64,000 nt of DNA from Acidovorax radicis. Lineage in GTDB: Bacteria > Pseudomonadota > Gammaproteobacteria > Burkholderiales > Burkholderiaceae_C. Under the pieces are notes generated by a model. The model saw only the letters and a list, made by a program, of their open reading frames with translations, did no database searches and had not been told where the DNA came from. Every line of letters begins with the position of its first letter. The stretch's first letter is position 1. A program made the translations under genes and the position numbers. This document shows, in pieces, positions 1-64,000 of this stretch. The stretch covers positions 1,426,001 to 1,490,000 of the forward strand of contig NZ_CP075184.1 of the NCBI RefSeq assembly GCF_020510705.1. Direction: 5' to 3'.

Positions 1-276
1 GGGCCTGCGGGCGGTGGCCAGCACCGACCCGTCGGGCAGCACACACAGGCCGTGGGCGCGCGTCGGCACTTCCAGCGCGGCGTGAATCTGCAGCGCCTGC
101 CCAGCGCCTTCCTGTGTGGACAGCAGGCCGATGTGAAAGCTGCCCTGGCGCTCCCAGGCAGCGGCCAGTCGAACGCGATCACCGACTTTGGCGAATGCCG
201 TGCCGGGGGTAATCACGCAGGCGCCCAGGCCCGCGAGAGTGGCCAGCGCATGGCGGCGGCGTAGGTCAGTCGCCAT
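1..276 (-). CDS. DUF1513 family protein, N-terminal part (cut by window edge)
   Basis: The frame is open from an ATG at 276 to the window edge, giving 92 residues starting MATDLRRRHALATLAG. The arginine run followed by a hydrophobic stretch looks like a Tat or Sec signal, and later GSFHIGLL and AHGLCVLPDGSVLAT resemble beta-propeller blades. The ATG lies 11 bases inside the end of the upstream imelysin gene, so the two are probably translationally coupled. The DUF1513 assignment comes mainly from context: imelysin, di-haem oxidoreductase, imelysin and DUF1513 genes commonly travel together in Proteobacteria. The C-terminal three quarters lies outside the window. Confidence 0.75.
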   Translation of the reverse strand, partial: MATDLRRRHALATLAGLGACVITPGTAFAKVGDRVRLAAAWERQGSFHIGLLSTQEGAGQALQIHAALEVPTRAHGLCVLPDGSVLATARRP

Positions 277-1384
277 CGGCGTCCGAGAAGCCAATGCTCA
301 CCTGCAGCGCAGGCGCCACTTCGGATTCGGCCAGGAACTTCAGCGCGGCCAGGTCGCGCACGGTCTGCTGGATGGCTGTCTTGTCCTGCAGGCCGGACTT
401 CTGCACCTGGGCCATCGACGCGTCGACCTTGTCGGTGGCCTGGCGCAGCGTGTCGGCCAGCGGGTTCAGGCCCTTGCCGCGCAGGACCATCTCCAGCGGC
501 ACCAGAGCCTCGCCAGCGGCAGGGATGCTGGCGCTGGCGGGCAAGGCGGTCAGGCTGCGCAGACTGCCCCAGGTGGCGGCCCAGGCGGCCAGCGTGGTGC
601 CGCTGGCGGTGCGAGGGTAGTCCGGCGTGCGGGTGCGGGATCCCGATCCAGCGGCGCGCAGCGGCTTGTCCATCTGTGCCCAGCGCAGGCGTTCGATGCC
701 GCCCACCCACTGGTTCACGAATTCGCTGATGGCCTGGGTGGATGCCTCTTGCTCGTCCTCGGCGCCCCAGTCGGTGGTCGCCGCGTCGGCATAGGCCTTG
801 GCGAGTGCGGCCGATTCACGCGCCACGTCCTGGGCCACCTCACGGGCGTAGCTGCAGGCAGGGCTACCGAGCTGGGCGGGGCGCGTCCACAGCAGCCATT
901 CCAGTGCGGGCAGGCCTTTGGCTGGCGTGCCGATGCGCTCGAAGGCCTTGGCGCCCTGGGGCTGGGCAGCGATGGCTTTGTCGATCAGTGCAGGGCGTGT
1001 GGGCGTGAAGTCGATGGCGCGTTGGCTGCGGCGTGCGATGACCGGGCCGACGGACACGGCGGCGAGCTGCTCCCACGCGCGGGCTGTGGCCTGCCAGGCG
1101 GTGCGTGCGGATTCGAGCGCGGTCGTGCCGTCTGCCGCCGGCACCTGGCACAACGCCGCCACGGCGGGCACCAGGGCGCGCGCATCGCGGTCAAAGTCCT
1201 GCGCGCGCGGCAGAGTCCAGTGGCCGTAGATGCCTTGCAGGGCATGCACCGTGTCGTAGAAGGGCACGGCGTTGCGCTGCCAGGCCGGGATGGTGGGTGC
1301 AGTGGGCGCCGCAGACTGTGCCTGCGCTGCGAGAGGGGGCAGGGTGGCCAGCAGCAGGGCGGCTGCAAGGAGGGATGTTTTCAT
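266..1384 (-). CDS. Imelysin (M75) family periplasmic protein, first copy
   Basis: A 372-residue protein starting MKTSLLAAALLLATLPP, a clear Sec signal peptide ending near AQAQS. Imelysins are all-helical envelope proteins linked to iron or haem uptake; their usual GxHxxE metal motif is degenerate here (GLPALEWLLW lacks the histidine), so this copy may be non-metal-binding or structural. The frame stays open to 1561, but the signal peptide fixes the start at 1384. An ATG at 1468 overlapping the upstream stop would add about 28 residues made entirely of an intergenic repeat, so I reject it. It sits third in a minus-strand operon and overlaps the DUF1513 start. Confidence 0.85.
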   Translation of the reverse strand: MKTSLLAAALLLATLPPLAAQAQSAAPTAPTIPAWQRNAVPFYDTVHALQGIYGHWTLPRAQDFDRDARALVPAVAALCQVPAADGTTALESARTAWQATARAWEQLAAVSVGPVIARRSQRAIDFTPTRPALIDKAIAAQPQGAKAFERIGTPAKGLPALEWLLWTRPAQLGSPACSYAREVAQDVARESAALAKAYADAATTDWGAEDEQEASTQAISEFVNQWVGGIERLRWAQMDKPLRAAGSGSRTRTPDYPRTASGTTLAAWAATWGSLRSLTALPASASIPAAGEALVPLEMVLRGKGLNPLADTLRQATDKVDASMAQVQKSGLQDKTAIQQTVRDLAALKFLAESEVAPALQVSIGFSDADGD

Positions 1385-1385
1385 C

Positions 1386-1462
1386 GACGGGCCGCCCCAA
1401 GATGAAAACGCGGCCCCCTTGGGGGGCTGCGACCCGCGTAGCGGCGGAGCGTGGGGGTAAAT
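1386..1462. repeat. REP-like palindromic element between operon genes
   Basis: The spacer between the di-haem oxidoreductase stop and the imelysin start holds a G+C-rich palindrome centred on GGCCCCCTTGGGGGGC (near 1412-1428) with flanking GCGTAGCGGCGG. This resembles a common intergenic palindrome of Comamonadaceae genomes. It is transcribed within the operon and could form an mRNA hairpin that dampens or protects neighbouring cistrons. Its three-frame openness creates several spurious open frames here. Confidence 0.6.
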
Positions 1463-1464
1463 TT

Positions 1465-2946
1465 TCATAACGACTCCACAAATTTCACGAGCGCATCCCG
1501 GTCGGCCTTCTTCATCTTGAGCACCTGGTCCTTGGCGCCCTCGGCCTCGCCGCCGTGCCACAGTACGGCTTCGAGCACACCGCGCGCGCGGCCGTCGTGC
1601 AGCAGGCGGGTGTGGCCGTTCACGTCCTTAATGAGGCCCGCGCCCCACAGCGGCGGGGTTTTCCACTGGCGGCCGTTGGCGCCGAAGTCGGGTCGGCCAT
1701 CGGCCAGGCGCTCGCCCATGTCGTGCACCAGCAGGTCGGTGTAGGGGGCGATGCGTTGGCCGTTCAGCGCCTTGCTGGTCAGCAGGGGGGAAACACCGTC
1801 GTTGTGACCTTCCTTGGTGACGTAGCTCGGGCGGTGGCAGGTGGCGCACTGGGCCTGCGAGAACAGCGCCTGGCCGCGCAGCACTTGCGCGTCGTTGATG
1901 TTCCGGCGTGCGGGCGGTGCCAGAGTGGCCTGGTAGAAGATCACGTCTGCCAGGGTCTTGTCGTCGATCTCCACGCCGGACTGGCCCTGTTTGCCGCCAC
2001 CCTTCCTGCTGTTCTGGCCGCTGGGTGCGTCCAGGCAGTCCTTTTGCGTGGGCGTGCAGGTTTCCTGCGCGAAGTGGCGCGAGGTGATGCCCATGTCGCC
2101 CAGGAAGGCGCCGCCTGTCTGGTGCGCGATGCTGGCCACGTTGGCCTTCCAGCCGAAGCGGCCGACCATCATGCGGCTGGCGGGGGCATCCCACACCTTG
2201 TTGGGCACGCCCTTGATGGGGCCAGGGGTGGCGGCCTGATTGGCGGCATTGGCCAGGATGTCGGCTTCGGCAATGGCTTCGAGCAGGCCCACGCCGATGA
2301 TCTGCGGCGCAATGCGCGGGCTCGTCATCACGTCCGGGTGCATAGGGCCGTAGCCCAGGTCGGCAAAGCCGTAGATGGGCTGTTGTAGCGTGTAGGGCGT
2401 GCCGTCGGCAAATTGGCCCTTGATGGTGTCGTAACGCAGGGTCACGCGGCCTTCGGGCTTGACGCCCTGGATGGCCGCGTTATTGAACTGGTCGCCGTAT
2501 ACCGGGTCGTGCTTGGGGCCGCCATGCGCGTCGGTGCCGGGGATGGACAGACGGATCAACAGGGCCACGGTGGGGTCCTTGGTTTCGCCCAGGCGGTTGA
2601 AGATCGCTGGCGGCTCGCCCCGGCCGTCCTGCACGTGGCAGCCGCCGCACGAACGCGCGATGAAGTGGGGGCCCAGCCCGTCGCGCGCCTTGGTGGAGGC
2701 AGGCGCCTCCACCCAGTTGCGCCGGAAGAACGAGTTGCCGATGACGAAGCGTGTGCGCTCCTCATCGGTCAGGTTGGCGGCCGGGAACGAAAAGGCATTG
2801 CGCCCGGTGGCGAACACCGTGGTCTCGCCGCCGGGTTTTTCGCCCAACGGATCGGGCTGGGGCGCTGCCGTCAAGGCGCCGACACCAAGGCTGCCGAGGG
2901 CGATGATGCCGATGCTGGCTGCCGCCAGGCGCAGGGGATGCTTCAT
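1465..2946 (-). CDS. Di-haem oxidoreductase / putative peroxidase (DHOR family)
   Basis: A 493-residue exported c-type cytochrome. Two haem-attachment motifs are visible, CGGCH at C100-H104 and CATCH at C367-H371, the usual two of the di-haem 'thiol oxidoreductase' family. The N-terminus MKHPLRLAAASIGIIALG is a signal peptide. A TTG six bases upstream is also in frame, but the ATG at 2946 is preferred. The gene is wedged between two imelysin genes, overlapping the end of the upstream one, which matches the known imelysin-DHOR gene pair. It probably handles electron transfer or redox chemistry linked to metal or haem acquisition; the substrate is not visible in the sequence. Confidence 0.88.
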   Translation of the reverse strand: MKHPLRLAAASIGIIALGSLGVGALTAAPQPDPLGEKPGGETTVFATGRNAFSFPAANLTDEERTRFVIGNSFFRRNWVEAPASTKARDGLGPHFIARSCGGCHVQDGRGEPPAIFNRLGETKDPTVALLIRLSIPGTDAHGGPKHDPVYGDQFNNAAIQGVKPEGRVTLRYDTIKGQFADGTPYTLQQPIYGFADLGYGPMHPDVMTSPRIAPQIIGVGLLEAIAEADILANAANQAATPGPIKGVPNKVWDAPASRMMVGRFGWKANVASIAHQTGGAFLGDMGITSRHFAQETCTPTQKDCLDAPSGQNSRKGGGKQGQSGVEIDDKTLADVIFYQATLAPPARRNINDAQVLRGQALFSQAQCATCHRPSYVTKEGHNDGVSPLLTSKALNGQRIAPYTDLLVHDMGERLADGRPDFGANGRQWKTPPLWGAGLIKDVNGHTRLLHDGRARGVLEAVLWHGGEAEGAKDQVLKMKKADRDALVKFVESL

Positions 2947-2948
2947 CC

Positions 2949-4184
2949 TCAAGGTTGCACGAGCGTGAGCTTGGTGATTCCGATGGCGTTGGCCGCGGCC
3001 ACCAGGTCCTTGCTTTGCTGCGTCAGGCTGTCGATGGTCTTCTGGATGCGCTGGTGGCCCGGTGCGTCCTTGCCGCCGATGATCTCGCGGTCAAACGGTG
3101 CCTGGATGCCTTCGGCGGCGGCGACTGAGGCGGTGATCTGTTGCGTCGTCCTGTCGGCCAGCGCTGCGTCCTTGGCGGCCACCAGGTCGCGCAGCGACGC
3201 GCCTTTGAGAACGCTGCCGTCGGCACGCTGGTACTCGCCCAGCCACACGTTCTGGATGCCCTTGGCATTGGTCACCGCGTCGCGGTGGGTGTTGTCGGAG
3301 AAGCACGAGTGCTCGTCTTCCTGGTCCTGGCTGTTCAGGGCCACTTCCAGGCGCTCGCCGGCCAACTCGCCGCGCGAGAGCGAGCCCAGGCCCAAAAGCA
3401 TCTTTCGCACGGACTCCTGGCCCCCCTTCACGAAGCGGGTGCGGTAGTGGTTCTTGGTGTCCCTGGCCGTACTGGGCGCCCAGGACTTCACCAGCGAGGC
3501 GAGGTCGTCGATGAGCAGGTCGGTCACCACGTTCAGGTACTGGCGGCGGCGGTCGGCATTGGGGGCCTTGCCGTCCACGAAGTCTTCAAAATTTCGGTTG
3601 CCCGGGCCGGTCTCGGACAGGTCCTGGCCCCACAGGAAGAACTCGATGGCGTGCCAGCCAGTGGCGATGTTCTCCTCGCCACCGCGCTCGTTCTGCGCAG
3701 ACAGGTTCTTCTTGTTGATGGCGAATTGGCGGTTGTTCACTAACCCTGCATTGGTCTTGCCCTGCACGCTGTCGACGAACGATTCGTCCATGGGCCAGGC
3801 GTTGATGCGGCCTTCGGGGCCGTTGTCGTTGTCGATAGGGCCGCCATAGAAGCGGAAGGCCTCGGTCTGTCCATAGAACTCGCGTGCCGCCAGCCACTTT
3901 GTTCGCGCGTCTGCCAGCGTCTCGGCCGATGGTTTGGCCGTGAAGACCTTGACGGCGGCCTGCAGTGAGCGCGCAGCGGTCAATGTGTCGTTGTAGTTCG
4001 CGTGCACGAGCTGCGCATAGTGCGCCGTCACAGCCGATGCCGTCACGGCCACCACGGGACTATGGGCCTCGCTGCGTGCGGGCGTGGCGCTGCTTTGGGC
4101 CAGCGCCATGGTGCAAGGCGCGGCGAGGGCAGCCACCAGCAAAACAAAGGCAGGGGCGTTTCGGGTCTGTGAAGGGCGGGACAT
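2949..4184 (-). CDS. Imelysin (M75) family periplasmic protein, second copy
   Basis: A 411-residue protein from the ATG at 4184, preceded by GGAG eight bases upstream. The N-terminus MSRPSQTRNAPAFVLLVAAL is a Sec signal with cleavage near MALAQ. Unlike the other imelysin of this operon it keeps the GxHxxE motif (GWHAIEFFLWG), so it is the likely metal-binding member. It is the first gene of the operon, and the long upstream spacer carries the probable promoter. An upstream in-frame start at 4289 is rejected because it would precede the signal peptide with unrelated sequence. Confidence 0.88.
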   Translation of the reverse strand: MSRPSQTRNAPAFVLLVAALAAPCTMALAQSSATPARSEAHSPVVAVTASAVTAHYAQLVHANYNDTLTAARSLQAAVKVFTAKPSAETLADARTKWLAAREFYGQTEAFRFYGGPIDNDNGPEGRINAWPMDESFVDSVQGKTNAGLVNNRQFAINKKNLSAQNERGGEENIATGWHAIEFFLWGQDLSETGPGNRNFEDFVDGKAPNADRRRQYLNVVTDLLIDDLASLVKSWAPSTARDTKNHYRTRFVKGGQESVRKMLLGLGSLSRGELAGERLEVALNSQDQEDEHSCFSDNTHRDAVTNAKGIQNVWLGEYQRADGSVLKGASLRDLVAAKDAALADRTTQQITASVAAAEGIQAPFDREIIGGKDAPGHQRIQKTIDSLTQQSKDLVAAANAIGITKLTLVQP

Positions 4185-4342
4185 AAAAATCTCCGGGGCG
4201 AAGTTGGCGGTTGCGCAGGCGCCCGGGAGCACTGCCGGAACCTGGCGCGAGGAATGGAGCGGTGCGACAACCCGAAGGCGTGCCTGCACTGCGCGTGGCG
4301 CCCAATGCCAAAAAGCGAAAGGCGCATTGGTAATTTGCCAGT

Positions 4343-4360
4343 GATTATATTAATAAGATT
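4343..4360 (-). promoter_or_regulatory. Possible Fur box / A+T-rich promoter of the imelysin operon
   Basis: Three abutting hexamers GATTAT-ATTAAT-AAGATT resemble the Fur recognition unit (consensus NATWAT repeats). They lie in the only A+T-rich part of the 457-bp spacer 4185-4641, about 160 bp upstream of the imelysin operon, where a promoter is expected. Iron control would suit imelysin genes. The match is weak and only visual. Apart from this and the phoX terminator, I see nothing else in the spacer except a GGAAAC hexamer run. Confidence 0.3.
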
Positions 4361-4514
4361 GATTCGTGTTTAACTATTAAACAAGGAAAATGCGGGATTT
4401 GAGGGCGAAACAAGGCTCCTGCGGCGAGTTCGTGTGTTGTGTGTTGTTGAGGATGGCAGGGCATGAGGGACATGCGAGGGCTGAGCGCTGCGCTGCTTCG
4501 TGGCGCCCGGAAGT

Positions 4515-4539
4515 GGAAACGGAAACGGAAACGGAAAAC
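4515..4539. repeat. Short GGAAAC hexanucleotide repeat
   Basis: Three exact GGAAAC units (4515-4532) are followed by an imperfect one. The run lies just past the phoX terminator and continues into its T-rich tail (minus strand). Confidence 0.7.
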
Positions 4540-4566
4540 GAAAAACGGGACCCGAAGGTCCCGTTT
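4530..4566 (-). terminator. Rho-independent terminator of phoX
   Basis: On the minus strand, AACGGGACC and GGTCCCGTT form a perfect 9-bp stem closed by a UUCG tetraloop, followed at once by a T-rich tail. It lies 76 bp beyond the phoX stop codon. Confidence 0.9.
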
Positions 4567-4641
4567 GATTGCGCCTAGCGTACCACCTTACCCGGCCCGC
4601 CGATGGGGGCGGGTTGGGCAGGTGGGGCCGGAGCAGCTCTT

Positions 4642-6591
4642 TCAGCTCAGCTTCATCTGGCTGGGTGTGCCGGTAAGGTAGCCAACAGCAGCCCCCGACT
4701 TGTTTTTGTAGTTGGCGTTGATCAGTGGGTCCAGCGTGGCCTTGACCACGTTGTGGATGCTGCCCCAGTCGCCGGCGTGCTGGAAGTTGCTCATGATGTA
4801 GGTCCAGCCGTTGATCTCGTCCACGGCGTGCAGACCGGTGGACTCGCCGCCTGCGGGGATCGACATTACACGCGACAGCTGCTTGGTGTCGATGTTGTAG
4901 GCCCACAGGAAGTTGTTGACATGCTGGCCGCTGTCTTCGCCGATGAACAGGGTGCGCATCTTTTCCGAGAACTTCAGGTTGTCGGGGTTGGCGATGTTGT
5001 TCGGGTTGGCCGTGTTGCCCAGCGCGTCTGCTGTGATGTCTTCACCTGCCAGCAGCGCCTTGGTGTCCACAGGCATCCACTCGCTGTTGATGGCAGCGCC
5101 CTTCGTGTCCTTCTGTCCGCCCTTGAGGTTCAGCGCCATCACCGCGCCGGCACCGAGTTTCTTTGGGATGGAGATGCCGTTGCCGGGCACATTGGCGGCG
5201 TTGCCTGCCACCATCGAATCTTGGCAGTTTTGCAGCGCCGAGTAGGCGATCTTGTCCTTGATGTTGACGGTCGTGCCTTCCATTTTCGAGAAGCCCGTGC
5301 TGGCGCCCATATAGGCGGCGTAGCGGTGCGTTTCCAGGAAAGCGGCGGCCTTTTCCATGCCCGCGTTGATCTTGATCCACTCGGTTTTGCCGTTGGCCAC
5401 GATCTTGGTGTAGCTGGTGTCGCTCGGATCTGCCTTCACCACGCTCATGATGTCGGTGGGCTTGAGCGTGTTGGCGAACTGCTCGATCTCGGCGCTGGTG
5501 GCCGAGCCCAGTTTGATCCAGGTGAGTGCGGCAGCCGTGGTGGCCTTGGGGTCAATCGAGAAGCCCGTGCCCACCTTGGCGGCATACAGCGTGCCGGACG
5601 ACAGGTCTTTTTCCTTGTCGGCCACGAACACGAAATAAGCGCTGTTGGTTGCGTCGTCGCCCATCAGTGTGGTGCGGTTGTCAGGCATCACCTGCACCAG
5701 CTCGTGCGAGATGCGGCCCATGCAGTAGTGCTTCTTGATGCTGGCCGTGCCATCGGGGTTCACCGTCACTTCGGGCATGTGGCCGTAGTGGTAGGGGTTG
5801 GCCTTGGCAGCGTCGCCATACAGGTTCTGGCTGTAGGCCTGGAACATGGTGTTGCTGGCGATGCTGAACGCATCGGGTTCGTACTCTTCGCTCGACAGGT
5901 GGGTGCCCCAGGGCGACAGGCTGGCGCCACAGGTGATCCACAGGCCATGCACCTTGGAGGTGTCCACGTTGTGGTATTTCACCAGGCTCAGCTTGCCGGT
6001 GGTCTGGTCCTGGTCCAGTGTCAGCACGGCAATCGGCGAGGGCAGCTTGCCGTACATGTCGGTCTTTCCATCTTGTGCCTTGTTGGTGTATTCAAACTGC
6101 ACCACGGCGAACACGGCCTTGCCCTTGATGCCCGTGACCGTGGGGTTGGCCACGGTGAGCAGCGACGTGCCGTCCGGTGCATCAGAGAAGTACTGACGCG
6201 CCTTGTCGGCCACGGTGCTGTCGATGATGGGCTTGTTGTTGATGTCGTAGTAGCCGCCTGACAGCACGGTGCCGCCTTTGCCGTCGGACACCATGTCGCC
6301 GGTCACGAAGAACGGCTGATAGGCCAGTTGGTACGACCGGACCGTGTCATCGCTGAGTTTGAGGTTCAACGTGGAGCCCACCGTGGTGGTGGCCATGGCG
6401 GCTGCCGTCGCGAGCGTGGGGGCTGCCATCGACGTAAAGCTGGCCGACACAAAGCTGGGCGAAGAGTCGCCATCGCCGCCACCGCAGGCACTCAGCAGGG
6501 CGGCGGATGCGCTGGCGCTGAGCGGAAGCATGGGGACGCCGGCCAGAAATTGCAGGGCCTTGCGGCGGGTAGGCATCGTCGGTTGGGTCAT
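4642..6591 (-). CDS. phoX: PhoX-family alkaline phosphatase (DUF839), Tat lipoprotein
   Basis: A 649-residue protein starting MTQPTMPTRRKALQFLAG, a twin-arginine signal (RR at 9-10) ending in a lipobox LLSAC with Cys36, followed by a Gly/Asp-rich linker. The body carries PhoX-type blocks such as GGYYDINNKP and FKFSEKMRTLFIGEDSG-like text near the C-terminus (LKFSEKMRTLFIGEDS). PhoX enzymes are Ca/Fe phosphatases that free phosphate from organic esters in the periplasm or at the cell surface. An upstream in-frame ATG at 6648 is rejected because it would precede the Tat signal. A tandem Pho box lies upstream and a strong terminator downstream, so this is a monocistronic phosphate-starvation gene. 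Confidence 0.87.
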   Translation of the reverse strand: MTQPTMPTRRKALQFLAGVPMLPLSASASAALLSACGGGDGDSSPSFVSASFTSMAAPTLATAAAMATTTVGSTLNLKLSDDTVRSYQLAYQPFFVTGDMVSDGKGGTVLSGGYYDINNKPIIDSTVADKARQYFSDAPDGTSLLTVANPTVTGIKGKAVFAVVQFEYTNKAQDGKTDMYGKLPSPIAVLTLDQDQTTGKLSLVKYHNVDTSKVHGLWITCGASLSPWGTHLSSEEYEPDAFSIASNTMFQAYSQNLYGDAAKANPYHYGHMPEVTVNPDGTASIKKHYCMGRISHELVQVMPDNRTTLMGDDATNSAYFVFVADKEKDLSSGTLYAAKVGTGFSIDPKATTAAALTWIKLGSATSAEIEQFANTLKPTDIMSVVKADPSDTSYTKIVANGKTEWIKINAGMEKAAAFLETHRYAAYMGASTGFSKMEGTTVNIKDKIAYSALQNCQDSMVAGNAANVPGNGISIPKKLGAGAVMALNLKGGQKDTKGAAINSEWMPVDTKALLAGEDITADALGNTANPNNIANPDNLKFSEKMRTLFIGEDSGQHVNNFLWAYNIDTKQLSRVMSIPAGGESTGLHAVDEINGWTYIMSNFQHAGDWGSIHNVVKATLDPLINANYKNKSGAAVGYLTGTPSQMKLS

Positions 6592-6712
6592 TTTGTGGAG
6601 ATTTCCAGGTTGGTATGCGAACGAGCAGAAAACGCCTTGGCCCTTCACTGCGCCCCAGGCAAGGGCGGCGAACGGGTGGCGTGGTTTCCAGCCGCCGATG
6701 CTAGAAATGCCC

Positions 6713-6753
6713 CGTGACAGCGGTTTGACGGTTGTGTGACTTTCGCGTGACGG
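6713..6753 (-). promoter_or_regulatory. Tandem Pho box (four half-sites, 11-bp period) upstream of phoX
   Basis: On the minus strand the core GTCA occurs four times at exact 11-bp spacing (plus-strand TGAC at 6715, 6726, 6737 and 6748). This is the geometry of PhoB boxes, in which CTGTCAT-type units repeat every 11 bp. A -10-like TAGCAT lies about 10 bp downstream (6698-6703), the usual distance for a PhoB-activated promoter. The unit nearest the -10 element, CTGTCAC, matches consensus best. Confidence 0.8.
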
Positions 6754-6823
6754 CCGGACGTGGTGCTGGTTTTTGCATGCACTGCGCCTGGGCGATGCCT
6801 GTCAGGCGCGCCTGTGGATCGGT

Positions 6824-7651
6824 TCAGTACGTGTCTGTAGGGCTGCCATGCGCCCGAGCTGGCGTCGGTGTTGGTATCGGTGCGGGTGCAGGTTCGGGCA
6901 CAGGTGGGTTTTGCGCACTGCCCGGCGTGGAGTAGTCCATCTGCCCACGCCCGTCCTTGACGCCCTTGCGCCCCGCAATCTGCCAGGCCGTGCGCTGTTG
7001 CACGAGGCCTGCCAGAAACTCCAGCTCTTCATCGGTGTGGTTGATGGCGTTGGCGGGGGTGAGCAGCCGCCCGTTGCGCGGCGCGGCTTCGGCCCAGAAC
7101 GACTGGTGGTAGGACGATTGGCTGACCAGGCTCTCGCCGCCGGCCGACAGATCCACCGTGCCATAGCAATTGCACAGGTAGCCCCGCTGGTCCTGGTCGG
7201 CAAACACCTCGGCATAGACGCCTGTACCCCGTATGCCCGCCGTGGCCGTGGGCAGCACGATGCGCCGCTCGGTGCCGCGCCCCCACACACTCACCACGGC
7301 GCCGGTCAGCACACGCAGCACCTTGACGGCGGCGGGGGTGTCGCTCTCGAGTGCCACGCGCGAGTTCTGCCGCACCATGAAAGCGCTGTCACCCACCGTG
7401 AAAACCACCGTGGAGCCGGGCCCGGTTTCGATATGGTCGTTGGCGGTGACGGTGTGCTGGGGTGTCAGTGCCTCGCCATTGCGCAAGGCATCGCCGCGCA
7501 GCTCCACCACATTGCTGCGCGCCTGGGCCTGGGCTGCCGCCCAGCCGCCCGACGCCATCCACAGCGCGGCAGCCTGCACCAGGCTGCGCCTTTTGAACCA
7601 GGTGAGTTCGTCCTCAGAGCGGCCCAGGAGCTGGTGGGTGGGGTGGTTCAT
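6824..7651 (-). CDS. FecR-domain exported protein with proline-rich tail
   Basis: A 275-residue protein from the ATG at 7651, which has GGAGG nine bases upstream. Early residues KRRSLVQAAALWMASGGWA look like a Tat-type signal. The stretch around TANDHIETGPGSTVVF and VRQNSRVAL is a FecR domain, followed by RRIVLPTATAGIRGTGVYAE. No kinase or sigma-factor gene is adjacent, so it is probably an exported FecR-like structural or sensing protein rather than a classical anti-sigma factor. The C-terminus is a Pro/Ala/Thr repeat. It overlaps the upstream BPSS1780-type gene by 38 bp, so the two form an operon. Confidence 0.75.
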   Translation of the reverse strand: MNHPTHQLLGRSEDELTWFKRRSLVQAAALWMASGGWAAAQAQARSNVVELRGDALRNGEALTPQHTVTANDHIETGPGSTVVFTVGDSAFMVRQNSRVALESDTPAAVKVLRVLTGAVVSVWGRGTERRIVLPTATAGIRGTGVYAEVFADQDQRGYLCNCYGTVDLSAGGESLVSQSSYHQSFWAEAAPRNGRLLTPANAINHTDEELEFLAGLVQQRTAWQIAGRKGVKDGRGQMDYSTPGSAQNPPVPEPAPAPIPTPTPARAHGSPTDTY

Positions 7652-8453
7652 CAGGGGGTGCCTCCATCTCGGTCTTGGCAGGGGGAGCGAACGAGTCACG
7701 GAAGGTGAACACCACCGACGTGAAGAACATGGCGGCCATCATCATGGCCCCGCCCACCATGATGCCACCGGCGGTGGCACCCGAAAGCCCCGCCACGGCC
7801 AGCAGCGCAGACACCACACTGACCACCAGGCCGCCGAGCAGAAACACCCCCAGCCAGCCCAGCCCATAGACAACGAACGCGCCAAAGTTGCGCACACAGG
7901 CCACGATGCTGAAGAACAGCGCCTTGACCGGCGGCACGCCGTGCCAGTGCACCAGGCCCGGGGCGTGCCAGAACAACAGCGACAGCGGCAGGTACAGCAG
8001 CATGGACAGCCACATCGCGGCCTGGAACGAAGGGTCTTCGGCCACCTCTTTGGTCAACACGGCACCGCCCAGGTACACCTGCGCAAACTGCCCACCGTCA
8101 AGCAGGGCCGACAGGCCCATGATGCCCAGAAACCCCACCGCATACAGGGCGCCCAGCACCAGCATGTCGCGCAGGCGCTGCTTGCCCGTGCGAAACGCCA
8201 CCAGCAGCAGCGTGGGCGTGGGAAACCGCCCCTGCGTGGCTTCGGCTGACGCCACCATCATGGCGAGGGTGGCCGAGGGCAGCAGCGCCAGTGCGACAGC
8301 GGGGCCCACCAGCGGGATCATCGTGGCCAGCGACATGGACGCCATGGTCAGAAAAAACAGCGCGGCCAGCGCCATGGGTTGCCGCCAGAACGTCCGGATG
8401 CCGAGTTTGACCCAGGCCATGCCGGTGCGTGCGGGGACGATGTTGAGTTTCAT
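7614..8453 (-). CDS. BPSS1780-family integral membrane protein
   Basis: A 279-residue membrane protein starting MKLNIVPARTGMAWVKLG. This beginning, followed by an FWRQPMAL block, is typical of the betaproteobacterial BPSS1780 family. About six hydrophobic segments are visible, ending with a proline-rich cytoplasmic tail. No enzymatic motif is seen and the family has no established role. The start at 8453 is preferred to the upstream ATG at 8501 because homologues begin MKL. It is cotranscribed with the FecR-domain gene. Confidence 0.75.
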   Translation of the reverse strand: MKLNIVPARTGMAWVKLGIRTFWRQPMALAALFFLTMASMSLATMIPLVGPAVALALLPSATLAMMVASAEATQGRFPTPTLLLVAFRTGKQRLRDMLVLGALYAVGFLGIMGLSALLDGGQFAQVYLGGAVLTKEVAEDPSFQAAMWLSMLLYLPLSLLFWHAPGLVHWHGVPPVKALFFSIVACVRNFGAFVVYGLGWLGVFLLGGLVVSVVSALLAVAGLSGATAGGIMVGGAMMMAAMFFTSVVFTFRDSFAPPAKTEMEAPPDEPPHPPAPGPL

Positions 8454-8732
8454 GAATGTTCTGGAAAAATGAGTGGGCGCGCGCCAGACAGGGCGACACA
8501 ACAGCGTGGCGGTGTGGGCGCAACACCAAGGCGGAATTTACCCCAGCGCCCTAATCTGCCTTGCGGTCGATGGGCAACGCGGCGCGCGGCGCGTGCTGGG
8601 TGTGAATGGCATGGATTGAAAGAGCCGACCAGATCCCCTGCAAGGAACGTCCCAAACGTGCCAAAGGCTCGCCAGCAAGAAGACGCCACCCCTTCGCCTG
8701 AGGCTCGGGCGGCCACACACTGGCTGGATGAT

Positions 8733-9683
8733 CTATGCGTGCACCGGCTGGGCAATACGTCCGCGCAGCACGCGCTCGAAATGGGTGGGGTCGTGGGGCG
8801 TGAGCATCGAGGCCTCGCGCGGCAGGTGATAGTCCCACAGGCGCGAGATCCAAAACCGTAGCGCCCCGGCGCGCAGCATGGCGGGCAGCAGCTCGCGCTC
8901 GGCGGCGGTGAGTGGCCGCACGGCCTGGTAGGCGTCCAGCATGCGGGTGGCGCGTTCGGCGTCATGCGCGCCGGTGGGCAGGTCAATACACCAGTCGTTC
9001 AGGCACACCGCCAAGTCAAACAGCCAGGTGTCCACGCCCGCAAAGTAGAAGTCGAAAAAGCCCGTCAGCGTTTCGCCGTCGAACATCACGTTGTCGCGAA
9101 ACAGGTCGGCATGCACCGGGCCCCGGGGCAGGGCGGTATAGGTGGAGCCCGCTGCAATGTGATTTTGGTAGGCCAGCTCGGCGCGCAGCAGTGCGGCCTG
9201 GCCCGGGTCGATGTGGGGCAACACCACGGGCACGGTTTCGTTCCACCAGGGCAGGCCGCGCAGGTTGGGCTGGTGGCGGTCGAAGTCGCGCCCGGCCAGG
9301 TGCATGCGCGCCAGCATGGTGCCCACGGCGGCGCAGTGCACGCCTTGGGGCGCCAGCTGGCTTTTGCCGCGCAGCTTGTTCACCACGGCGGCTGGTTTGC
9401 CACACACCGTGTGCAGGATTTCGCCATTGCGGTCGCTGCGTGGGTCGGGCACGGGCACGCCACCGTGTGCCAGGTGTTTCATCAGGTGCAGATAAAACGG
9501 CAGTTGTTCGGCCGTGAGGCGCTCGAACAAGGTCAGCACGAATTCGCCCTGATCGCTGGTCAGAAAGTAGTTGGTGTTCTCGATACCGCCCTCGATGCCG
9601 CGCAGCTCCACCAGCTCACCGAGTTGCAAACGGCGCAGCAATTCGCGCGCCTCGTGGGGGGAGACTTCGGTAAAAACGGCCAT
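8733..9683 (-). CDS. thrB: Homoserine kinase (APH-fold type)
   Basis: A 316-residue cytoplasmic kinase that phosphorylates L-homoserine in threonine synthesis. It is the aminoglycoside-phosphotransferase-like type, not the GHMP type: the catalytic loop HADLFRDN gives H191, D193 and N198, and the metal-binding DFY gives D211. The N-terminal [10 protein letters not shown] forms the nucleotide-loop region. Length is standard. In many Gammaproteobacteria and Betaproteobacteria thrB of this type lies beside a DUF2782 gene and polA, as here. The 278-bp spacer downstream to 8454 holds nothing I can name. Confidence 0.93.
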
Positions 9684-9836
9684 CGCTCAGGGTCGTAGAA
9701 AAAGAGGGGGAGAAAGAAAAGAGGGCGGGGCGAGGTCACCAGACGCAGCGGCGGCCGCATCGCGCAAGCACGGCGCTGGCGCAGCGTGTGCCCCGGGGCT
9801 GCCGGTGCCGTGCCACTGCCGCTGCCATGGCCGGGT

Positions 9837-10196
9837 TCAGAACTTCAGCACGTTCCAGACACGGGGGGCGGTGTTGGTTTCCGCGCCGTTCTGGCTGCCT
9901 GTGCGGTTGCCGGTTCCCTCGGGCGATTGCACCTCGTAGCTGGGCATGTTGCCGGTCTTGGGCTGCACAGAAATGTTGCGCGTCTGGCCGCCCACACGCA
10001 GTTCGTTCACACGGCTGCCGGCGTCTTCGACCTGGATGTGTTCGGTGCGCTGCTCGCGTTGGGCGGGAGCTTGCTCTTGGTTTGATAGCTGCTCGCGCTT
10101 ATCAGTCGTGCGCTGAGGGGCATTTTGACTGCTATTTTGAGCAAAAACGGGGGCCGTGGCCAGAGCCAGCAGCAGCAAAGAATAAGAGGCGCGCAT
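9837..10196 (-). CDS. Small exported protein, DUF2782-like
   Basis: A 119-residue protein starting MRASYSLLLLALATAPVFAQ, a signal peptide. The conserved part VNELRVGGQTRNISVQPKTG followed by PSYEVQSP resembles the DUF2782 pattern, and the position between thrB and polA supports it. Residues around 20-40 (SQNAPQRTTDKREQLSNQEQ) are encoded by a diverged copy of the genomic palindromic repeat (10082-10140), so this low-complexity linker seems to be repeat-derived. The function of DUF2782 proteins is unknown. Confidence 0.7.
   Translation of the reverse strand: MRASYSLLLLALATAPVFAQNSSQNAPQRTTDKREQLSNQEQAPAQREQRTEHIQVEDAGSRVNELRVGGQTRNISVQPKTGNMPSYEVQSPEGTGNRTGSQNGAETNTAPRVWNVLKF
10082..10140. 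repeat. Palindromic repeat copy inside a coding sequence
   Basis: The plus strand reads TTTGATAGCTGCTCGCGCTT followed by GTGCGCTGAGGGGC, a diverged copy of the intergenic palindrome seen elsewhere in the window. It lies in frame within the DUF2782-like gene. Confidence 0.6.
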
Positions 10197-10313
10197 GCCG
10201 TCAATTGTAGGGCGGCACCGGGCTTGGGGGTGTGGGGGGCTTTCCGGGGCTTTGGGGTGCCGCCGGGTGCGCTGGCTTTGCCCGGATGCCCCGTGCAGCA
10301 CCCGGGCAAAATT

Positions 10314-11537
10314 TCAGCGTGTGCCTGCAGCGCCGGGCGCGGTGCCCGCCTCGTCGTCCACCGCCTTTTGCACCAGGCGGTAAAACGATTCGCGGGCCTC
10401 CATGGCGACCGGGTCGCGTGCGCCGCCCGCCCAGTTGGCGTTCGACACGATCACGAGTTGGCGTGCGGGGTCGATGAAGATGCCCTGGCCAAAGATGCCC
10501 CGCGCGCTGAAGCTGCCGGTGTCATACGTCCACCACTGGTAGCCATAACCCCGGCCCGGCTGGTCGATGGGAGTGCGGCGTGTGGTGGCCTCGGCCAGCC
10601 AACCGTCGGGCACGATGCTTTGGCCGTTGACCACAGCGCCGCCCAGAATGAATTGCCCAAAACGCGCATAGTCCAGCGTGGCGGCCTGCAGGCAGCAGCC
10701 GCTGATCTCTTGCCCCGTCTTGCTCAGCAGCCAGGTGGCCTGCTGCGCCATGCCCGCCGGTTGCCAGACCTTTTCGGAGAGGTATTGGGCCAGTGATTTT
10801 TTCGTGGCCTGGCTCACCAGAATGCCCACCAGGTTGGTCTCGCCCGTGCTGTAGTGCCAGCGCGTGCCGGCAGGCACCTCGCGCGGCAATTGGCGCATAT
10901 AGCTCACCAGGGCGTCCACACCGCCTTCGGGTTTGTGGTTGTTGAACTTCGCCACGTCGGAGTTCGGGTCGGCGTAGTCTTCGTTCCATCGCACGCCGGA
11001 GGTCATGGTGAGCAACTGGCGCACGCTCACATCGTCATAGGCCGAGCCTTTCATGTCGGGTATGTAGGCACTCACCTTGTCGTCCATGCTCTTGATGGCG
11101 CCATCGCGCAGCGCCGCACCGACCAGGGTGGAGGTGAAGGATTTGGCCACCGAGAAACTCGTCCAGCGCCCGTCCTTGTCAAAACCCAGGCCATAGCGCT
11201 CCAGGCGCAACTTGCCGTTGTGCACCACCACCAGGCCAGCCGCGCGCTGGCCCGCCATGTAGGTGTCGATATCCAGCGGCAATGCCAGCGGTGGCCCGGG
11301 TGGCAGGGCGGTTGGGGCGGTGCTGGCCGGGATCACGTGCCACTTGGCCAGCAGCGAGATGCGGTCCAGCGCGCGAAAGGCCGCATCGCGCTGCGGCACG
11401 GTCCAGAAGAGCAGGTCGCGGTTGGTGGGCACGGTTTTGAGCAAGCCACGGGTTTCCTTGTCCAGGCTGAGCCACCCAGCGGTGCCAGCCACGGCCAGGG
11501 CCAACAAGCCCCCCAGGGCGATTTTTTTGAGTTTCAA
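10314..11537 (-). CDS. Serine hydrolase, beta-lactamase class C / NylB-like fold
   Basis: A 407-residue protein with an N-terminal membrane anchor or signal (MKLKKIALGGLLALAVAG). The catalytic SxxK motif is SVAK at S129-K132, and a tyrosine motif HYSTGETN lies near Y229. RYGLGFDKDGRWTSFS is typical of 6-aminohexanoate-dimer hydrolase-like enzymes. The natural substrate is unknown; such proteins act as esterases, amidases or peptidases in the envelope. It is divergent from polA with about 130 bp between the starts. GTAPGAAGTR at the C-terminus is an extra tail. Confidence 0.85.
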   Translation of the reverse strand: MKLKKIALGGLLALAVAGTAGWLSLDKETRGLLKTVPTNRDLLFWTVPQRDAAFRALDRISLLAKWHVIPASTAPTALPPGPPLALPLDIDTYMAGQRAAGLVVVHNGKLRLERYGLGFDKDGRWTSFSVAKSFTSTLVGAALRDGAIKSMDDKVSAYIPDMKGSAYDDVSVRQLLTMTSGVRWNEDYADPNSDVAKFNNHKPEGGVDALVSYMRQLPREVPAGTRWHYSTGETNLVGILVSQATKKSLAQYLSEKVWQPAGMAQQATWLLSKTGQEISGCCLQAATLDYARFGQFILGGAVVNGQSIVPDGWLAEATTRRTPIDQPGRGYGYQWWTYDTGSFSARGIFGQGIFIDPARQLVIVSNANWAGGARDPVAMEARESFYRLVQKAVDDEAGTAPGAAGTR

Positions 11538-11668
11538 GGTGCTTCTCTTGTGTCTGTGGTTTTACGTTGGCATTGAAGCGCAATGGGGCTTTGTCCCCTA
11601 CAGGGTATTTGCCGGGAAGCCCGGGTGGGCTGGCGCATCGGGGCCGGCATCCTGTGCACAATCGCCGC

Positions 11669-14461
11669 ATGAGCAATAAAAAGACCCTGGTGCTGGTGGA
11701 CGGCTCCAGCTACCTGTACCGCGCCTTCCATGCCATGCCCGACCTGCGGGCCGTGCCGGGCGACATGACGAGTGCCGCCACGGGCGCCATTCGCGGCATG
11801 ATCAATATGATGCAGGCGCTGCGCAAGGAAGTGCACGCTGACTACGCCGCCTGCGTTTTTGATGCGTCGGGCCCCACGTTTCGCGATGCCCTTTACCCTG
11901 AGTACAAGGCCCAGCGCGCGCCCATGCCCGACGATTTGCGCGCGCAGATTGTGCCTATCCACGACGTGGTGCGGATGATGGGCTGGACGGTGCTGGCCAT
12001 CAGCGGTGTGGAGGCCGATGACGTGATCGGCACCCTGGCCGTGACCGCTGCCGCCCAGGGCATCGAGGTGGTGGTGAGCAGTGGCGACAAGGACCTGAGC
12101 CAGCTGGTCAATGACCACATCACCATCATCGACACCATGAGCGGCAAGCGCCGCGACGTGGCAGGGGTGACCGCCGAGTTTGGTGTGCCCCCGCACCTGA
12201 TGGTGGACTACCAGACCCTGGTGGGCGACACGGTGGACAACGTGCCCGGCGTGCCCAAGGTGGGCCCCAAAACCGCCGCCAAGTGGCTCATGGAATATGG
12301 CTCGCTCGACGCGTTGCTTGAACGCGCCACCGAGATCAAGGGCGTGGCGGGAGAAAACCTGCGCAACACCATCGGCTGGCTGCCCACGGGCCGGCAACTG
12401 GTCACCATCAAGACCGACTGCGACCTGACCGCCGATCTGCCAGACCTGCCTGCACTCGATGCCATGGCCATGGGCGAGCCACAAACAGAGCCTTTGCGCG
12501 CCTTCTATGAAAAGTATGGGTTCAAGGGCTTGGCCAGCGCGCTCAAGAGCGCCGCACCGGCCGCTGCAGCGGCCCCTGCTGTGGCCATGCCCGGCCAAAG
12601 CGGCGACCTGTTCTCCGACCATTCCGCCAGCCCCGTGGCCGAGGCGGCCCAGCACCGCGCCGTGGTGTACGACACTATCCTGAACTGGACCGACTTTGAC
12701 CAGTGGATGCAGCGCCTGCACCAGGCCGAGCTGGTCGCCATCGACACCGAAACCACCTCGCTCGACGAGATGCGCGCCGAAATCGTCGGCATCTCCTTTA
12801 GCGTGCAGGCGGGCGAGGCGGCTTACATCCCGCTGGCCCACACCGGGCCCGATGCGCCGGTGCAACTGCCGTGGGAAGAGGTGCTGGCGCGCATGAAGCC
12901 CTGGCTGGAAGACGCCAAGCGCCACAAGCTGGGCCAGCACATCAAGTACGACCGCCATGTGTTCGCCAACCACGGCATCGAGGTGCAAGGCTACGCGCAC
13001 GACACCATGCTGCAAAGCTACGTGCTCGAAGTGCACAAGCCCCACAACCTCACCAGCCTGGCCGACCGCCACACGGGCCGCAAAGGCATCAGCTACGAAG
13101 ACCTGTGCGGCAAGGGTGCGCACCAGATTCCTTTCGCCCAGGTGCCGGTCGACAAGGCCGCAGCCTACTCGTGCGAAGACTCGGACCAGACGCTGGATGT
13201 GCACAACGCGCTGTGGCCCTTGCTGCAGGCGGATGACAAATTGCGCTTCATCTACGAGCTGGAGATACAGAGCAGCGAGGCCCTGTACCGCATCGAGCGC
13301 AACGGCGTGCTGATCGACGCACCCACGCTGGCCGCGCAAAGCCATGCACTGGGCCAACGCATCGTGCAGCTGGAGACCGAGGCGTACGAGATTGCAGGCC
13401 AGCCCTTCAACCTGAGCAGCCCCAAGCAACTGGGCGAAATCTTCTTCGACAAGCTGGGCATGCCCGTGGTGAAGAAGACCGCCACCGGCGCCCGCAGCAC
13501 CGACGAAGAAGTGCTGGAAAAGCTGGCTGAGGATTACCCCCTGCCCGCCAAGCTGCTGGAGCACCGATCGCTGAGCAAACTCAAGGGCACCTACACCGAC
13601 AAGCTGGCGCAACTGGCGCTGCCGCGCACCGGCCGCGTGCACACGCACTATGCGCAGGCCGTGGCCGTCACCGGGCGTCTGTCGAGCAACGACCCCAACC
13701 TGCAGAACATCCCCATCCGCACGCCCGAAGGCCGCCGCGTGCGCGAGGCCTTCGTGGCACCGCCCGGCTGCGTGATTGCCAGCGCCGACTACAGCCAGAT
13801 CGAACTGCGCATCATGGCCCACATCAGCGGCGACCACGCCTTGCTGCACGCCTTTCACGCCGGCCTGGACGTGCACCGCGCCACCGCTGCTGAGGTCTTT
13901 GGCGTGTCCGTGGACCAGGTGACTAGCGAACAACGCCGCTACGCCAAGGTCATCAATTTCGGCCTCATCTACGGCATGAGCAGTTTTGGCCTGGCCAAAA
14001 ACCTCGGCATTGAAACCAAGGCCGCCGCCGCCTACATCGACCGCTACTTCCAGCGCTACCCCGGCGTGAAGCAGTACATGGACGAAACCAAGGCCGCCGC
14101 CAAATCCATGGGCTATGTCGAAACGGTGTTTGGCCGGCGCCTGTACCTGCCAGAAATCAACAGCCCCAACGGCCCGCGCCGCAGCGGTGCTGAGCGCGCG
14201 GCCATCAACGCGCCTATGCAGGGCACGGCGGCCGATCTCATCAAGATGGCCATGGTGGCGGTTCAGAAGGAACTGGATGCCCACAAGCCCAGCATCAAGA
14301 TGGTCATGCAGGTGCACGACGAATTGGTGTTCGAGCTGCCCGAGGGCGAGGTGGACTGGCTGCGCAGCCACATCCCGCGCCTCATGGCCGGCGTGGCTGC
14401 GCTCAAGGTGCCACTGTTGGCCGAAGTGGGCGTGGGGCCCAACTGGGACAAGGCCCATTGA
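11669..14461 (+). CDS. polA: DNA polymerase I
   Basis: A 930-residue replication and repair polymerase. The order is a 5'-3' exonuclease domain (residues 1 to about 290, GSSYLYRAFHAMPD), a 3'-5' proofreading domain with AIDTETTS (D359 and E361 present, so likely active), and the polymerase domain with motif A DYSQIELR (D707), motif B RRYAKVINFGLIYG and motif C VHDELVF (H883-D884). The ATG at 11669 gives the canonical MSNKKTLVLVDGSSYL; the frame upstream to 11567 is non-coding extension. Length is normal. Confidence 0.98.
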   Translation: MSNKKTLVLVDGSSYLYRAFHAMPDLRAVPGDMTSAATGAIRGMINMMQALRKEVHADYAACVFDASGPTFRDALYPEYKAQRAPMPDDLRAQIVPIHDVVRMMGWTVLAISGVEADDVIGTLAVTAAAQGIEVVVSSGDKDLSQLVNDHITIIDTMSGKRRDVAGVTAEFGVPPHLMVDYQTLVGDTVDNVPGVPKVGPKTAAKWLMEYGSLDALLERATEIKGVAGENLRNTIGWLPTGRQLVTIKTDCDLTADLPDLPALDAMAMGEPQTEPLRAFYEKYGFKGLASALKSAAPAAAAAPAVAMPGQSGDLFSDHSASPVAEAAQHRAVVYDTILNWTDFDQWMQRLHQAELVAIDTETTSLDEMRAEIVGISFSVQAGEAAYIPLAHTGPDAPVQLPWEEVLARMKPWLEDAKRHKLGQHIKYDRHVFANHGIEVQGYAHDTMLQSYVLEVHKPHNLTSLADRHTGRKGISYEDLCGKGAHQIPFAQVPVDKAAAYSCEDSDQTLDVHNALWPLLQADDKLRFIYELEIQSSEALYRIERNGVLIDAPTLAAQSHALGQRIVQLETEAYEIAGQPFNLSSPKQLGEIFFDKLGMPVVKKTATGARSTDEEVLEKLAEDYPLPAKLLEHRSLSKLKGTYTDKLAQLALPRTGRVHTHYAQAVAVTGRLSSNDPNLQNIPIRTPEGRRVREAFVAPPGCVIASADYSQIELRIMAHISGDHALLHAFHAGLDVHRATAAEVFGVSVDQVTSEQRRYAKVINFGLIYGMSSFGLAKNLGIETKAAAAYIDRYFQRYPGVKQYMDETKAAAKSMGYVETVFGRRLYLPEINSPNGPRRSGAERAAINAPMQGTAADLIKMAMVAVQKELDAHKPSIKMVMQVHDELVFELPEGEVDWLRSHIPRLMAGVAALKVPLLAEVGVGPNWDKAH

Positions 14462-14625
14462 CTTGGCGCATCGGCCTCAGAAGCCCGGGCCGCGCCCCAG
14501 GCGGTCTTGCGCCGATGGCACATTCTGCCGGTGGCAGGCGTCCGTATCGTTGGGCGTGACGGCACCTGTTTCGCGGCAAGGTGGCGGGTGTACGGTGCAC
14601 GCCGGTAGGGTGTCGGTTGGTATGG

Positions 14626-14683
14626 TTTTGATAGCTGCCAGCGCTTTCTGCATAAGCGCTAGAGGCTGTTTTGGCTCAATTTT
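14626..14683 (+). repeat. Palindromic repeat copy downstream of polA
   Basis: TTTTGATAGCTGCCAGCGC, then TGCATAAGCGCTAGAGGC and a T-rich end. The arms AGCGCTT and AAGCGCT can form a hairpin. It lies in the 351-bp spacer between polA and the ABC exporter, which shows nothing else. Confidence 0.8.
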
Positions 14684-14812
14684 CCAGTCGCGGGGTGCGC
14701 TGGCGCCGCCACAATACCCTTTGTAAACCACGGCGGGCGCTGACCGGCGACAGGCGCTCGCTGTGTCCTTTGTTGCGCTGCACGCGCCCATTCACCCCGC
14801 AGGAGGCAACCC

Positions 14813-16579
14813 ATGCACATTCTCTGGACCTACCTGCGCCCGCACGGCAAGCTGGCTTTGCTGGCGCTGTTGCTGGCGGCTGTGAGCCAGGTGCTGGCCC
14901 TGGTGGACCCGATCATTTTTGGCAAGATCATTGACGGCTATGCCGTGCACCCGGCGGGCAAAAGCAACGACGAGTTGATTTCTGGCGTGCTGCGCCTGCT
15001 GGGCTTGGCCGTGGGGGTGGCGGTGCTGTCGCGGCTGGCCAAGACGCTGCAGGAATACGTCACGCGCCTGGTGGTGCAAAAACTGGGCACGCAGATCTTC
15101 AACGACGGACTGCGCCAGGTGCTGCGCCTCAAATTTCAGGAGTTCGCTGAAATGCGCAGCGGCGAGACGCTCTCGCTGCTGCAAAAAGTGCGGCAAGACA
15201 GCGAGCGTTTCATCAACGCCTTCATCAACACCGTGTTCGCTGCCTTCGTGGGCGTGAGCTTTCTGATCTGGTATGCGGTAACGCGGCACTGGGCACTGGT
15301 GCCGGTGTTTTTGATCGGCGTGCTGGTGCTGGGTGGGCTCACGGGCTTGCTGAGCCGTGAAATCAAGAGCCAGCAGCGCTCGATCGTGCGCGAGACCAAC
15401 CGCAGCTCGGGGTTCATCACCGAGTCGCTGCGCAACATCGAGCTGATCAAAAGCCTGGGGCTGACCTTCCCCGAGATTCGGCGGCTGCAGGCGCAAACCC
15501 AAAAGATCTTTGCGCTCGAGATGCAAAAGGTCAAACGCATCCGCCTGTTGTCGTTTCTGCAGGGCACCACGCTCAGCCTGCTCAAGCTGGCCATCTTGTT
15601 CGCGCTGCTGTGGCTGATCTTCAAGGATGTGCTGAGCACGGGCGAACTGATCGCCATGCAGTTCATATCGGTGGCCATTTTTGCGCCGCTGCAAGAGCTG
15701 GGCAACATCATCCTGGCCTGGCGCGAGGCCGAGGCGTCGTTGCTCAACTTCGACGCGCTGATGAAAAAACCGGTGGAGCGCAGGCCCAAGGTTTCGGTGC
15801 ATGTCGGGCCGGTGCGCCAAGTGCGCTTTCGCGATGTTGTCTTCCGGCACCGGGGGGCCGCAGACAACGCGCTCGACGGCGTGAGCTTCAGCGCCGGACT
15901 GGGCGACACGGTGGCCTTTGTCGGGCCGTCTGGATCGGGCAAGTCCACGCTGGTCAAGCTGCTGGTGGGCTTGTACGCCCCTGGCAGCGGCGAGATCTTC
16001 TACAACGGTGTTTCCACCACCCAGTTGCGCTACAACGAAGTGCGCCGCCAGATCGGCTTTGTGACGCAGGAGACCCATCTGTTTGCTGGCAGCCTGCGCG
16101 AGAACATGCTGGTGGTCAAGCCCGACGCCAGCGATGCCGAGGTCATCGCCGCCATGCAGCAGGCGGCCTGCGCCCATTTGCTGGACAAGGCCCCAGAGGG
16201 GCTGGACACGCCCGTCGGCGAGATGGGCGTGCGCCTGTCTGGCGGTGAAAAACAGCGACTGTCGATTGCGCGCGCGCTGCTGCGCCAGCCGCCGCTGCTG
16301 ATCTTTGACGAAGCCACCTCGGCACTGGACTCGCTGACCGAAGAGCAGATCACCGACACCGTGCGGCACCTGTCTACCGAGAGCACGCGCATCACCATCC
16401 TGATTGCACACCGGCTCTCGACCGTCTTGCATGCGCAAACCATTTTTGTGCTCGAAAAGGGACGCATCGTGGAGTCGGGCAACCACCTGGAGCTGCTGGA
16501 GCGGCGCGGCCTGTACTACGCCATGTGGCGCCAGCAGATTGGTGAGCGCCCGGCCCCCCGGGGCCCCCCGGGCACCTGA
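14813..16579 (+). CDS. ABC exporter, fused membrane and ATPase domains
   Basis: A 588-residue half-transporter. The transmembrane domain (residues 1 to about 310, six segments) is followed by a nucleotide-binding domain with Walker A GPSGSGKST, signature LSGGEKQR, Walker B LLIFDEATSALD and H-loop AHRLST. Such proteins work as dimers exporting lipids, peptides or drugs; the substrate cannot be read from sequence. AGGAGG lies six bases before the ATG, a strong ribosome site. The C-terminus carries a Pro/Arg-rich tail (RPAPRGPPGT). The preceding spacer contains a repeat and probably the promoter. Confidence 0.92.
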   Translation: MHILWTYLRPHGKLALLALLLAAVSQVLALVDPIIFGKIIDGYAVHPAGKSNDELISGVLRLLGLAVGVAVLSRLAKTLQEYVTRLVVQKLGTQIFNDGLRQVLRLKFQEFAEMRSGETLSLLQKVRQDSERFINAFINTVFAAFVGVSFLIWYAVTRHWALVPVFLIGVLVLGGLTGLLSREIKSQQRSIVRETNRSSGFITESLRNIELIKSLGLTFPEIRRLQAQTQKIFALEMQKVKRIRLLSFLQGTTLSLLKLAILFALLWLIFKDVLSTGELIAMQFISVAIFAPLQELGNIILAWREAEASLLNFDALMKKPVERRPKVSVHVGPVRQVRFRDVVFRHRGAADNALDGVSFSAGLGDTVAFVGPSGSGKSTLVKLLVGLYAPGSGEIFYNGVSTTQLRYNEVRRQIGFVTQETHLFAGSLRENMLVVKPDASDAEVIAAMQQAACAHLLDKAPEGLDTPVGEMGVRLSGGEKQRLSIARALLRQPPLLIFDEATSALDSLTEEQITDTVRHLSTESTRITILIAHRLSTVLHAQTIFVLEKGRIVESGNHLELLERRGLYYAMWRQQIGERPAPRGPPGT

Positions 16580-16708
16580 GCGGCCCGAGGCCACAGAGCA
16601 GCCAGAATCCGATGCGCAAAATGCCGATGCGCCTTTGCCGCTGTAGCCCGCGTCCACCCCATGACCATGCCACCGCAATGTCTGGTGAAAAGTGACGCCC
16701 TATCTATA

Positions 16709-16740
16709 GGTATCGGCATAGGCATCGGCACAGGCTTAGG
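16709..16740. repeat. Imperfect GGYATC-type hexamer run
   Basis: About five consecutive hexamers GGTATC, GGCATA, GGCATC, GGCACA and GGCTTA lie in the spacer between the ABC and MFS genes. No function is apparent. Confidence 0.5.
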
Positions 16741-16845
16741 TGCGTGCCGGCGCCAAGGGGCACGGAGGCTGCGGAGCGCCTGACCGACCGACCATTCCAC
16801 CTTGACGGGCTTGTCCACCAGCGAGCCCGGACGCGAGCCCTTCCA

Positions 16846-18111
16846 ATGAACCCCTTTTCGTCAGCATCCGGCACCAGCATGAGAGCCAGGTTTCAAAAGA
16901 CCTTTCGCTCGCTGGGCAGGCACAATTACCGCCTCTGGGCCGCTGGCGCCTTCGTGTCCAACGTGGGAACGTGGATGCAGCGTATCGCGCAAGACTGGTT
17001 GGTGCTGACCCAATTGACGCCCCACAGCGGCACCGCGGTGGGGGTGGTGATGGCGCTGCAGTTCGGCCCGCCCATCATCCTGATGCCGTTGGTGGGCCGC
17101 GTGGCCGATCGCGTTGATCGCCGCAAATTGTTGCTGGCCACGCAGTCGGCGATGGCGGCCACGGCGCTTGGGCTGGGCCTGCTGGTGATTACGGGGCTTG
17201 TCACGTTGTGGCAGGTGTATGTGTTTGCCGGTCTTATGGGGTGCATCAGCGCCTTCGATGCCCCGGTGCGCCAGACCTTCGTGGCGGAGCTCGTGGGGGA
17301 TGAAGACCTGCCCAATGCCATCGCGCTGAACTCGACACTGTTCAACAGCGCTCAATTGATTGGCCCGGCCATCGCGGGGGTGTTGATCGCCATGTGGGGA
17401 ACAGGGTGGCTTTTCATCATCAACGGATTGAGCTTTGTCGCCGTCCTCTCATCGTTGCTGAAGATGCGTGTGAGCGAGCTGCGCCAGCTGACCAAGACCG
17501 GCGCGTCGGGGGCCGGCATGGTCGATGGCCTGCGCTATGTCAAACACAGGCCCGACCTTGTCATCGCCTTGACGATGCTGTTTGTGGTCGGCACCTACGG
17601 CGTCAATTTCTCGATTTTCATCTCGACCATGTCGGTCACAACGTTTCACGGCGGCCCCCATTTGTATGGGGCGCTGTCTTCAGCCCTGGCAGTGGGCTCG
17701 GTGTTGGGCGCCTTGCTCGCCGCTGGGCGCGAACAGCCCCGGCTGACGCTGTTGGCGGCCAGCGCTTTCGGGTTTGGCGTTGCCGGGGCACTTGCAGCAG
17801 TCATGCCCAATGTCTGGTCGTTCGGGGTGATGCTGGTCGCACTGGGTGCCATGGCGCAGACTTTCACGACCTCGACCAACAGCCTGGTTCAACTGAGAAC
17901 CGAGCCTGCCATGCGCGGTCGTGTCATGGCCATTTACATGGCCATCTTTCTGGGGTGCACGCCGCTTGGCGCCCCCCTGGTGGGGTGGGTGGCTGACTTT
18001 TTTGGCCCGCGCTGGGCACTGGGTGTGGGGGCGGCCTCCGGGTTTGTTGCTGCGATTTTTGCGTTCACTTATCACCGCTTTTTCATGGGCCAGAGACGCA
18101 TCCCGCAGTGA
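16846..18111 (+). CDS. MFS transporter, EntS-like (MFS_3) family
   Basis: A 421-residue protein with about 12 hydrophobic segments. RHNYRLWAAGAFVSNVGTW and GRVADRVDRRKLLLATQ are the characteristic first-loop blocks of the EntS/MFS_3 branch, whose known members export siderophores or drugs. The duplicated half contains RGRVMAIYMAIFLG. The start is uncertain: the ATG at 16846 gives MNPFSSASG, while 16879 (MRARFQKTF) is equally plausible and closer to homologues. It follows the ABC exporter in the same direction but with a 266-bp spacer, so is probably separate. Confidence 0.85.
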   Translation: MNPFSSASGTSMRARFQKTFRSLGRHNYRLWAAGAFVSNVGTWMQRIAQDWLVLTQLTPHSGTAVGVVMALQFGPPIILMPLVGRVADRVDRRKLLLATQSAMAATALGLGLLVITGLVTLWQVYVFAGLMGCISAFDAPVRQTFVAELVGDEDLPNAIALNSTLFNSAQLIGPAIAGVLIAMWGTGWLFIINGLSFVAVLSSLLKMRVSELRQLTKTGASGAGMVDGLRYVKHRPDLVIALTMLFVVGTYGVNFSIFISTMSVTTFHGGPHLYGALSSALAVGSVLGALLAAGREQPRLTLLAASAFGFGVAGALAAVMPNVWSFGVMLVALGAMAQTFTTSTNSLVQLRTEPAMRGRVMAIYMAIFLGCTPLGAPLVGWVADFFGPRWALGVGAASGFVAAIFAFTYHRFFMGQRRIPQ

Positions 18112-18169
18112 AGTGGGAGTCGTAAACTGGCCTGCGGCCATGGTCCCCGAAGGCATTACGTGTCCTCTA

Positions 18170-18440
18170 GGGAAGCTCTTCACGAATCGGTTCTGGCTAT
18201 GTCACAGCGATGCCTGAACTAAAACAGCACTCGCTTTGAGTAATGAGGCGTGCGCAGCGCACCCAGCAGGCGTTTGGCGAGGGCCATTGCCCCTATATCG
18301 GAGGCTTTACGCCCCCTGCACGCGCACCTGCCCCATGCAGGCCAGCAACTTGTGCCTTGCCATCCACAGATTGCCCAGCGCAAACAGCGTGACGATCTGC
18401 GCCGTGTTCTTCATGAGCCCCCGGTAGCGCACCTTCACGT
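18170..18440 (-). mobile_element. Truncated IS5-family element (3' end only)
   Basis: GGGAAGCTCTTCACG at 18170, preceded by CTA, resembles the left terminal repeat of the intact element at 31203 (GGGATGTTCTGAACA), and both continue into TCGGTT. It is followed after 137 bp by a minus-strand transposase C-terminus. The remaining four fifths of the element, including the other end, is missing; unrelated sequence starts before 18476. Confidence 0.65.
18307..18438 (-). pseudogene. IS5-family transposase, C-terminal fragment
   Basis: The last 43 codons read VKVRYRGLMKNTAQIVTLFA then LGNLWMARHKLLA, clearly homologous to VKARYRGLKKNTLQLKTLFA and LSNLWMVRHQLLG of the complete transposase in this window but differing at many positions, so it derives from a different element. 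The frame continues upstream only into unrelated residues. No DDE residues remain, so it is inactive. Confidence 0.8.
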
Positions 18441-18475
18441 GGCCAATCGTTGGGACAGGCGGTGAAGCGGTTTGA

Positions 18476-18823
18476 TCATTCAAGATCCGCATCAACTTGG
18501 GCAATGAGGCCTTTCGCGTTGACGGTGATCTCGAGTTTCCCGATCTCATGACCGAAGTCACCAGTGAAATCGACCCTCACGCAGGCCCGGTTGTAGCCAA
18601 GACGCTTCATCGACAAGAACCTGGTCACCGTGTGATAACCGATGAAATACTGTTCGATGTAGTTGCGTATTCCGTCATGGCCGTCAAAACGGTGGCCTGT
18701 TGATGGGTCGTCGATCACCGCGTCGTGCGCGAACAGGCTCAGCGCGTGCTTGACATCAAAGGCATTGGTTGCGGCTATCAAGGCGTTGGCCACCTGGCGA
18801 AGGTGTGCATTTGTTTGACTCAT
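18476..18823 (-). CDS. NTF2-like / SnoaL-type small protein
   Basis: A 115-residue protein starting MSQTNAHLRQVANALIAATN. The pattern FAHDAVIDDPSTGHRFDGHDGIRNYIEQYF is the typical N-terminal cone of SnoaL-like NTF2 folds, in which an Asp and a His often line the pocket. Members are isomerases, hydrolases or simple binding proteins; the substrate is unknown. It follows the MDR oxidoreductase gene on the same strand with a 61-bp gap, so probably shares its promoter and LysR control. An IS remnant lies directly downstream. Confidence 0.75.
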   Translation of the reverse strand: MSQTNAHLRQVANALIAATNAFDVKHALSLFAHDAVIDDPSTGHRFDGHDGIRNYIEQYFIGYHTVTRFLSMKRLGYNRACVRVDFTGDFGHEIGKLEITVNAKGLIAQVDADLE

Positions 18824-18884
18824 CGCACCGCTTTTCATGCATTCAATACTGGCTGGCAAATTGGAACGTTGAGCAAAGGTTCGC

Positions 18885-19895
18885 TCATGCCGACACGCTC
18901 ACCACTACCTTGCCACGGGCGCGACCTTCAGCTACCAGGGCGTGTGCCTCGGCAGCCGTGTCGAGGGTGAACGTCCCCGGGTCGAGCAACGGCTTTAGCT
19001 GCCCGGATTCCGCTAGCATGGTCGCTTGCTCCATGATCTCCCCGTGATGCTCTCGAAATTGCCCTGTGAGGATGGGGAGTAGCGTGAAGACACCCGAGAA
19101 GGTGGCGCCCCGAAACGAGAGTGGGGCCAGCTTGTGAGTTCCCCAACCAAGAGAGGTCACCACGTGACCCGAGTAGCGACGGGTGGCCAGAAAGGATGCG
19201 TCCAGAACGGGGCCCCCCACGGTGTCGTACACGATATCAAAGCCTTTGCCTTCCGTGAACTGGTTGACATAGGACTCTACGGAGGTCTTTTCATAGTCAA
19301 TCGGAGTGGCGCCGATGGACCGTATATAGCCAGCCTGCGCTGCAGTTCCAGTGGCAAACACCTCGGCGCCCCGTGCGCGGGCGAGCTGCACAGCAACGTG
19401 GCCGACGCACCCGGCGCCGCCATGCACCAGAACCTTGTGTCCACTGCGGACGTTCGCGCGATCGACAAGTCCCTCCCAGGCTGTGATGAAGACAAGGGGC
19501 AAGGCTGAAGCCTCGCGCATCGTCAAGTTGGCTGGCTTGCGTGCAATCAGCCTTTCATCGACGGCGGCATACTGTGCCAAGCTGCCTTGCAAACCGCCAA
19601 TTCCCCCCGTGAAGCCGTAAACCTCGTCACCCGCCTTGAAGCGGGAAACGCCGGGCCCAACATCTTCAACGATGCCAGCGAGGTCCATGCCCAAAATGGC
19701 AGGGAGAGGTTGTTGAGCGTGCTCGGCGGCTCCCGCACGAATCTTCGTGTCCAGTGGGTTGACGCCGCTTGCTTGAATGCGCACCAGAACCTGACCCGCT
19801 TCGGGCTGCGGCCGGGGTAGCAATTGGGGAGTCAGGGCGCCATGGGCTGATTCCAGTACCAGTGCCTGCATGGTGTTAACGGGCGAGGTTGTCAT
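18885..19895 (-). CDS. Zinc-independent MDR oxidoreductase (quinone-reductase-like)
   Basis: A 336-residue medium-chain dehydrogenase. GMDLAGIVEDVGPGVSRFKAGDEVYG is the GroES-like core and VLVHGGAGCVGHVAVQLA is the NADPH-binding loop (GxxGxVG). Zinc-ligand cysteines are absent, as in quinone oxidoreductases, so it probably reduces quinones or enals with NADPH. The start at 19895 (MTTSPVNTMQ) fits the family; 19937 is an alternative. It is divergent from a LysR-family gene 108 bp away, the usual arrangement for a regulator and its target. Confidence 0.87.
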   Translation of the reverse strand: MTTSPVNTMQALVLESAHGALTPQLLPRPQPEAGQVLVRIQASGVNPLDTKIRAGAAEHAQQPLPAILGMDLAGIVEDVGPGVSRFKAGDEVYGFTGGIGGLQGSLAQYAAVDERLIARKPANLTMREASALPLVFITAWEGLVDRANVRSGHKVLVHGGAGCVGHVAVQLARARGAEVFATGTAAQAGYIRSIGATPIDYEKTSVESYVNQFTEGKGFDIVYDTVGGPVLDASFLATRRYSGHVVTSLGWGTHKLAPLSFRGATFSGVFTLLPILTGQFREHHGEIMEQATMLAESGQLKPLLDPGTFTLDTAAEAHALVAEGRARGKVVVSVSA

Positions 19896-19913
19896 GGTGT
19901 GTGCTTTCTTGAA

Positions 19914-19937
19914 ATGAACAGTGTTGGTAGTGTTCAT
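19914..19937. promoter_or_regulatory. Candidate LysR operator
   Basis: ATGAACA at 19914-19920 and TGTTCAT at 19931-19937 form a perfect 7-bp inverted repeat with a 10-bp spacer, in the divergent spacer between the MDR gene and its LysR neighbour. The dyad fits the T-N11-A style of LysR sites. It overlaps the alternative start codon of the MDR gene. Confidence 0.5.
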
Positions 19938-20003
19938 CGTTCGGTTTTGTATGGAAAGCCTCATGATTGAAATCCGTTCATTCATTTTTGTATGATCCAC
20001 CCG

Positions 20004-20870
20004 ATGAACTGGGATGATGTGCAGGTGTTCTTGGCCATAGCCCGGCACGGTACGCAGGGAGCCGCGGGCCGCGCGCTCAGGCAAAGCCAGCCAACCATGG
20101 GGCGCAGGCTGAGGGCTTTGGAGCATTCTCTGGGTCACACCCTTTTTCAGCGAACATCGGAAGGTTTCGTGTTGACCGACGAGGGGGCCGCAGTTTTGAA
20201 CCATGCCGAAGGTATGGAGGCGCAAGCGCTGTCACTCTCTAGGCAACTTGACGCCGCTGACCAACAGTTGGAAGGCGGCCTTCGTGTATCCACCTCGGAC
20301 TGGTTTGGGCTTCACGTGATGGCGCCCATCTGCGCATCGTTTACCAACGAACACCCGAAGGTCACGATCGAACTCCTGACGGATGCACGTCTGTTCAGCC
20401 TGGCGCGCCGCGAAGCAGACTTGGTGGCTCGCATTGTTCCTTTTGATGAACCCGATGTCATACAGCGACGGCTGACGCATGTGCCTTATGCGCTGTATAT
20501 CCAGCGCGACGCGCAGTTGCCCACGCAAAGCGCTGACGTTCGTCTCATCACGATGGACCTGGGCTTCAGCGACATGCCAGATGCCGTGTGGTTGCGCGAA
20601 GTCTTTCCGATGGGGCGTATCGCGTTTCGCAGCAATAGCCGGCATGTGCAGGCAGTGGCATGTGCTTCGGGTGTAGGCTTGGCTGTATTGCCTTGCCCTT
20701 TGGGTGACTCACATCCCGGCCTGCAAAGGCTGGAATGCATCAAGACGCCACCGGGGCGCGATGTTTGGCTGGGCTATCACCGCGATTTGCGCAGGTTGCC
20801 CAGGCTGCGCGCGCTGGTGGATCTGCTTATGCAACGACTTGCCAATGAATATCAACACGGTCATCTTTAA
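20004..20870 (+). CDS. LysR-family transcriptional regulator
   Basis: A 288-residue regulator. The N-terminal winged helix-turn-helix is visible (FLAIARHGTQGAAGRALRQS then QPTMGRRLRALE), followed by a substrate-binding domain. The ATG at 20004 gives MNWDDVQVF, the usual beginning for the LysR branch that controls oxidoreductases; an ATG at 19992 adds four residues. It is divergently transcribed from the MDR and NTF2-like genes, which it probably regulates. Confidence 0.9.
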   Translation: MNWDDVQVFLAIARHGTQGAAGRALRQSQPTMGRRLRALEHSLGHTLFQRTSEGFVLTDEGAAVLNHAEGMEAQALSLSRQLDAADQQLEGGLRVSTSDWFGLHVMAPICASFTNEHPKVTIELLTDARLFSLARREADLVARIVPFDEPDVIQRRLTHVPYALYIQRDAQLPTQSADVRLITMDLGFSDMPDAVWLREVFPMGRIAFRSNSRHVQAVACASGVGLAVLPCPLGDSHPGLQRLECIKTPPGRDVWLGYHRDLRRLPRLRALVDLLMQRLANEYQHGHL

Positions 20871-21281
20871 CAGCCTGATCAAAGTCTTTTTGGCGTCGCA
20901 CAAGTACCTTGCCGGGAGGGGATGCAAGGCGAGGTACGCGGCCAATAGCCCGATTGCACTTCAATGCGATCTCCGAAAAGACGTGTGAACACGTTCTAAG
21001 GCTAGGGCACTATTGAGAGGAGAGCGCGGCGTTCAATTGCGCAATAGGCTCGGTGAATTTGTCAGACCGATAGCAAAGGCCAAAGGCAGCGAAGTCGATT
21101 TCAGGCTGATTGCTGCGGGTTAGCTTTCCATGGCGTGATCGGTCTCGGCAATCTCGTTGTTGGTAAAGCCCCATTGCCGGGCATTTGTCGCTGTCCAGCA
21201 GACAACAAACCGCATCGCTAAACTCATTCGAAACTTGGCTACACAGCCGCCTTCAACGCCTCACTTGCCCTGGAGCCCCGC
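20871..21281. other. Intergenic region without convincing genes
   Basis: This 411-bp stretch holds no supported gene. A palindrome ACGTGTGAACACGT lies at 20981-20994. A 31-codon minus-strand frame at 21120-21215 is open but has no recognisable product. The base composition is lower in G+C than in neighbours, which suggests remnants of transferred DNA. Confidence 0.5.
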
Positions 21282-22178
21282 ATGCCCGATCCCACTCCCT
21301 ACACCCCACCCGCCATCTGGCAATGGAACAAGGAAAACGGCGGTCAGTTCGCCAGCATCAACCGGCCCATTGCCGGGGCCACGCACGACAAGGAATTGCC
21401 CGTGGGGCGGCATCCGTTGCAGTTGTATTCGCTGGGTACGCCCAATGGCGTGAAGGTGACGGTGATGCTGGAAGAGCTGCTGGCGCTGGGCCACAGCGGG
21501 GCGGAGTACGACGCGTGGCTCATCCGCATCAACGAGGGCGAGCAGTTTGGCAGCGGGTTTGTTTCCGTGAATCCCAATTCCAAAATCCCCGCGCTGCTGG
21601 ACCGCAGCGATGCCGCGAACCCGGTGCGGGTGTTCGAGTCGGGCGCCATCTTGATGTATCTGGCCGAGAAGTTCGGGGCCTTATTGCCCGCCAGTGGCGC
21701 GGCACGGGCCGAGTGCCTGTCTTGGTTGTTCTGGCAGATGGGCAGTGCGCCGTTCTTGGGCGGCGGGTTTGGGCACTTTTATGCCTACGCGCCCGAGAAG
21801 TTCGAATACCCGATCAACCGGTATGCGATGGAGGTCAAACGCCAGCTCGATGTGCTCAACCAGCGCCTGGCCGTCAACGAGTATGTGATCGGCAGCGAGT
21901 ACACGGTGGCCGACATCGCCATCTGGCCCTGGTATGGCTTGCTGGTCAAGGGCCAGGCCTATGACGCCGGCGAGTTTTTGCAGGTGCACGAGTACACGCA
22001 TGTGGTGCGCTGGGCCGACCAGGTTGCCAAGCGCCCGGCGGTGCAGCATGGGCGCAAGGTGAATCGTGTCACTGGCGACCCCGCCAACCAGCTGCGCGAA
22101 CGGCATGAGGCCAGCGACTTTGATACCAAAACCCAGGACAAGCTGGACGCTGCGTCGGCTGCGTCACCCGCCCCGTGA
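21282..22178 (+). CDS. yghU: YghU-like glutathione S-transferase
   Basis: A 298-residue protein with the long N-terminal extension (YTPPAIWQWNKENGGQFASI) and core HPLQLYSLGTPNGVKVTVMLEE-type block of YghU/Ure2p-like transferases. The thioredoxin-like half has NSKIPALLDR and FESGAILMYLAEKFG; the helical half has YTVADIAIWPWYG. E. coli YghU is a disulfide-bond reductase that binds two glutathiones. Length matches the family. A second GST gene follows at once and a flavodoxin-like gene after that, suggesting a thiol/detoxification group. Confidence 0.92.
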   Translation: MPDPTPYTPPAIWQWNKENGGQFASINRPIAGATHDKELPVGRHPLQLYSLGTPNGVKVTVMLEELLALGHSGAEYDAWLIRINEGEQFGSGFVSVNPNSKIPALLDRSDAANPVRVFESGAILMYLAEKFGALLPASGAARAECLSWLFWQMGSAPFLGGGFGHFYAYAPEKFEYPINRYAMEVKRQLDVLNQRLAVNEYVIGSEYTVADIAIWPWYGLLVKGQAYDAGEFLQVHEYTHVVRWADQVAKRPAVQHGRKVNRVTGDPANQLRERHEASDFDTKTQDKLDAASAASPAP

Positions 22179-22198
22179 GCGCTCTGCAGGACTCAGCC

Positions 22199-22831
22199 AT
22201 GCTCACCTTGTATGACTGCGCCACCGCGCCCAGCCCCCGCCGTGCCCGCATCCTGCTGGCCGAAAAGGGCATTGCCCATGACACGGTGCCGGTGGACCTG
22301 CGCAGTGGCGAGCAACTGGGCGAGGCCTATCGGCGCATCAACCCGCAATGCACGGTGCCCGCCTTGCGCACCGACGAGGGCTTGCTGCTGACCGACAACG
22401 CGGCCATTGCTGCGTATGTGGAGGCGCGCTACCCACACCCGCCGCTGTGGGGCGAGACGCCTGCAGAAAAGGCCGAAATCGCCAGCTGGAACTGGCGCAT
22501 GGAGTTCGAAGGCCTGCTGGCCATTGCCGAGGCACTGCGCAACAGCGCGCCGGCCATGGCCAACCGGGCGCTGCCTGGGGCGGTGAACTACCCGCAGATT
22601 CCCGCCTTGGTCGAGCGTGGGCTGGCGCGGGTCGACCAGTTTTTTGATGTGCTCAACGGGCGCCTCGTGGGGCGCGATTTTGTCGCGGGTGATCGGTTTT
22701 CGGTGGCCGACATCACCGCCGTGGTGGCGGTGGATTTTGCCCGCATCGTCAAGCGCAAGCCCGGCGAGCAGCACCCCGAGCTGCTGCGCTGGCGCGCCGC
22801 CATGGCGCTGCGGCCGTCGATGGCGCTGTAG
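22199..22831 (+). CDS. Glutathione S-transferase family protein
   Basis: A 210-residue GST. MLTLYDCATAPSPRRARILLAEKG is the thioredoxin-like N-terminus with the catalytic-loop region, NPQCTVPALRTDEGLLLTDN contains the cis-proline glutathione site, and FSVADITAVVAVDFA is the conserved C-terminal N-capping helix. A GTG at 22175 overlaps the previous stop and would add eight residues, but the ATG at 22199 follows AGGA at proper spacing and fits the family start. It is probably cotranscribed with the upstream YghU-like gene. Confidence 0.88.
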   Translation: MLTLYDCATAPSPRRARILLAEKGIAHDTVPVDLRSGEQLGEAYRRINPQCTVPALRTDEGLLLTDNAAIAAYVEARYPHPPLWGETPAEKAEIASWNWRMEFEGLLAIAEALRNSAPAMANRALPGAVNYPQIPALVERGLARVDQFFDVLNGRLVGRDFVAGDRFSVADITAVVAVDFARIVKRKPGEQHPELLRWRAAMALRPSMAL

Positions 22832-22846
22832 TTTGGTTTGCTGGCT

Positions 22847-23341
22847 GTGGCCAAAACACTACTCATCGTTTACCACTCGAACACCGGCGGCACGCGGCAA
22901 ATGGCCGAGGCCGCGCGCGATGGCGCCGCCGCCGAGCACAGCGGGGTGGTGCGCCTGTTGCACGCCACCGACGCCGGGCCTGCCGACGTGCTGGCGGCAG
23001 ATGGGTACGTGTTTGCCACCCCTGAAAACCTGGCGGCCATCAGCGGGCTGATGAAGGACTTTTTCGACCGCTGCTACTACCCGGTGCTGGACCGGGTCAA
23101 CGGCCGCCCCTATGCCAGCCTGGTGTGTGCGGGCAGCGATGGCAGCAACGCGGCGCGGCAGATGGCACGTATCGCCACGGGCTGGAGGCTCAAGGCGGTG
23201 GCCGAGCCACTCATCATTTGCACCCACGCGCAAACGCCCGAGGCGATCCTGGCACCCAAGCAGATCGGTGGTGGCGATCTCGCGAACTGCCGCGTGTTGG
23301 GCGAGTCGCTGGCCACAGGGTTGGCGCTGGGTGTGTTTTGA
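22847..23341 (+). CDS. Flavodoxin-like protein
   Basis: A 164-residue protein with the FMN phosphate-binding loop at its N-terminus (LLIVYHSNTGGTRQMAE). TPENLAAISGLMKDFFDRCYYP matches the flavin-contact loop of NAD(P)H-dependent FMN reductase and WrbA-like flavodoxins. The GTG at 22847 gives MAKTLLIVYHSNTGG and is preferred over the TTG at 22838. It lies 15 bp after the second GST and probably shares its transcript. The specific electron acceptor is unknown. Confidence 0.82.
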   Translation: MAKTLLIVYHSNTGGTRQMAEAARDGAAAEHSGVVRLLHATDAGPADVLAADGYVFATPENLAAISGLMKDFFDRCYYPVLDRVNGRPYASLVCAGSDGSNAARQMARIATGWRLKAVAEPLIICTHAQTPEAILAPKQIGGGDLANCRVLGESLATGLALGVF

Positions 23342-23410
23342 ATTGCTATTGCTATTGCTATTGATTAGATAGCTGCTTGCGCTTTATGAATAAGCGCTAC
23401 AGGCCCATTT
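23342..23410. repeat. GCTATT hexamer run plus palindromic repeat copy
   Basis: Three GCTATT units directly follow the flavodoxin stop codon. They are followed by GATAGCTGCTTGCGCTT and GAATAAGCGCTACAGGCC (23368-23410), a copy of the genomic palindrome placed between two convergent genes. Confidence 0.75.
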
Positions 23411-23437
23411 AATTCATATTCTGGCGGTGTGCCCGGA

Positions 23438-24373
23438 TCAGCGCCACGCCGTGGCTACCAACTGGCTGTAGTGCACGCCTGGCCGCCCCAGCAACTGCTC
23501 AAACATCGCTGAGTTGCCCACGTTGTCGCTGCCCAGCATGGCCAGGGTTTCGCTGCACCAGGGCGAGGCGGGCACGGCGTCGCCCAGGCGGGCGCTGAGG
23601 CTGGTCAGCCACTGCGGCATGCGCAGCACCCGGGCAGGGCGGTGGCCCAGCTGCTGGCGCAGGCTGGCAATGAAGTCGCCCATGGTGAGTGCTGCGGGGC
23701 CGGTGCACTCGATCACGCCGGTGCGCGCCATGGCCGGGCCGAGCAGGGCGACCACCGCAGTGGCCAGGTCGTGGACGGAAACGGGCTGCACCCGTGCATC
23801 GAGCACCGGGCCGGGGAACAGCGCCACAGGCAGGCGCGCCAGGTTCATGAACAGCGCGCTGCTGTCGCCACCTTGGCCATAGACCGCGCTGGGGCGCAGG
23901 ATGGCGGGGCTCAACCTGCCCTCGCCCTGGGGGCCATGGCCACTGTCTGCGCCACCTTGCGCTCCTTGTGCCGCCAGTGCCTGCAAATGGCTCTCGGCCG
24001 CCAGTTTGGTCCGGGCGTAGCGGGTGGTGCTGCCCTCTATCCCAAGTGCCGATATCTGCACCACGCGCCGTACCCCGGCCTGTGCGCAGGCGTCGAACAG
24101 GGCCACGGGCGTATCGCGGTGCACGGCGTCCATAGGGCGTGTGCGGGTGTCGCGCAGCACGCCCACGGTGTTGACGACTGCGTCGATGCCCTGCAGTCGG
24201 GGCAGCCAGGTGGCCGCGTGGGTGTCGTGCGCAAAATCCATGGGCACTTGCAAGGCGCTTGTACCCCGGTGCGCAGGGGACACGCCCCCGTGTACGGTGT
24301 GCCCCGAACGGGTGAGTGCGGCCGCCACGGTGTGGCCGATGAAGCCGGTGGAGCCCGTCAGCAAAATATGCAT
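23438..24373 (-). CDS. NAD(P)-binding SDR-type epimerase/oxidoreductase
   Basis: A 311-residue extended short-chain dehydrogenase-like protein. The nucleotide loop TGSTGFIG is at residues 6-13. VVNTVGVLRD, followed by RYARTKLAAESHL, gives a YxxxK-like motif (YARTK), and LRPSAVYGQGGDS is the conserved substrate-side loop. It resembles the NDUFA9/YbjT-like branch of atypical SDRs that use NAD(P) or quinone-linked substrates. It is convergent with the flavodoxin gene. The substrate is unknown. Confidence 0.85.
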   Translation of the reverse strand: MHILLTGSTGFIGHTVAAALTRSGHTVHGGVSPAHRGTSALQVPMDFAHDTHAATWLPRLQGIDAVVNTVGVLRDTRTRPMDAVHRDTPVALFDACAQAGVRRVVQISALGIEGSTTRYARTKLAAESHLQALAAQGAQGGADSGHGPQGEGRLSPAILRPSAVYGQGGDSSALFMNLARLPVALFPGPVLDARVQPVSVHDLATAVVALLGPAMARTGVIECTGPAALTMGDFIASLRQQLGHRPARVLRMPQWLTSLSARLGDAVPASPWCSETLAMLGSDNVGNSAMFEQLLGRPGVHYSQLVATAWR

Positions 24374-24420
24374 CTGCGTAGCCTGGTGAAGAAGTGGGGC
24401 ATCCTCGGCAGGCGCAGGGT

Positions 24421-26817
24421 TCAGGGGGGCGTGTCGAACACCTCAAAACGATTGCGGCCACCGTGTTTGGCGCGGTACAGGGCTGCATCGGCAGCCTGCA
24501 CCAGTGTGTCAGAGCCCGTGTCGTGGTGAGGCACCGCACTCGCAATGCCCATGCTGAGCGTCAGGATGGGAGCGGTGGGCGAGCGCGGGTGGGCCAGGGC
24601 GGCAGTGCGCAGGCTGTCCATGCAGCGCTGGGCCACCGTAACGGCGTCGGCCAGCGGCGTGTCGGGCAGCAGCAAGACAAACTCTTCGCCGCCATACCGC
24701 GCGGCCACTTCGTCGGCACGGCGAATGGTTGCTTGCAGCGATTGGGCCACGCGGCGCAGGCATTCGTCGCCCGCCAGGTGGCCGAAGTGATCGTTGTAGA
24801 GCTTGAAGTGGTCAATGTCGATCAGCACCACGGTCAGGGGCATTTTTTGCCGGCCGCAGCGCAACCACTCTACCGCCAGACGGTCATCAAAACGGCGCCG
24901 GTTGCCGATGCCGGTGACACCGTCGGTGGCCGATAGCAGGGCCAGTTGGGCGTTGGCCGCCGCCAGCTCTTGTTCCTTGCGCACCAACAGGGTCACATCG
25001 GTGCGCACCCCGGCGATGCCGCCTTGGGGCGTGCGCCGCTCATCGGCCTGCAGCCAGCGGCCTTCGGGCAGGCGTTGCAGCACGGCATGGTGGGCGCTGC
25101 GATGGTCTTGCAGGCGCTGAGCCAGCCACGCCTCTTCGTTGCCCTGGGCGTCGAGGTATTGGCCCCGCTCGACCCCATAGCGTGCGATCTCTTCAAACGT
25201 GGCGCCCGGCACGATCATGGGCGCCGAGATCGGGTACAGGCGCCGGTACTGGGTGTTGCACACCACGAGCTTGTCGTCTGCGTCAAACAGGGCGAAGCCC
25301 TCGGGCAGGGATTCAACGGCGTCTTGCAGCAGCTGGCGCGCTTGCTGGGCCGTGGCCTGGGCGCTTTCCAGCGCATGGCGCTGTTCGATCAGATCGGTGA
25401 TGTCCAGGCGCACCGCCATCACGTAGTTTTCGGGGGTGCGGGTCTCATAGATGTTGATCCAGCGGCCATCCGCCAGACGTTGCACCCGGTTCAGCGTGGC
25501 GCTGCCGTGCTCTGACAGGCGCTCGGCAATCCAGGCCTCTTCGCGGCCCAGCGCCGAAGGGATCAGCTGCTGCGCCACAGACGACCGCAGGATGTCGACA
25601 AAACGCTGGCCGCGCAGCTCCGCGTAGTTCATGGCCGGGTACATGCGCGACAGTTGCTGGTTGTAGAGCACCAGCCGGTCCTGCTCGTCAAAGATCTCGA
25701 TGCCCACGGGCAGGGCGTCCATGGCCCGTTCCAGCAATTGCCGGATGTGCTGGCTTTCTTGCCGCGCATCTTCTGCTTTGTGGCGTTCTTCGATAAGGTC
25801 GCTGATGTCCAGGCGCACACACACCGTCATGCCCGACGGGGTGCGGCTTTCGTGCATGTGCATCCAGGTGCCGCCTGGGTAATAGCGCACTTCGGGCCCT
25901 GGCCGGTGGCCACGCAGCGCCATTTCATGGGCAAACCACAGGTCCTCCTGGCCCTGTGCTTCGACGGGAATGCCGTGGCGCAGCCCCTCGCGCAGCAGCT
26001 CTTCGTAGGTTTTGCCCAGCGACTCCGGCATGGGCAGGTGCGGCCGCAGGCGCGCCATCAGGTCATTGCACAACACCAGGCGGTCGTTTTCGTCATAGAT
26101 GTCGAGCCCCGCCGGCATGGCGTTGACGGCTTCGCGCAGGCTGCGCTCCGCGCGTTCCGCGTCGCGCAGCGCCTGATGGAGCGCGCGCTCCTTGTGTACG
26201 GTGTCGGTGACGTCGGTGCGCAATACCACCACGCCCCCGCCCTCCTGCAACCGCTCGGTGATCTGCATCCAGCGGTCGCCCGTAAGCTCCTGCAGCTCAG
26301 GCTGCCCCGGCGCGCGGTGGCGTGCCATGCGGTCAGCCACCCATTTTGGGGTGTCGGCCAGGGCGTCGATGATCAGGCCGGAGTGCGCCGCGTTGCGCAA
26401 AACGTCTTCAAACAAAGCGCCGGGCTCTGGCTGCATCGCTGCGCCTGGTGCTACTTCCTTGTAGCGTGTATTGCACAACACGAGCCGGTCCTCGGCATCA
26501 AAAATGGCGAGCCCGTCGGGCAGGATGTCCAGGGTGGCGCGTAGTTGTGCATGGGCATTGCGCCCCGCCTCGTTGGCTTGTGTCACGGCGGCGCGCATTT
26601 GCCGTGCCGTGTTGAGCAGGCGCCAGACCAGCACCGCGCAGCCCATCAGGGCCAAGCCCGCAGCACCCAAAGCCCCGCGCACGGAAGACCCCAGGCCCGG
26701 GTTTGCCAACGCCCATGCCAGCAGCGCCAGGCCGCCTGCGCCGCAAGACCCCGCCCATAGCAGCGCCAGCGGGTGCAGGCCGGAGGAGGGGGGAAGGGCG
26801 GTCAGGGGGCGATCCAT
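24421..26817 (-). CDS. Membrane diguanylate cyclase with four tandem PAS domains
   Basis: A 798-residue protein. Two hydrophobic segments at residues 15-65 are followed by four PAS_7-type modules of about 130 residues each, starting near LDILPDGLAIFDAEDRLVLC, VNAMPAGLDIYDENDRLVLC, MDALPVGIEIFDEQDRLVLY and VESLPEGFALFDADDKLVVC. A C-terminal GGDEF domain has an intact active site YGGEEF, so it should make cyclic-di-GMP. The inhibitory I-site is RADE rather than RxxD, so product inhibition may be weak. No EAL domain is present. It is divergent from the dienelactone hydrolase gene. Confidence 0.93.
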   Translation of the reverse strand: MDRPLTALPPSSGLHPLALLWAGSCGAGGLALLAWALANPGLGSSVRGALGAAGLALMGCAVLVWRLLNTARQMRAAVTQANEAGRNAHAQLRATLDILPDGLAIFDAEDRLVLCNTRYKEVAPGAAMQPEPGALFEDVLRNAAHSGLIIDALADTPKWVADRMARHRAPGQPELQELTGDRWMQITERLQEGGGVVVLRTDVTDTVHKERALHQALRDAERAERSLREAVNAMPAGLDIYDENDRLVLCNDLMARLRPHLPMPESLGKTYEELLREGLRHGIPVEAQGQEDLWFAHEMALRGHRPGPEVRYYPGGTWMHMHESRTPSGMTVCVRLDISDLIEERHKAEDARQESQHIRQLLERAMDALPVGIEIFDEQDRLVLYNQQLSRMYPAMNYAELRGQRFVDILRSSVAQQLIPSALGREEAWIAERLSEHGSATLNRVQRLADGRWINIYETRTPENYVMAVRLDITDLIEQRHALESAQATAQQARQLLQDAVESLPEGFALFDADDKLVVCNTQYRRLYPISAPMIVPGATFEEIARYGVERGQYLDAQGNEEAWLAQRLQDHRSAHHAVLQRLPEGRWLQADERRTPQGGIAGVRTDVTLLVRKEQELAAANAQLALLSATDGVTGIGNRRRFDDRLAVEWLRCGRQKMPLTVVLIDIDHFKLYNDHFGHLAGDECLRRVAQSLQATIRRADEVAARYGGEEFVLLLPDTPLADAVTVAQRCMDSLRTAALAHPRSPTAPILTLSMGIASAVPHHDTGSDTLVQAADAALYRAKHGGRNRFEVFDTPP

Positions 26818-26999
26818 TGGCTGGGCAAGGGACGGACGTTTGCTCCGAAGCGGTGGTATGGCCGGCAGGTGTGTTTTGAAAGTCTAGCAGCGCAGCCTGT
26901 TTTTCGATACCCGAATAAACGCAATCCGGGCAAACGGCCTAGACTGCGACGGCGGCAGATTTCGCCCCGTCCATCCGCTCTTTTTTTGGGAGACAACCG

Positions 27000-27896
27000 A
27001 TGCTCAATGACAACCTCCACTCTGACGCCCTGGCGCTGCTGCCGGGCCGGTCCACAGAATCGGGCGCCACGCGGCGCACTGCGTTGCAGGCCGCGCTGGG
27101 CCTGGGTTATGCGGTGGCGGCTGCGCCCATCATGGCGCAGACGGCCATTGCCACGCCGACCGATGGGTTGACGGCGGGCCCGGTCAGTTTTGTGGTGGAT
27201 GGCTTCAAAGTGCCCGCCTACCGTGCGGCCCCTGCGGGCAAAACAGGCCTGCCCGTGGTGCTGGTCATTCAGGAAATCTTCGGCGTGCACGAATACATCG
27301 CTGATGTCTGCCGTCGTTTCGCCAAGGCGGGGTATCTGGCCATTGCGCCCGATCTGTATGCGCGGCAGGGCGATGCCAGCGGCTATACCGATATCGCCAA
27401 ACTCATGGCCGAGGTGGTGGCCAAGGTGCCCGATGCCCAGGTGATGGCCGACCTGGACGGCGCGGTGCAGTGGGCTACCGCCCATGGCGGCGATGCCGCA
27501 CGGGTGAGTGTCACCGGTTTTTGTTGGGGAGGGCGCATCACCTGGCTGTACGCCGCCCATGGCCCCGTGAAAGCGGGGGTGGCGTGGTACGGCCGCCTGG
27601 TAGGGCAATACAGCGAACTCACGCCCAAGCACCCCATTGATATCGCTCCCATCCTCAAAGCCCCGGTGCTCGGCCTTTATGGCGAAAAAGATGCGGGCAT
27701 ACCCCTTGACACGATTGATAAGATGAAAATTGCCTTGTCCGGCGGCTCGCCGCAAGCCAAGGCATCGCAGTTTGTGGTGTACCCCGACGCGCCCCACGCG
27801 TTCCATGCCGACTACCGCGCCAGCTACCGTAAGGAAGCGGCCGAAGACGGCTACCAGCGCGCGCTGGCGTGGTTCAAGGGGCACGGGGTGGTGTGA
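27000..27896 (+). CDS. Exported dienelactone hydrolase family protein
   Basis: A 298-residue alpha/beta hydrolase. The catalytic triad is visible as C175 in GFCWGG, D231 in GEKDAG and H266 in DAPHAFH. Residues 20-47 (ATRRTALQAALGLGYAVAAA) look like a Tat signal, so it probably acts in the periplasm. Such enzymes open dienelactones in chloroaromatic breakdown, but many family members act on other esters. GGGAG precedes the start, and a perfect terminator follows. Confidence 0.87.
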   Translation: MLNDNLHSDALALLPGRSTESGATRRTALQAALGLGYAVAAAPIMAQTAIATPTDGLTAGPVSFVVDGFKVPAYRAAPAGKTGLPVVLVIQEIFGVHEYIADVCRRFAKAGYLAIAPDLYARQGDASGYTDIAKLMAEVVAKVPDAQVMADLDGAVQWATAHGGDAARVSVTGFCWGGRITWLYAAHGPVKAGVAWYGRLVGQYSELTPKHPIDIAPILKAPVLGLYGEKDAGIPLDTIDKMKIALSGGSPQAKASQFVVYPDAPHAFHADYRASYRKEAAEDGYQRALAWFKGHGVV

Positions 27897-27933
27897 ACCA
27901 GGGCCCCGGCTCCGCTCCTCCTCCTGCTGCTGC

Positions 27934-27965
27934 AGCCGCCCCGCATCGACGGGGCGGCTTTTTTT
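27934..27965 (+). terminator. Rho-independent terminator of the dienelactone hydrolase gene
   Basis: AGCCGCCCC and GGGGCGGCT form a perfect 9-bp stem with an 8-base loop, followed by seven T residues. Confidence 0.92.
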
Positions 27966-27993
27966 GACCCGGCCTCACCGCTGGAATTTGAAT

Positions 27994-28040
27994 GAAAACA
28001 GGCGCTAGCGCTTGTAAATTAAGCACAATAAGCTATGACA
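27994..28040 (-). repeat. Palindromic repeat copy overlapping the ZIP gene start
   Basis: GAAAACAGGCGCTAGCGCTT followed by AAGCACAATAAGCTATGAC is the repeat in reverse orientation. Its end supplies the ATG of the downstream gene. Confidence 0.7.
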
Positions 28041-28919
28041 TTGATAGCAATCATTCTGGCCACTCTGGCCGCCGGTATTGGCAGCGTGTGGCTCGCTGCG
28101 TTGCTTATGCGAATGGGCATGGGCGGGCGTTCTGCCAGCGTGGGGCCGCAGCACCTGCTCAGCTTGGCTGCCGGGGCGCTGCTGGCCACCGCCTTCATGC
28201 ACCTGCTGCCCGAAGCGTTCGAGAGCCAGGCGGGTGCGCACGACCTGTTCGCCACGCTGCTGGTGGGCGTGGTGTTCTTCTTTTTGCTCGACAAGGCCGA
28301 GCTGTGGCACCACGGGCACGAGCACAGCCACCCCGAGCCCGCCACCAACGCGCAGGCCCATGCCCACAGCCACGCCGCTTCGCACCCTGCGCACGCAAGC
28401 CACGCGGGCCACCACGCCCACGAATCGGGCCACGAACAGGTTCACGTGCACCATCACCACGGTCCACGCGCAGGCGGTTGGGCCGTGCTCACGGGCGACA
28501 GCGTGCATTGTTTTGGCGACGGCATCCTCATTGCGTCGGCCTTCATGGCCGACATGCGCCTGGGCGTGATCGCCGCCGTGTCGGTGCTGGCGCACGAGGT
28601 GCCGCACCACATGGGCGACTTGGTGGTGCTGCGCCAGACCAGCCCCAACCGCCGCATGGCGCTGGTCAAGGTGTCGCTGGCGGGCGCCGTCACGGCGCTG
28701 GGCGGCATGGTGGGCTACTTTCTGGTGGGGCAGCTGCAAGACTTGTTACCGTACTTCCTGGCGGTGGCGTCGAGCAGCTTTGTGTACGTGGCGCTGGCCG
28801 ACTTGATCCCCCAGCTGCAAAAGCGCCTCACGGCGCGCGAAACCATTGCGCAGATTGCCTGGCTGATTGCGGGCATGGTGGTGGTCACGCTGGTGAGCGG
28901 GGCGGCGCACGCCCATTGA
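28035..28919 (+). CDS. ZIP-family metal transporter
   Basis: A 294-residue membrane protein with about eight hydrophobic segments. A long cytoplasmic loop (residues about 92-155) is packed with histidines (HGHEHSHPEP, HHAHESGHEQVHVHHHH) and should bind Zn or Ni. Transmembrane metal-site motifs HCFGDGILIA and LAHEVPHHMGD are present, so it is probably a functional Zn/Fe importer. Its start codon sits in a palindromic repeat with no clear Shine-Dalgarno. The last 192 bp occur again almost identically at 35926-36123. Confidence 0.9.
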   Translation: MTLIAIILATLAAGIGSVWLAALLMRMGMGGRSASVGPQHLLSLAAGALLATAFMHLLPEAFESQAGAHDLFATLLVGVVFFFLLDKAELWHHGHEHSHPEPATNAQAHAHSHAASHPAHASHAGHHAHESGHEQVHVHHHHGPRAGGWAVLTGDSVHCFGDGILIASAFMADMRLGVIAAVSVLAHEVPHHMGDLVVLRQTSPNRRMALVKVSLAGAVTALGGMVGYFLVGQLQDLLPYFLAVASSSFVYVALADLIPQLQKRLTARETIAQIAWLIAGMVVVTLVSGAAHAH

Positions 28920-28959
28920 TGAAAGGCGCGCTGAGCTGGGGTCGGCGGGCCGATCGAGC

Positions 28960-29679
28960 TCAGCTGCCTCGCGCGTAATGCCCTGGCGGGGCGATGCTCA
29001 GTGCGGGTTGGTCGAACAGCGCTGCGGGCCCGGTGTGCAGCGGGTCGTGCGTGAGGTCGGCATGGTCCACCGCATACTTCATGAGCGCGGCCTGCCCCTC
29101 GATGCGCAGCTTGCGTCGCAGGTGGAGCCGGTGGGTTTCGACCGTGCGCACAGAGGTGCCCATCAATGCGGCGATTTCCTTGTTCGAGCGTCCCTCCGAC
29201 ACCCATTGCAGCACGCTCGCTTCGCGCGGCGTGAGCGAGCGGTTGGAGCGTGCCACGCTGCCCGAGTCGTCCAGCAACTGCTCCAAGCCCGGGCTGAAGT
29301 AGCAATCCCCCCGGTGCACCGCCTCAATGGCCTCGATGAGTTGTTGCGCGGGCGCATCCTTGAGCACGTAGCCGCGCGCGCCCAGCGACACCGCGCGGCG
29401 CACGTACTCGGCATCGTCGTGCATCGACAGCACCAGCACGCGCACGCGCGGAAACTGCTCGCGGAACAGGGCCGCGAGGTGGATGCCGCTGGCTGCGGGC
29501 ATGCGGATGTCGGTCAGCACGATATCGGGAGCAAGGGCATGCGCCAGCGGCAGCGATTCGCCCACGCTGGTGGCCTCGCCGGCAATGCAGATGTGCTCGG
29601 TGGCCTCTAGCCGCATGCGTACGCCGTCGCGCACCAAGGGGTGGTCATCCACGAGAAGGATCCGGATCGGAGGGGTCAT
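28960..29679 (-). CDS. NarL/FixJ-type response regulator
   Basis: A 239-residue regulator. The receiver domain has the acidic pair DD at 11-12, phospho-acceptor D57 in LTDIRMP and a K in LKDAP. The LuxR-type helix-turn-helix follows (SLTPREASVLQWVSEGRSNK then EIAALMGTSVRTVETH). The C-terminus has an unusual extra tail of about 35 residues after the helix-turn-helix. It overlaps the kinase gene by 4 bp (ATGA), a coupled two-component pair. The target genes are not visible. Confidence 0.93.
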   Translation of the reverse strand: MTPPIRILLVDDHPLVRDGVRMRLEATEHICIAGEATSVGESLPLAHALAPDIVLTDIRMPAASGIHLAALFREQFPRVRVLVLSMHDDAEYVRRAVSLGARGYVLKDAPAQQLIEAIEAVHRGDCYFSPGLEQLLDDSGSVARSNRSLTPREASVLQWVSEGRSNKEIAALMGTSVRTVETHRLHLRRKLRIEGQAALMKYAVDHADLTHDPLHTGPAALFDQPALSIAPPGHYARGS

Positions 29680-31088
29680 GCGGCAATCTGCGAAGCGTCG
29701 AAATCATCAGCGGGCGCGGGGCGGGCCTGCGCGGCCAGGTCAAGCACGGCCACGATGCGGGTTCCGCTCTGGTCAGAAGCGATGGAAAACTGGCCGCCCA
29801 GGCCCTCAATGCGCTCACGCATGTTGCGCAGGCCAATGCCGCCCTGGCCGTCGCGCTGCACGCGCCGCACGTCAAAACCTCGGCCATCGTCGCGCACCTG
29901 CAGCGTCACGCGGCGGCGCTGGAATTGCAGCGCCACCTCCACGTGGGTCGCCTGTGCATGGGCCTGCGCGTTCATGACGGCCTCCTGCACCACGCGAAAC
30001 AGCGCCGTGCTGTGGCTGGTGGGCAATGGCAGGGCCGGGCCGCGCGATGTGAAGCCTATGTCGAAAACGCCCTGGCTTTGCACCTGCTGGCTCATGAGCG
30101 CGAGTGCGGGGGCCAGGCCCAGATCATCGAGCAAGGCAGGGCGTAGGGCGTGCGACACGCGCCGGATCTCGAGCAGTGCATGGTTGAGCCGCTCGAGGCC
30201 CTGGTCCAACATGCGGCGAGGGGCTGGTGGATCTTGGGCGGGGGGCGTGGGCAATTGCGATTGGGCTGTCTCCAGCAAGAACTTGGATGACACCAGCACC
30301 TGAACCACGCCATCGTGCAACTCGCGCGCCACGCGCACGCGCTCTTCTTCCTGCGAATGCACGACCCGCTGCGCCAGCCGGCGCAGCTTGGCGCTGGATA
30401 CGCGGTGGTCGCTCAGGTTCAGCGCCAGCCCGGCCACGCCGATGAGCACGATGCACAGGGCTGCGATAGCGTAGATGTGCCAGCGCGTGCTGGCGATGTT
30501 CTCCTGGGCGCTTTCGTCGATCTTGCGCAGGGCGTTGTGCACGTCGTCAAGGTACAGGCCCGTGCCCACGGCCCAGCCCCAGCCCGGCACCGACGCCACG
30601 TAGCCCAGCTTGGGCACCATCAGCTGGGACGAGGGCTTTTGCCAGCTGTAGCGCACCAGGCCCCCGCCATTGCGGGCCGTGTCGAGGATGAGCCGCGCGG
30701 GCAGTGCGCCATTGGGGCTGTTCGGGTCGCACAGGTCCACGCCCTGCAGTCCCATCTGCTGGGCATCGAGTAGCACCTTGCCGTCCTTGTCGTAGACGAA
30801 GAAGTAGCCGTCCTGCCCGAATTGCATCTGCGCCAGCATGGCCAGTGCCTGCCGCTGCTGGGCCTGCGGGTCGTCGCCATTGTTCATGATGCGCGCCAGC
30901 GCGCTGTGGGCCAGTTGCACGTAGTGCCGCAGCTCGGTTTCCTTGCTGTGCAGATAGGCCGACTCCACCAGTTCCCGCTCCTGGTGGGCCAGCTTCAGGG
31001 TCTGGTGCTGCACCGTCACGGCGACCAGGCCCAGCGCGACCACGATGGGCACCACAGACAGGAGTGCGAGTTTCAGCCGGAGTTGCAT
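29676..31088 (-). CDS. Cache-domain sensor histidine kinase (NarX/UhpB class)
   Basis: A 470-residue membrane kinase. Transmembrane segment 1 is at 8-27, and a periplasmic sCache_2 domain (residues about 35-195, FGQDGYFFVYDKDGKVLLDA and GWGWAVGTGLYLDDV) suggests sensing of a small organic acid or similar ligand. Transmembrane segment 2 is at 205-226. A HisKA_3 dimerisation domain has H258 in RELHDGVVQVL, followed by a HATPase with DDGRGFD and GGIGLRNMRERI. The ATG at 31088 places the first membrane segment properly; upstream in-frame starts (31154, 31190) add unlikely residues. An IS element sits 115 bp upstream. Confidence 0.92.
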   Translation of the reverse strand: MQLRLKLALLSVVPIVVALGLVAVTVQHQTLKLAHQERELVESAYLHSKETELRHYVQLAHSALARIMNNGDDPQAQQRQALAMLAQMQFGQDGYFFVYDKDGKVLLDAQQMGLQGVDLCDPNSPNGALPARLILDTARNGGGLVRYSWQKPSSQLMVPKLGYVASVPGWGWAVGTGLYLDDVHNALRKIDESAQENIASTRWHIYAIAALCIVLIGVAGLALNLSDHRVSSAKLRRLAQRVVHSQEEERVRVARELHDGVVQVLVSSKFLLETAQSQLPTPPAQDPPAPRRMLDQGLERLNHALLEIRRVSHALRPALLDDLGLAPALALMSQQVQSQGVFDIGFTSRGPALPLPTSHSTALFRVVQEAVMNAQAHAQATHVEVALQFQRRRVTLQVRDDGRGFDVRRVQRDGQGGIGLRNMRERIEGLGGQFSIASDQSGTRIVAVLDLAAQARPAPADDFDASQIAA

Positions 31089-31202
31089 GGGAGTGAAGAG
31101 GTGACCCCTCACTATCTGTCGGCCTTGATTTTTGTCAATGGGATTTGTTCCCATGGCCAGGCGCCGCGGACGGGTGGAATACACCAGCACACTGGGTTCT
31201 TA

Positions 31203-32389
31203 GGGATGTTCTGAACAACTCGGTTTCGCGCGTGCTACGAGACTGAGTTTTTCAGCTGGCGCAATGGAGACCGTCTTTCCTGCGGTTCCGTCTTGTTTGG
31301 TGCCCCTTGTGGGGGCCGCTTGCGCAGCCGCTGCGGCTGCACGGCTGTTTGCGGACGCACTCATGCCTGCGCCCCCAGCAATTGGTGGCGCACCATCCAC
31401 AGGTTGGACAGCGCAAACAGCGTCTTGAGCTGCAGTGTGTTCTTCTTCAATCCCCGGTAGCGCGCCTTCACATATCCAAACTGCCGCTTGATCACCCTAA
31501 AGGGATGCTCCACCTTGGCCCGGATGCTTGCCTTGATCTTCTCCATCTGGTCTATGAGCGCGTCAACGAGGTTGTGCTCTTTGTCCAGCTCTTTGCGCTT
31601 GCCCGGGCGCATCGCTATGTGCCACGTCACGCCCGCCCTGGCATCCGGGCGCTTGTGAACGCCTTGATAGCCCGCGTCACCAAACCCGTCTTTTTCTTGC
31701 CCGTGCAGCAAGCTGTTGCCTTCTACAACGTCGGCCACGTTGCCCGAGGTTCCGATGACGGTGTGCACCAGTCCTGAGTCCGCGTCCACGCCAATGTGGG
31801 CCTTCATGCCAAAGTGCCATTCATTGCCCTTTTGGCTTGAGTGCATCTCTGGATCGCGCTTTCTGTCCTTGTTCTTGGTAGAGCTGGGCGCTGCGATCAA
31901 CGTGGCGTCTACCGCAGTGCCCGCCTTGAGCAGCAAGCCCTGCGCTGCCAGCAGTTCGTTGACGGTGGCCAGAATCTGCTCGGCCAGCTTGTGCTTCTCC
32001 AGCCGGTGGCGAAACCTCAAAATGGTGCTCTCGTCAGGCATTCGTCCATGGGCATCAAGCCCTGCAAAATCCCGGTAGATCGGGGTGTCAAAGAGGGCTT
32101 CCTCCATCGCCAGATCCGACAAGGTAAACCACTGCTGCATGCAGTGGATGCGCAGCATGGTCTCCAGGGCAAAGGGTGGGCGGCCGTTCTTGCCCTCGGG
32201 GTAATACGGGGCAATGACATCGAGCAATGCAGCCCAGGGAACCACCCGATCCATCTGGGCCAGCAGTTCCTGTTTGCGGGTCTTCTTGGTGCTCAGGTTC
32301 AGGTCAAGGCTGCTTTGCTTCATGGCTTGCGAGGATGCCATGACTGGCCGGGGTCTATCAGACTGACCACGAGGTTTTGCAGGATTTCC
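31203..32389 (-). mobile_element. Complete IS5-family insertion sequence (1187 bp)
   Basis: The ends GGGATGTTCTGAACAAC (left) and, read inward from the right, GGAAATCCTGCAAAACC are imperfect inverted repeats. Both are flanked by TTA (31200-31202 and 32390-32392), taken as a 3-bp target duplication. One transposase gene fills the element. The right flank runs at once into a second, smaller element with related ends. Confidence 0.75.
31361..32341 (-). CDS. IS5-family transposase (DDE type)
   Basis: A 326-residue transposase of normal length. The catalytic D lies in AVDATLIAAPSSTK, the second D in GDAGYQGV, and the third acidic residue in KVEHPFRVIKRQFGY. The N-terminal domain ends with RFRHRLEKHKL. 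Two start codons six codons apart (32341 and 32323) are possible. There is no sign of a frameshift or internal stop, so the element may be active. Confidence 0.93.
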   Translation of the reverse strand: MASSQAMKQSSLDLNLSTKKTRKQELLAQMDRVVPWAALLDVIAPYYPEGKNGRPPFALETMLRIHCMQQWFTLSDLAMEEALFDTPIYRDFAGLDAHGRMPDESTILRFRHRLEKHKLAEQILATVNELLAAQGLLLKAGTAVDATLIAAPSSTKNKDRKRDPEMHSSQKGNEWHFGMKAHIGVDADSGLVHTVIGTSGNVADVVEGNSLLHGQEKDGFGDAGYQGVHKRPDARAGVTWHIAMRPGKRKELDKEHNLVDALIDQMEKIKASIRAKVEHPFRVIKRQFGYVKARYRGLKKNTLQLKTLFALSNLWMVRHQLLGAQA

Positions 32390-32392
32390 TTA

Positions 32393-32555
32393 GGGATGTC
32401 CTGCATAACTCCCTGCGGTCTGTGATAGCGCGGCCTCGGGCAGTCCGCTGCGTTGCTTTTCTTGCCAATAGCTCGGCTATTGGCTGCAAAAAGACGCCTT
32501 GCGGCCTGTCCCGATCCGCACTAGCACCGACTCGCGAAGGTTATGCAGGACATCC
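32393..32555. mobile_element. 163-bp foldback MITE-like element
   Basis: It starts GGGATGTCCTGCATAAC and ends with GGTTATGCAGGACATCC, near-perfect inverted ends related to those of the adjacent IS5-family element, and is flanked by TTA on both sides (32390-32392, 32556-32558). The two halves are imperfectly complementary along their whole length around a centre at GCCAATAGC-TCG-GCTATTGGC, so a transcript would fold into one long hairpin. It encodes nothing and would depend on a transposase supplied by another element. Confidence 0.75.
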
Positions 32556-32558
32556 TTA

Positions 32559-33140
32559 GCGGAATTCCGGCGCAGGTTGTGGTCGTGGTTTGATGATTAT
32601 TTCTTAACGCGGGAAATAGCGGCTCGAAATGCTGAATGTAAAAACCTGTGCGGCATTTTTTTGATGAAGCGCCTGCTTTTTTGAAAGCCATTAACATTAA
32701 TCGGTGGATTCATGGGGTGAAGCGCTTAAGCGGTGGGGGGGGATCGATTGCAGGGGCGCGGCCGGCTACCTGCCGATGGTCCGCACGTTTGGCCGGCTGG
32801 GGCGGTACAGATGAATCTGTGGGCTGCCAGTGGCTCGCTGCATGGGGTGGCCAGCGGGTGGGCGGCGACGGCCAGTGCGCGTTGTCAGAGGCCATTGGTC
32901 CGTGCGATCCGGTCCGCAAGGGCGACCGTCTGCGTAGTGTTGCGTAGGGGAAAAAACGATTATCTTTTGTGGGACTGTTTCTTAGAATTTCTCCGTGCAG
33001 CGACTTTGGCAGAGCACCGGTGGTGTAAGCGAATAACAAGGTCGTCTCGAGTGCTGCGGTATTTTGAATGGCTGGTTTTGAATTCGATTTCCGGTATTTA
33101 GGGTATTCGCAGGTGTTTGGTTCTTTCGGAGGAATAAACC
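32559..33140. promoter_or_regulatory. Long spacer upstream of the Rid/PLP operon
   Basis: This 582-bp stretch has no convincing gene; a 99-codon plus frame (32648-32947) has no recognisable domain. It is richer in A+T near 32580-32720 and 32945-33120. A -10-like TAGAAT lies at 32983-32988, and GGAGG at 33128-33132 sits eight bases before the Rid ATG. The promoter of the operon should lie here. Confidence 0.45.
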
Positions 33141-33605
33141 ATGGATATTCGAAAAATACGACGCCTGGCAGTGGTCGTCGGCGGCATGCTGGCGGTGGCT
33201 CTGGTGGGTTGCGCTGCGCCGGGCAAGCGTGAAGTGCTGTCCACCACGCAGATCTATCCGGCGATCGGGCCGTATTCACAGATGGTCTCGCATGGCAACA
33301 CCATCTATTTCTCGGGGGTGCTGCCGCTGAACGCTGCGGGCACTGCTGTGAATGGAACCACCATCGAAGAGCAAACCCGCGCCGTGCTGGACTTCATGGG
33401 CGCCAAGCTTCGCTCGCAGGGGCTCTCTTATGAGGACGTACTGGCCACTTCGGTGTACATGAAAGACCTCAACGAATTCGCCGCCATGAACAAGGTCTAC
33501 GGCGAGTATTTCCGCAGTGCGGCGCCGGCCCGCGCTACCGTGGAAGTCGCGCGCTTGCCGCGCGACGTGAAGATCGAAATCGCTGCCATCGTCGGCCGCC
33601 GCTGA
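33141..33605 (+). CDS. RidA-family (YjgF/YER057c/UK114) lipoprotein
   Basis: A 154-residue Rid protein with an added lipoprotein signal: MDIRKIRRLAVVVGGMLAVA leads into lipobox LVGC with Cys24, then alanine, which favours the outer membrane. The Rid core follows, and PARATVEVARLPRDVKIEI holds the arginine (R in PAR) that anchors substrate carboxylate in active RidA enzymes. RidA proteins hydrolyse reactive enamine/imine intermediates such as 2-aminoacrylate. Cytoplasmic RidA has no signal, so export is unusual. It is followed after 24 bp by a Tat-exported PLP enzyme. Confidence 0.9.
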   Translation: MDIRKIRRLAVVVGGMLAVALVGCAAPGKREVLSTTQIYPAIGPYSQMVSHGNTIYFSGVLPLNAAGTAVNGTTIEEQTRAVLDFMGAKLRSQGLSYEDVLATSVYMKDLNEFAAMNKVYGEYFRSAAPARATVEVARLPRDVKIEIAAIVGRR

Positions 33606-33629
33606 ACCCCCACCTCGATAGGAGCCACC

Positions 33630-35099
33630 GTGAAAAACAACACCTCAGTGATGACGGCCCCCTCGGCCGCAGGCATGCCCCTCGACGGATGGGATGACTC
33701 CCGCCGCTGGACATCCAAGCGGCGCGATTTTCTGCGCATTCTGGGCTACGGGGCCGGAGCGGCCGCCCTGGCCCCGCTGGTGGCATGCGGTAGCAGCGGC
33801 GCCGCCACTGTGTCCGAGGCCCTGCGCGAGCAGCTGATGAAAGATGAAGCCTTCTGGACCAGCGTGCAGAACATGTTCACGCTTAAGCCCGAAAAGACCT
33901 ACATGAACATCGGCACCGCCGGCTCCATGCCCAAGCTGGTGCTGGACGTGTTCGACACCGAGAACCGCAAGAAGGCTGCCGATTCGGGCAACGGCTATAC
34001 CAACCTGCTCGACCTGCGTAAGCAGGTGGCGCCCGGCTTTGGCGTGGACCCCGATGAACTGGCCTTTTCGGCTAATACGTCCTCGGGCATGTGCCACGCC
34101 ATCCTGGGCATCGACTGGAAGGCAGGCGACGTGATCGTGACCACCAACCACGAGCATGGTGGTGGCGACACACCGCTCAAGATCGCCCAGGACCGCTATG
34201 GCATCGAAGTCTCGCGCATCGCACTGCCCGTGGGCAACAAGCAGACCGCCGCTACCTATGTGAATCTGTTCGATGAGCGCATCCGTGCCCTGAAAACCGC
34301 AGGCAAGCGCGTGCGCGCCATGATGTGGTCTTCTCCCACCTACAAGACCGGCACCATGCTGCCTATTGCCGACCTCATGGAGGTGGTGAAGGCGCACGGG
34401 CTCATCAGCATCGTCGATGGCGCCCACCTGCCGGGCATGATGGCCTACAACTATGGCGAGCTGGGCATGGACTTCATGTCGGGTGCCGGCCACAAGTGGC
34501 AGTGTGGGCCGGGCTCCACGGGCATCCTGATCGTGCGCAACAAGATTCGCGCCTCCAACCCGCTGCCACTGCCCAAGTGGTACCCAGTCCACACTAGCGC
34601 CTACCCGGCGCTCGAGCGCACGACCACGGGCAAGGAAACCTACGACGTGGCGGCGTCCATCACCTCGTGTGGCAGCGTGCATACGCCCATGTTCCAGGCG
34701 CTGGTGCAGGCCTGCGCGCAGTGGGACAGCATCGGTCGCAAGAAGATCGAAACCTACGATCTCACGTTGGCGTCCTACCTGAAGGAAAAAATCGCCGAGC
34801 GCTGGGGAGTGGACGCGCTGTATTCACCCAAGGACGATCCCAAGCTGCTCTCGGCCCTTACTTCGTTCAATCCGTTCCAGAACAAGGACGACGTGATGAA
34901 CGCGCAGAAGTCCAGCACCTTCGTGGCCCGCATGCTCAGCGACTACCCGCAGGGCTTTGTGATTCGCAATGCGAACTTCTCCGTGATCGGCGCGGCGGCC
35001 GACCATTACGGCGTGCGTGTCTCGACGCACCTGTGGCACGACGCGCGCGATGTCGACCTGCTGGTCGACGCCATGTGGGACCTGTCGCGCAAGATGTGA
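33630..35099 (+). CDS. Tat-exported class V aminotransferase-fold PLP enzyme (PvdN/isopenicillin N epimerase-like), predicted lipoprotein
   Basis: A 489-residue protein. The N-terminus has a twin-arginine signal (SKRRDFLRILG, RR at 31-32) ending in a lipobox-like LVAC with Cys53. The PLP domain shows SIVDGAHLPG (D263, pyridine nitrogen contact) and SGAGHKWQCG (K289, Schiff-base lysine). The fold is class V, like cysteine desulfurases and isopenicillin N epimerase. PvdN, a periplasmic Tat-exported PLP enzyme of pyoverdine maturation, is a known precedent, but no pyoverdine genes are here. Tat export allows folding with PLP in the cytoplasm. The substrate is unknown. It is cotranscribed with the Rid lipoprotein. 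Confidence 0.9.
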   Translation: MKNNTSVMTAPSAAGMPLDGWDDSRRWTSKRRDFLRILGYGAGAAALAPLVACGSSGAATVSEALREQLMKDEAFWTSVQNMFTLKPEKTYMNIGTAGSMPKLVLDVFDTENRKKAADSGNGYTNLLDLRKQVAPGFGVDPDELAFSANTSSGMCHAILGIDWKAGDVIVTTNHEHGGGDTPLKIAQDRYGIEVSRIALPVGNKQTAATYVNLFDERIRALKTAGKRVRAMMWSSPTYKTGTMLPIADLMEVVKAHGLISIVDGAHLPGMMAYNYGELGMDFMSGAGHKWQCGPGSTGILIVRNKIRASNPLPLPKWYPVHTSAYPALERTTTGKETYDVAASITSCGSVHTPMFQALVQACAQWDSIGRKKIETYDLTLASYLKEKIAERWGVDALYSPKDDPKLLSALTSFNPFQNKDDVMNAQKSSTFVARMLSDYPQGFVIRNANFSVIGAAADHYGVRVSTHLWHDARDVDLLVDAMWDLSRKM

Positions 35100-35195
35100 G
35101 GCGCACTGGCCGCGCCCGGATGGGTTGGATTGCGCCCATCCGGCGCAAGCGCCAGGCGGCGCGTCCACGAGGCGCACGGCCTGGCGCATCTGCGT

Positions 35196-35925
35196 TCAGC
35201 CCGCGAGTTTCTCCCGCACTGCGGCTACCTGGCGCCGCGACACCATGAGCAGTTCGGCCAGCCCCTGCAGGCGCACGGCCCAGCCTTCACCTTCTTCGGG
35301 ATCGTAGTGCTTCTCCAATGCACGCACGGCGCGGCGCGCCACCAGCGCATTGCGGTGGATGCGCAGGAAGCGCGGTGTGTAGCGGGTTTCGAGATCGCTC
35401 AGCGCGCCGTCCATGACGTAGCTGCGGGTGGCGGTGCGTATCGTGAGGTACTTCAGTTCTGCCTTGAAGTACAGCACCTCGGCCAGGGGCAGGCGCTCGG
35501 TTCTGCCGCGGTCCTGAATGACCAGGCTTTCGCTGTCGGTTGTGGCAGGGGCGGTGAGGGCGGGTACCTGGCGACCGTTGCACTGCACCTTGGTCAGTGC
35601 TTGCTGCAGCCGCTCGCGCCGCACGGGCTTGGTGAGGTAATCCACGGCGTCGAGCTCGAAGGCACTCACCGCATGGTCGGCGTGGGCGGTGACGAACACG
35701 ACGGCGGGGGGCTGAGGCAGGGTGTGCATAGCATGGGCCCACGACAACAGGCCGTCCTGGCCGGGCATGTGGATGTCGAGCAACACCAGGTCGATGGTGC
35801 GGCCCCCGTGGCTCCGAGCAATGCCAGGGCCTCGCCTGCATTGGAGACTTTGGTGACCGTGCTGCGCACGGTGTTGTGGCAATCGGCCAGCAGGGTGCGC
35901 AGGCGGCTGCGGGCTGCAGTCGAGC
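35196..35925 (-). pseudogene. LytTR response regulator, 5'-truncated and frameshifted
   Basis: Closely related to the intact regulator at 41515-42264 over nearly its whole length (VLLDIHMPGQDGL, TKPVRRERLQQAL, FLRIHRNALVARRAVRALEK). The first 12 or so codons are missing: homology begins at ARSRLRTLL next to a ZIP-gene fragment. A one-base deletion in a G run (C run at 35803-35807 on the plus strand) then shifts the frame between LLGATG and TIDLVLLD. The LytTR DNA-binding domain itself is intact, but without a start and a whole receiver it should be non-functional. No kinase gene is next to it. Confidence 0.88.
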
Positions 35926-36123
35926 CTGGTGGGGCAGCTGCAAGACTTATTACCGTACTTCCTGGCGGTGGCATCGAGCAGCTTTGTGTACGTGGCGCTG
36001 GCCGACTTGATCCCCCAGCTGCAAAAGCGCCTCACGGCGCGCGAAACCATTGCGCAGATTGCCTGGCTGATTGCGGGCATGGTGGTGGTCACGCTGGTGA
36101 GCGGGGCGGCACACAGCCACTGA
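35926..36123 (+). pseudogene. ZIP transporter 3'-end copy
   Basis: This repeats the last 192 bp or so of the ZIP gene (28722-28919) with only about six differences, beginning at CTGGTGGGGCAGCTGCAAG and ending GAAHSH instead of GAAHAH. The first 230 codons are missing. The fragment is fused head to head with the truncated LytTR pseudogene, so both genes lost their 5' ends at one junction. Confidence 0.9.
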
Positions 36124-36166
36124 GGCTGTTGAATGGGTTGGGCAGGCACCAGCGCAGGCACCCAGC

Positions 36167-37108
36167 TCAAGCTTTACGCAGAGCCTGGGTGAGGAACTCC
36201 AGGCAGTTTTGCACCAGGGGTGGTCTCGCGTCCTTGGCGGCATGCACCATGAGTGCCACCTTGCGTGAGATCACCGGGGCCTGCAGCGGGCGCACCTTCA
36301 CGGTGCCGTCGTGCAGGCTATGGGTGTACAGCCGCGAGATCACGCCCACCGCCAGCCCGCAACGCACCAGGCTGTAGAGCGATTCGCTGTACAGCAGCTG
36401 GTCGGCATGCGCCAGATCGGCCCCGTGCTGGCGCAAGGTGGCCATGGCCAGCTCGTAGGTGCTGCCGCGCGCAAACAGTGCCAGCCGTTCGCCGGCCAGG
36501 TCTTGCCAGGTCAGGCGTGCGCGGCGTGCCAGCGGGTGGTCCACGGGCAGCACCGCAACCAAATCGTCTTGCGCCATGGCGATGGCTTCGATCTGCGGCG
36601 GCAAGTCCAGTGCAACACCCAGCGCCAGGTCCACTTCACCGCGCTGTAGCGAGGCCAGCAGGTCGTCGTTGAGCGGGTCGTAAAGGCGCAGGTCCACATC
36701 GGGGTGCTGCGCCAGCCACTGCCGCAGGGGCTCGGCCAGCAGGTGCATGGCCGAGGGCAGGGCGGCCACGCGCAGGGTGCGCTTGCCATCGTGGAGCGTG
36801 CGAAACAGCCCATCCACCCCTTGCTCAAAGCCATTGATGAGCCGCTCGACCTGCGGCAACAGCTGGGCGCCCTGAGGGGTGAGGCGTACATGGTGCGTGC
36901 TGCGCTCCAGCACTGGAGTGCCCAGCACGGCCTCCAGCTCGCGGATGGAGGCCGACAGCGCGGGCTGCGTGAGCGACAGCGCCTCGGCCGCCTGCCGAAA
37001 GCTCATGGCCCGGGCCACCGCCTGAAAGCTGCGTAACTGGCGCAGCGTAGGGGAACGTTGTGCGGGTGCGGGCTCTGCGGCGAGGAGTGTTGCGGGGGGC
37101 TTGCTCAT
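36167..37108 (-). CDS. LysR-family transcriptional regulator
   Basis: A 313-residue regulator with winged helix-turn-helix LRSFQAVARAMSFRQAAEAL followed by SLTQPALSASIRELE, and a standard substrate-binding domain ending VQNCLEFLTQAL. It is divergent from the adenosine deaminase/Bug operon with 69 bp between the starts, an A+T-rich spacer containing ATAAATTAG and CAAATTAAATC that could hold LysR sites. It probably controls that operon. Confidence 0.92.
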   Translation of the reverse strand: MSKPPATLLAAEPAPAQRSPTLRQLRSFQAVARAMSFRQAAEALSLTQPALSASIRELEAVLGTPVLERSTHHVRLTPQGAQLLPQVERLINGFEQGVDGLFRTLHDGKRTLRVAALPSAMHLLAEPLRQWLAQHPDVDLRLYDPLNDDLLASLQRGEVDLALGVALDLPPQIEAIAMAQDDLVAVLPVDHPLARRARLTWQDLAGERLALFARGSTYELAMATLRQHGADLAHADQLLYSESLYSLVRCGLAVGVISRLYTHSLHDGTVKVRPLQAPVISRKVALMVHAAKDARPPLVQNCLEFLTQALRKA

Positions 37109-37177
37109 AAATTAGTTTTATTGCGCCATCAAATTAAATCACTTCCGTTATCACCCCGCGCTGCATAGCATGCGGTC

Positions 37178-38269
37178 ATGCCCACTTTCGTAGCGCCCGC
37201 AGACCCGCTATACACCTTTCTCCACGCCTTGCCCAAGGTGGAGTTGCACTGCCATTTGCTCGGCACCGTGCGGCGCGATACGTTCACCCACCTGGTGCGC
37301 CGGGCGGGCGCCGCCATCAGCGATGCCGAGATCGAGGCCTTCTACACCCGGGGCGAAAAGCCTGTGGGTGTGCTGCGGGTGCTGCGCGCGCTGGACGCCG
37401 AACTCATCCGCAGCCCCGACGACCTGCACCGCCTGACCTACGAATACCTGCAGGATGCCGCTGCGCACCATGTGCGCTATGCCGAGTTCTTCTGGAACCC
37501 CACGGGCACCGCCCTGCAATCAGGCCTGGCCTACCCGCAGGCGCTGGGCGGCATCGTGCGCGCCATTGCCGATGCCGAGGCCGACTTCGGCATCACCGGC
37601 CGCTTGATTGCAGCGATTGACCGCGAGGCCCCGCCCGCAGCCGCCACCGAAATGGTCGAATGGGTGCTGGCCCATCGGCGCGACGAGGTGATTGGCATTG
37701 GCATTGATTACCGCGAGGTGGACCACCCGCCCGAGTGGTTTGCCCCGGCCTATGCGCTGGCGCGCCGTGGGGGGCTCAAGACCACGGCCCATGCGGGCGA
37801 GTTCGGCATGCCCTGGAACAACGTGCGCACGGCCATTGACGTGCTGCAGGTGGACCGCATCGACCACGGCTACACGGTGCTCGACAACCCGGCGCTGGTG
37901 CGCGAATGCGCCGACCGGGGCGTCGTCTTCACCGTGGTGCCCACCAATTCGTACTACCTGCGCACCCTTGCCCCCGAGCGCTGGGCGCTGGACCACCCCA
38001 TTCGCCACATGCCTTCGGCGGGCCTGCGCATCCACCCCAACACCGATGACCCCACGCTGCACCACGTGAACCCCACACAGGCCTGGGCCATGATGGTGCG
38101 CGACTTTGGTTTTGGGGCGGCCGACCTGCGCAGCTTTCTGCTCAACGGCCTGGGTGCCGCCTGGATCGACGATGGCACGCGCCGTGCGTGGCAAACGCAA
38201 TGGCTGGCGGCGTTTGACCGGCAGCTGCATCTCACCCCGGCCTCTGCCTTTTTGGCCGCGCCCCTCTGA
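37178..38269 (+). CDS. Adenosine deaminase family amidohydrolase
   Basis: A 363-residue metal hydrolase. The metal ligands appear as HCH (H24, H26), HAGEFG and NTDDP. The DHGYT stretch carries the conserved base. The family converts adenosine or adenine to inosine or hypoxanthine, though related members act on other aminopurines or modified nucleosides. It is followed within 13 bp by a Bug-type binding protein and faces a LysR gene, so it may belong to a catabolic pathway for a purine-like compound rather than general salvage. Confidence 0.88.
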   Translation: MPTFVAPADPLYTFLHALPKVELHCHLLGTVRRDTFTHLVRRAGAAISDAEIEAFYTRGEKPVGVLRVLRALDAELIRSPDDLHRLTYEYLQDAAAHHVRYAEFFWNPTGTALQSGLAYPQALGGIVRAIADAEADFGITGRLIAAIDREAPPAAATEMVEWVLAHRRDEVIGIGIDYREVDHPPEWFAPAYALARRGGLKTTAHAGEFGMPWNNVRTAIDVLQVDRIDHGYTVLDNPALVRECADRGVVFTVVPTNSYYLRTLAPERWALDHPIRHMPSAGLRIHPNTDDPTLHHVNPTQAWAMMVRDFGFGAADLRSFLLNGLGAAWIDDGTRRAWQTQWLAAFDRQLHLTPASAFLAAPL

Positions 38270-38282
38270 AGGAATTTTTCTG

Positions 38283-39326
38283 ATGTTTTCCCCTTTGTTG
38301 TCCTCTTCGGCACCCTCTTCGTCGCATTCATCTGTGCCATCCCGCACCCGGCGCCTGGCTGTGCACCTCGCCGCGGCCTTGCTGGCCAGCGGCTGCGGCG
38401 TGGCCGCGCAGGCGCAGCCCGCCTGGCCTGCCGCCAAGCCCATCACGCTCATCGTGCCGTTCAGCGCCGGGGGCAGTGTGGATGTGACGGCGCGCCTGAT
38501 CGCCCAAAAGCTCGGCGAACGCCTCAAGCAAAGCGTGGTGATTGACAACGTGGCAGGCGCTGGGGGCGTCATTGGCATGGAAAAGGCCGTCAAGGCCGCG
38601 CCGGACGGCTACACCTTCGTCTTGGGGGCCGACAGCCCCGCCGCCATTGCGCGGCTGGTGAACCCGGTGGCGGTGCGCTACGACACGCTCAAGGACCTGG
38701 CCCCGGTGGGCCTGGTGACGAAGGCGCCCATGGTGATCGTGGCCCGCCCGGGCCTGCCCGCCAACAACCTGGCCGACGTGATCCGCCTGGCGCGCGAAAA
38801 GCCTGGGCAGCTCAGCTACGCCACGTCGGGTGTGGGCACGGTGCTGCACCTGGCCATGGAGCGCGTCAAGGACCAGAGCAAGACCTTCATGGTGCATGTG
38901 CCGTACCGGGGCGGCGCACAGATCGTGACCGATGTGATCGGCAACCAGGTGGACCTGGCCGTGCTCATCAGCGTGACGGCGGCGCCGCACATCCACAGCA
39001 AGAAGCTCAAGGCCATCGCGCTGACGGACGGCCAGCGCCTGCCGTCGTTGCCCGACGTGCCGACCGTGGCCGAGACCGCAGGCTTCAAAGGGTTTGACAT
39101 GGTTTCGTGGACCGGCCTGTTTGCCCCCGCGCAGACGCCCCCCGCCGTGGTGGAACGCCTGAACCGCGAGCTGGGCGAAGTGCTGCGCATGGACGATGTG
39201 CGCGCCAAGCTGGCCGACGGCGGCGCCGTGGCGGGCAAGGGCAGTGCGGCGGAGTTTGCGCGGTTTGTGCAGTCCGAAAGCGCCCGGTATGCCGTGATCG
39301 TGAAGGCGGCGAATATCAAGGAATAA
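38283..39326 (+). CDS. Bug/TctC-family periplasmic solute-binding protein
   Basis: A 347-residue exported protein. After the signal (RRLAVHLAAALLASGCGVAA, AQAQP cleavage) comes PITLIVPFSAGGSVDVTARL, the carboxylate-binding loop of Bug proteins, then GAGGVIGMEKAVKAAPDGYT and VPYRGGAQIVTDVIGNQVDL. AAGGAA lies before the ATG at 38283. Bug proteins bind carboxylates or amides for tripartite transport or sensing; no TctAB genes are adjacent. It is cotranscribed with the deaminase. Confidence 0.92.
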   Translation: MFSPLLSSSAPSSSHSSVPSRTRRLAVHLAAALLASGCGVAAQAQPAWPAAKPITLIVPFSAGGSVDVTARLIAQKLGERLKQSVVIDNVAGAGGVIGMEKAVKAAPDGYTFVLGADSPAAIARLVNPVAVRYDTLKDLAPVGLVTKAPMVIVARPGLPANNLADVIRLAREKPGQLSYATSGVGTVLHLAMERVKDQSKTFMVHVPYRGGAQIVTDVIGNQVDLAVLISVTAAPHIHSKKLKAIALTDGQRLPSLPDVPTVAETAGFKGFDMVSWTGLFAPAQTPPAVVERLNRELGEVLRMDDVRAKLADGGAVAGKGSAAEFARFVQSESARYAVIVKAANIKE

Positions 39327-39464
39327 CCCGCCGACGGGGTGGTGCCTGCCGTGCAGCGCAGTGCCCACCTGACGCTTGATGCAGGTCAATGGGCTGGCGG
39401 GTGTGAGGGCCCTGGGTGTGATGTGCGCAAGACAAAAGGTGGGGGTCTGTGCCATGCTGATGGC

Positions 39465-41306
39465 ATGAACTCTGCTGCATCTGCCTCGCCCCGTTCCGCT
39501 GCGGTTCGTCTGGGCTTGCTCGCTCAGCCCACGCGTTTTCTGTTTTTTACCGGCAAGGGCGGGGTGGGCAAGACGTCGCTGTCCACGGCTGCGGCCATTG
39601 CCCTGGCGGATGCTGGTCGGCAGGTGCTGCTGGTCAGCACCGATGCAGCCTCCAACCTCGATGAAATGCTGGGCGTGCCGCTGTCCAACCAGCCAGTGGC
39701 CGTGCCCGGGGTGCCGGGGCTGCACATGCTCAACATCGACCCCGACACGGCCGCCGAGGCCTACCGCCAGCGCGTGCTGGCGCAGCTGGAGGCCACGGCC
39801 ACCAGCGACGAGCGTGCCACCGTGCGCGAGCAACTCTCGGGCGCCTGTACCACCGAGATCGCTGCATTCGACGAATTTGCCGCGCTGCTGGCCAGCGAGG
39901 GCAGCGACATCGGCCACGTGTTCAACCATGTGGTGTTCGACACCGCACCCACCGGCCACACGCTGCGCCTGCTGAGCCTGCCCAAGGCCTGGACCGGATT
40001 CCTGGCGGGCAACGACCGGGGTGCCTCGTGCCTGGGCCCGCACTCAGGGCTGAAGATGCAGGAGGCGCGCTTTAACGCCGCCCTGGCCGCGCTGAGCGAC
40101 CCGGCCCTGACCACGGTGGTGCTGGTCACCCGCCCCGACCCCCGCCCCATGCAGGAGGCCGCGCGCACCGCGCTGGAGCTGCGGGCCCTGGGCCTGGCCA
40201 ACCAGCGCCTGGCCATCAACGGCGTGTTCCATGCCAGCCAGCCGGGGCAGGACGCCGTGGCCGATGCCATTGAGGCACTGGGCCGTCAAGCCATGGACCA
40301 GATGCCAGACGCGCTGGCGCAACTTCCGCGCGACGAGGTGCCGCTGCGCGCCTTTGACACCGTGGGTTTGCCTGCGCTGCGTGCGTTGCTGGGGGGCGGT
40401 GATGTGCCGTTGAGCGCGCCCGCCGCCGCAGCGGGTGTGTCTTTGCAGGCGGAGCCCCTTGCAGCCCTGGCCGACGCGCTGGCCGCCAAGGGCCACGGCC
40501 TCATCATGGTGATGGGCAAGGGCGGTGTGGGCAAGACCACCATTGCCGCCGCGCTGGCCGTGGGCCTGGTGCAGCGTGGGCACAGCGTGCACCTCACCAC
40601 CACCGACCCGTCCGCCCATGTGCAAAGCCAGCTTGACGGCAGCCTGCCGGGGCTGAAAGTGGGGCGCATCGACCCGCAGGCTGAAACGCAGGCCTACATC
40701 GACAAGATCATGGCCACGCGCGGCAAGGCGCTGGACGACGCAGGTCGTGCCCTGCTTCTGGAAGACCTGCAATCGCCCTGCACCGAGGAGGTGGCCGTGT
40801 TCCACGCCTTCAGCCGCGTGGTGAACGAGGCCCGCAGCGCCTTTGTGGTGCTGGACACGGCGCCCACCGGCCACAGCCTGCTGCTGATGGACGCGACCGG
40901 CGCTTACCACCGGCAGATGACGCGGCAGTACGAAGGCAGCGCGGGCGGCAAGATGGCCAAACACATCATCACGCCGCTCATGCGCCTGCAGGATGCGGAC
41001 ATGACCCATGTAGTCATCGTCACGCTGCCCGAGGTCACCCCCGTGAGCCAGGCCGCCGCGCTGCAGGACGACCTGCGCCGCGCCCACATCGAGCCCTGGG
41101 CCTGGGTCATCAACAAAAGCGTGGCCGCCACGGGCACCAGCGACCCCCTGCTGCAGGCCCGCCTGGTGGGCGAACAGCAGCAGGCCACACGCATTGCCAG
41201 CGGCCTGGCGCAGCGCACCTATGTGCTGCCCTGGCTGGCTACGCCGCCGGTGGGGGTGGATGCACTGGGGCGGCTGGCGGCAGCGCCCCCGGCGGTTATT
41301 GCATAG
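39465..41306 (+). CDS. arsA: ArsA-type arsenite-activated ATPase, two fused domains
   Basis: A 613-residue protein with two P-loops, FTGKGGVGKTSL in the first half and MGKGGVGKTTIAAALA in the second. It keeps all three cysteines that bind As(III)/Sb(III) in plasmid ArsA: C128 in GACTTEI, C189 in ASCLGP and C439 in SPCTEEV. DTAPTGHT signal blocks are present in both halves. So it should be a genuine arsenite pump ATPase, yet no arsB, arsD or arsR lies nearby. The ATG at 39465 fits; the frame upstream to 39339 is not coding. Confidence 0.92.
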   Translation: MNSAASASPRSAAVRLGLLAQPTRFLFFTGKGGVGKTSLSTAAAIALADAGRQVLLVSTDAASNLDEMLGVPLSNQPVAVPGVPGLHMLNIDPDTAAEAYRQRVLAQLEATATSDERATVREQLSGACTTEIAAFDEFAALLASEGSDIGHVFNHVVFDTAPTGHTLRLLSLPKAWTGFLAGNDRGASCLGPHSGLKMQEARFNAALAALSDPALTTVVLVTRPDPRPMQEAARTALELRALGLANQRLAINGVFHASQPGQDAVADAIEALGRQAMDQMPDALAQLPRDEVPLRAFDTVGLPALRALLGGGDVPLSAPAAAAGVSLQAEPLAALADALAAKGHGLIMVMGKGGVGKTTIAAALAVGLVQRGHSVHLTTTDPSAHVQSQLDGSLPGLKVGRIDPQAETQAYIDKIMATRGKALDDAGRALLLEDLQSPCTEEVAVFHAFSRVVNEARSAFVVLDTAPTGHSLLLMDATGAYHRQMTRQYEGSAGGKMAKHIITPLMRLQDADMTHVVIVTLPEVTPVSQAAALQDDLRRAHIEPWAWVINKSVAATGTSDPLLQARLVGEQQQATRIASGLAQRTYVLPWLATPPVGVDALGRLAAAPPAVIA

Positions 41307-41502
41307 TTTGCTATTTAATTAGTAGCTATTGGCGCTTTATGGATAAGCGCTACAGGCCAAAAAGACCTGATGAGGTACATGTCGCCCATGAGGACATCAG
41401 CCTGTGTACCACCAGCGGCGCTGGGGATTGCCTCCTCTCCCCGGCCCTCTCCACAAGGGGAGAGGGTGTGAGGGCCATCTGAGATCGGTACCTCATCAGG
41501 CA
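41307..41502. repeat. Composite palindromic repeat after arsA
   Basis: It starts three bases past the arsA stop with TAGTAGCTATTGGCGCTTT and GATAAGCGCTACAGGCC, then a second section: CCTGATGAGGTAC (about 41367) and GTACCTCATCAGG (about 41488) form a perfect 13-bp inverted repeat enclosing a further hairpin CCCTCTCC-ACAA-GGGGAGAGGG. A diverged copy of the whole arrangement lies at 48208-48347. Confidence 0.8.
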
Positions 41503-41514
41503 AAAAAACAAAAA

Positions 41515-42264
41515 TCAGCGCGCCAGTTCTTCCCGCACGGCCGCGACCTGTCGGCGGGATACGGTGAGCAGCTCGGTCGACCCTTGCAGGCGCACGGCCC
41601 AGCCTTCGCCTTCCTCGGGGTCGTAGTGTTTCTCGAGCGCACGCACGGCCCGGCGCGCCACCAGCGCGTTGCGGTGGATGCGCAAAAACCGCTGGGCGAA
41701 CTTCGCTTCGATCTCGCTGAGAGATCCGTCCAGGATGTAGCTGCGGGTGGCGGTGCGCACCGTCACGTATTTCTGTTCGGCCTTGAAATACAGCACCTCG
41801 GTCAGCGGCAACCGCTCGGTGCGCCCCCGGTCCTGGATCAGCAGGGTCTCGCCGTCGGGCACGCTGGAGGGGGGCGGTGGTGCAGCGCCGCGGCCGCTTC
41901 GCTGCACCTTGGCCAGCGCCTGCTGCAGGCGCTCGCGGCGCACGGGTTTGGTCAGGTAGTCCACGGCATCGAGCTCGAACGCGCTCACGGCGTGGTCGGC
42001 GTGGGCCGTCACAAACACCACGGCGGGGGGCTGGGGCAGCGCCTGCAGGGTATGGGCCAGGGCCAGGCCATCCTGCCCGGGCATGTGGATGTCGAGCAGC
42101 ACCACGTCAAACGCGCGCCCCCCAGTGGGGCCCAGCAGCGCCATCGTCTCGGCAGCGTTGGAGGCTTCGGCCAGGGTGAAGCGCTGGGTGTCTGCGCAGT
42201 CGTTCAGCAGGGTGCGCAGGCGGCTGCGCGCCAGGGCTTCGTCGTCAACGATGAGGATGTTCAT
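41515..42264 (-). CDS. LytTR-type response regulator (AlgR/LytR class)
   Basis: A 249-residue regulator. The receiver domain has acidic VDDEA, phospho-acceptor D58 in LLDIHMPGQDG and TKPVRRERL. The C-terminal LytTR DNA-binding domain has RTERLPLTEVLYFKAEQKYV and FLRIHRNALVARRAV. It overlaps the kinase stop by 20 bp in the same operon. A degraded paralogue lies at 35196. LytTR regulators often control adhesion, twitching or virulence in this class; the target is unknown. Confidence 0.93.
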   Translation of the reverse strand: MNILIVDDEALARSRLRTLLNDCADTQRFTLAEASNAAETMALLGPTGGRAFDVVLLDIHMPGQDGLALAHTLQALPQPPAVVFVTAHADHAVSAFELDAVDYLTKPVRRERLQQALAKVQRSGRGAAPPPPSSVPDGETLLIQDRGRTERLPLTEVLYFKAEQKYVTVRTATRSYILDGSLSEIEAKFAQRFLRIHRNALVARRAVRALEKHYDPEEGEGWAVRLQGSTELLTVSRRQVAAVREELAR

Positions 42265-43510
42265 GGTCTGCGGTCAAGGTGGGGGCTGCCGGTGATGGCG
42301 ATGGCATTGGGGGCGCTGTTGGCGGCATGGCGCCGCGGCGTGGGTTGCCCCTGCGGTCGCCGGCGTAGCGCCGGTCTGCGGGTGTGCGGCGGGGGCGGGG
42401 CTTGCGCTCGGTGTGGGGCAGGGTGATGCGCACCTGGTAAAGGCCGTCTTGCACACCGGCGGTGAACTCGCCCTGCACGTCGTGCAGCAAGGCCAGACGC
42501 GCGCGCACATTGGCCAGCGCGATGCCGTGGCCCCGGGTGCTGGGGCGGTCATCGCCGTTGCCTGCAGCGCCGGGTTTGACTTCTTTGGGCGGCAGGGTGT
42601 TGGTGATGCGCACCACCACGCGGCTGCCGCGCAACTCGGTCATCACCCGCAGCCGGCCGCCGCGCGGGCTGGGCTCCACACCGTGTTTGACCGCGTTCTC
42701 CACCAGCGGCTGCAGCAAGAGCGGGGGCAGGCGCGCGTTGTCGGTGCGCGGGTCCAGGTTCCACTGCACCTGCAGGCGTTTGCCAAAACGCACCTCTTCA
42801 ATGGCCAGGTAGCGGCGCGCCAGCGTGATCTCTTCGGCCAGCGTGACCGACTCGCCCTGTTCCACCAGCGCGTGGCGAAACAGGTCGGAGAGGTCTTCCA
42901 GCAGCGACTCGGCCTTGGCGGGCTCTTCGCGCACCAGCGCAATGGCGCTGTTGAGCGTGTTGAACAGAAAGTGCGGGCGAATGCGCGACTGCAGTTCGGT
43001 CAGACGGGCTGTGGTGGCCGCCGGGGTGCGGCCGCGCGCGCGCAGCACCAGTGCGGCTACCAGCATGGCCGCCAAGAGGGCGCCGGTGGCGGCGCTCGCC
43101 GCCCAGGGCGGCGATGCGGCCATGCCCACCAGGGCCAACATGCCGCAGGCATAGGCCCCGGCCATGGCCCCCAGCAGCACGCCCGCCACATATTGCTGCG
43201 CCATGCTCAGGCGCTGCAGCAGGGTTTTGAGGCTGCAGGCCGTGATCAGCCACACCAGTGTGGCTGGCAGCGCACCGCCCGTCAGCAGCGCCAGGCTGGC
43301 CAGCCACTGCACGGGGTTTTGTGCGCCAAACATGGCGCCAACGCCCATGACCAGCTCCACAAAAAGCACCGCACGCAGTACCACACCCACCTGGCAGGCA
43401 TCAAACACCAGCGCGCGCCGATGGGGTGATTGGGCACCCCGTCCAAAACCTCCTGGAAGGGTTGAATCGTGCGGCGGGGGCTGGGTCGATAAAATTTGGG
43501 TGTTTTGCAT
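42245..43510 (-). CDS. LytS/YehU-type sensor histidine kinase
   Basis: A 421-residue membrane kinase from the ATG at 43510. Four to six hydrophobic segments lie at 40-155, then the His_kinase block [16 protein letters not shown] with phospho-acceptor H180, and a HATPase with [17 protein letters not shown]. The C-terminus has a basic, proline-rich tail. It is the cognate partner of the adjacent LytTR regulator and is divergent from argH (51 bp between the starts). The input is unknown. Confidence 0.9.
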
Positions 43511-43561
43511 TGCGGCATCCGGGCAGTCCGGGTGTCTGAACCTCCGGATTATTGCCCTCCT

Positions 43562-45049
<1,488 letters not shown>

Positions 45050-45151
45050 CCACACCGCCCGGTGCCATGGCTTTGTGATGCCGCCGCGCGTCACGAAGCC
45101 AGGCACGGATTCAGCGACCGTTTTTTGTTGCCTCATTTCTGGAGCTTTCCC

Positions 45152-46141
45152 ATGACAACTTCTCGCCGCAGCCTGCTATCCCGCCTTGTGCGCACCAGTG
45201 CGTTTCTGGGTGCCGCTCTGACCGTGGGGATGGCCTGTGCCCAGTCGCCCAAGCCGATCCGCCTGCTGGTGGGCTTCCCGCCAGGTGGTGGGTCGGATGC
45301 GATTGCCCGCACCTTGTCCGAGAAACTCAAGGACGAGCTGGGCCAGCCCGTGGTGGTCGAAAACCGCCCCGGCGCGGGCGGCCAGATTGCCGCGCAGGCG
45401 CTCAAGGCCTCGGCACCCGATGGCACCACGCTGTTCCTCACGCACGACCACACCATCTCGATCCTGCCCCAGGTGGTGAAAAACCCCGGTTTCGACCCGG
45501 TACATGACTTTGTGCCCGTGGCAGGGTTCGCCACGTTTGTGAACGCCTTTGCCGTATCGGCGGGCACCCCCGCCAAGTCGTTCCCTGACTACGTGAACTG
45601 GATCAAGACCGTTGGCAAGGGCAAGGGGGCCGTGGGCATTCCGGCCCCGGCATCCACGCCCGAGTTTCTGGTTCAGCTGATCGGCAAGAAGTACCAGGTG
45701 GACCTGGTGTCGGCCCCCTACCGTGGCAGTGCGCCGATGATTGCCGACATGCTGGGCAACCAGATCAATGCGGGCGTGGCCTCGGTGCAGGACTTCATCG
45801 AGAACCACAAGGCTGGCAAGCTGCATGTGGTGGGCGTGCTGGGCACCAAGCGCCAGGCCGCGCTGCCCGATGTGCCCACGTTCGACGAGATGGGGCTCAA
45901 GGGTTTTGAGGACCTGCCCTACTACGGCATCTACGCACCCGCAGGCACCCCCCAGAAGTTCATCGACGACTTCTCCCATGCCATGGCCAAGGTGGTCGCC
46001 ATGCCCGATGTGCGAGAGCACCTGACCGCCATGGGCCTCACCGTGGGCTACATGTCGCCCAAGCAATTGGCCACCCGCCAGACCGCCTACACCCAGGCGT
46101 GGACACGCATCATCAAATCCAGCGGGTTTGTGGCGCAGTGA
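45152..46141 (+). CDS. Bug/TctC-family periplasmic solute-binding protein
   Basis: A 329-residue exported protein. After the signal (MTTSRRSLLSRLVRTSA, AQS cleavage) come KPIRLLVGFPPGGGSDAIAR, ENRPGAGGQIAAQALKASA and VSAPYRGSAPMIADMLGNQI, the three Bug hallmarks. GGAG lies upstream of the ATG. It is a stand-alone gene after argH; no TctAB partner is visible. It is distinct in sequence from the Bug protein at 38283, so it likely has another ligand. Confidence 0.93.
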   Translation: MTTSRRSLLSRLVRTSAFLGAALTVGMACAQSPKPIRLLVGFPPGGGSDAIARTLSEKLKDELGQPVVVENRPGAGGQIAAQALKASAPDGTTLFLTHDHTISILPQVVKNPGFDPVHDFVPVAGFATFVNAFAVSAGTPAKSFPDYVNWIKTVGKGKGAVGIPAPASTPEFLVQLIGKKYQVDLVSAPYRGSAPMIADMLGNQINAGVASVQDFIENHKAGKLHVVGVLGTKRQAALPDVPTFDEMGLKGFEDLPYYGIYAPAGTPQKFIDDFSHAMAKVVAMPDVREHLTAMGLTVGYMSPKQLATRQTAYTQAWTRIIKSSGFVAQ

Positions 46142-46544
46142 GCCACGGGCCGGGGGCGCAGCGCCGCTGAAAATTTAGTGAAAATGGCTTGTAGCGTTTG
46201 TCTGAAAACAGGTTAACGCTATGCAATAAGTAGCTCAATGGTGGCGCGACTCGCCCGCTTCACGGCAGGGCTGCTGGCGGGTTCACCGCGCGCTGCGTCC
46301 GTGGTGACTGCCACGTTGCGTTGTTGACCGTGGGCGCTGCGGGAACGGGGGGCGAGCGGTGCCGCGTGGAGGCTTTGCGCCGCTGCGACGCAGACTTGCA
46401 GGGGGTATCACATCCCGTGATGGGGTAGTGATCATCTCTTATATGTAAAAAAGTGTGATGCGCATTTACAATGCGTCAGCCCTGCCCATGGGGCCATAGC
46501 GGCCAGGTCACCGGACCGTCTTTCCCCATTCTCTCTTTCACACC
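46142..46544. promoter_or_regulatory. Spacer with repeat copy and chemoreceptor promoter region
   Basis: This 403-bp spacer holds a diverged palindromic repeat at about 46175-46235 (GGCTTGTAGCGTTTGTCTG and GTTAACGCTATGCAATAAG). Near the chemoreceptor it has a small palindrome CGCATT-TAC-AATGCG at 46461-46475 after an A+T-rich stretch TTATATGTAAAAAAG, a likely promoter/operator. No gene is supported. Confidence 0.5.
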
Positions 46545-48128
46545 ATGAAAATCTCCGTCCAATTAAAGGCAGGTTTTGCCGTCGTCCTTGCATTGTTTAT
46601 CGCCTTGGCCGTGGTGATGGCCTGGCAGGTGGAGCAGGTGGCGGCCGCCTCGCGCGGCATGGAGCGCTCTACGGAATTGCTGCGCCTGGCCGCGCAGTGG
46701 AAGGGTAATCTCAAGGAAAACTCGGCGCGTTACATCGCCATTGCCTACACCGACGGGGATGGGCTGGCCGACCTCTTCAAGGACGCGATGGCGGTGTCGG
46801 TCAAGGGCACCAATGAGGCGCGCGAAGGCTTCATCGCCAAGGTGGAGGACGCCGAATCCCGTCGGCTGGTGGAGAACATCTCCGCCGTGCGCTCCCCCTT
46901 CCAGAACACGCGCGACGCCATCAGCAAGCTCAAGAAGGCCGGCCAGAACGATGAGGCCCGCGAGATGGTGCGCACCAAGTTTGCCCCCGCCGTGGACGCC
47001 TACCTGGGCGCCACGCAGGCGCTGGAAGACCGCGAGGCCCGCAACGTGGCCGAGGCCCAGCGCAACATCACCGAGCTGCTGCGGGGCGCCTACCTGCTGG
47101 GGGGCGTGCTGCTGGCCGTGGCCATCGTGATCGCGGTATTCATCAGCTGGCGCCTCACGCGGGTCATCACCACGGGGCTGGAGCGTGCGCAGCAGGTGGC
47201 GCGTCGCATGGGCGCGGGCGACCTGAGCCAGCCCGTGGGCATCTACAGTGGTCGCGACGAAATCGGCGAACTGCTGCAGGCGCTGGCCTCCACCCAGGAC
47301 AACCTGGTGCGCGTGGTCGGCCACGTGCGGCAGGGTTCGGAGAGCGTGGCCACGGCGTCCAATCAAATCGCGCAAGGCAACCAGGATCTGTCGGCCCGCA
47401 CCGAAAACCAGGCCAGCGCGCTGGAAGAGACAGCGGCCTCCATGGAAGAACTGGGCGGCGCTGTGCGCCAGAACGCCGACAACGCGCAGGCCGCCAACCA
47501 ACTGGCGCTGCGTGCATCGGCGGTGGCCGTGCGCGGCGGCGAGGTCGTGACCCAGGTGGTGGACACCATGAAGGGCATCAACGAGTCGTCGCGGCGCATT
47601 GCCGACATCATCGGCGTGATCGACGGCATCGCATTCCAGACCAACATCCTCGCGCTCAATGCGGCGGTCGAGGCCGCGCGCGCGGGCGAGCAGGGCCGGG
47701 GCTTTGCCGTGGTGGCCAGCGAGGTGCGCAGCCTGGCCGGCCGCTCGGCCGAGGCCGCCAAGGAAATCAAGGGCCTGATCGCCGACAGCGTGCAGCGCGT
47801 GGATGCGGGCTCGACGCTCGTGATCCAGGCAGGCCAGACCATGGACGAGGTGGTGGCATCGATCCGCAATGTGAGCGACATCGTGGGCGAAATCAGCGCC
47901 GCCAGCGCCGAACAGAACAACGGCGTGGCGCAGGTGGGTGAAGCCATCGGCCAGATCGACCAGGTCACGCAGCAAAACGCTGCGTTGGTCGAAGAAATGG
48001 CCGCCGCCGCCGCCAGCCTGAATGCACAGGCGCACGATCTGGTGACCACGGTCTCCGTCTTCCGCCTCTCCGCATCGGCCGCGCAGCCGTCCTCGCTGCA
48101 CCTGCCTGCCCTCGGCGCAGCAGCGTAG
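46545..48128 (+). CDS. Methyl-accepting chemotaxis protein
   Basis: A 527-residue chemoreceptor. Transmembrane segment 1 is at 8-28, a periplasmic four-helix ligand domain follows to about residue 185, transmembrane segment 2 is at 187-205, then a HAMP domain and the cytoplasmic hairpin with the highly conserved tip [20 protein letters not shown]. The C-terminus lacks a CheR-tethering pentapeptide. The ligand is not predictable. Confidence 0.95.
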
Positions 48129-48207
48129 CCCCCGGCGCATCAGGTTCGGCGCGAGCTTGCAGCGGCACCAGCAGCACCAGCGGCTCGGCGCCCTGTCATC
48201 TTTGTTT

Positions 48208-48347
48208 GCTGCAAATGAAATAGCGTTATGTCCTTGTTTGACAAGCGCTACAGGCCTAAAAGCCCGATGGGCTACATGCGTCAGATACCACTCCGCCCGA
48301 ACGGGTGGGGAAGAGAAGGTGTCTGAGGTCGGTCGCTAATCAGGCAA
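48208..48347. repeat. Composite palindromic repeat, second copy
   Basis: ATAGCGTTATGTCCTTG and GACAAGCGCTACAGGCC are followed by AAAAGCCCGATGGGCTAC, a CCCGAACGGG hairpin, and GAGGTCGGTCGCTAATCAGG before an A run. The order matches the element after arsA, with diverged sequence. It lies between the chemoreceptor and the convergent ferritin-like gene (spacer 48129-48563). Confidence 0.65.
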
Positions 48348-48446
48348 AAAGGTTCTCAAAATTCAGTGCGGTAGACCGTTGCGCTCACTGCCGGTTCCGC
48401 AGTGACGAGGGTGGTGCGGTGTGGGTGTTGGTTTGTAGCCAAAGAG

Positions 48447-48492
48447 ACCGCTAGCGCTTATGTATAAAGCGCTAGCAGCTATCATTTTTGAA
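48447..48492 (+). repeat. Palindromic repeat copy, possible bidirectional terminator
   Basis: GCTAGCGCTT-ATGTAT-AAAGCGCTAGC forms a 10-bp stem and is followed by ATCATTTTTG. Position between convergent genes and the T tract make it a plausible terminator. Confidence 0.75.
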
Positions 48493-48563
48493 CAAAAGGC
48501 AAGGCGGCCACCCTTGGGCTCCATTCCTGGGCCACCACCCAGCGGCTGTGCCCTCGCCAAGCG

Positions 48564-49172
48564 CTACAGCATGGCCTTGCGTTGCTGCTCGGCGCGCGAT
48601 GCGCCAATGGCCGTCTCCACGTTTTTCGCTTCCTCGGGCGGCGGCAACACGGCGGGCATGCCCAGCGCCTCAATGGCCAGCTCGCGGCACCAGCCCTTGG
48701 TGTGATAGAGGTGGTGGTCCTCGTCCTTTTCAACGGCCTTGTGGGCCGTGCGCAGCGTTTGGCCTGCATCGCCGGTGGCTACCTTGGCGACTTTGCCCAG
48801 CAGCTCCCAGTTGGCGTGGTCCTTGGTTTCGGCCAGCACCACACATTCGCAGGCCACCACCTGCGCTGCCGCAGCGGGGGCGGTTTTCTTGGCCAATTGC
48901 ATGGCTTGGACCAAAGATTCACCAATGTGTTTGACCACCGCGCGCGTGGGGGTCTGGGTGTCCGGGTCAATGCCCAGGGCGTCGCAAATGCTGCGCACCA
49001 CTTGCTGGTGGTGCAGCGTTTCGTCGAGGTAACCCTGCCACTCTTTTTTCAGGTCGGGGTTCACGGCGCAGGTGAGCGCGGTGCGGTAGACCTGCTCACC
49101 GCCCAGCTCGGTTTCCATCATCTGAATCACGAGCTCGTCGAGCTGGTGGCTGTCGTAGTGGGCTTTTGGCAT
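48564..49172 (-). CDS. Ferritin-like domain protein
   Basis: A 202-residue helical protein. Candidate di-metal ligands occur as ETELGGEQVY, DETLHHQQ, ECVVLAETKDHANWELL and KDEDHHLYH, spaced as in four-helix ferritin-like folds. AAGGAG lies five bases before the ATG at 49172, a strong ribosome site that fixes the start. The catalase gene ends 74 bp upstream on the same strand, so the two are probably cotranscribed in oxidative or stationary-phase defence. The exact subfamily is unknown. Confidence 0.72.
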   Translation of the reverse strand: MPKAHYDSHQLDELVIQMMETELGGEQVYRTALTCAVNPDLKKEWQGYLDETLHHQQVVRSICDALGIDPDTQTPTRAVVKHIGESLVQAMQLAKKTAPAAAAQVVACECVVLAETKDHANWELLGKVAKVATGDAGQTLRTAHKAVEKDEDHHLYHTKGWCRELAIEALGMPAVLPPPEEAKNVETAIGASRAEQQRKAML

Positions 49173-49246
49173 GGCGTCTCCTTTGGTGGGTGGTTGCAAA
49201 AAAAATCAGAAAAAGTCTTCAGCGGCGCGCTTGGCTTCACGCTGCC

Positions 49247-51373
49247 TCAGGCGAGCGTGCGCACTTTGGGCTCGCGGGCCCACTGGCGCGTTTGGGCGGC
49301 GGCGATGAAACCCTGCACGTCGGCGGCGTCCAGCACACCCGCATCGGGCTCGATGCCCGCGGCCTTGAGCAGCGCCTGCGAGCCCTTGCCCGCAGCGATG
49401 GCCTTGAGGTGGCCAAACGCATCACGGAACCAGTCCACGGCTGCCGCCTCGCGCGCGAGCTGTTCGCCCATCTCGGACGTGAGCACCGATGCCACCGCAT
49501 CGAAGAGGGTGGAGGGCGTGCCCGCCAGTTGCCCATCGGCGGGCAGCAAGCTGCCGTCGCGCAGCTTGGCACCGCCCACCTTGGGCGCCACGATCTTCAC
49601 GCTGGCGCCTGCTTTTTCAATGGCCTTTCGCAGCGCGGTCACCGTGTCGCCGTTGGAGCCATCGGCCACCAGAATACCGATGCAGCGCCCCTGCAGCGTG
49701 GGTTTCATGCGGTCGATGATGCGCAGTGCGGGCGACAACGCCAGGTCTTGGACCGGTGCCGCTGCGGTCGGTGCAGCAGGGAGCGTGTCCATGCCCAGGC
49801 CGTTGGCCACGCGCTGGGCAAGGTGGGGGTCCACATGGGTGAGGTGGCCCACCACGGCCTCGCGCACATGGGGCGTCGTCACCTTGGACAACTCGAACAC
49901 CAGGGCCGACGCCATGTGCGCCTGCTCGATGTCGCTTTGGCTTCGGAAGAACATGCGCGGCTGGCTGTAGTGGTCGGCAAAACTCTCGGCGCGCACCCGG
50001 CCCTTGCCGCCCGTGCTGGTGTCATCGACCTGCGCAAAATGCCGCATGCCCTGGGCCAGCGAGGCGCGCGGCGTGTCGCCTTGCAGGCTGCTGGGTTCGT
50101 AGTTCACGCGGCCCTTGGGCACCTGCATCTGCATGTGGCCGTCGCGCTGCATGTTGTGAAACGGGCATTTGGGCGCGTTGATCGGGATCTGCGCAAAGTT
50201 GGGCCCGCCCAGGCGCGACAGTTGTGTATCGAGGTACGAAAACAACCGGCCCTGCAGCAGCGGGTCGTTGCTGAAGTCAATGCCCGGGGGCACGTTGGCC
50301 GGGCAAAACGCCACCTGCTCGGTTTCGGCAAAAAAGTTGTCGGGCCAGCGGTTAAGCACCATGCGGCCGATGGTTTGCAGGGGCACCATTTCTTCGGGAA
50401 TGAGCTTGGTCGGGTCGAGGTGGTCGAACGGAAAAGCCTCGGCCTCTTCCTCGGTGAACAGCTGCACGGCCAGCTCCCACTCGGGGAAGTCGCCCGCCTC
50501 GATGGCTTCAAAAAGGTCACGGCGGTGGTAGTCGTTGTCGGCCGATTGCAGCTTGAGTGCTTCGTCCCACACGGTCGACTGAATGCCCAGCTTGGGCCGC
50601 CAATGAAACTTCACGAACGTGCTGTCGCCCGCCGCGTTGAGCAGCCGAAAGCTGTGGATGCCGAACCCCTCCATCATGCGCAGGCTGCGGGGCAGGGCGC
50701 GGTCGCTCATGGCCCACATCACCGTGTGCAGCGCTTCCGGCATGAGCGAGATGAAGTCCCAAAAGGTGTCGTGGGCGCTGGCGGCTTGTGGGAACCCCCG
50801 GTCGGGTTCCATCTTCACGGCATGCACCAGGTCGGGGAACTTCATCGCGTCCTGGATGAAAAACACCGGCATGTTGTTGCCCACCAAGTCCCAGTTGCCC
50901 TCGGGCGTGTAGAACTTGACGGCAAAGCCGCGCACGTCGCGCGGCGTGTCGACCGAACCGGCGCCCCCTGCCACGGTAGAAAAGCGCGTGAACAGCGGCG
51001 TTTGTACGCCCAGCTCGGTCAACACGCGCGCGGTGGTGAATTCCTTGAGCGAGTGCGTCAGCTCAAAAAAGCCGTGGGCTGCCGTGCCCCGCGCATGCAC
51101 GATGCGCTCGGGGATGCGCTCGTGGTCAAAGTGCGTGATTTTCTCGCGCAGGATGAAGTCTTCGAGCAGCGTGGGGCCGCGCGGGGCAGACCGCAGCGAG
51201 TTCTGGTTGTCTGCGACCGCAATGCCCTGCTGGGTGGTCAGCGTGGGGTGTTTGCCGTTGGCCTGCTGCTGCAACTCGCCCGCGTGGCCGCGAAACGTGT
51301 CTGACTGCGTGGAAGACGGGAGGGCGGACGGCGATTTTTTTGCCGCGCCGCGCGAAGTGGGGGTTCGAGCCAT
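49247..51373 (-). CDS. katE: Large-subunit monofunctional catalase (HPII type)
   Basis: A 708-residue haem catalase. The distal residues are H93 in [10 protein letters not shown] and N166 in GNWDLVGNN, and the proximal tyrosine is in RLFSYLDTQ. The last 150 residues ([20 protein letters not shown] then [13 protein letters not shown]) form the DJ-1/flavodoxin-like domain of large catalases. AGGAG precedes the ATG at 51373. The frame continues open to 51655, but that upstream part has no homology and overlaps the rhomboid gene. Its ferritin-like neighbour suggests a joint role against peroxide. Confidence 0.96.
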
Positions 51374-51606
51374 GGGCGCTCCTGAGGGTTCTGGGGAATG
51401 GAAACAAGACCAACCCATATCGTTGGCCCCCCGCGCTTTGCGGGGGGTAGGACACAGCCCCATCCGCCCGTCATCGTCGTCACGCAATGGCGCATCCGTT
51501 TGGGGCTGAAGCGGCCCCGTGTTTGCTACGCTTGCACCCATTCCTCCAGGCCCATTGCTTTGCGACGCGCCATCCGACTTTGCCCTTGCCCTTGCCAGAC
51601 TGATCC

Positions 51607-53073
51607 ATGTTCTACGCCATCCCCCTAGACAGCCGACCCACCTGGCGCAACCCACCGTGGATGACCGTGGCGCTGATCCTGGTGAACATGCTCGTGTTCT
51701 GGGGCCCGCAGCGCTCGGAAGAAAAAGCGCAGGACCGGGCGGCTGTCTTCTATGTGGCCAGCGCCTTGCCCGCCATGGAAGTCCCGCGTTTTGTGGCCTG
51801 GCTGGAGGAAACCGAGGACAAGCACATCAAAGAAGCCATCGCCCTGCAAAAGGCGGGCAACCACCGCATGCTGCTGCGCTGGATGGAGCAGGAAGACGGC
51901 TTTCAGCACCGACTGAAAAGCCCGCGCTTTGTGCCGCCCGAAGACCCGCAATACACCGACTGGAAGGCCGCGCGCACCCAGTACGAGGCGCAGCTGCCGG
52001 CCCCCTTCACCCGCCAATGGGCGCAGAGCTATGAGAAAGACGCCCCGCTGCGCCCCGTCACCTGGCTCACGGCCACGTTTTTGCACGGCAGCACCGGGCA
52101 CCTCATCGGCAACATGGTGTTTTTGTTTCTGTTCGGTTTTTCGGTGGAGCTGGCGCTGGGCCGGGGTTGGTACCTGGCGTTTTACCTGCTGGGCGGCCTG
52201 GGCGGATCACTGCTCGCGGGCTGGGCCTATGCGGGCATGGGCAGCTATGGCCTGGGCGCCTCGGGCGCCGTGTCGGCCCTGATGGGCATGTACGCCGTGC
52301 TGTACCGGCTGCGGCGCGTGCGGTTTTTTTACCAGCTGTTTTTCTACTTCAATTACATCACCGCGCCTGCGTTGTTGCTCTTGCCCGCGTGGATTGCCAA
52401 TGAGTTGCTGCAGCACTGGCTCAGCGGCAAGGGCGTGGCCTACATGGCCCACTTGGGCGGCCTGCTGGCTGGCGCATCGCTGATGGGTTTGACCCTGCTG
52501 CTGCGCAGCAAGCCGCTGGAGGTGCCGGTGACGCATGCCGCCGTGGAAGACGACGGCTTTGACACCCATGTAGCCAACGCCCAGCGCCTGGCCCAGGGCA
52601 TGAAGTTCGAGCAGGCCCTGACCCAGTGGCGCGCCGCTGCCAAGCTGCGCCCGCAAGACCAGAAGGTGCTGGGCGCCTGGTTCAAGACGGCATCGCTATG
52701 GCCTGACAGCGAGGACTTTCACCGCGCTGCGCGGCGCATCTTCCGCCTGCAGGCGCATGACGAGCAGACGCTGCAGTTTCAGCACGCGAGTTACCGCACG
52801 TACTTTGAGAAAGCCAAGCCCGGCGCCCGTTTGCAGCCGGACGACATGGCCCGCCTCTCACGCCGCTTTGCGCGTGCGCAGCAGTGGGGCGACGCGGAAA
52901 AGCTGTTCAACGCCTTGCACAAAACGGCGCCCACGCACCCTGAGCTGGGCGAGACGCTGGGCATGCTGGTGTCGGCCCTGTGCCATGCGGGGCGGCGCGA
53001 GCAGGCGGCGGTGTTTGGGCCGCAGTTGCAGCAACTGGCGCCGGGGAGCCCGGTGTTGCAAGGGCTGAGATGA
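51607..53073 (+). CDS. Rhomboid-family membrane protease with C-terminal TPR-like region
   Basis: A 488-residue protein. The rhomboid core spans residues about 150-300. The catalytic serine lies in GLGASGAVSALMG (S219) and the histidine in MAHLGGLLAG (H282), so it is probably active. TFLHGSTGHLIGNM is the conserved HxxxxHxxxN box. An 110-residue periplasmic segment lies between the first membrane helix and the core. The C-terminal 170 residues look like tetratricopeptide helices (EQALTQWRAAAKLRPQD). It is divergent from the catalase gene. Confidence 0.88.
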   Translation: MFYAIPLDSRPTWRNPPWMTVALILVNMLVFWGPQRSEEKAQDRAAVFYVASALPAMEVPRFVAWLEETEDKHIKEAIALQKAGNHRMLLRWMEQEDGFQHRLKSPRFVPPEDPQYTDWKAARTQYEAQLPAPFTRQWAQSYEKDAPLRPVTWLTATFLHGSTGHLIGNMVFLFLFGFSVELALGRGWYLAFYLLGGLGGSLLAGWAYAGMGSYGLGASGAVSALMGMYAVLYRLRRVRFFYQLFFYFNYITAPALLLLPAWIANELLQHWLSGKGVAYMAHLGGLLAGASLMGLTLLLRSKPLEVPVTHAAVEDDGFDTHVANAQRLAQGMKFEQALTQWRAAAKLRPQDQKVLGAWFKTASLWPDSEDFHRAARRIFRLQAHDEQTLQFQHASYRTYFEKAKPGARLQPDDMARLSRRFARAQQWGDAEKLFNALHKTAPTHPELGETLGMLVSALCHAGRREQAAVFGPQLQQLAPGSPVLQGLR

Positions 53074-53094
53074 TGGCGAGGATTTTGGGTTAAT

Positions 53095-53140
53095 TTAGCT
53101 TTGGCGCTTATCTATAAAGCGCTAGTAGCTATTGTTTTTG
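53095..53140 (-). repeat. Palindromic repeat copy, left border of the large inverted repeat
   Basis: TTTGGCGCTTATCTATAAAG then CGCTAGTAGCTATTG, in reverse orientation, lies 22 bp after the rhomboid stop. Confidence 0.8.
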
Positions 53141-53160
53141 TAGTGATTGGGTCTTTGGAG

Positions 53161-53829
53161 CGTTCGGGCTGAGGTTGTCGAAGTTGGGGCGTGTTCGTTT
53201 GAAAGGCGTGCTCGGGTGGAGGGCGGAGGCCGGGAGTCGCCCGGCGAGCGAGTAACTTTCTTTTGCTTCGCCAAAAGAAAGTCACCAAAGAAAAGGCGAC
53301 CCCCAGTCTGCGACCCCTTCGCTGGCGCTACGGGGCAAACCTGCGTCGGGGCGGTTGCGGGGTGCGCCGTGGAACTCGCTTTGCGCTGGCGCGCGCCGCT
53401 CGGACAACCACGGCGAGTCAGTTCACGAAGCATGGGCGCTCCGACGCCCATGCCACCCCACAACCGCCCCGCCGCAGGCGCAGCCAGCAGGGGTGGGACA
53501 GCCGAACATCTCAACATCCACACGTGCCTTTGCTTCGCTCGGCCTCGTGGTCGCGGCGCGCAGCGCACGCGCGTTCGGGGCCGAGCGAAGCAATGGCCCG
53601 AATGGATGTTCGCTGGGTTCCCTTCTGTGCGTGCCGAGCATCGCAGGTTGCCCGCAGCGCAGCGGAGGGACACGCACAGCAGGGGCGCCTTCTCTTTGGT
53701 GACTTTCTCTTGGCGAGACAAGAGAAAGTTACTGCGCCGCCGGGCGTACACCCCGGCCTCCGCCCTTAACCAAGGCACGCCGTCCAAATCAGCGAGCAAG
53801 CCCCAGCTTCGACAAGCTCAGCCCGACCG
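53161..53829. repeat. Large nested inverted-repeat element
   Basis: Arms of about 140 bp (53161-53301 and 53683-53829) are inverted copies: CGGGCTGAGGTTGTCGAAG faces CTTCGACAAGCTCAGCCCG, and AGTAACTTTCTTTTG with GAAAGTCACCAAAGAAAAGG faces CTTCTCTTTGGTGACTTTC with GAGAAAGTTACT. Inside lie further hairpins (53348-53364 with 53453-53470; 53431-53452; 53530-53544 with 53579-53593). All six frames stay largely open because of composition, but none has a recognisable product. This accounts for the gene-free 53074-53910. Confidence 0.8.
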
Positions 53830-53862
53830 GTTCAACAATCATCAAACAGTCACTATCAATAC

Positions 53863-53907
53863 CATAGCTGCTAGCGCTTATCCATAAAGCGCTAGAGCCA
53901 AAAAAAA
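53863..53907 (+). repeat. Palindromic repeat copy, right border of the large inverted repeat
   Basis: CATAGCTGCTAGCGCTTATC then ATAAAGCGCTAGAGCC, in forward orientation and so inverted relative to the copy at 53095. It ends at the stop of the next minus-strand gene. Confidence 0.8.
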
Positions 53908-53910
53908 CCA

Positions 53911-55230
53911 TCAACCCCCTGCCGCCCCCTGCGGCACATGGTTGCGCAGCAGCCACTGCGTTTCCCGCGTGGCCTCGGTGTCCGGGTGCCGGGATTCCAG
54001 CGTGGCCAGCACGCGCAGGGCCATGTCGGCGCGGTTCATGCCTTGCAGCAGCACGCGGGCGACCAGTTCGTAGGCGGCGGGCACGCTGTCGTGGTTTTTG
54101 AAGCGGCGGTCGAATCCCTGCAGCAGGGCCAGCGCGTCTTTGGCGTTGTTCGCATTCCAGGCGGCTTTGGCCAGGTTGAGGGTGGCGTTGGCATCCTGCA
54201 GCGCAAACTGGGCGTCCTTGGCCCGGCAGGTGTGAAAGACCTTGAGCGCTTCGCCGCCCTGGCCCGAGCGCAGCAGCAGCGGGATGTAACGCTGGGCATG
54301 GTCGAGCAGGGTGGCGGTTTTGCCTTCGGCCAGCGTCAGCACACCGTGGTAGCGGCGCTGTGCGGGCACTTCGTCGCTGCGGGTGCGCTGGTCTTCGTAG
54401 GCCACGCCCAGGGCGCCCACCATGTCCCCGGCGGTGATCAGTTCGGCCACTTGCGCGTCCAGGGCGTCTTGCTCAATCTGGCGTGGGCTGCGGCGGTCCA
54501 CGGGGGCGCCGTCTTCGTCCAGGCCCGCGCCAGGCAGCAGGTCGATGCCAAAAGCCGCGTGGTTCTGGTACATGGCGTAGCCCAGCAGGCTGGCCATGAC
54601 CCAGCTGAAGTAGATGAGCAGCCAGTTGACGATGGGCAGCAGAATCCACCCCCGGAAAATGGGCAGCAGCATGCCCAGCGCGATGAAGGTTCCCTGGCTG
54701 AGCAGGAAGAGAAATAGGCACAGCAGCAGGTAAGGCCAGCCAATGGTGCGCACGGCGTTCCAGGCGTTGGCGGGGTTCAGGGTTTCGATAAAGCTGCAGG
54801 TCTGCACCAGCACGATTTGCGTGGCGGGCAGCAGAAAGCACATGGCCAGCCAGGCCAGGGTGCCCAGGGTGGGGCTCAGGCGCTGCAGCCAGCCCACGGC
54901 GATGGATTGCGCGATCAGGATGGCGAACAGCTTCCAGGGCAGGTTCTTCCAGTCTGGGTCCAGCTCGCTGGGGTAGTCCTCAGCCTTGTAGATGCCGCGT
55001 GAGCCCAGGGCCGTGACTTTGAAGCCGTAGCGCGATGCGGCCAGCAGGATGCCGAGCTCCACGATCAGGATGCCCAGGGCGTCGGGCAAAAAGAAAAGCA
55101 CCTTGAACAGCATGCTCGAGAACGCCAGAAGCAGGCTGTATCTCAGCGGCTTGGGTTGCAGCGGAAAGGTGAAGAAGGTGTTGAGCTGGTGCCAGAACGG
55201 GCGGGGTACGGTCGTGGTTTCGCGCTGCAT
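53911..55230 (-). CDS. Membrane protein with C-terminal TPR-like helices, unknown function
   Basis: A 439-residue protein. Five or six hydrophobic segments fill residues 30-240 (LLLAFSSMLFKVLFFLPDAL, GWPYLLLCLFLFLLSQGTFI), followed by a soluble helical half with repeats such as LNLAKAAWNANNAKDALALL that look like tetratricopeptides. GGAG lies six bases before the ATG at 55230. No enzyme motif is seen. It overlaps or abuts the next upstream gene on the same strand (stop at 55244), so they are an operon. Confidence 0.7.
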   Translation of the reverse strand: MQRETTTVPRPFWHQLNTFFTFPLQPKPLRYSLLLAFSSMLFKVLFFLPDALGILIVELGILLAASRYGFKVTALGSRGIYKAEDYPSELDPDWKNLPWKLFAILIAQSIAVGWLQRLSPTLGTLAWLAMCFLLPATQIVLVQTCSFIETLNPANAWNAVRTIGWPYLLLCLFLFLLSQGTFIALGMLLPIFRGWILLPIVNWLLIYFSWVMASLLGYAMYQNHAAFGIDLLPGAGLDEDGAPVDRRSPRQIEQDALDAQVAELITAGDMVGALGVAYEDQRTRSDEVPAQRRYHGVLTLAEGKTATLLDHAQRYIPLLLRSGQGGEALKVFHTCRAKDAQFALQDANATLNLAKAAWNANNAKDALALLQGFDRRFKNHDSVPAAYELVARVLLQGMNRADMALRVLATLESRHPDTEATRETQWLLRNHVPQGAAGG

Positions 55231-55243
55231 GGGGTGCTCCGGC

Positions 55244-55783
55244 CTATTTGGAGAAGAAGTCGGACTGCGACATACCGCGTCCACCTGCCATGCGCACCAT
55301 GGTGCGCTGGTCGGAGCGCAGGAGCTTGATTTGCCCCATTTCGCGCACCAGTCGCTGGTTGAAAGTCGATTCGAACTGCATGACGGTTTCTCCCATCTTG
55401 AGCAGACTGGTGCCTTGGACCTTGGCGCTTTTGCGGCCTGGTTCGATGTCGATGCTGTCGATGTGGAACTCGTATTCGACCGTCAGGATGCCGCCCATTT
55501 GGGCACCCATCTGCTCAAACAGCGCAAAGCTTGTCTTGACGGCTTCGCACTGCTGGTCGTGGTTGAGCGTGGTGCGCTGCGTCTGGCCGTTCATCACCGT
55601 CTCGTCCTGGATGATGACCTTGGTGCTTAACTGTTTGCAGGCCGGTTCAGCATCTCGTTGATAGAGGGCATGTGAGCCCTCGTCGTAATAGGCGCGCACC
55701 ATTGTTTCGTCCACTGTGCGTCCGCCGACAAAGTAATACCAGGCGCCTACGCACAGGGCCGCCAACAAGGCGATTTTTTTCAT
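55244..55783 (-). CDS. Small exported or membrane-anchored protein, unknown function
   Basis: A 179-residue protein starting MKKIALLAALCVGAWYYFVG, a membrane anchor or signal. The rest is soluble, with YYDEGSHALYQRDAEPACKQ and a later EYEFHIDSIDIEPGRKSAKV that reads like a beta sheet of an NTF2-like fold. Two cysteines (in PACKQ and QQCEA) could pair in the periplasm. GGGAG precedes the ATG. It lies divergent from the alpha-2-macroglobulin gene and upstream of the TPR membrane protein. Confidence 0.65.
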   Translation of the reverse strand: MKKIALLAALCVGAWYYFVGGRTVDETMVRAYYDEGSHALYQRDAEPACKQLSTKVIIQDETVMNGQTQRTTLNHDQQCEAVKTSFALFEQMGAQMGGILTVEYEFHIDSIDIEPGRKSAKVQGTSLLKMGETVMQFESTFNQRLVREMGQIKLLRSDQRTMVRMAGGRGMSQSDFFSK

Positions 55784-55965
55784 GGCTCCCTCTCCCCTCT
55801 TTATTTTGCGGCGCAGTATACCGACGGGTTTTTGCAAACGGGGTGCAGGCCGCTGCGGCCCCGGAGTCTTCGAACCAGTTGTTACCTTCCGTATCGTCGC
55901 GGGGTGGGGCGGCCCGCGGCATATCGGCTACCCTCGCGGTCGAGTCGGATAGAGGGATGTCAAAA

Positions 55966-58900
55966 ATGAAATTCTTACAACGTGCCCTGGTGTTGTTTTC
56001 GGGGGCTTTGGTGTCGTTGGGCGCACAGGCATTACAGATCACCAGTTTTTCGCCACAGGGTGAGGTCGCCCGCGTGCGGCAGGTGGTGGCCAAGTTCGAT
56101 GCAGCGGCGGTCAATTTTGGTGACCCCAAGGCACCTGCACCCTTCACCCTGAGCTGCAGCGACGCCAGCGCCACCCAGGGCACGGGCCGTTGGACGGGCG
56201 AACGCGAATGGGTATTTGATTTCGCGCGTGACCTGCCGCCTGGCGTGCGCTGCACGGCGGCCGTCAAGGCCGGTTTCAAATCGGCCGCTGGCGCTGAACT
56301 GACGGGCGCTAAAGGCTATCAATTCAATAGTGGTGGGCCGTTTGTGCAAAGCATTCGCCCAGGCACCTACCAAGAGATCGACGAAGAGCAGTTTTTTGCG
56401 CTGCAACTGAACGGTCCGGCCACCACGGCCAGCGTACAAGCCAACGTCTGGTGTGCTGCGGACGGTGTCGGCGAGCGTATCCCCGTGCGGCTGATCGAGG
56501 GTGCCCAGCGCGCTGAGATCCTCAAGACCCTGGGGCTCGACAAGGCCGCGGGGCAAGAGCCGCTCCAATTTGCCACGCTGGCCTGCAACCGCCGCCTCAC
56601 ATCGGGCACGCGGGTACAGATCGTGTTCGGCAAGGGCGTGGCCACACCCAGCGGTGTGCCCAACACGGTGGAAAAGCGTTTTGCCTTCAAGGTGCGCGAG
56701 CCGTTTTCGGCCGAGTTCAGCTGCGAACGTGAAAACGCCCAGGCAGCGTGCCTGCCCATCCGCCCCCTGCAGTTGTCGTTCAACGCGCCGGTGCCTCGCA
56801 AGCTGGCACTGGGCATCCGTCTCCAATCGGGCCACGACACCCTCAAGCCCCAGGTCGACCCCGGTAGCGAGGGCCAGCCGGCCGATGCGGTGGTGACCAG
56901 CGTCACGTTTGCGGCCCCCCTGGCCGAAAACACCGCGTTCACCATCGAGCTGCCGAAGGACTTCAAGGATGCATCGGGCCGCACGCTGCGCAATGCCGAC
57001 AGTTTTCCGCTCAAGACCTCCACGGGGGGCATGCCCCCGCTGGCCAAGTTTGCAGCGTCGCCGTTTGGCATCGTCGAGCGTTTTGCCGAAGGCCCCGCAG
57101 CGGACAAGCCTCCGGCGCTGCTGCCCGTTGCCCTGCGCAATGTAGAAGCCGCGCTGCGTGTGCCGGGGCTGCAACCTGGTGCCCAAGGCGCCGCAAGCCC
57201 GGCCCCCGCAGGCAAGGTCAGCACGCTCGAGCCCCGCACCGACGCAGACATCATTGCGTGGTTCAAAAAGGTGCGCCAATACGACAACTACATGGTCGAG
57301 CGCAGCCAGGCGCGCAAGGATGTGACGGGCCCGCTGCCCAAGGTGCTCGACAACGACAAGGAGTATGTGCAGTCGCGCATGGTCTCGCTGCTGGCCGGCA
57401 AAAGCGGCGTGAAGACGCTGGACCTGCCCAAACCCGCCAGCAATGACCCGCGCCCGTTCGAGGTGGTCGGCATCCCGCTGGCACCCGGCTTCCATGTGGT
57501 GGAGATCGCCTCGCAAAAGCTGGGCACCTCGCTGCTGGACGAACGCCACGGCGAAGGCCGCACGATGTATGTGCGCACCTCCGCGCTGGTGACCAACCTG
57601 GGTGTGCACTTCAAGCTGGGGCGCGAGAACGCGCTGGCCTGGGTGACCACGCTCGACAAGGGCCAGCCGGTGCAAGGCGCGACGGTGCGCGTCTCGGATT
57701 GCCGGGGCAATGAACTGGCCCATGCCGTGACTGATGCGCACGGCCTGGCCCGGGTCGAAGGGCTGTCGAGCGAGCCCCCGCGCTGCAACGATGGCGACGC
57801 GGACGGCGGCGGCTCCAATGCCTATTTCGTCAGCGCTCGCCACAAAGGGGGCGAGGGGGATGGCGGTGCCAGCGGCGTGGAGGACATGGCCTTCACCTGG
57901 AGCGACTGGCAGCGGGGCATTGAGCCCTGGCGTTTTAACGTGCCCACCAGCAACGAGTCCGACCCTGATGAACGCGCTCACACCATTTTCGATCGCACGC
58001 TGCTGCGCGCTGGCGAGACGGTATCGATGAAGCACCTGCTGCGCGCCGAAACGCGCCAGGGTTTTGCACTGCCTTCGGCGCGGCCCGACATGCTGGTCAT
58101 CACCCACGTGGGCAGTGGCCAGCAATTCACGCAGCCCCTGGCCTGGCGAGGTACCGCCACAGGGGGGCTGAGTGCGCAAAGCAGCTTTGCCGTGCCCCCT
58201 GCGGCCAAGCTGGGCGTGTACCAGGTGGAACTGCGCAGCGAAGCCGATCACGGCCGCAGCTTTGGCTCGGGCGAGTTTCGCGTGGAGGAGTTCCGCCTGC
58301 CGGTGCTGCAGGGGCGCATCGCCCCGGTGGATAAAAAGCCGCTGGTGCGTGTTCGTTCCGTGCCCACCGACGTGCAGATCAACTACGTGGCCGGTGGTGC
58401 CGCGGCCAACCTGCCGGTGCGCGTGTCGGCCATGGTGCGCGGCAAAACCCTGCAGTTCGGCGACTACGACACCTTCAGCTTCAACCCGCTGCGCAAGCGC
58501 GAGCAGAGCAACGCCAGCAGCGACGATGAAGAATCCACGGCCAGCCAGGACGCCCGCGTGATCGCGGACAAGCTGCCGCTGACGCTGAACAAGGATGGCG
58601 CGGGCAAGCTCACCATCGAGAACGTGCCCCAGTCGCGCCAGCCCCAGGAGCTGCTGCTGGAAGCCACCTATGCCGACCCTAATGGCGAGGTGCAGACCAT
58701 CCGCAGCACGCAGGTGCTGTGGCCTGCCGCCGTGGTGGCGGGCATCAAGACCGAAGGCTGGGTGTCTGCGCGCCAGAAGATCCGCTACCAGGCACTGGCC
58801 TTGCAACACAACGGCAAGCCTGCGGCCGACACCGCGCTGCAGGTGCAGGCCATTGCCCGCATCACCACCACCACGCGCAAGCGCATGGTGGGCGGCTTCT

Positions 58901-61900
58901 ACAGCTACGACAACCAGACCGAGACCAAGGACCTGGGCACGCTGTGCAGCGGCAAGAGCGATGCACGCGGCCTGCTGCTGTGCGAATCCAAGCTCGACGA
59001 GGCGGGCGAGGTGGAACTGGTGGTCACTGCCACCGACAAGGACGGCAACACCAGTGTGGCCGCCTCATCGGTGTGGGTCACGCGCCAGGGCGAGTTGTGG
59101 TTTGGTGGCGAAGACCACGACCGCATCGACCTGCTGCCCGAAAAGAAAAGCTACCAGCCCGGCGAGACCGCCAGGTTCCAGGTACGCATGCCGTTCCGTT
59201 TTGCCACGGCCCTGGTGGCGGTGGAGCGCGAGGGCATCATCGACACGCAGGTGGTGCAGCTCAACGGTCAGGACCCGACCGTGAGCCTGAAGGTGTTGCC
59301 CGACTGGGGCCCTAACGTGTACGTGAGCGTGCTGGCCCTGCGCGGCCGCCTGCGCGAGGTGCCGTGGTACAGCTTCTTCACCTGGGGCTTCAAGGCGCCG
59401 CGTGAGTGGTGGAACTCGTTCTGGTACGAGGGCAAGGAATACCAGGCGCCCACCGCGCTGGTGGATTTGTCCAAACCCGCGTTTCGCCTGGGGCTGGCCG
59501 AAATCCGCGTGGGCACGCAGGCCCACCAGATCGACGTGAAGGTCACGGCCGACAAGGAGAGCTACGCCGTGCGCGGCAAGGCCCAGGTCACCATCACGGC
59601 CACGCTGCCCGGCGGCAAGCCCGCCGCCAACGCCGAGGTGGCACTGGCCGCCGTGGACCAGGCGCTGCTGGAGCTGATGCCCAACACCAGCTGGAACCTA
59701 CTGGAAGCCATGCTGCAGCGGCGCAGCTGGGGGGTGGAGACATCGACGGCGCAGATGGAGATCATCGGCCGCCGCCATTACGGCAAAAAGGCCGTGCCTG
59801 CCGGCGGTGGTGGGGGCAGGGCGCAAACGCGTGAGCTGCTCGACACCCTGCTGCTGTGGGAGCCCGCGCTCAAGCTCGATGCCAACGGCCAGGCCAAGGT
59901 GACGGTGCCGCTCAACGATGCATTGACCACCTTCAAGATCGTGGCGGTGGCTGATGCGTCCACGGGCCTGTTCGGCACCGGCAGCACCAGCATCCGCGCC
60001 ACGCAGGACCTGCAGATCATCAGCGGCCTGCCGCCGCTGGTGCGCGAGGACGACCAGTTCCGCGCGCAGATCACGTTGCGCAACACCACCAAGACGGCGA
60101 TGAAGGTGGAGGTGTCGCCACGCGCCACGCTGCTGGACTTGAAGCCGCAGACCATCGACATCCCGCCTGAAGAAGCGCGCGAGGTGGCCTGGGACGTGAC
60201 GGCCCCTGCGCAACTGGCACAGACGCGCGCAGAGGCCATCCTGTGGGAGATCGAAGCCAAGGACCAGGTCAGCGGTGCCCGCGATGCGCTCAAGGCCCGC
60301 CAGCGCATCATCCCTGCCGTGCCGCTCACGGTGCAGCAGGCCACGCTGGTGCAGGTGGACGGTAGCTACAACCTCGATGTGAACCCGCCCGCCGATGCCA
60401 TCCCCGGCCGGGGCGGGCTCAAGATGTCGCTGCAGCCCAAGCTGGCCGAAGGCCTGCCCGGCGTGCGCGACTGGTGGGCGCGCTACCCGTTTGCCTGCCT
60501 GGAGCAAAAGACCAGCAAGGCCGTGGGCCTGCGCGACGGCGCGCTGTGGCAGACCGTGGTGGCGCAGCTGCCCACCTACCTGGACAGCGATGGCCTGGCC
60601 AACTACTTCCCGCCGCGCGATGGTGATGCCAGCCGGGGCAGCGACACGCTGACGGCCTATGTGCTGGCCGCCACGCACGAAGCGGCCAGCATCCACCCCG
60701 CGTTTGCGCTACCCGACGATGTACGTGCGCCCATGGAGCGCGGCCTGATCGCGTTTGTGGAAGGCCGCATCCAGCGTGACTTCTGGAGCCCGCGCAAGGA
60801 CCTGGACATGCGCAAGCTTGCCGCCATCGAAGCGTTGTCGCGCTACGGCAAGGCCCAGGGCCGCATGGTGAGCAGCATCACCATCGCGCCCAACCAGTGG
60901 CCCACGCACACGGTGATCGACTGGGTCAATGTCTTGAAGCGCGTGGCCGATGTGCCCCAGCGCGACCAGCGTTTGCAAGAGGCCATGCAGATCCTGCGTG
61001 CGCGCCTGTCGTTCCAGGGCACCAAGCTCATCTTCAGCACCGAGCAGGACGACTACTGGTGGTGGCTGATGCAAAACGGTGACGTGAACACCGCCCGCCT
61101 GATGCTGGCCGTGATGGACGACCCGGCGTGGAAGGACGACATGGGGCGCCTGGCCAACGGCTTCATCAGCCGCCAGCAGGCCGGCGCATGGCACACCACC
61201 ACGGCCAACCTGTGGGGCGGGCTGGCGCTGGAGAAGTTCAGCGCCAAATTCGAGGCCACGCCCGTCTCGGGCGCCACCAAGGCCACGATGAGTGGTAACA
61301 CCGCCAGCGTGGACTGGAGCAAGATTGAGCGCGTGAAGGCGTCGGACGCCACCGGCGCTCCCAACCAGATCACCTGGTTTGGCGCGCCCGCGTCGCCCGG
61401 CAATCTGAAGAACAATGGCATGTTCCTGCCCTGGTCCAAGGCGGGGGGCAAAGAAAGCTTGGCGGTGGCCCACCAAGGCCCGGGCAAGCCGTGGCTCACG
61501 CTGCAGTCGATAGCGGCGATCCAGCTCAAGGCGCCTTTTGCGGCAGGCTATGCGATCAAGAAGACCGTCACACCCGTGGAGCAGGCCAACAAGTCACTGC
61601 CCGCAGGCCAGTACACCCGTGGTGACGTGCTGCGCGTGACGCTGGAGGTCAACGCCAGCGCCGACATGACCTGGGTGGCCATCACCGACCCCATTCCGGG
61701 CGGCGCCACCATCCTGGGCAGCGGCCTGGGGCGCGACTCCGAGATCGCCACGCAGGGCGAGAAAAAGAGCGGCAGCGGCTGGCCCGCGTTTGAAGAGCGC
61801 AGCTTCGAGTCCTTCCGCAGCTACTACGAGTACCTGCCCAAGGGCACGGTCAAGATGGAATACACCGTGCGCCTGAACAATGCGGGCGACTTTGCCCTGC

Positions 61901-61986
61901 CGCCGAGCCGGGTCGAAGCCCTGTATGCGCCCGAGATGTTTGGGGAAGCCCCCAACGCACGGGTGAAAGTGCAGATGGCCAAGTGA
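55966..61986 (+). CDS. Bacterial alpha-2-macroglobulin with thioester (YfhM-like)
   Basis: A 2006-residue exported protease trap. The N-terminus MKFLQRALVLFSGALVSLGA is a Sec signal without lipobox cysteine, unlike E. coli YfhM. The thioester motif CLEQ (C1511-Q1514 in YPFACLEQKTSK) is intact, so it can covalently trap proteases. The MG-domain region and the bait region precede it. GAGGG nine bases upstream supports the ATG at 55966 over that at 55957. Two genes on, pbpC begins, and thioester alpha-2-macroglobulins and PBP1C are a known pair proposed to guard breaches of the envelope. Confidence 0.95.
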   Translation: MKFLQRALVLFSGALVSLGAQALQITSFSPQGEVARVRQVVAKFDAAAVNFGDPKAPAPFTLSCSDASATQGTGRWTGEREWVFDFARDLPPGVRCTAAVKAGFKSAAGAELTGAKGYQFNSGGPFVQSIRPGTYQEIDEEQFFALQLNGPATTASVQANVWCAADGVGERIPVRLIEGAQRAEILKTLGLDKAAGQEPLQFATLACNRRLTSGTRVQIVFGKGVATPSGVPNTVEKRFAFKVREPFSAEFSCERENAQAACLPIRPLQLSFNAPVPRKLALGIRLQSGHDTLKPQVDPGSEGQPADAVVTSVTFAAPLAENTAFTIELPKDFKDASGRTLRNADSFPLKTSTGGMPPLAKFAASPFGIVERFAEGPAADKPPALLPVALRNVEAALRVPGLQPGAQGAASPAPAGKVSTLEPRTDADIIAWFKKVRQYDNYMVERSQARKDVTGPLPKVLDNDKEYVQSRMVSLLAGKSGVKTLDLPKPASNDPRPFEVVGIPLAPGFHVVEIASQKLGTSLLDERHGEGRTMYVRTSALVTNLGVHFKLGRENALAWVTTLDKGQPVQGATVRVSDCRGNELAHAVTDAHGLARVEGLSSEPPRCNDGDADGGGSNAYFVSARHKGGEGDGGASGVEDMAFTWSDWQRGIEPWRFNVPTSNESDPDERAHTIFDRTLLRAGETVSMKHLLRAETRQGFALPSARPDMLVITHVGSGQQFTQPLAWRGTATGGLSAQSSFAVPPAAKLGVYQVELRSEADHGRSFGSGEFRVEEFRLPVLQGRIAPVDKKPLVRVRSVPTDVQINYVAGGAAANLPVRVSAMVRGKTLQFGDYDTFSFNPLRKREQSNASSDDEESTASQDARVIADKLPLTLNKDGAGKLTIENVPQSRQPQELLLEATYADPNGEVQTIRSTQVLWPAAVVAGIKTEGWVSARQKIRYQALALQHNGKPAADTALQVQAIARITTTTRKRMVGGFYSYDNQTETKDLGTLCSGKSDARGLLLCESKLDEAGEVELVVTATDKDGNTSVAASSVWVTRQGELWFGGEDHDRIDLLPEKKSYQPGETARFQVRMPFRFATALVAVEREGIIDTQVVQLNGQDPTVSLKVLPDWGPNVYVSVLALRGRLREVPWYSFFTWGFKAPREWWNSFWYEGKEYQAPTALVDLSKPAFRLGLAEIRVGTQAHQIDVKVTADKESYAVRGKAQVTITATLPGGKPAANAEVALAAVDQALLELMPNTSWNLLEAMLQRRSWGVETSTAQMEIIGRRHYGKKAVPAGGGGGRAQTRELLDTLLLWEPALKLDANGQAKVTVPLNDALTTFKIVAVADASTGLFGTGSTSIRATQDLQIISGLPPLVREDDQFRAQITLRNTTKTAMKVEVSPRATLLDLKPQTIDIPPEEAREVAWDVTAPAQLAQTRAEAILWEIEAKDQVSGARDALKARQRIIPAVPLTVQQATLVQVDGSYNLDVNPPADAIPGRGGLKMSLQPKLAEGLPGVRDWWARYPFACLEQKTSKAVGLRDGALWQTVVAQLPTYLDSDGLANYFPPRDGDASRGSDTLTAYVLAATHEAASIHPAFALPDDVRAPMERGLIAFVEGRIQRDFWSPRKDLDMRKLAAIEALSRYGKAQGRMVSSITIAPNQWPTHTVIDWVNVLKRVADVPQRDQRLQEAMQILRARLSFQGTKLIFSTEQDDYWWWLMQNGDVNTARLMLAVMDDPAWKDDMGRLANGFISRQQAGAWHTTTANLWGGLALEKFSAKFEATPVSGATKATMSGNTASVDWSKIERVKASDATGAPNQITWFGAPASPGNLKNNGMFLPWSKAGGKESLAVAHQGPGKPWLTLQSIAAIQLKAPFAAGYAIKKTVTPVEQANKSLPAGQYTRGDVLRVTLEVNASADMTWVAITDPIPGGATILGSGLGRDSEIATQGEKKSGSGWPAFEERSFESFRSYYEYLPKGTVKMEYTVRLNNAGDFALPPSRVEALYAPEMFGEAPNARVKVQMAK

Positions 61987-62068
61987 CCTGATTTGACTTG
62001 ACTTGATTTGACGTGCCACACGCAGCCCGCCCCATGTTTCAACCCACCCACCTTCGCCCGGCAGCGCC

Positions 62069-62437
62069 ATGAATCTCAGTGTTTTTCTGGAGCTGCGGTT
62101 CTGGCTGCTGGTGGTGTTTTCGCTGGTGGTGCCTGCGGGCATCTACGGCGCGCTGCTGGCCACGCGGTCCATTTCACGCCTTGCGGTGTTGTGGTTTGGC
62201 GTGGCGCTGGTGCTGATAGCGGGCGTGGACGTGTATCTGCTGCAGACCCTGGCAGCGCTTGCTCACAAAACCGCCTCGCTGACCGATGACGTGGTGTTCA
62301 GCTCGGAGCTCACGGTGGCGCTGTATGTCTTGCCGCTGGTGTTTGGCGGGATCGGCGTCAACCTGATCTCGCATGTGTTGCTGCGCCACCTGACCGAAGC
62401 CGAGGGGCAGTTTGACCGGGAGCACTCGGGTGACTGA
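62069..62437 (+). CDS. Small integral membrane protein, unknown function
   Basis: A 122-residue protein with three hydrophobic segments (FWLLVVFSLVVPAGIYGALL, LAVLWFGVALVLIAGVDVYL, LTVALYVLPLVFGGIGVNLI) and an acidic C-terminus (HLTEAEGQFDREHSGD). No known family is recognised. It lies between the alpha-2-macroglobulin and the methylglyoxal-synthase-like gene, in the same direction, and could be cotranscribed with pbpC. Confidence 0.65.
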   Translation: MNLSVFLELRFWLLVVFSLVVPAGIYGALLATRSISRLAVLWFGVALVLIAGVDVYLLQTLAALAHKTASLTDDVVFSSELTVALYVLPLVFGGIGVNLISHVLLRHLTEAEGQFDREHSGD

Positions 62438-62492
62438 GCCGTGAGGTGTTTACGATCGACGGATTCCTTTGTTTTCAGAAAGCCAACCCGCC

Positions 62493-63362
62493 ATGATCCT
62501 GGGTCTTGCCGCCAACCGCCTGCACCACCACGCCGAAGATGCGGCGCTTTTTTCCTGGCTGCGCGCCTGCGAGGCGGGTATCCGGGAACTGCAGCTGGGG
62601 CTGCACGCCGTGGGGCGCACGCACGATGCCATCGTCGCTGCGGGCATGCTTCAGGGCTACCGCCCGCTGGTGCGCTACCCCTATGGGCGCGAAGGCGGGT
62701 TGATGAAAGTGGTGGCAGAGGTGGTGGGCATGGGGGAAGGGCGCACGCTCGATGGCGCGATCTACCTCACCGACCCCGTGGACCCTTCGTCCATTTTCCC
62801 CGAGGCGCTGGCCCTCAAGCGGCAGTGCGTGATCCATGGCAAGCCGTTTCTCTCCACGGTGGCCAGCGCACGCGACTGGATCGAGATGGAGCGCATCCAC
62901 GCCGGGCTGCCGCGCGACCCGCAGGCCGACCGGTTTTATGACCACGGCACTCAGACACTGGCCCTGATTGCCCACGACGCGTGCAAGCAGGCCATGCTCG
63001 ACTTCGCCGATCGCAACTTTGATGTGCTGTCGCAGTTTCGCCACCGGGTGGCCACCGGCACCACGGGCCAGCGCCTGAACGCGCTGGCGTGGAGCAAGGG
63101 CTGGCCCGAGGGGCAGCCCTGGGTGCAGCGCTTTAACAGCGGGCCGCTGGGTGGCGACGCGCAGATCGCCGACCTGGTGCTGGAGCGCCGTTGTCACCGC
63201 GCCGTCTTTTTTGAGGACCCGCATGTGGCGCGCCAGCACGAGGCCGACATCCAGCTGCTAGAGCGCGCCGTGACCACCGCCACGCACGATGCGGTGTGCG
63301 TCACCGTGCCGGGCGTGGCGCAGCGCTGGTGCGACGCGGTGCGCCTGCGCGCAGCGCGCTGA
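62493..63362 (+). CDS. Methylglyoxal synthase-like protein with duplicated domain
   Basis: A 289-residue protein. The C-terminal half (from about residue 155) matches MgsA: H161-D162 and K165 in AHDACKQ, VATGTTG (T188 on), GGDAQ with D222, and HEAD with H249 and D252. These correspond to E. coli His19/Asp20/Lys23, Asp71, His98 and Asp101, so it should turn dihydroxyacetone phosphate into methylglyoxal. The N-terminal half repeats the same layout in degenerate form (ILGLAANRLHHH, HAVGRTHDAI, YGREGGLMKV, LTDPVDP) with the catalytic groups lost. Ordinary MgsA is about 150 residues. The ATG at 62493 is preferred to the TTG at 62469. Confidence 0.85.
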   Translation: MILGLAANRLHHHAEDAALFSWLRACEAGIRELQLGLHAVGRTHDAIVAAGMLQGYRPLVRYPYGREGGLMKVVAEVVGMGEGRTLDGAIYLTDPVDPSSIFPEALALKRQCVIHGKPFLSTVASARDWIEMERIHAGLPRDPQADRFYDHGTQTLALIAHDACKQAMLDFADRNFDVLSQFRHRVATGTTGQRLNALAWSKGWPEGQPWVQRFNSGPLGGDAQIADLVLERRCHRAVFFEDPHVARQHEADIQLLERAVTTATHDAVCVTVPGVAQRWCDAVRLRAAR

Positions 63363-63389
63363 TGGGGGCTGTCATTTCTGTGCGTTTGC

Positions 63390-64000
63390 ATGGCCACGTT
63401 GTTTTTCTGGCGCGTTTTTTTGCGTGAGCCCGCGCGGCGGTGGCGCTGGTGCCGCGCCGTGGCGCTGCTGCTAGGCGCAGCGGTGGCCGCCCCGGCGTGG
63501 GCGCTGCCCACCTTCGACGAGGTGCGGCGTGACTTTCACGCGTCCGACACGCTGGTTCTCTCGCGCGAGGGCGACGTGCTGCAGCGCCTGCGCACCGATG
63601 CGACCGTGCGGCGCGGCCAATGGGTCGCGTTGGCCGATGTGTCGCCCGCGCTGCGAACAGCCCTGGTGCTCAGCGAAGACCAGCGCTTTTTTGAACACAG
63701 TGGCGTGGACTGGCGCGCTGCGTCGGCCGCCGCCTGGGGCAATCTGTGGAACCAGCGCACGCGCGGCGCCAGCACCATCACCATGCAGCTGGCGGGTTTG
63801 CTCGATGGCGATTGGCGCCAGGGCCCCGGCGGGCGCACCGTGGTGCAAAAGCTGGGGCAGACCGTGGCCGCGCAGGTGCTGGACCGCCGCTGGCGCAAGG
63901 ACCAGATTCTGGAGGCGTATCTCAACCTGGTGCCTTTTCGCAGCGAACTGGTGGGCGTTGATGCACTGAGCCGCACGCTGTTTGGCAAAGCCGCCCACGG
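63390..64000 (+). CDS. pbpC: Penicillin-binding protein 1C, N-terminal part (cut by window edge)
   Basis: Open from the ATG at 63390 to the window end (203 residues). A signal-anchor (WCRAVALLLGAAVAAPAWAL) is followed by the glycosyltransferase-51 domain: catalytic glutamate motif EDQRFFEHSGVDW, then GASTITMQLAG and RKDQILEAYLNLVPF. PBP1C polymerises glycan strands; the transpeptidase half lies outside the window. Its neighbour is a thioester alpha-2-macroglobulin, the typical partner. Confidence 0.9.
   Translation, partial: MATLFFWRVFLREPARRWRWCRAVALLLGAAVAAPAWALPTFDEVRRDFHASDTLVLSREGDVLQRLRTDATVRRGQWVALADVSPALRTALVLSEDQRFFEHSGVDWRAASAAAWGNLWNQRTRGASTITMQLAGLLDGDWRQGPGGRTVVQKLGQTVAAQVLDRRWRKDQILEAYLNLVPFRSELVGVDALSRTLFGKAAH

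Follow-up and report, generated by a model that had tools for sequence, protein, structure and literature searches.

In the genome of Acidovorax radicis, a RidA-family (Rid) protein and a class V PLP enzyme, both predicted to be exported, are encoded side by side, downstream of a conserved box and divergently from a Cache histidine kinase and a LuxR-type response regulator (Table 1). The adjacency of the two genes, the export motifs, the conserved box and the divergent kinase/regulator pair are all apparent in the sequence of the window, the whole 64,000 nt stretch that was analysed. These features probably, if only just, represent a sensor-controlled extracytoplasmic two-enzyme module: a Cache kinase/regulator switch, an exported PLP enzyme and an exported Rid. 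A previous sequence-only reading of the pair had correctly given the gene positions, the gap between them, both lipoboxes with their cysteines, the twin-arginine (Tat) motif and the Schiff-base lysine, and its proposal that both proteins are moved out of the cytoplasm agrees with the export motifs read in each. It missed the control circuit, however; the divergent Cache two-component system and the upstream box point to an outside compound that is sensed and processed.

Table 1. Features of the Rid–PLP locus, in window coordinates
Feature	Position	Strand	Remark
LuxR/NarL-type response regulator gene, overlapping the kinase stop codon	28960..29679	-	
Histidine kinase gene (periplasmic-type sCache_2, HisKA_3, HATPase_c)	29676..31190	-	Start taken from the longest frame; the true one is probably internal
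IS5-family transposase gene between kinase and Rid	31361..32341	-	Outside the conserved module
Tandem box TGCGTAGTGTTGCGTAGGGG, candidate response-regulator site	32931..32950	+	Conserved upstream pattern
-10-like TAGAAT downstream of box	32983..32988	+	Kept in most of 20 aligned upstream regions
Shine-Dalgarno-like GGAGGA 5′ of Rid gene	33128..33133	+	Sequence reading
RidA-family lipoprotein gene, 154 aa	33141..33605	+	ATG 33141, stop 33603-33605
Shine-Dalgarno-like AGGAG 5′ of PLP gene	33620..33624	+	Sequence reading
Class V (fold type I) PLP enzyme gene, 489 aa	33630..35099	+	GTG 33630, stop 35097-35099

The Rid and PLP proteins

The N-terminus of Rid, MDIRKIRRLAVVVGGMLAVALVGC, contains the lipobox LVGC, with Cys24 followed by Ala, and is by motif a Sec/SPII-type signal. 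At 127.4 bits against TIGR00004 (cut-off 106.25) the protein scores as a member of the RidA family; the score against PF01042 is 113.1 bits. The substrate-binding Arg and catalytic Glu of RidA are both kept: Arg131 and Glu146, which we take to be the counterparts of Arg105 and Glu120 in E. coli RidA, are invariant in the alignment of paired Rids (65/65 rows). The A. radicis genome encodes five Rid proteins in total, and no signal was seen in the three read of the other four.

RidA also has a chaperone-like role under reactive chlorine stress, which would suit an exported Rid that is a holdase-like envelope stress protein and not a deaminase, its operon placement being incidental. Retention of the Arg and Glu in every paired row, as well as the specific linkage of the exported Rid to one PLP family, argue against this role, which is considered very improbable. 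A paper on this stress (PMC7464077) names RidA 13 times.

The PLP gene follows Rid after 24 bp. Its product carries the twin-arginine motif SKRRDFLR, the lipobox LVAC (Cys53) and Schiff-base Lys289 within GHKW, and scores 73.4 bits against PF00266 (cut-off 21.5). Its own genome holds two class V relatives, both distant. In the cysteine desulfurases SufS and IscS a catalytic Cys loop precedes the C-terminal Arg. In an alignment with L002, the SufS-like enzyme of this genome, Arg463 of the PLP enzyme falls at the C-terminal Arg; the Cys loop is absent (RNANFS vs RTGHHC in L002), and identity as a cysteine desulfurase was rejected. Membership of the PvdN family was likewise rejected, at 75 bits against NF051467 (cut-off 650 bits).

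In a sequence-profile search of the PDB the top matches were PvdN, C-DES (an L-cysteine/L-cystine C-S lyase) and the sulfoxide lyase Egt2. Structure searches used an AlphaFold2 model built from alignment A2, the model from the shallow alignment A1 being weak (pLDDT 70.2). VIA-align gave PvdN as the best structural match of the predicted fold; in Foldseek alone PvdN came second, behind the Mannich cyclase LolT. The likeness to C-DES is one of fold and profile. C-DES and Egt2 are cytosolic class V enzymes that act by β-elimination, yielding an aminoacrylate-type product such as RidA handles, and no Rid pairing is known for either. The residues after the Schiff-base Lys, W290-Q291-C292, are invariant in the family of the PLP enzyme; 1elq has W-F-A there. 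Four homologues (L084, L086, L087 and L088) have Glu in place of His176 (NMEEDA), and their chemistry may differ.

PvdN, the periplasmic pyoverdine-tailoring enzyme of Pseudomonas, shares the class V fold and Tat motif with the PLP enzyme, at 21% identity. By analogy, the pair could modify a secreted siderophore or peptide in the periplasm, with Rid hydrolysing an imine on that metabolite. Such tailoring is unlikely given that the PLP enzyme falls far under the PvdN cut-off, that a scan of 25 of the window's 45 called genes found no NRPS gene, and that besides Rid, the kinase and the regulator no neighbour cluster (several are unannotated) occurs in more than 16 of 80 homologue loci. The siderophore link suggested by the sequence-only reading is not supported by these scanned genes, which include no siderophore gene. 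PvdN itself is usually encoded in the pyoverdine operon (PMC6206403).

Conservation of the pairing

The closest named locus is that of Acidovorax delafieldii 2AN, at 97% in a search that may omit the window's own record. Within the genus the PLP enzyme was found in 3 of 36 genomes, A. radicis included; in the family draw it was found in 30 of 399 genomes (18 of 141 genera) and in the phylum draw in 6 of 398. Exported-type Rids are present in 28 of the 399 family genomes, 27 of which are also PLP-positive; the 28th (G441) has a Rid followed by a weaker Tat PLP homologue, below the listing cut-off of the PLP search. Rid adjoins the PLP gene in 29 of the 30 PLP-positive family genomes. The one without an adjacent Rid (G264) has three Rids, none with a readable signal. 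This co-occurrence led to the rejection of chance pairing.

Among 80 homologue loci from named genomes, an adjacent Rid is present in 51 (L011-L051, L054-L058, L060, L061, L077, L078 and L083), two of which are from Microvirga, an alphaproteobacterium. The sequence-only reading was prepared to give up its proposal for a pair confined to this strain; these 51 loci and the 27 family genomes with both genes place it well beyond. Neighbouring genes were called with a home-made codon-usage caller, which misses some (e.g. Rid in L020 and L021). No nearby Rid was found in the remaining 29 loci, some of them on contigs that end close to the gene (L053, L059, L062, L080 and L082). The Rid-less loci include those of Shewanella, Psychromonas, Vibrio, Desulfobacteraceae, Chromatiaceae and Herbaspirillum (L052), so the PLP enzyme can occur without an adjacent exported Rid. 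The Rid–PLP pairing is real, patchy but tight. In two Paracidovorax loci (L060 and L081) the PLP gene is split over frames, and L081 also has no detected Rid; these may be cases of pair decay in some Paracidovorax genomes, or sequencing errors.

Both gene orders occur. Rid precedes PLP in most loci; the reverse order is seen in Cupriavidus, Lampropedia, Verticiella, Cognatazoarcus, Roseateles, Rubrivivax and some others. In a tree of Rid domains (89 rows, 132 columns, with many forks unresolved), one branch with an SH-aLRT of 92 separates 65 paired rows from 24 unpaired Rids. The three labels need 4 changes on this tree, the least possible being 2, and starred branches force fewer. L025 was set by hand as Rid-first, given an overlapping stop-to-stop PLP frame, and L103 was set likewise by script. 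The tree omits L004, L120-L153, the second copies of paired Rids (L156-L159, L161 and L165), matches spanning fewer than 90 model positions, and identical domains. The label changes together with the kept pairing suggest that adjacency has outlasted changes in gene order.

Export signals

Signals were assigned by motif, using regular expressions and inspection by eye. An export signal is readable in the Rid of all 82 paired loci, which contain repeat strains (L009-L010 and several of L091-L118); the expectation that homologous Rids carry signals is thereby borne out. Matched lipoprotein signals, as proposed in the sequence-only reading, are less general. By regular expression the Rid/PLP signals are lipo/lipo in 61 of the 82 loci, lipo/Tat-soluble in 10, Sec/lipo in 7, lipo/unread in 2, and Sec/Tat-soluble and unread/Tat-soluble in 1 each. 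Two Rids, L057 (unread by the expression) and L110 (read as lipo), have by eye ordinary Sec signals. In L041 and L060 the PLP motif was missed through the search window and the split frame, respectively. Going by these motifs, export is common to the paired proteins; a matched lipid anchor is not the rule.

No export signal was seen in the 25 unpaired Rids read. A class-wide Rid search matched 197 of 274 genomes at a cut-off so permissive that exported Rids and ordinary RidA fell together, and the 30 loci listed were read. The next-best Rids here, 29 in all, come from other genomes of the class; 27 of them had no signal, and in L188 and L201 hydrophobic stretches upstream of a nearer Met leave the signal status unsure. 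Ten genomes gave 51 Rid matches, 28 of which were read, six of them with an export signal, and these six are exactly the PLP-adjacent Rids of G093, G138, G208, G276, G283 and G769. In three PLP-positive genomes of the phylum draw (G684, G687 and G732), 8 of 11 Rids were read, none of them exported.

PvdN must bind PLP before Tat export (PMC6206403). The use of different routes, Tat for the PLP enzyme and Sec for Rid, makes sense given this need for bound PLP, as Rid is cofactor-free.

The upstream box

The tandem box ends 190 bp before Rid. An alignment of 20 upstream regions shows the conserved pattern TRCGTA-N4-YRCGTARGGG. The whole genome (one contig, 4,995,154 bases) contains one exact match and one more place with 1 mismatch. 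Shuffled versions of the window, with up to 1 mismatch allowed, averaged 0.03 matches. Across the family the exact box was found in 22 of 399 genomes, once in each, and a reversed control pattern in 7. Nineteen of the 22 carry the PLP gene (Fisher p 5.5e-22, kinship ignored), and in these the box lies within ~230 bp upstream of the first gene. The other 3 boxes are in genomes without a PLP match, and 11 of 30 PLP genomes have no exact box.

A slightly relaxed form of the box was matched 33 times in 1.5 Mb; 28 of these places are at operons and 5 are not. Of 28 divergent loci, 26 have it in the interval separating the kinase from the operon; the other two and 10 Cupriavidus loci have, by eye, degenerate forms before the PLP gene. 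Where the kinase cluster is lacking, the relaxed form turned up at three places only (L047, L051 and L078), each of them away from the operon start. The natural reading is one regulator with one target, binding of the regulator to the box being suggested by position.

The kinase and response regulator

The kinase cluster is found beside the PLP gene in 38 of the 80 loci, as well as in the window. Kinase and regulator are divergent from the pair in the window and co-directional with the operon in 10 Cupriavidus loci. The cluster was not found beside the pairs of Massilia, Noviherbaspirillum and Microvirga, which counts against the sensor-module reading, as do the loci with no nearby Rid, the signal-less Rids of G684, G687 and G732, and the family genomes that have only one of exact box and PLP gene.

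The kinase scores 101.1 bits against PF17200 (sCache_2; cut-off 25), and its sensor domain aligns to 2qhk, 4exo, 4k08 and 5g4y. The domain is shared with sensors of V. parahaemolyticus (4exo), Adeh_3718 (4k08) and PscD (5g4y); the protein here is a histidine kinase and not a chemoreceptor. PscD and similar receptors take C2/C3 carboxylates as ligands, pyruvate among them, and carboxylate contacts in an sCache_2 sensor are made by Tyr90, His103 and Lys156 (PMC5062169). The carboxylate-contacting residues Tyr90, Tyr143 and Lys156 are kept in all 39 kinases. At the His103 position there is Asp in 27, Asn in 11 and Glu in 1, so that the full set of carboxylate contacts is not present; these residues might accommodate an amino group on the ligand.

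A sensor so placed raises the alternative that the enzyme destroys or makes a small amino-acid signal read by the adjacent sensor, Rid only finishing the reaction. The recurrence of the Cache kinase is in keeping with this, as are 16 other loci, in Shewanella, Psychromonas and Vibrio, with GGDEF-EAL and SBP_bac_3 neighbours. An inducible catabolic enzyme would give the same layout, however, and the single exact box match in the genome implies no wider output regulon; signal quenching or making is accordingly rated unlikely. In those 16 loci the Tat PLP gene has no nearby Rid, and sensory partners thus recur around the PLP enzyme even without it (one representative per cluster was scanned). The arrangement, seen for example in L064 (9998-14905), is possibly a separate exported-PLP/c-di-GMP sensory system.

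Proposed mechanism and relation to known systems

In the favoured reading of a sensor-controlled module, the kinase would sense an amino-acid-like carboxylate in the periplasm and the response regulator would turn on the Rid–PLP operon via the candidate box. The PLP enzyme would take up its cofactor in the cytoplasm and be exported folded through Tat; PvdN- or C-DES-like, it might act on an outside α-amino acid by β-elimination, deamination or O2-dependent chemistry. Rid, exported by Sec, would hydrolyse the resulting enamine or imine, giving an oxo-acid and ammonia, and would in this way shield the PLP enzyme from its own enamine. 2-Aminoacrylate, the target of RidA, can attack PLP in active sites (PMC12172467), and PvdN-type enzymes take their PLP out with them (PMC6206403). 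Self-damage would be costly for an exported enzyme because spent PLP, having been carried out, is unlikely to be replaced outside the cytoplasm.

A narrower version, put forward tentatively and itself somewhat doubtful, is a dedicated envelope circuit: the Cache kinase would respond to a single amino-acid-like compound from outside and activate just one operon, the exported PLP enzyme would convert that compound, and the exported Rid would clear the reactive intermediate. This would be an extracytoplasmic Rid ‘pre-emption’, selected because exported PLP cannot be renewed.

Rid action on the products of PLP enzymes (in the cytoplasm) and Tat-exported PLP enzymes are already known; no account of the two exported together beside a sensor of their own appeared among the literature matches listed, most subscription papers lying outside the search. 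The Rid here has the catalytic Arg and Glu of the RidA/YjgF enamine/imine deaminases but also an export signal. By term counts, a Rid family survey (PMC4433059) does not mention signal peptide, periplasm or lipoprotein, and a PvdN review (PMC6206403) mentions neither RidA nor lipoprotein. Passages in papers on nicotine and chitin pathways describe Rid proteins within catabolic clusters, with the steps assigned to the cytoplasm, and a paper on Achromobacter Tat has PvdN in its references only. RidA has been studied in the context of intracellular enamine stress. If the reading is true, a Rid that is conserved, linked to a sensor and partnered with a Tat-exported PLP enzyme would show the same damage problem being met in the envelope. 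The pair would also give a handle on the role of uncharacterised exported PLP enzymes, and would be a compact test case of one kinase, one box, one operon and two enzymes.

Other features of the locus

An IS5-family insertion of ~1.36 kb (31202-32559) separates kinase and Rid; it is found immediately 5′ of the longest kinase frame and ends ~370 bp before the conserved box; it is absent from the same place in A. delafieldii 2AN (L011). Given this position, kinase expression may differ in the present strain. A 198-bp stretch at the end of a ZIP transporter gene (28722-28919) is repeated at 35926-36123 with 97% identity; this copy occupies the 5′ end of the LytTR response-regulator frame 35196-36170. 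The receiver-domain match of that frame is missing its first part, and the gene looks chimeric. Two LytTR regulator genes 6 kb apart (35196-35914 and 41515-42231) share 78% DNA identity over 726 columns. An exported-looking protein, of PPC/PEP-CTERM type going by a scan of the L077 copy (8162-8818), is encoded ahead of the pair in Schlegelella, Rubrivivax and Roseateles loci (L077, L078 and L083).
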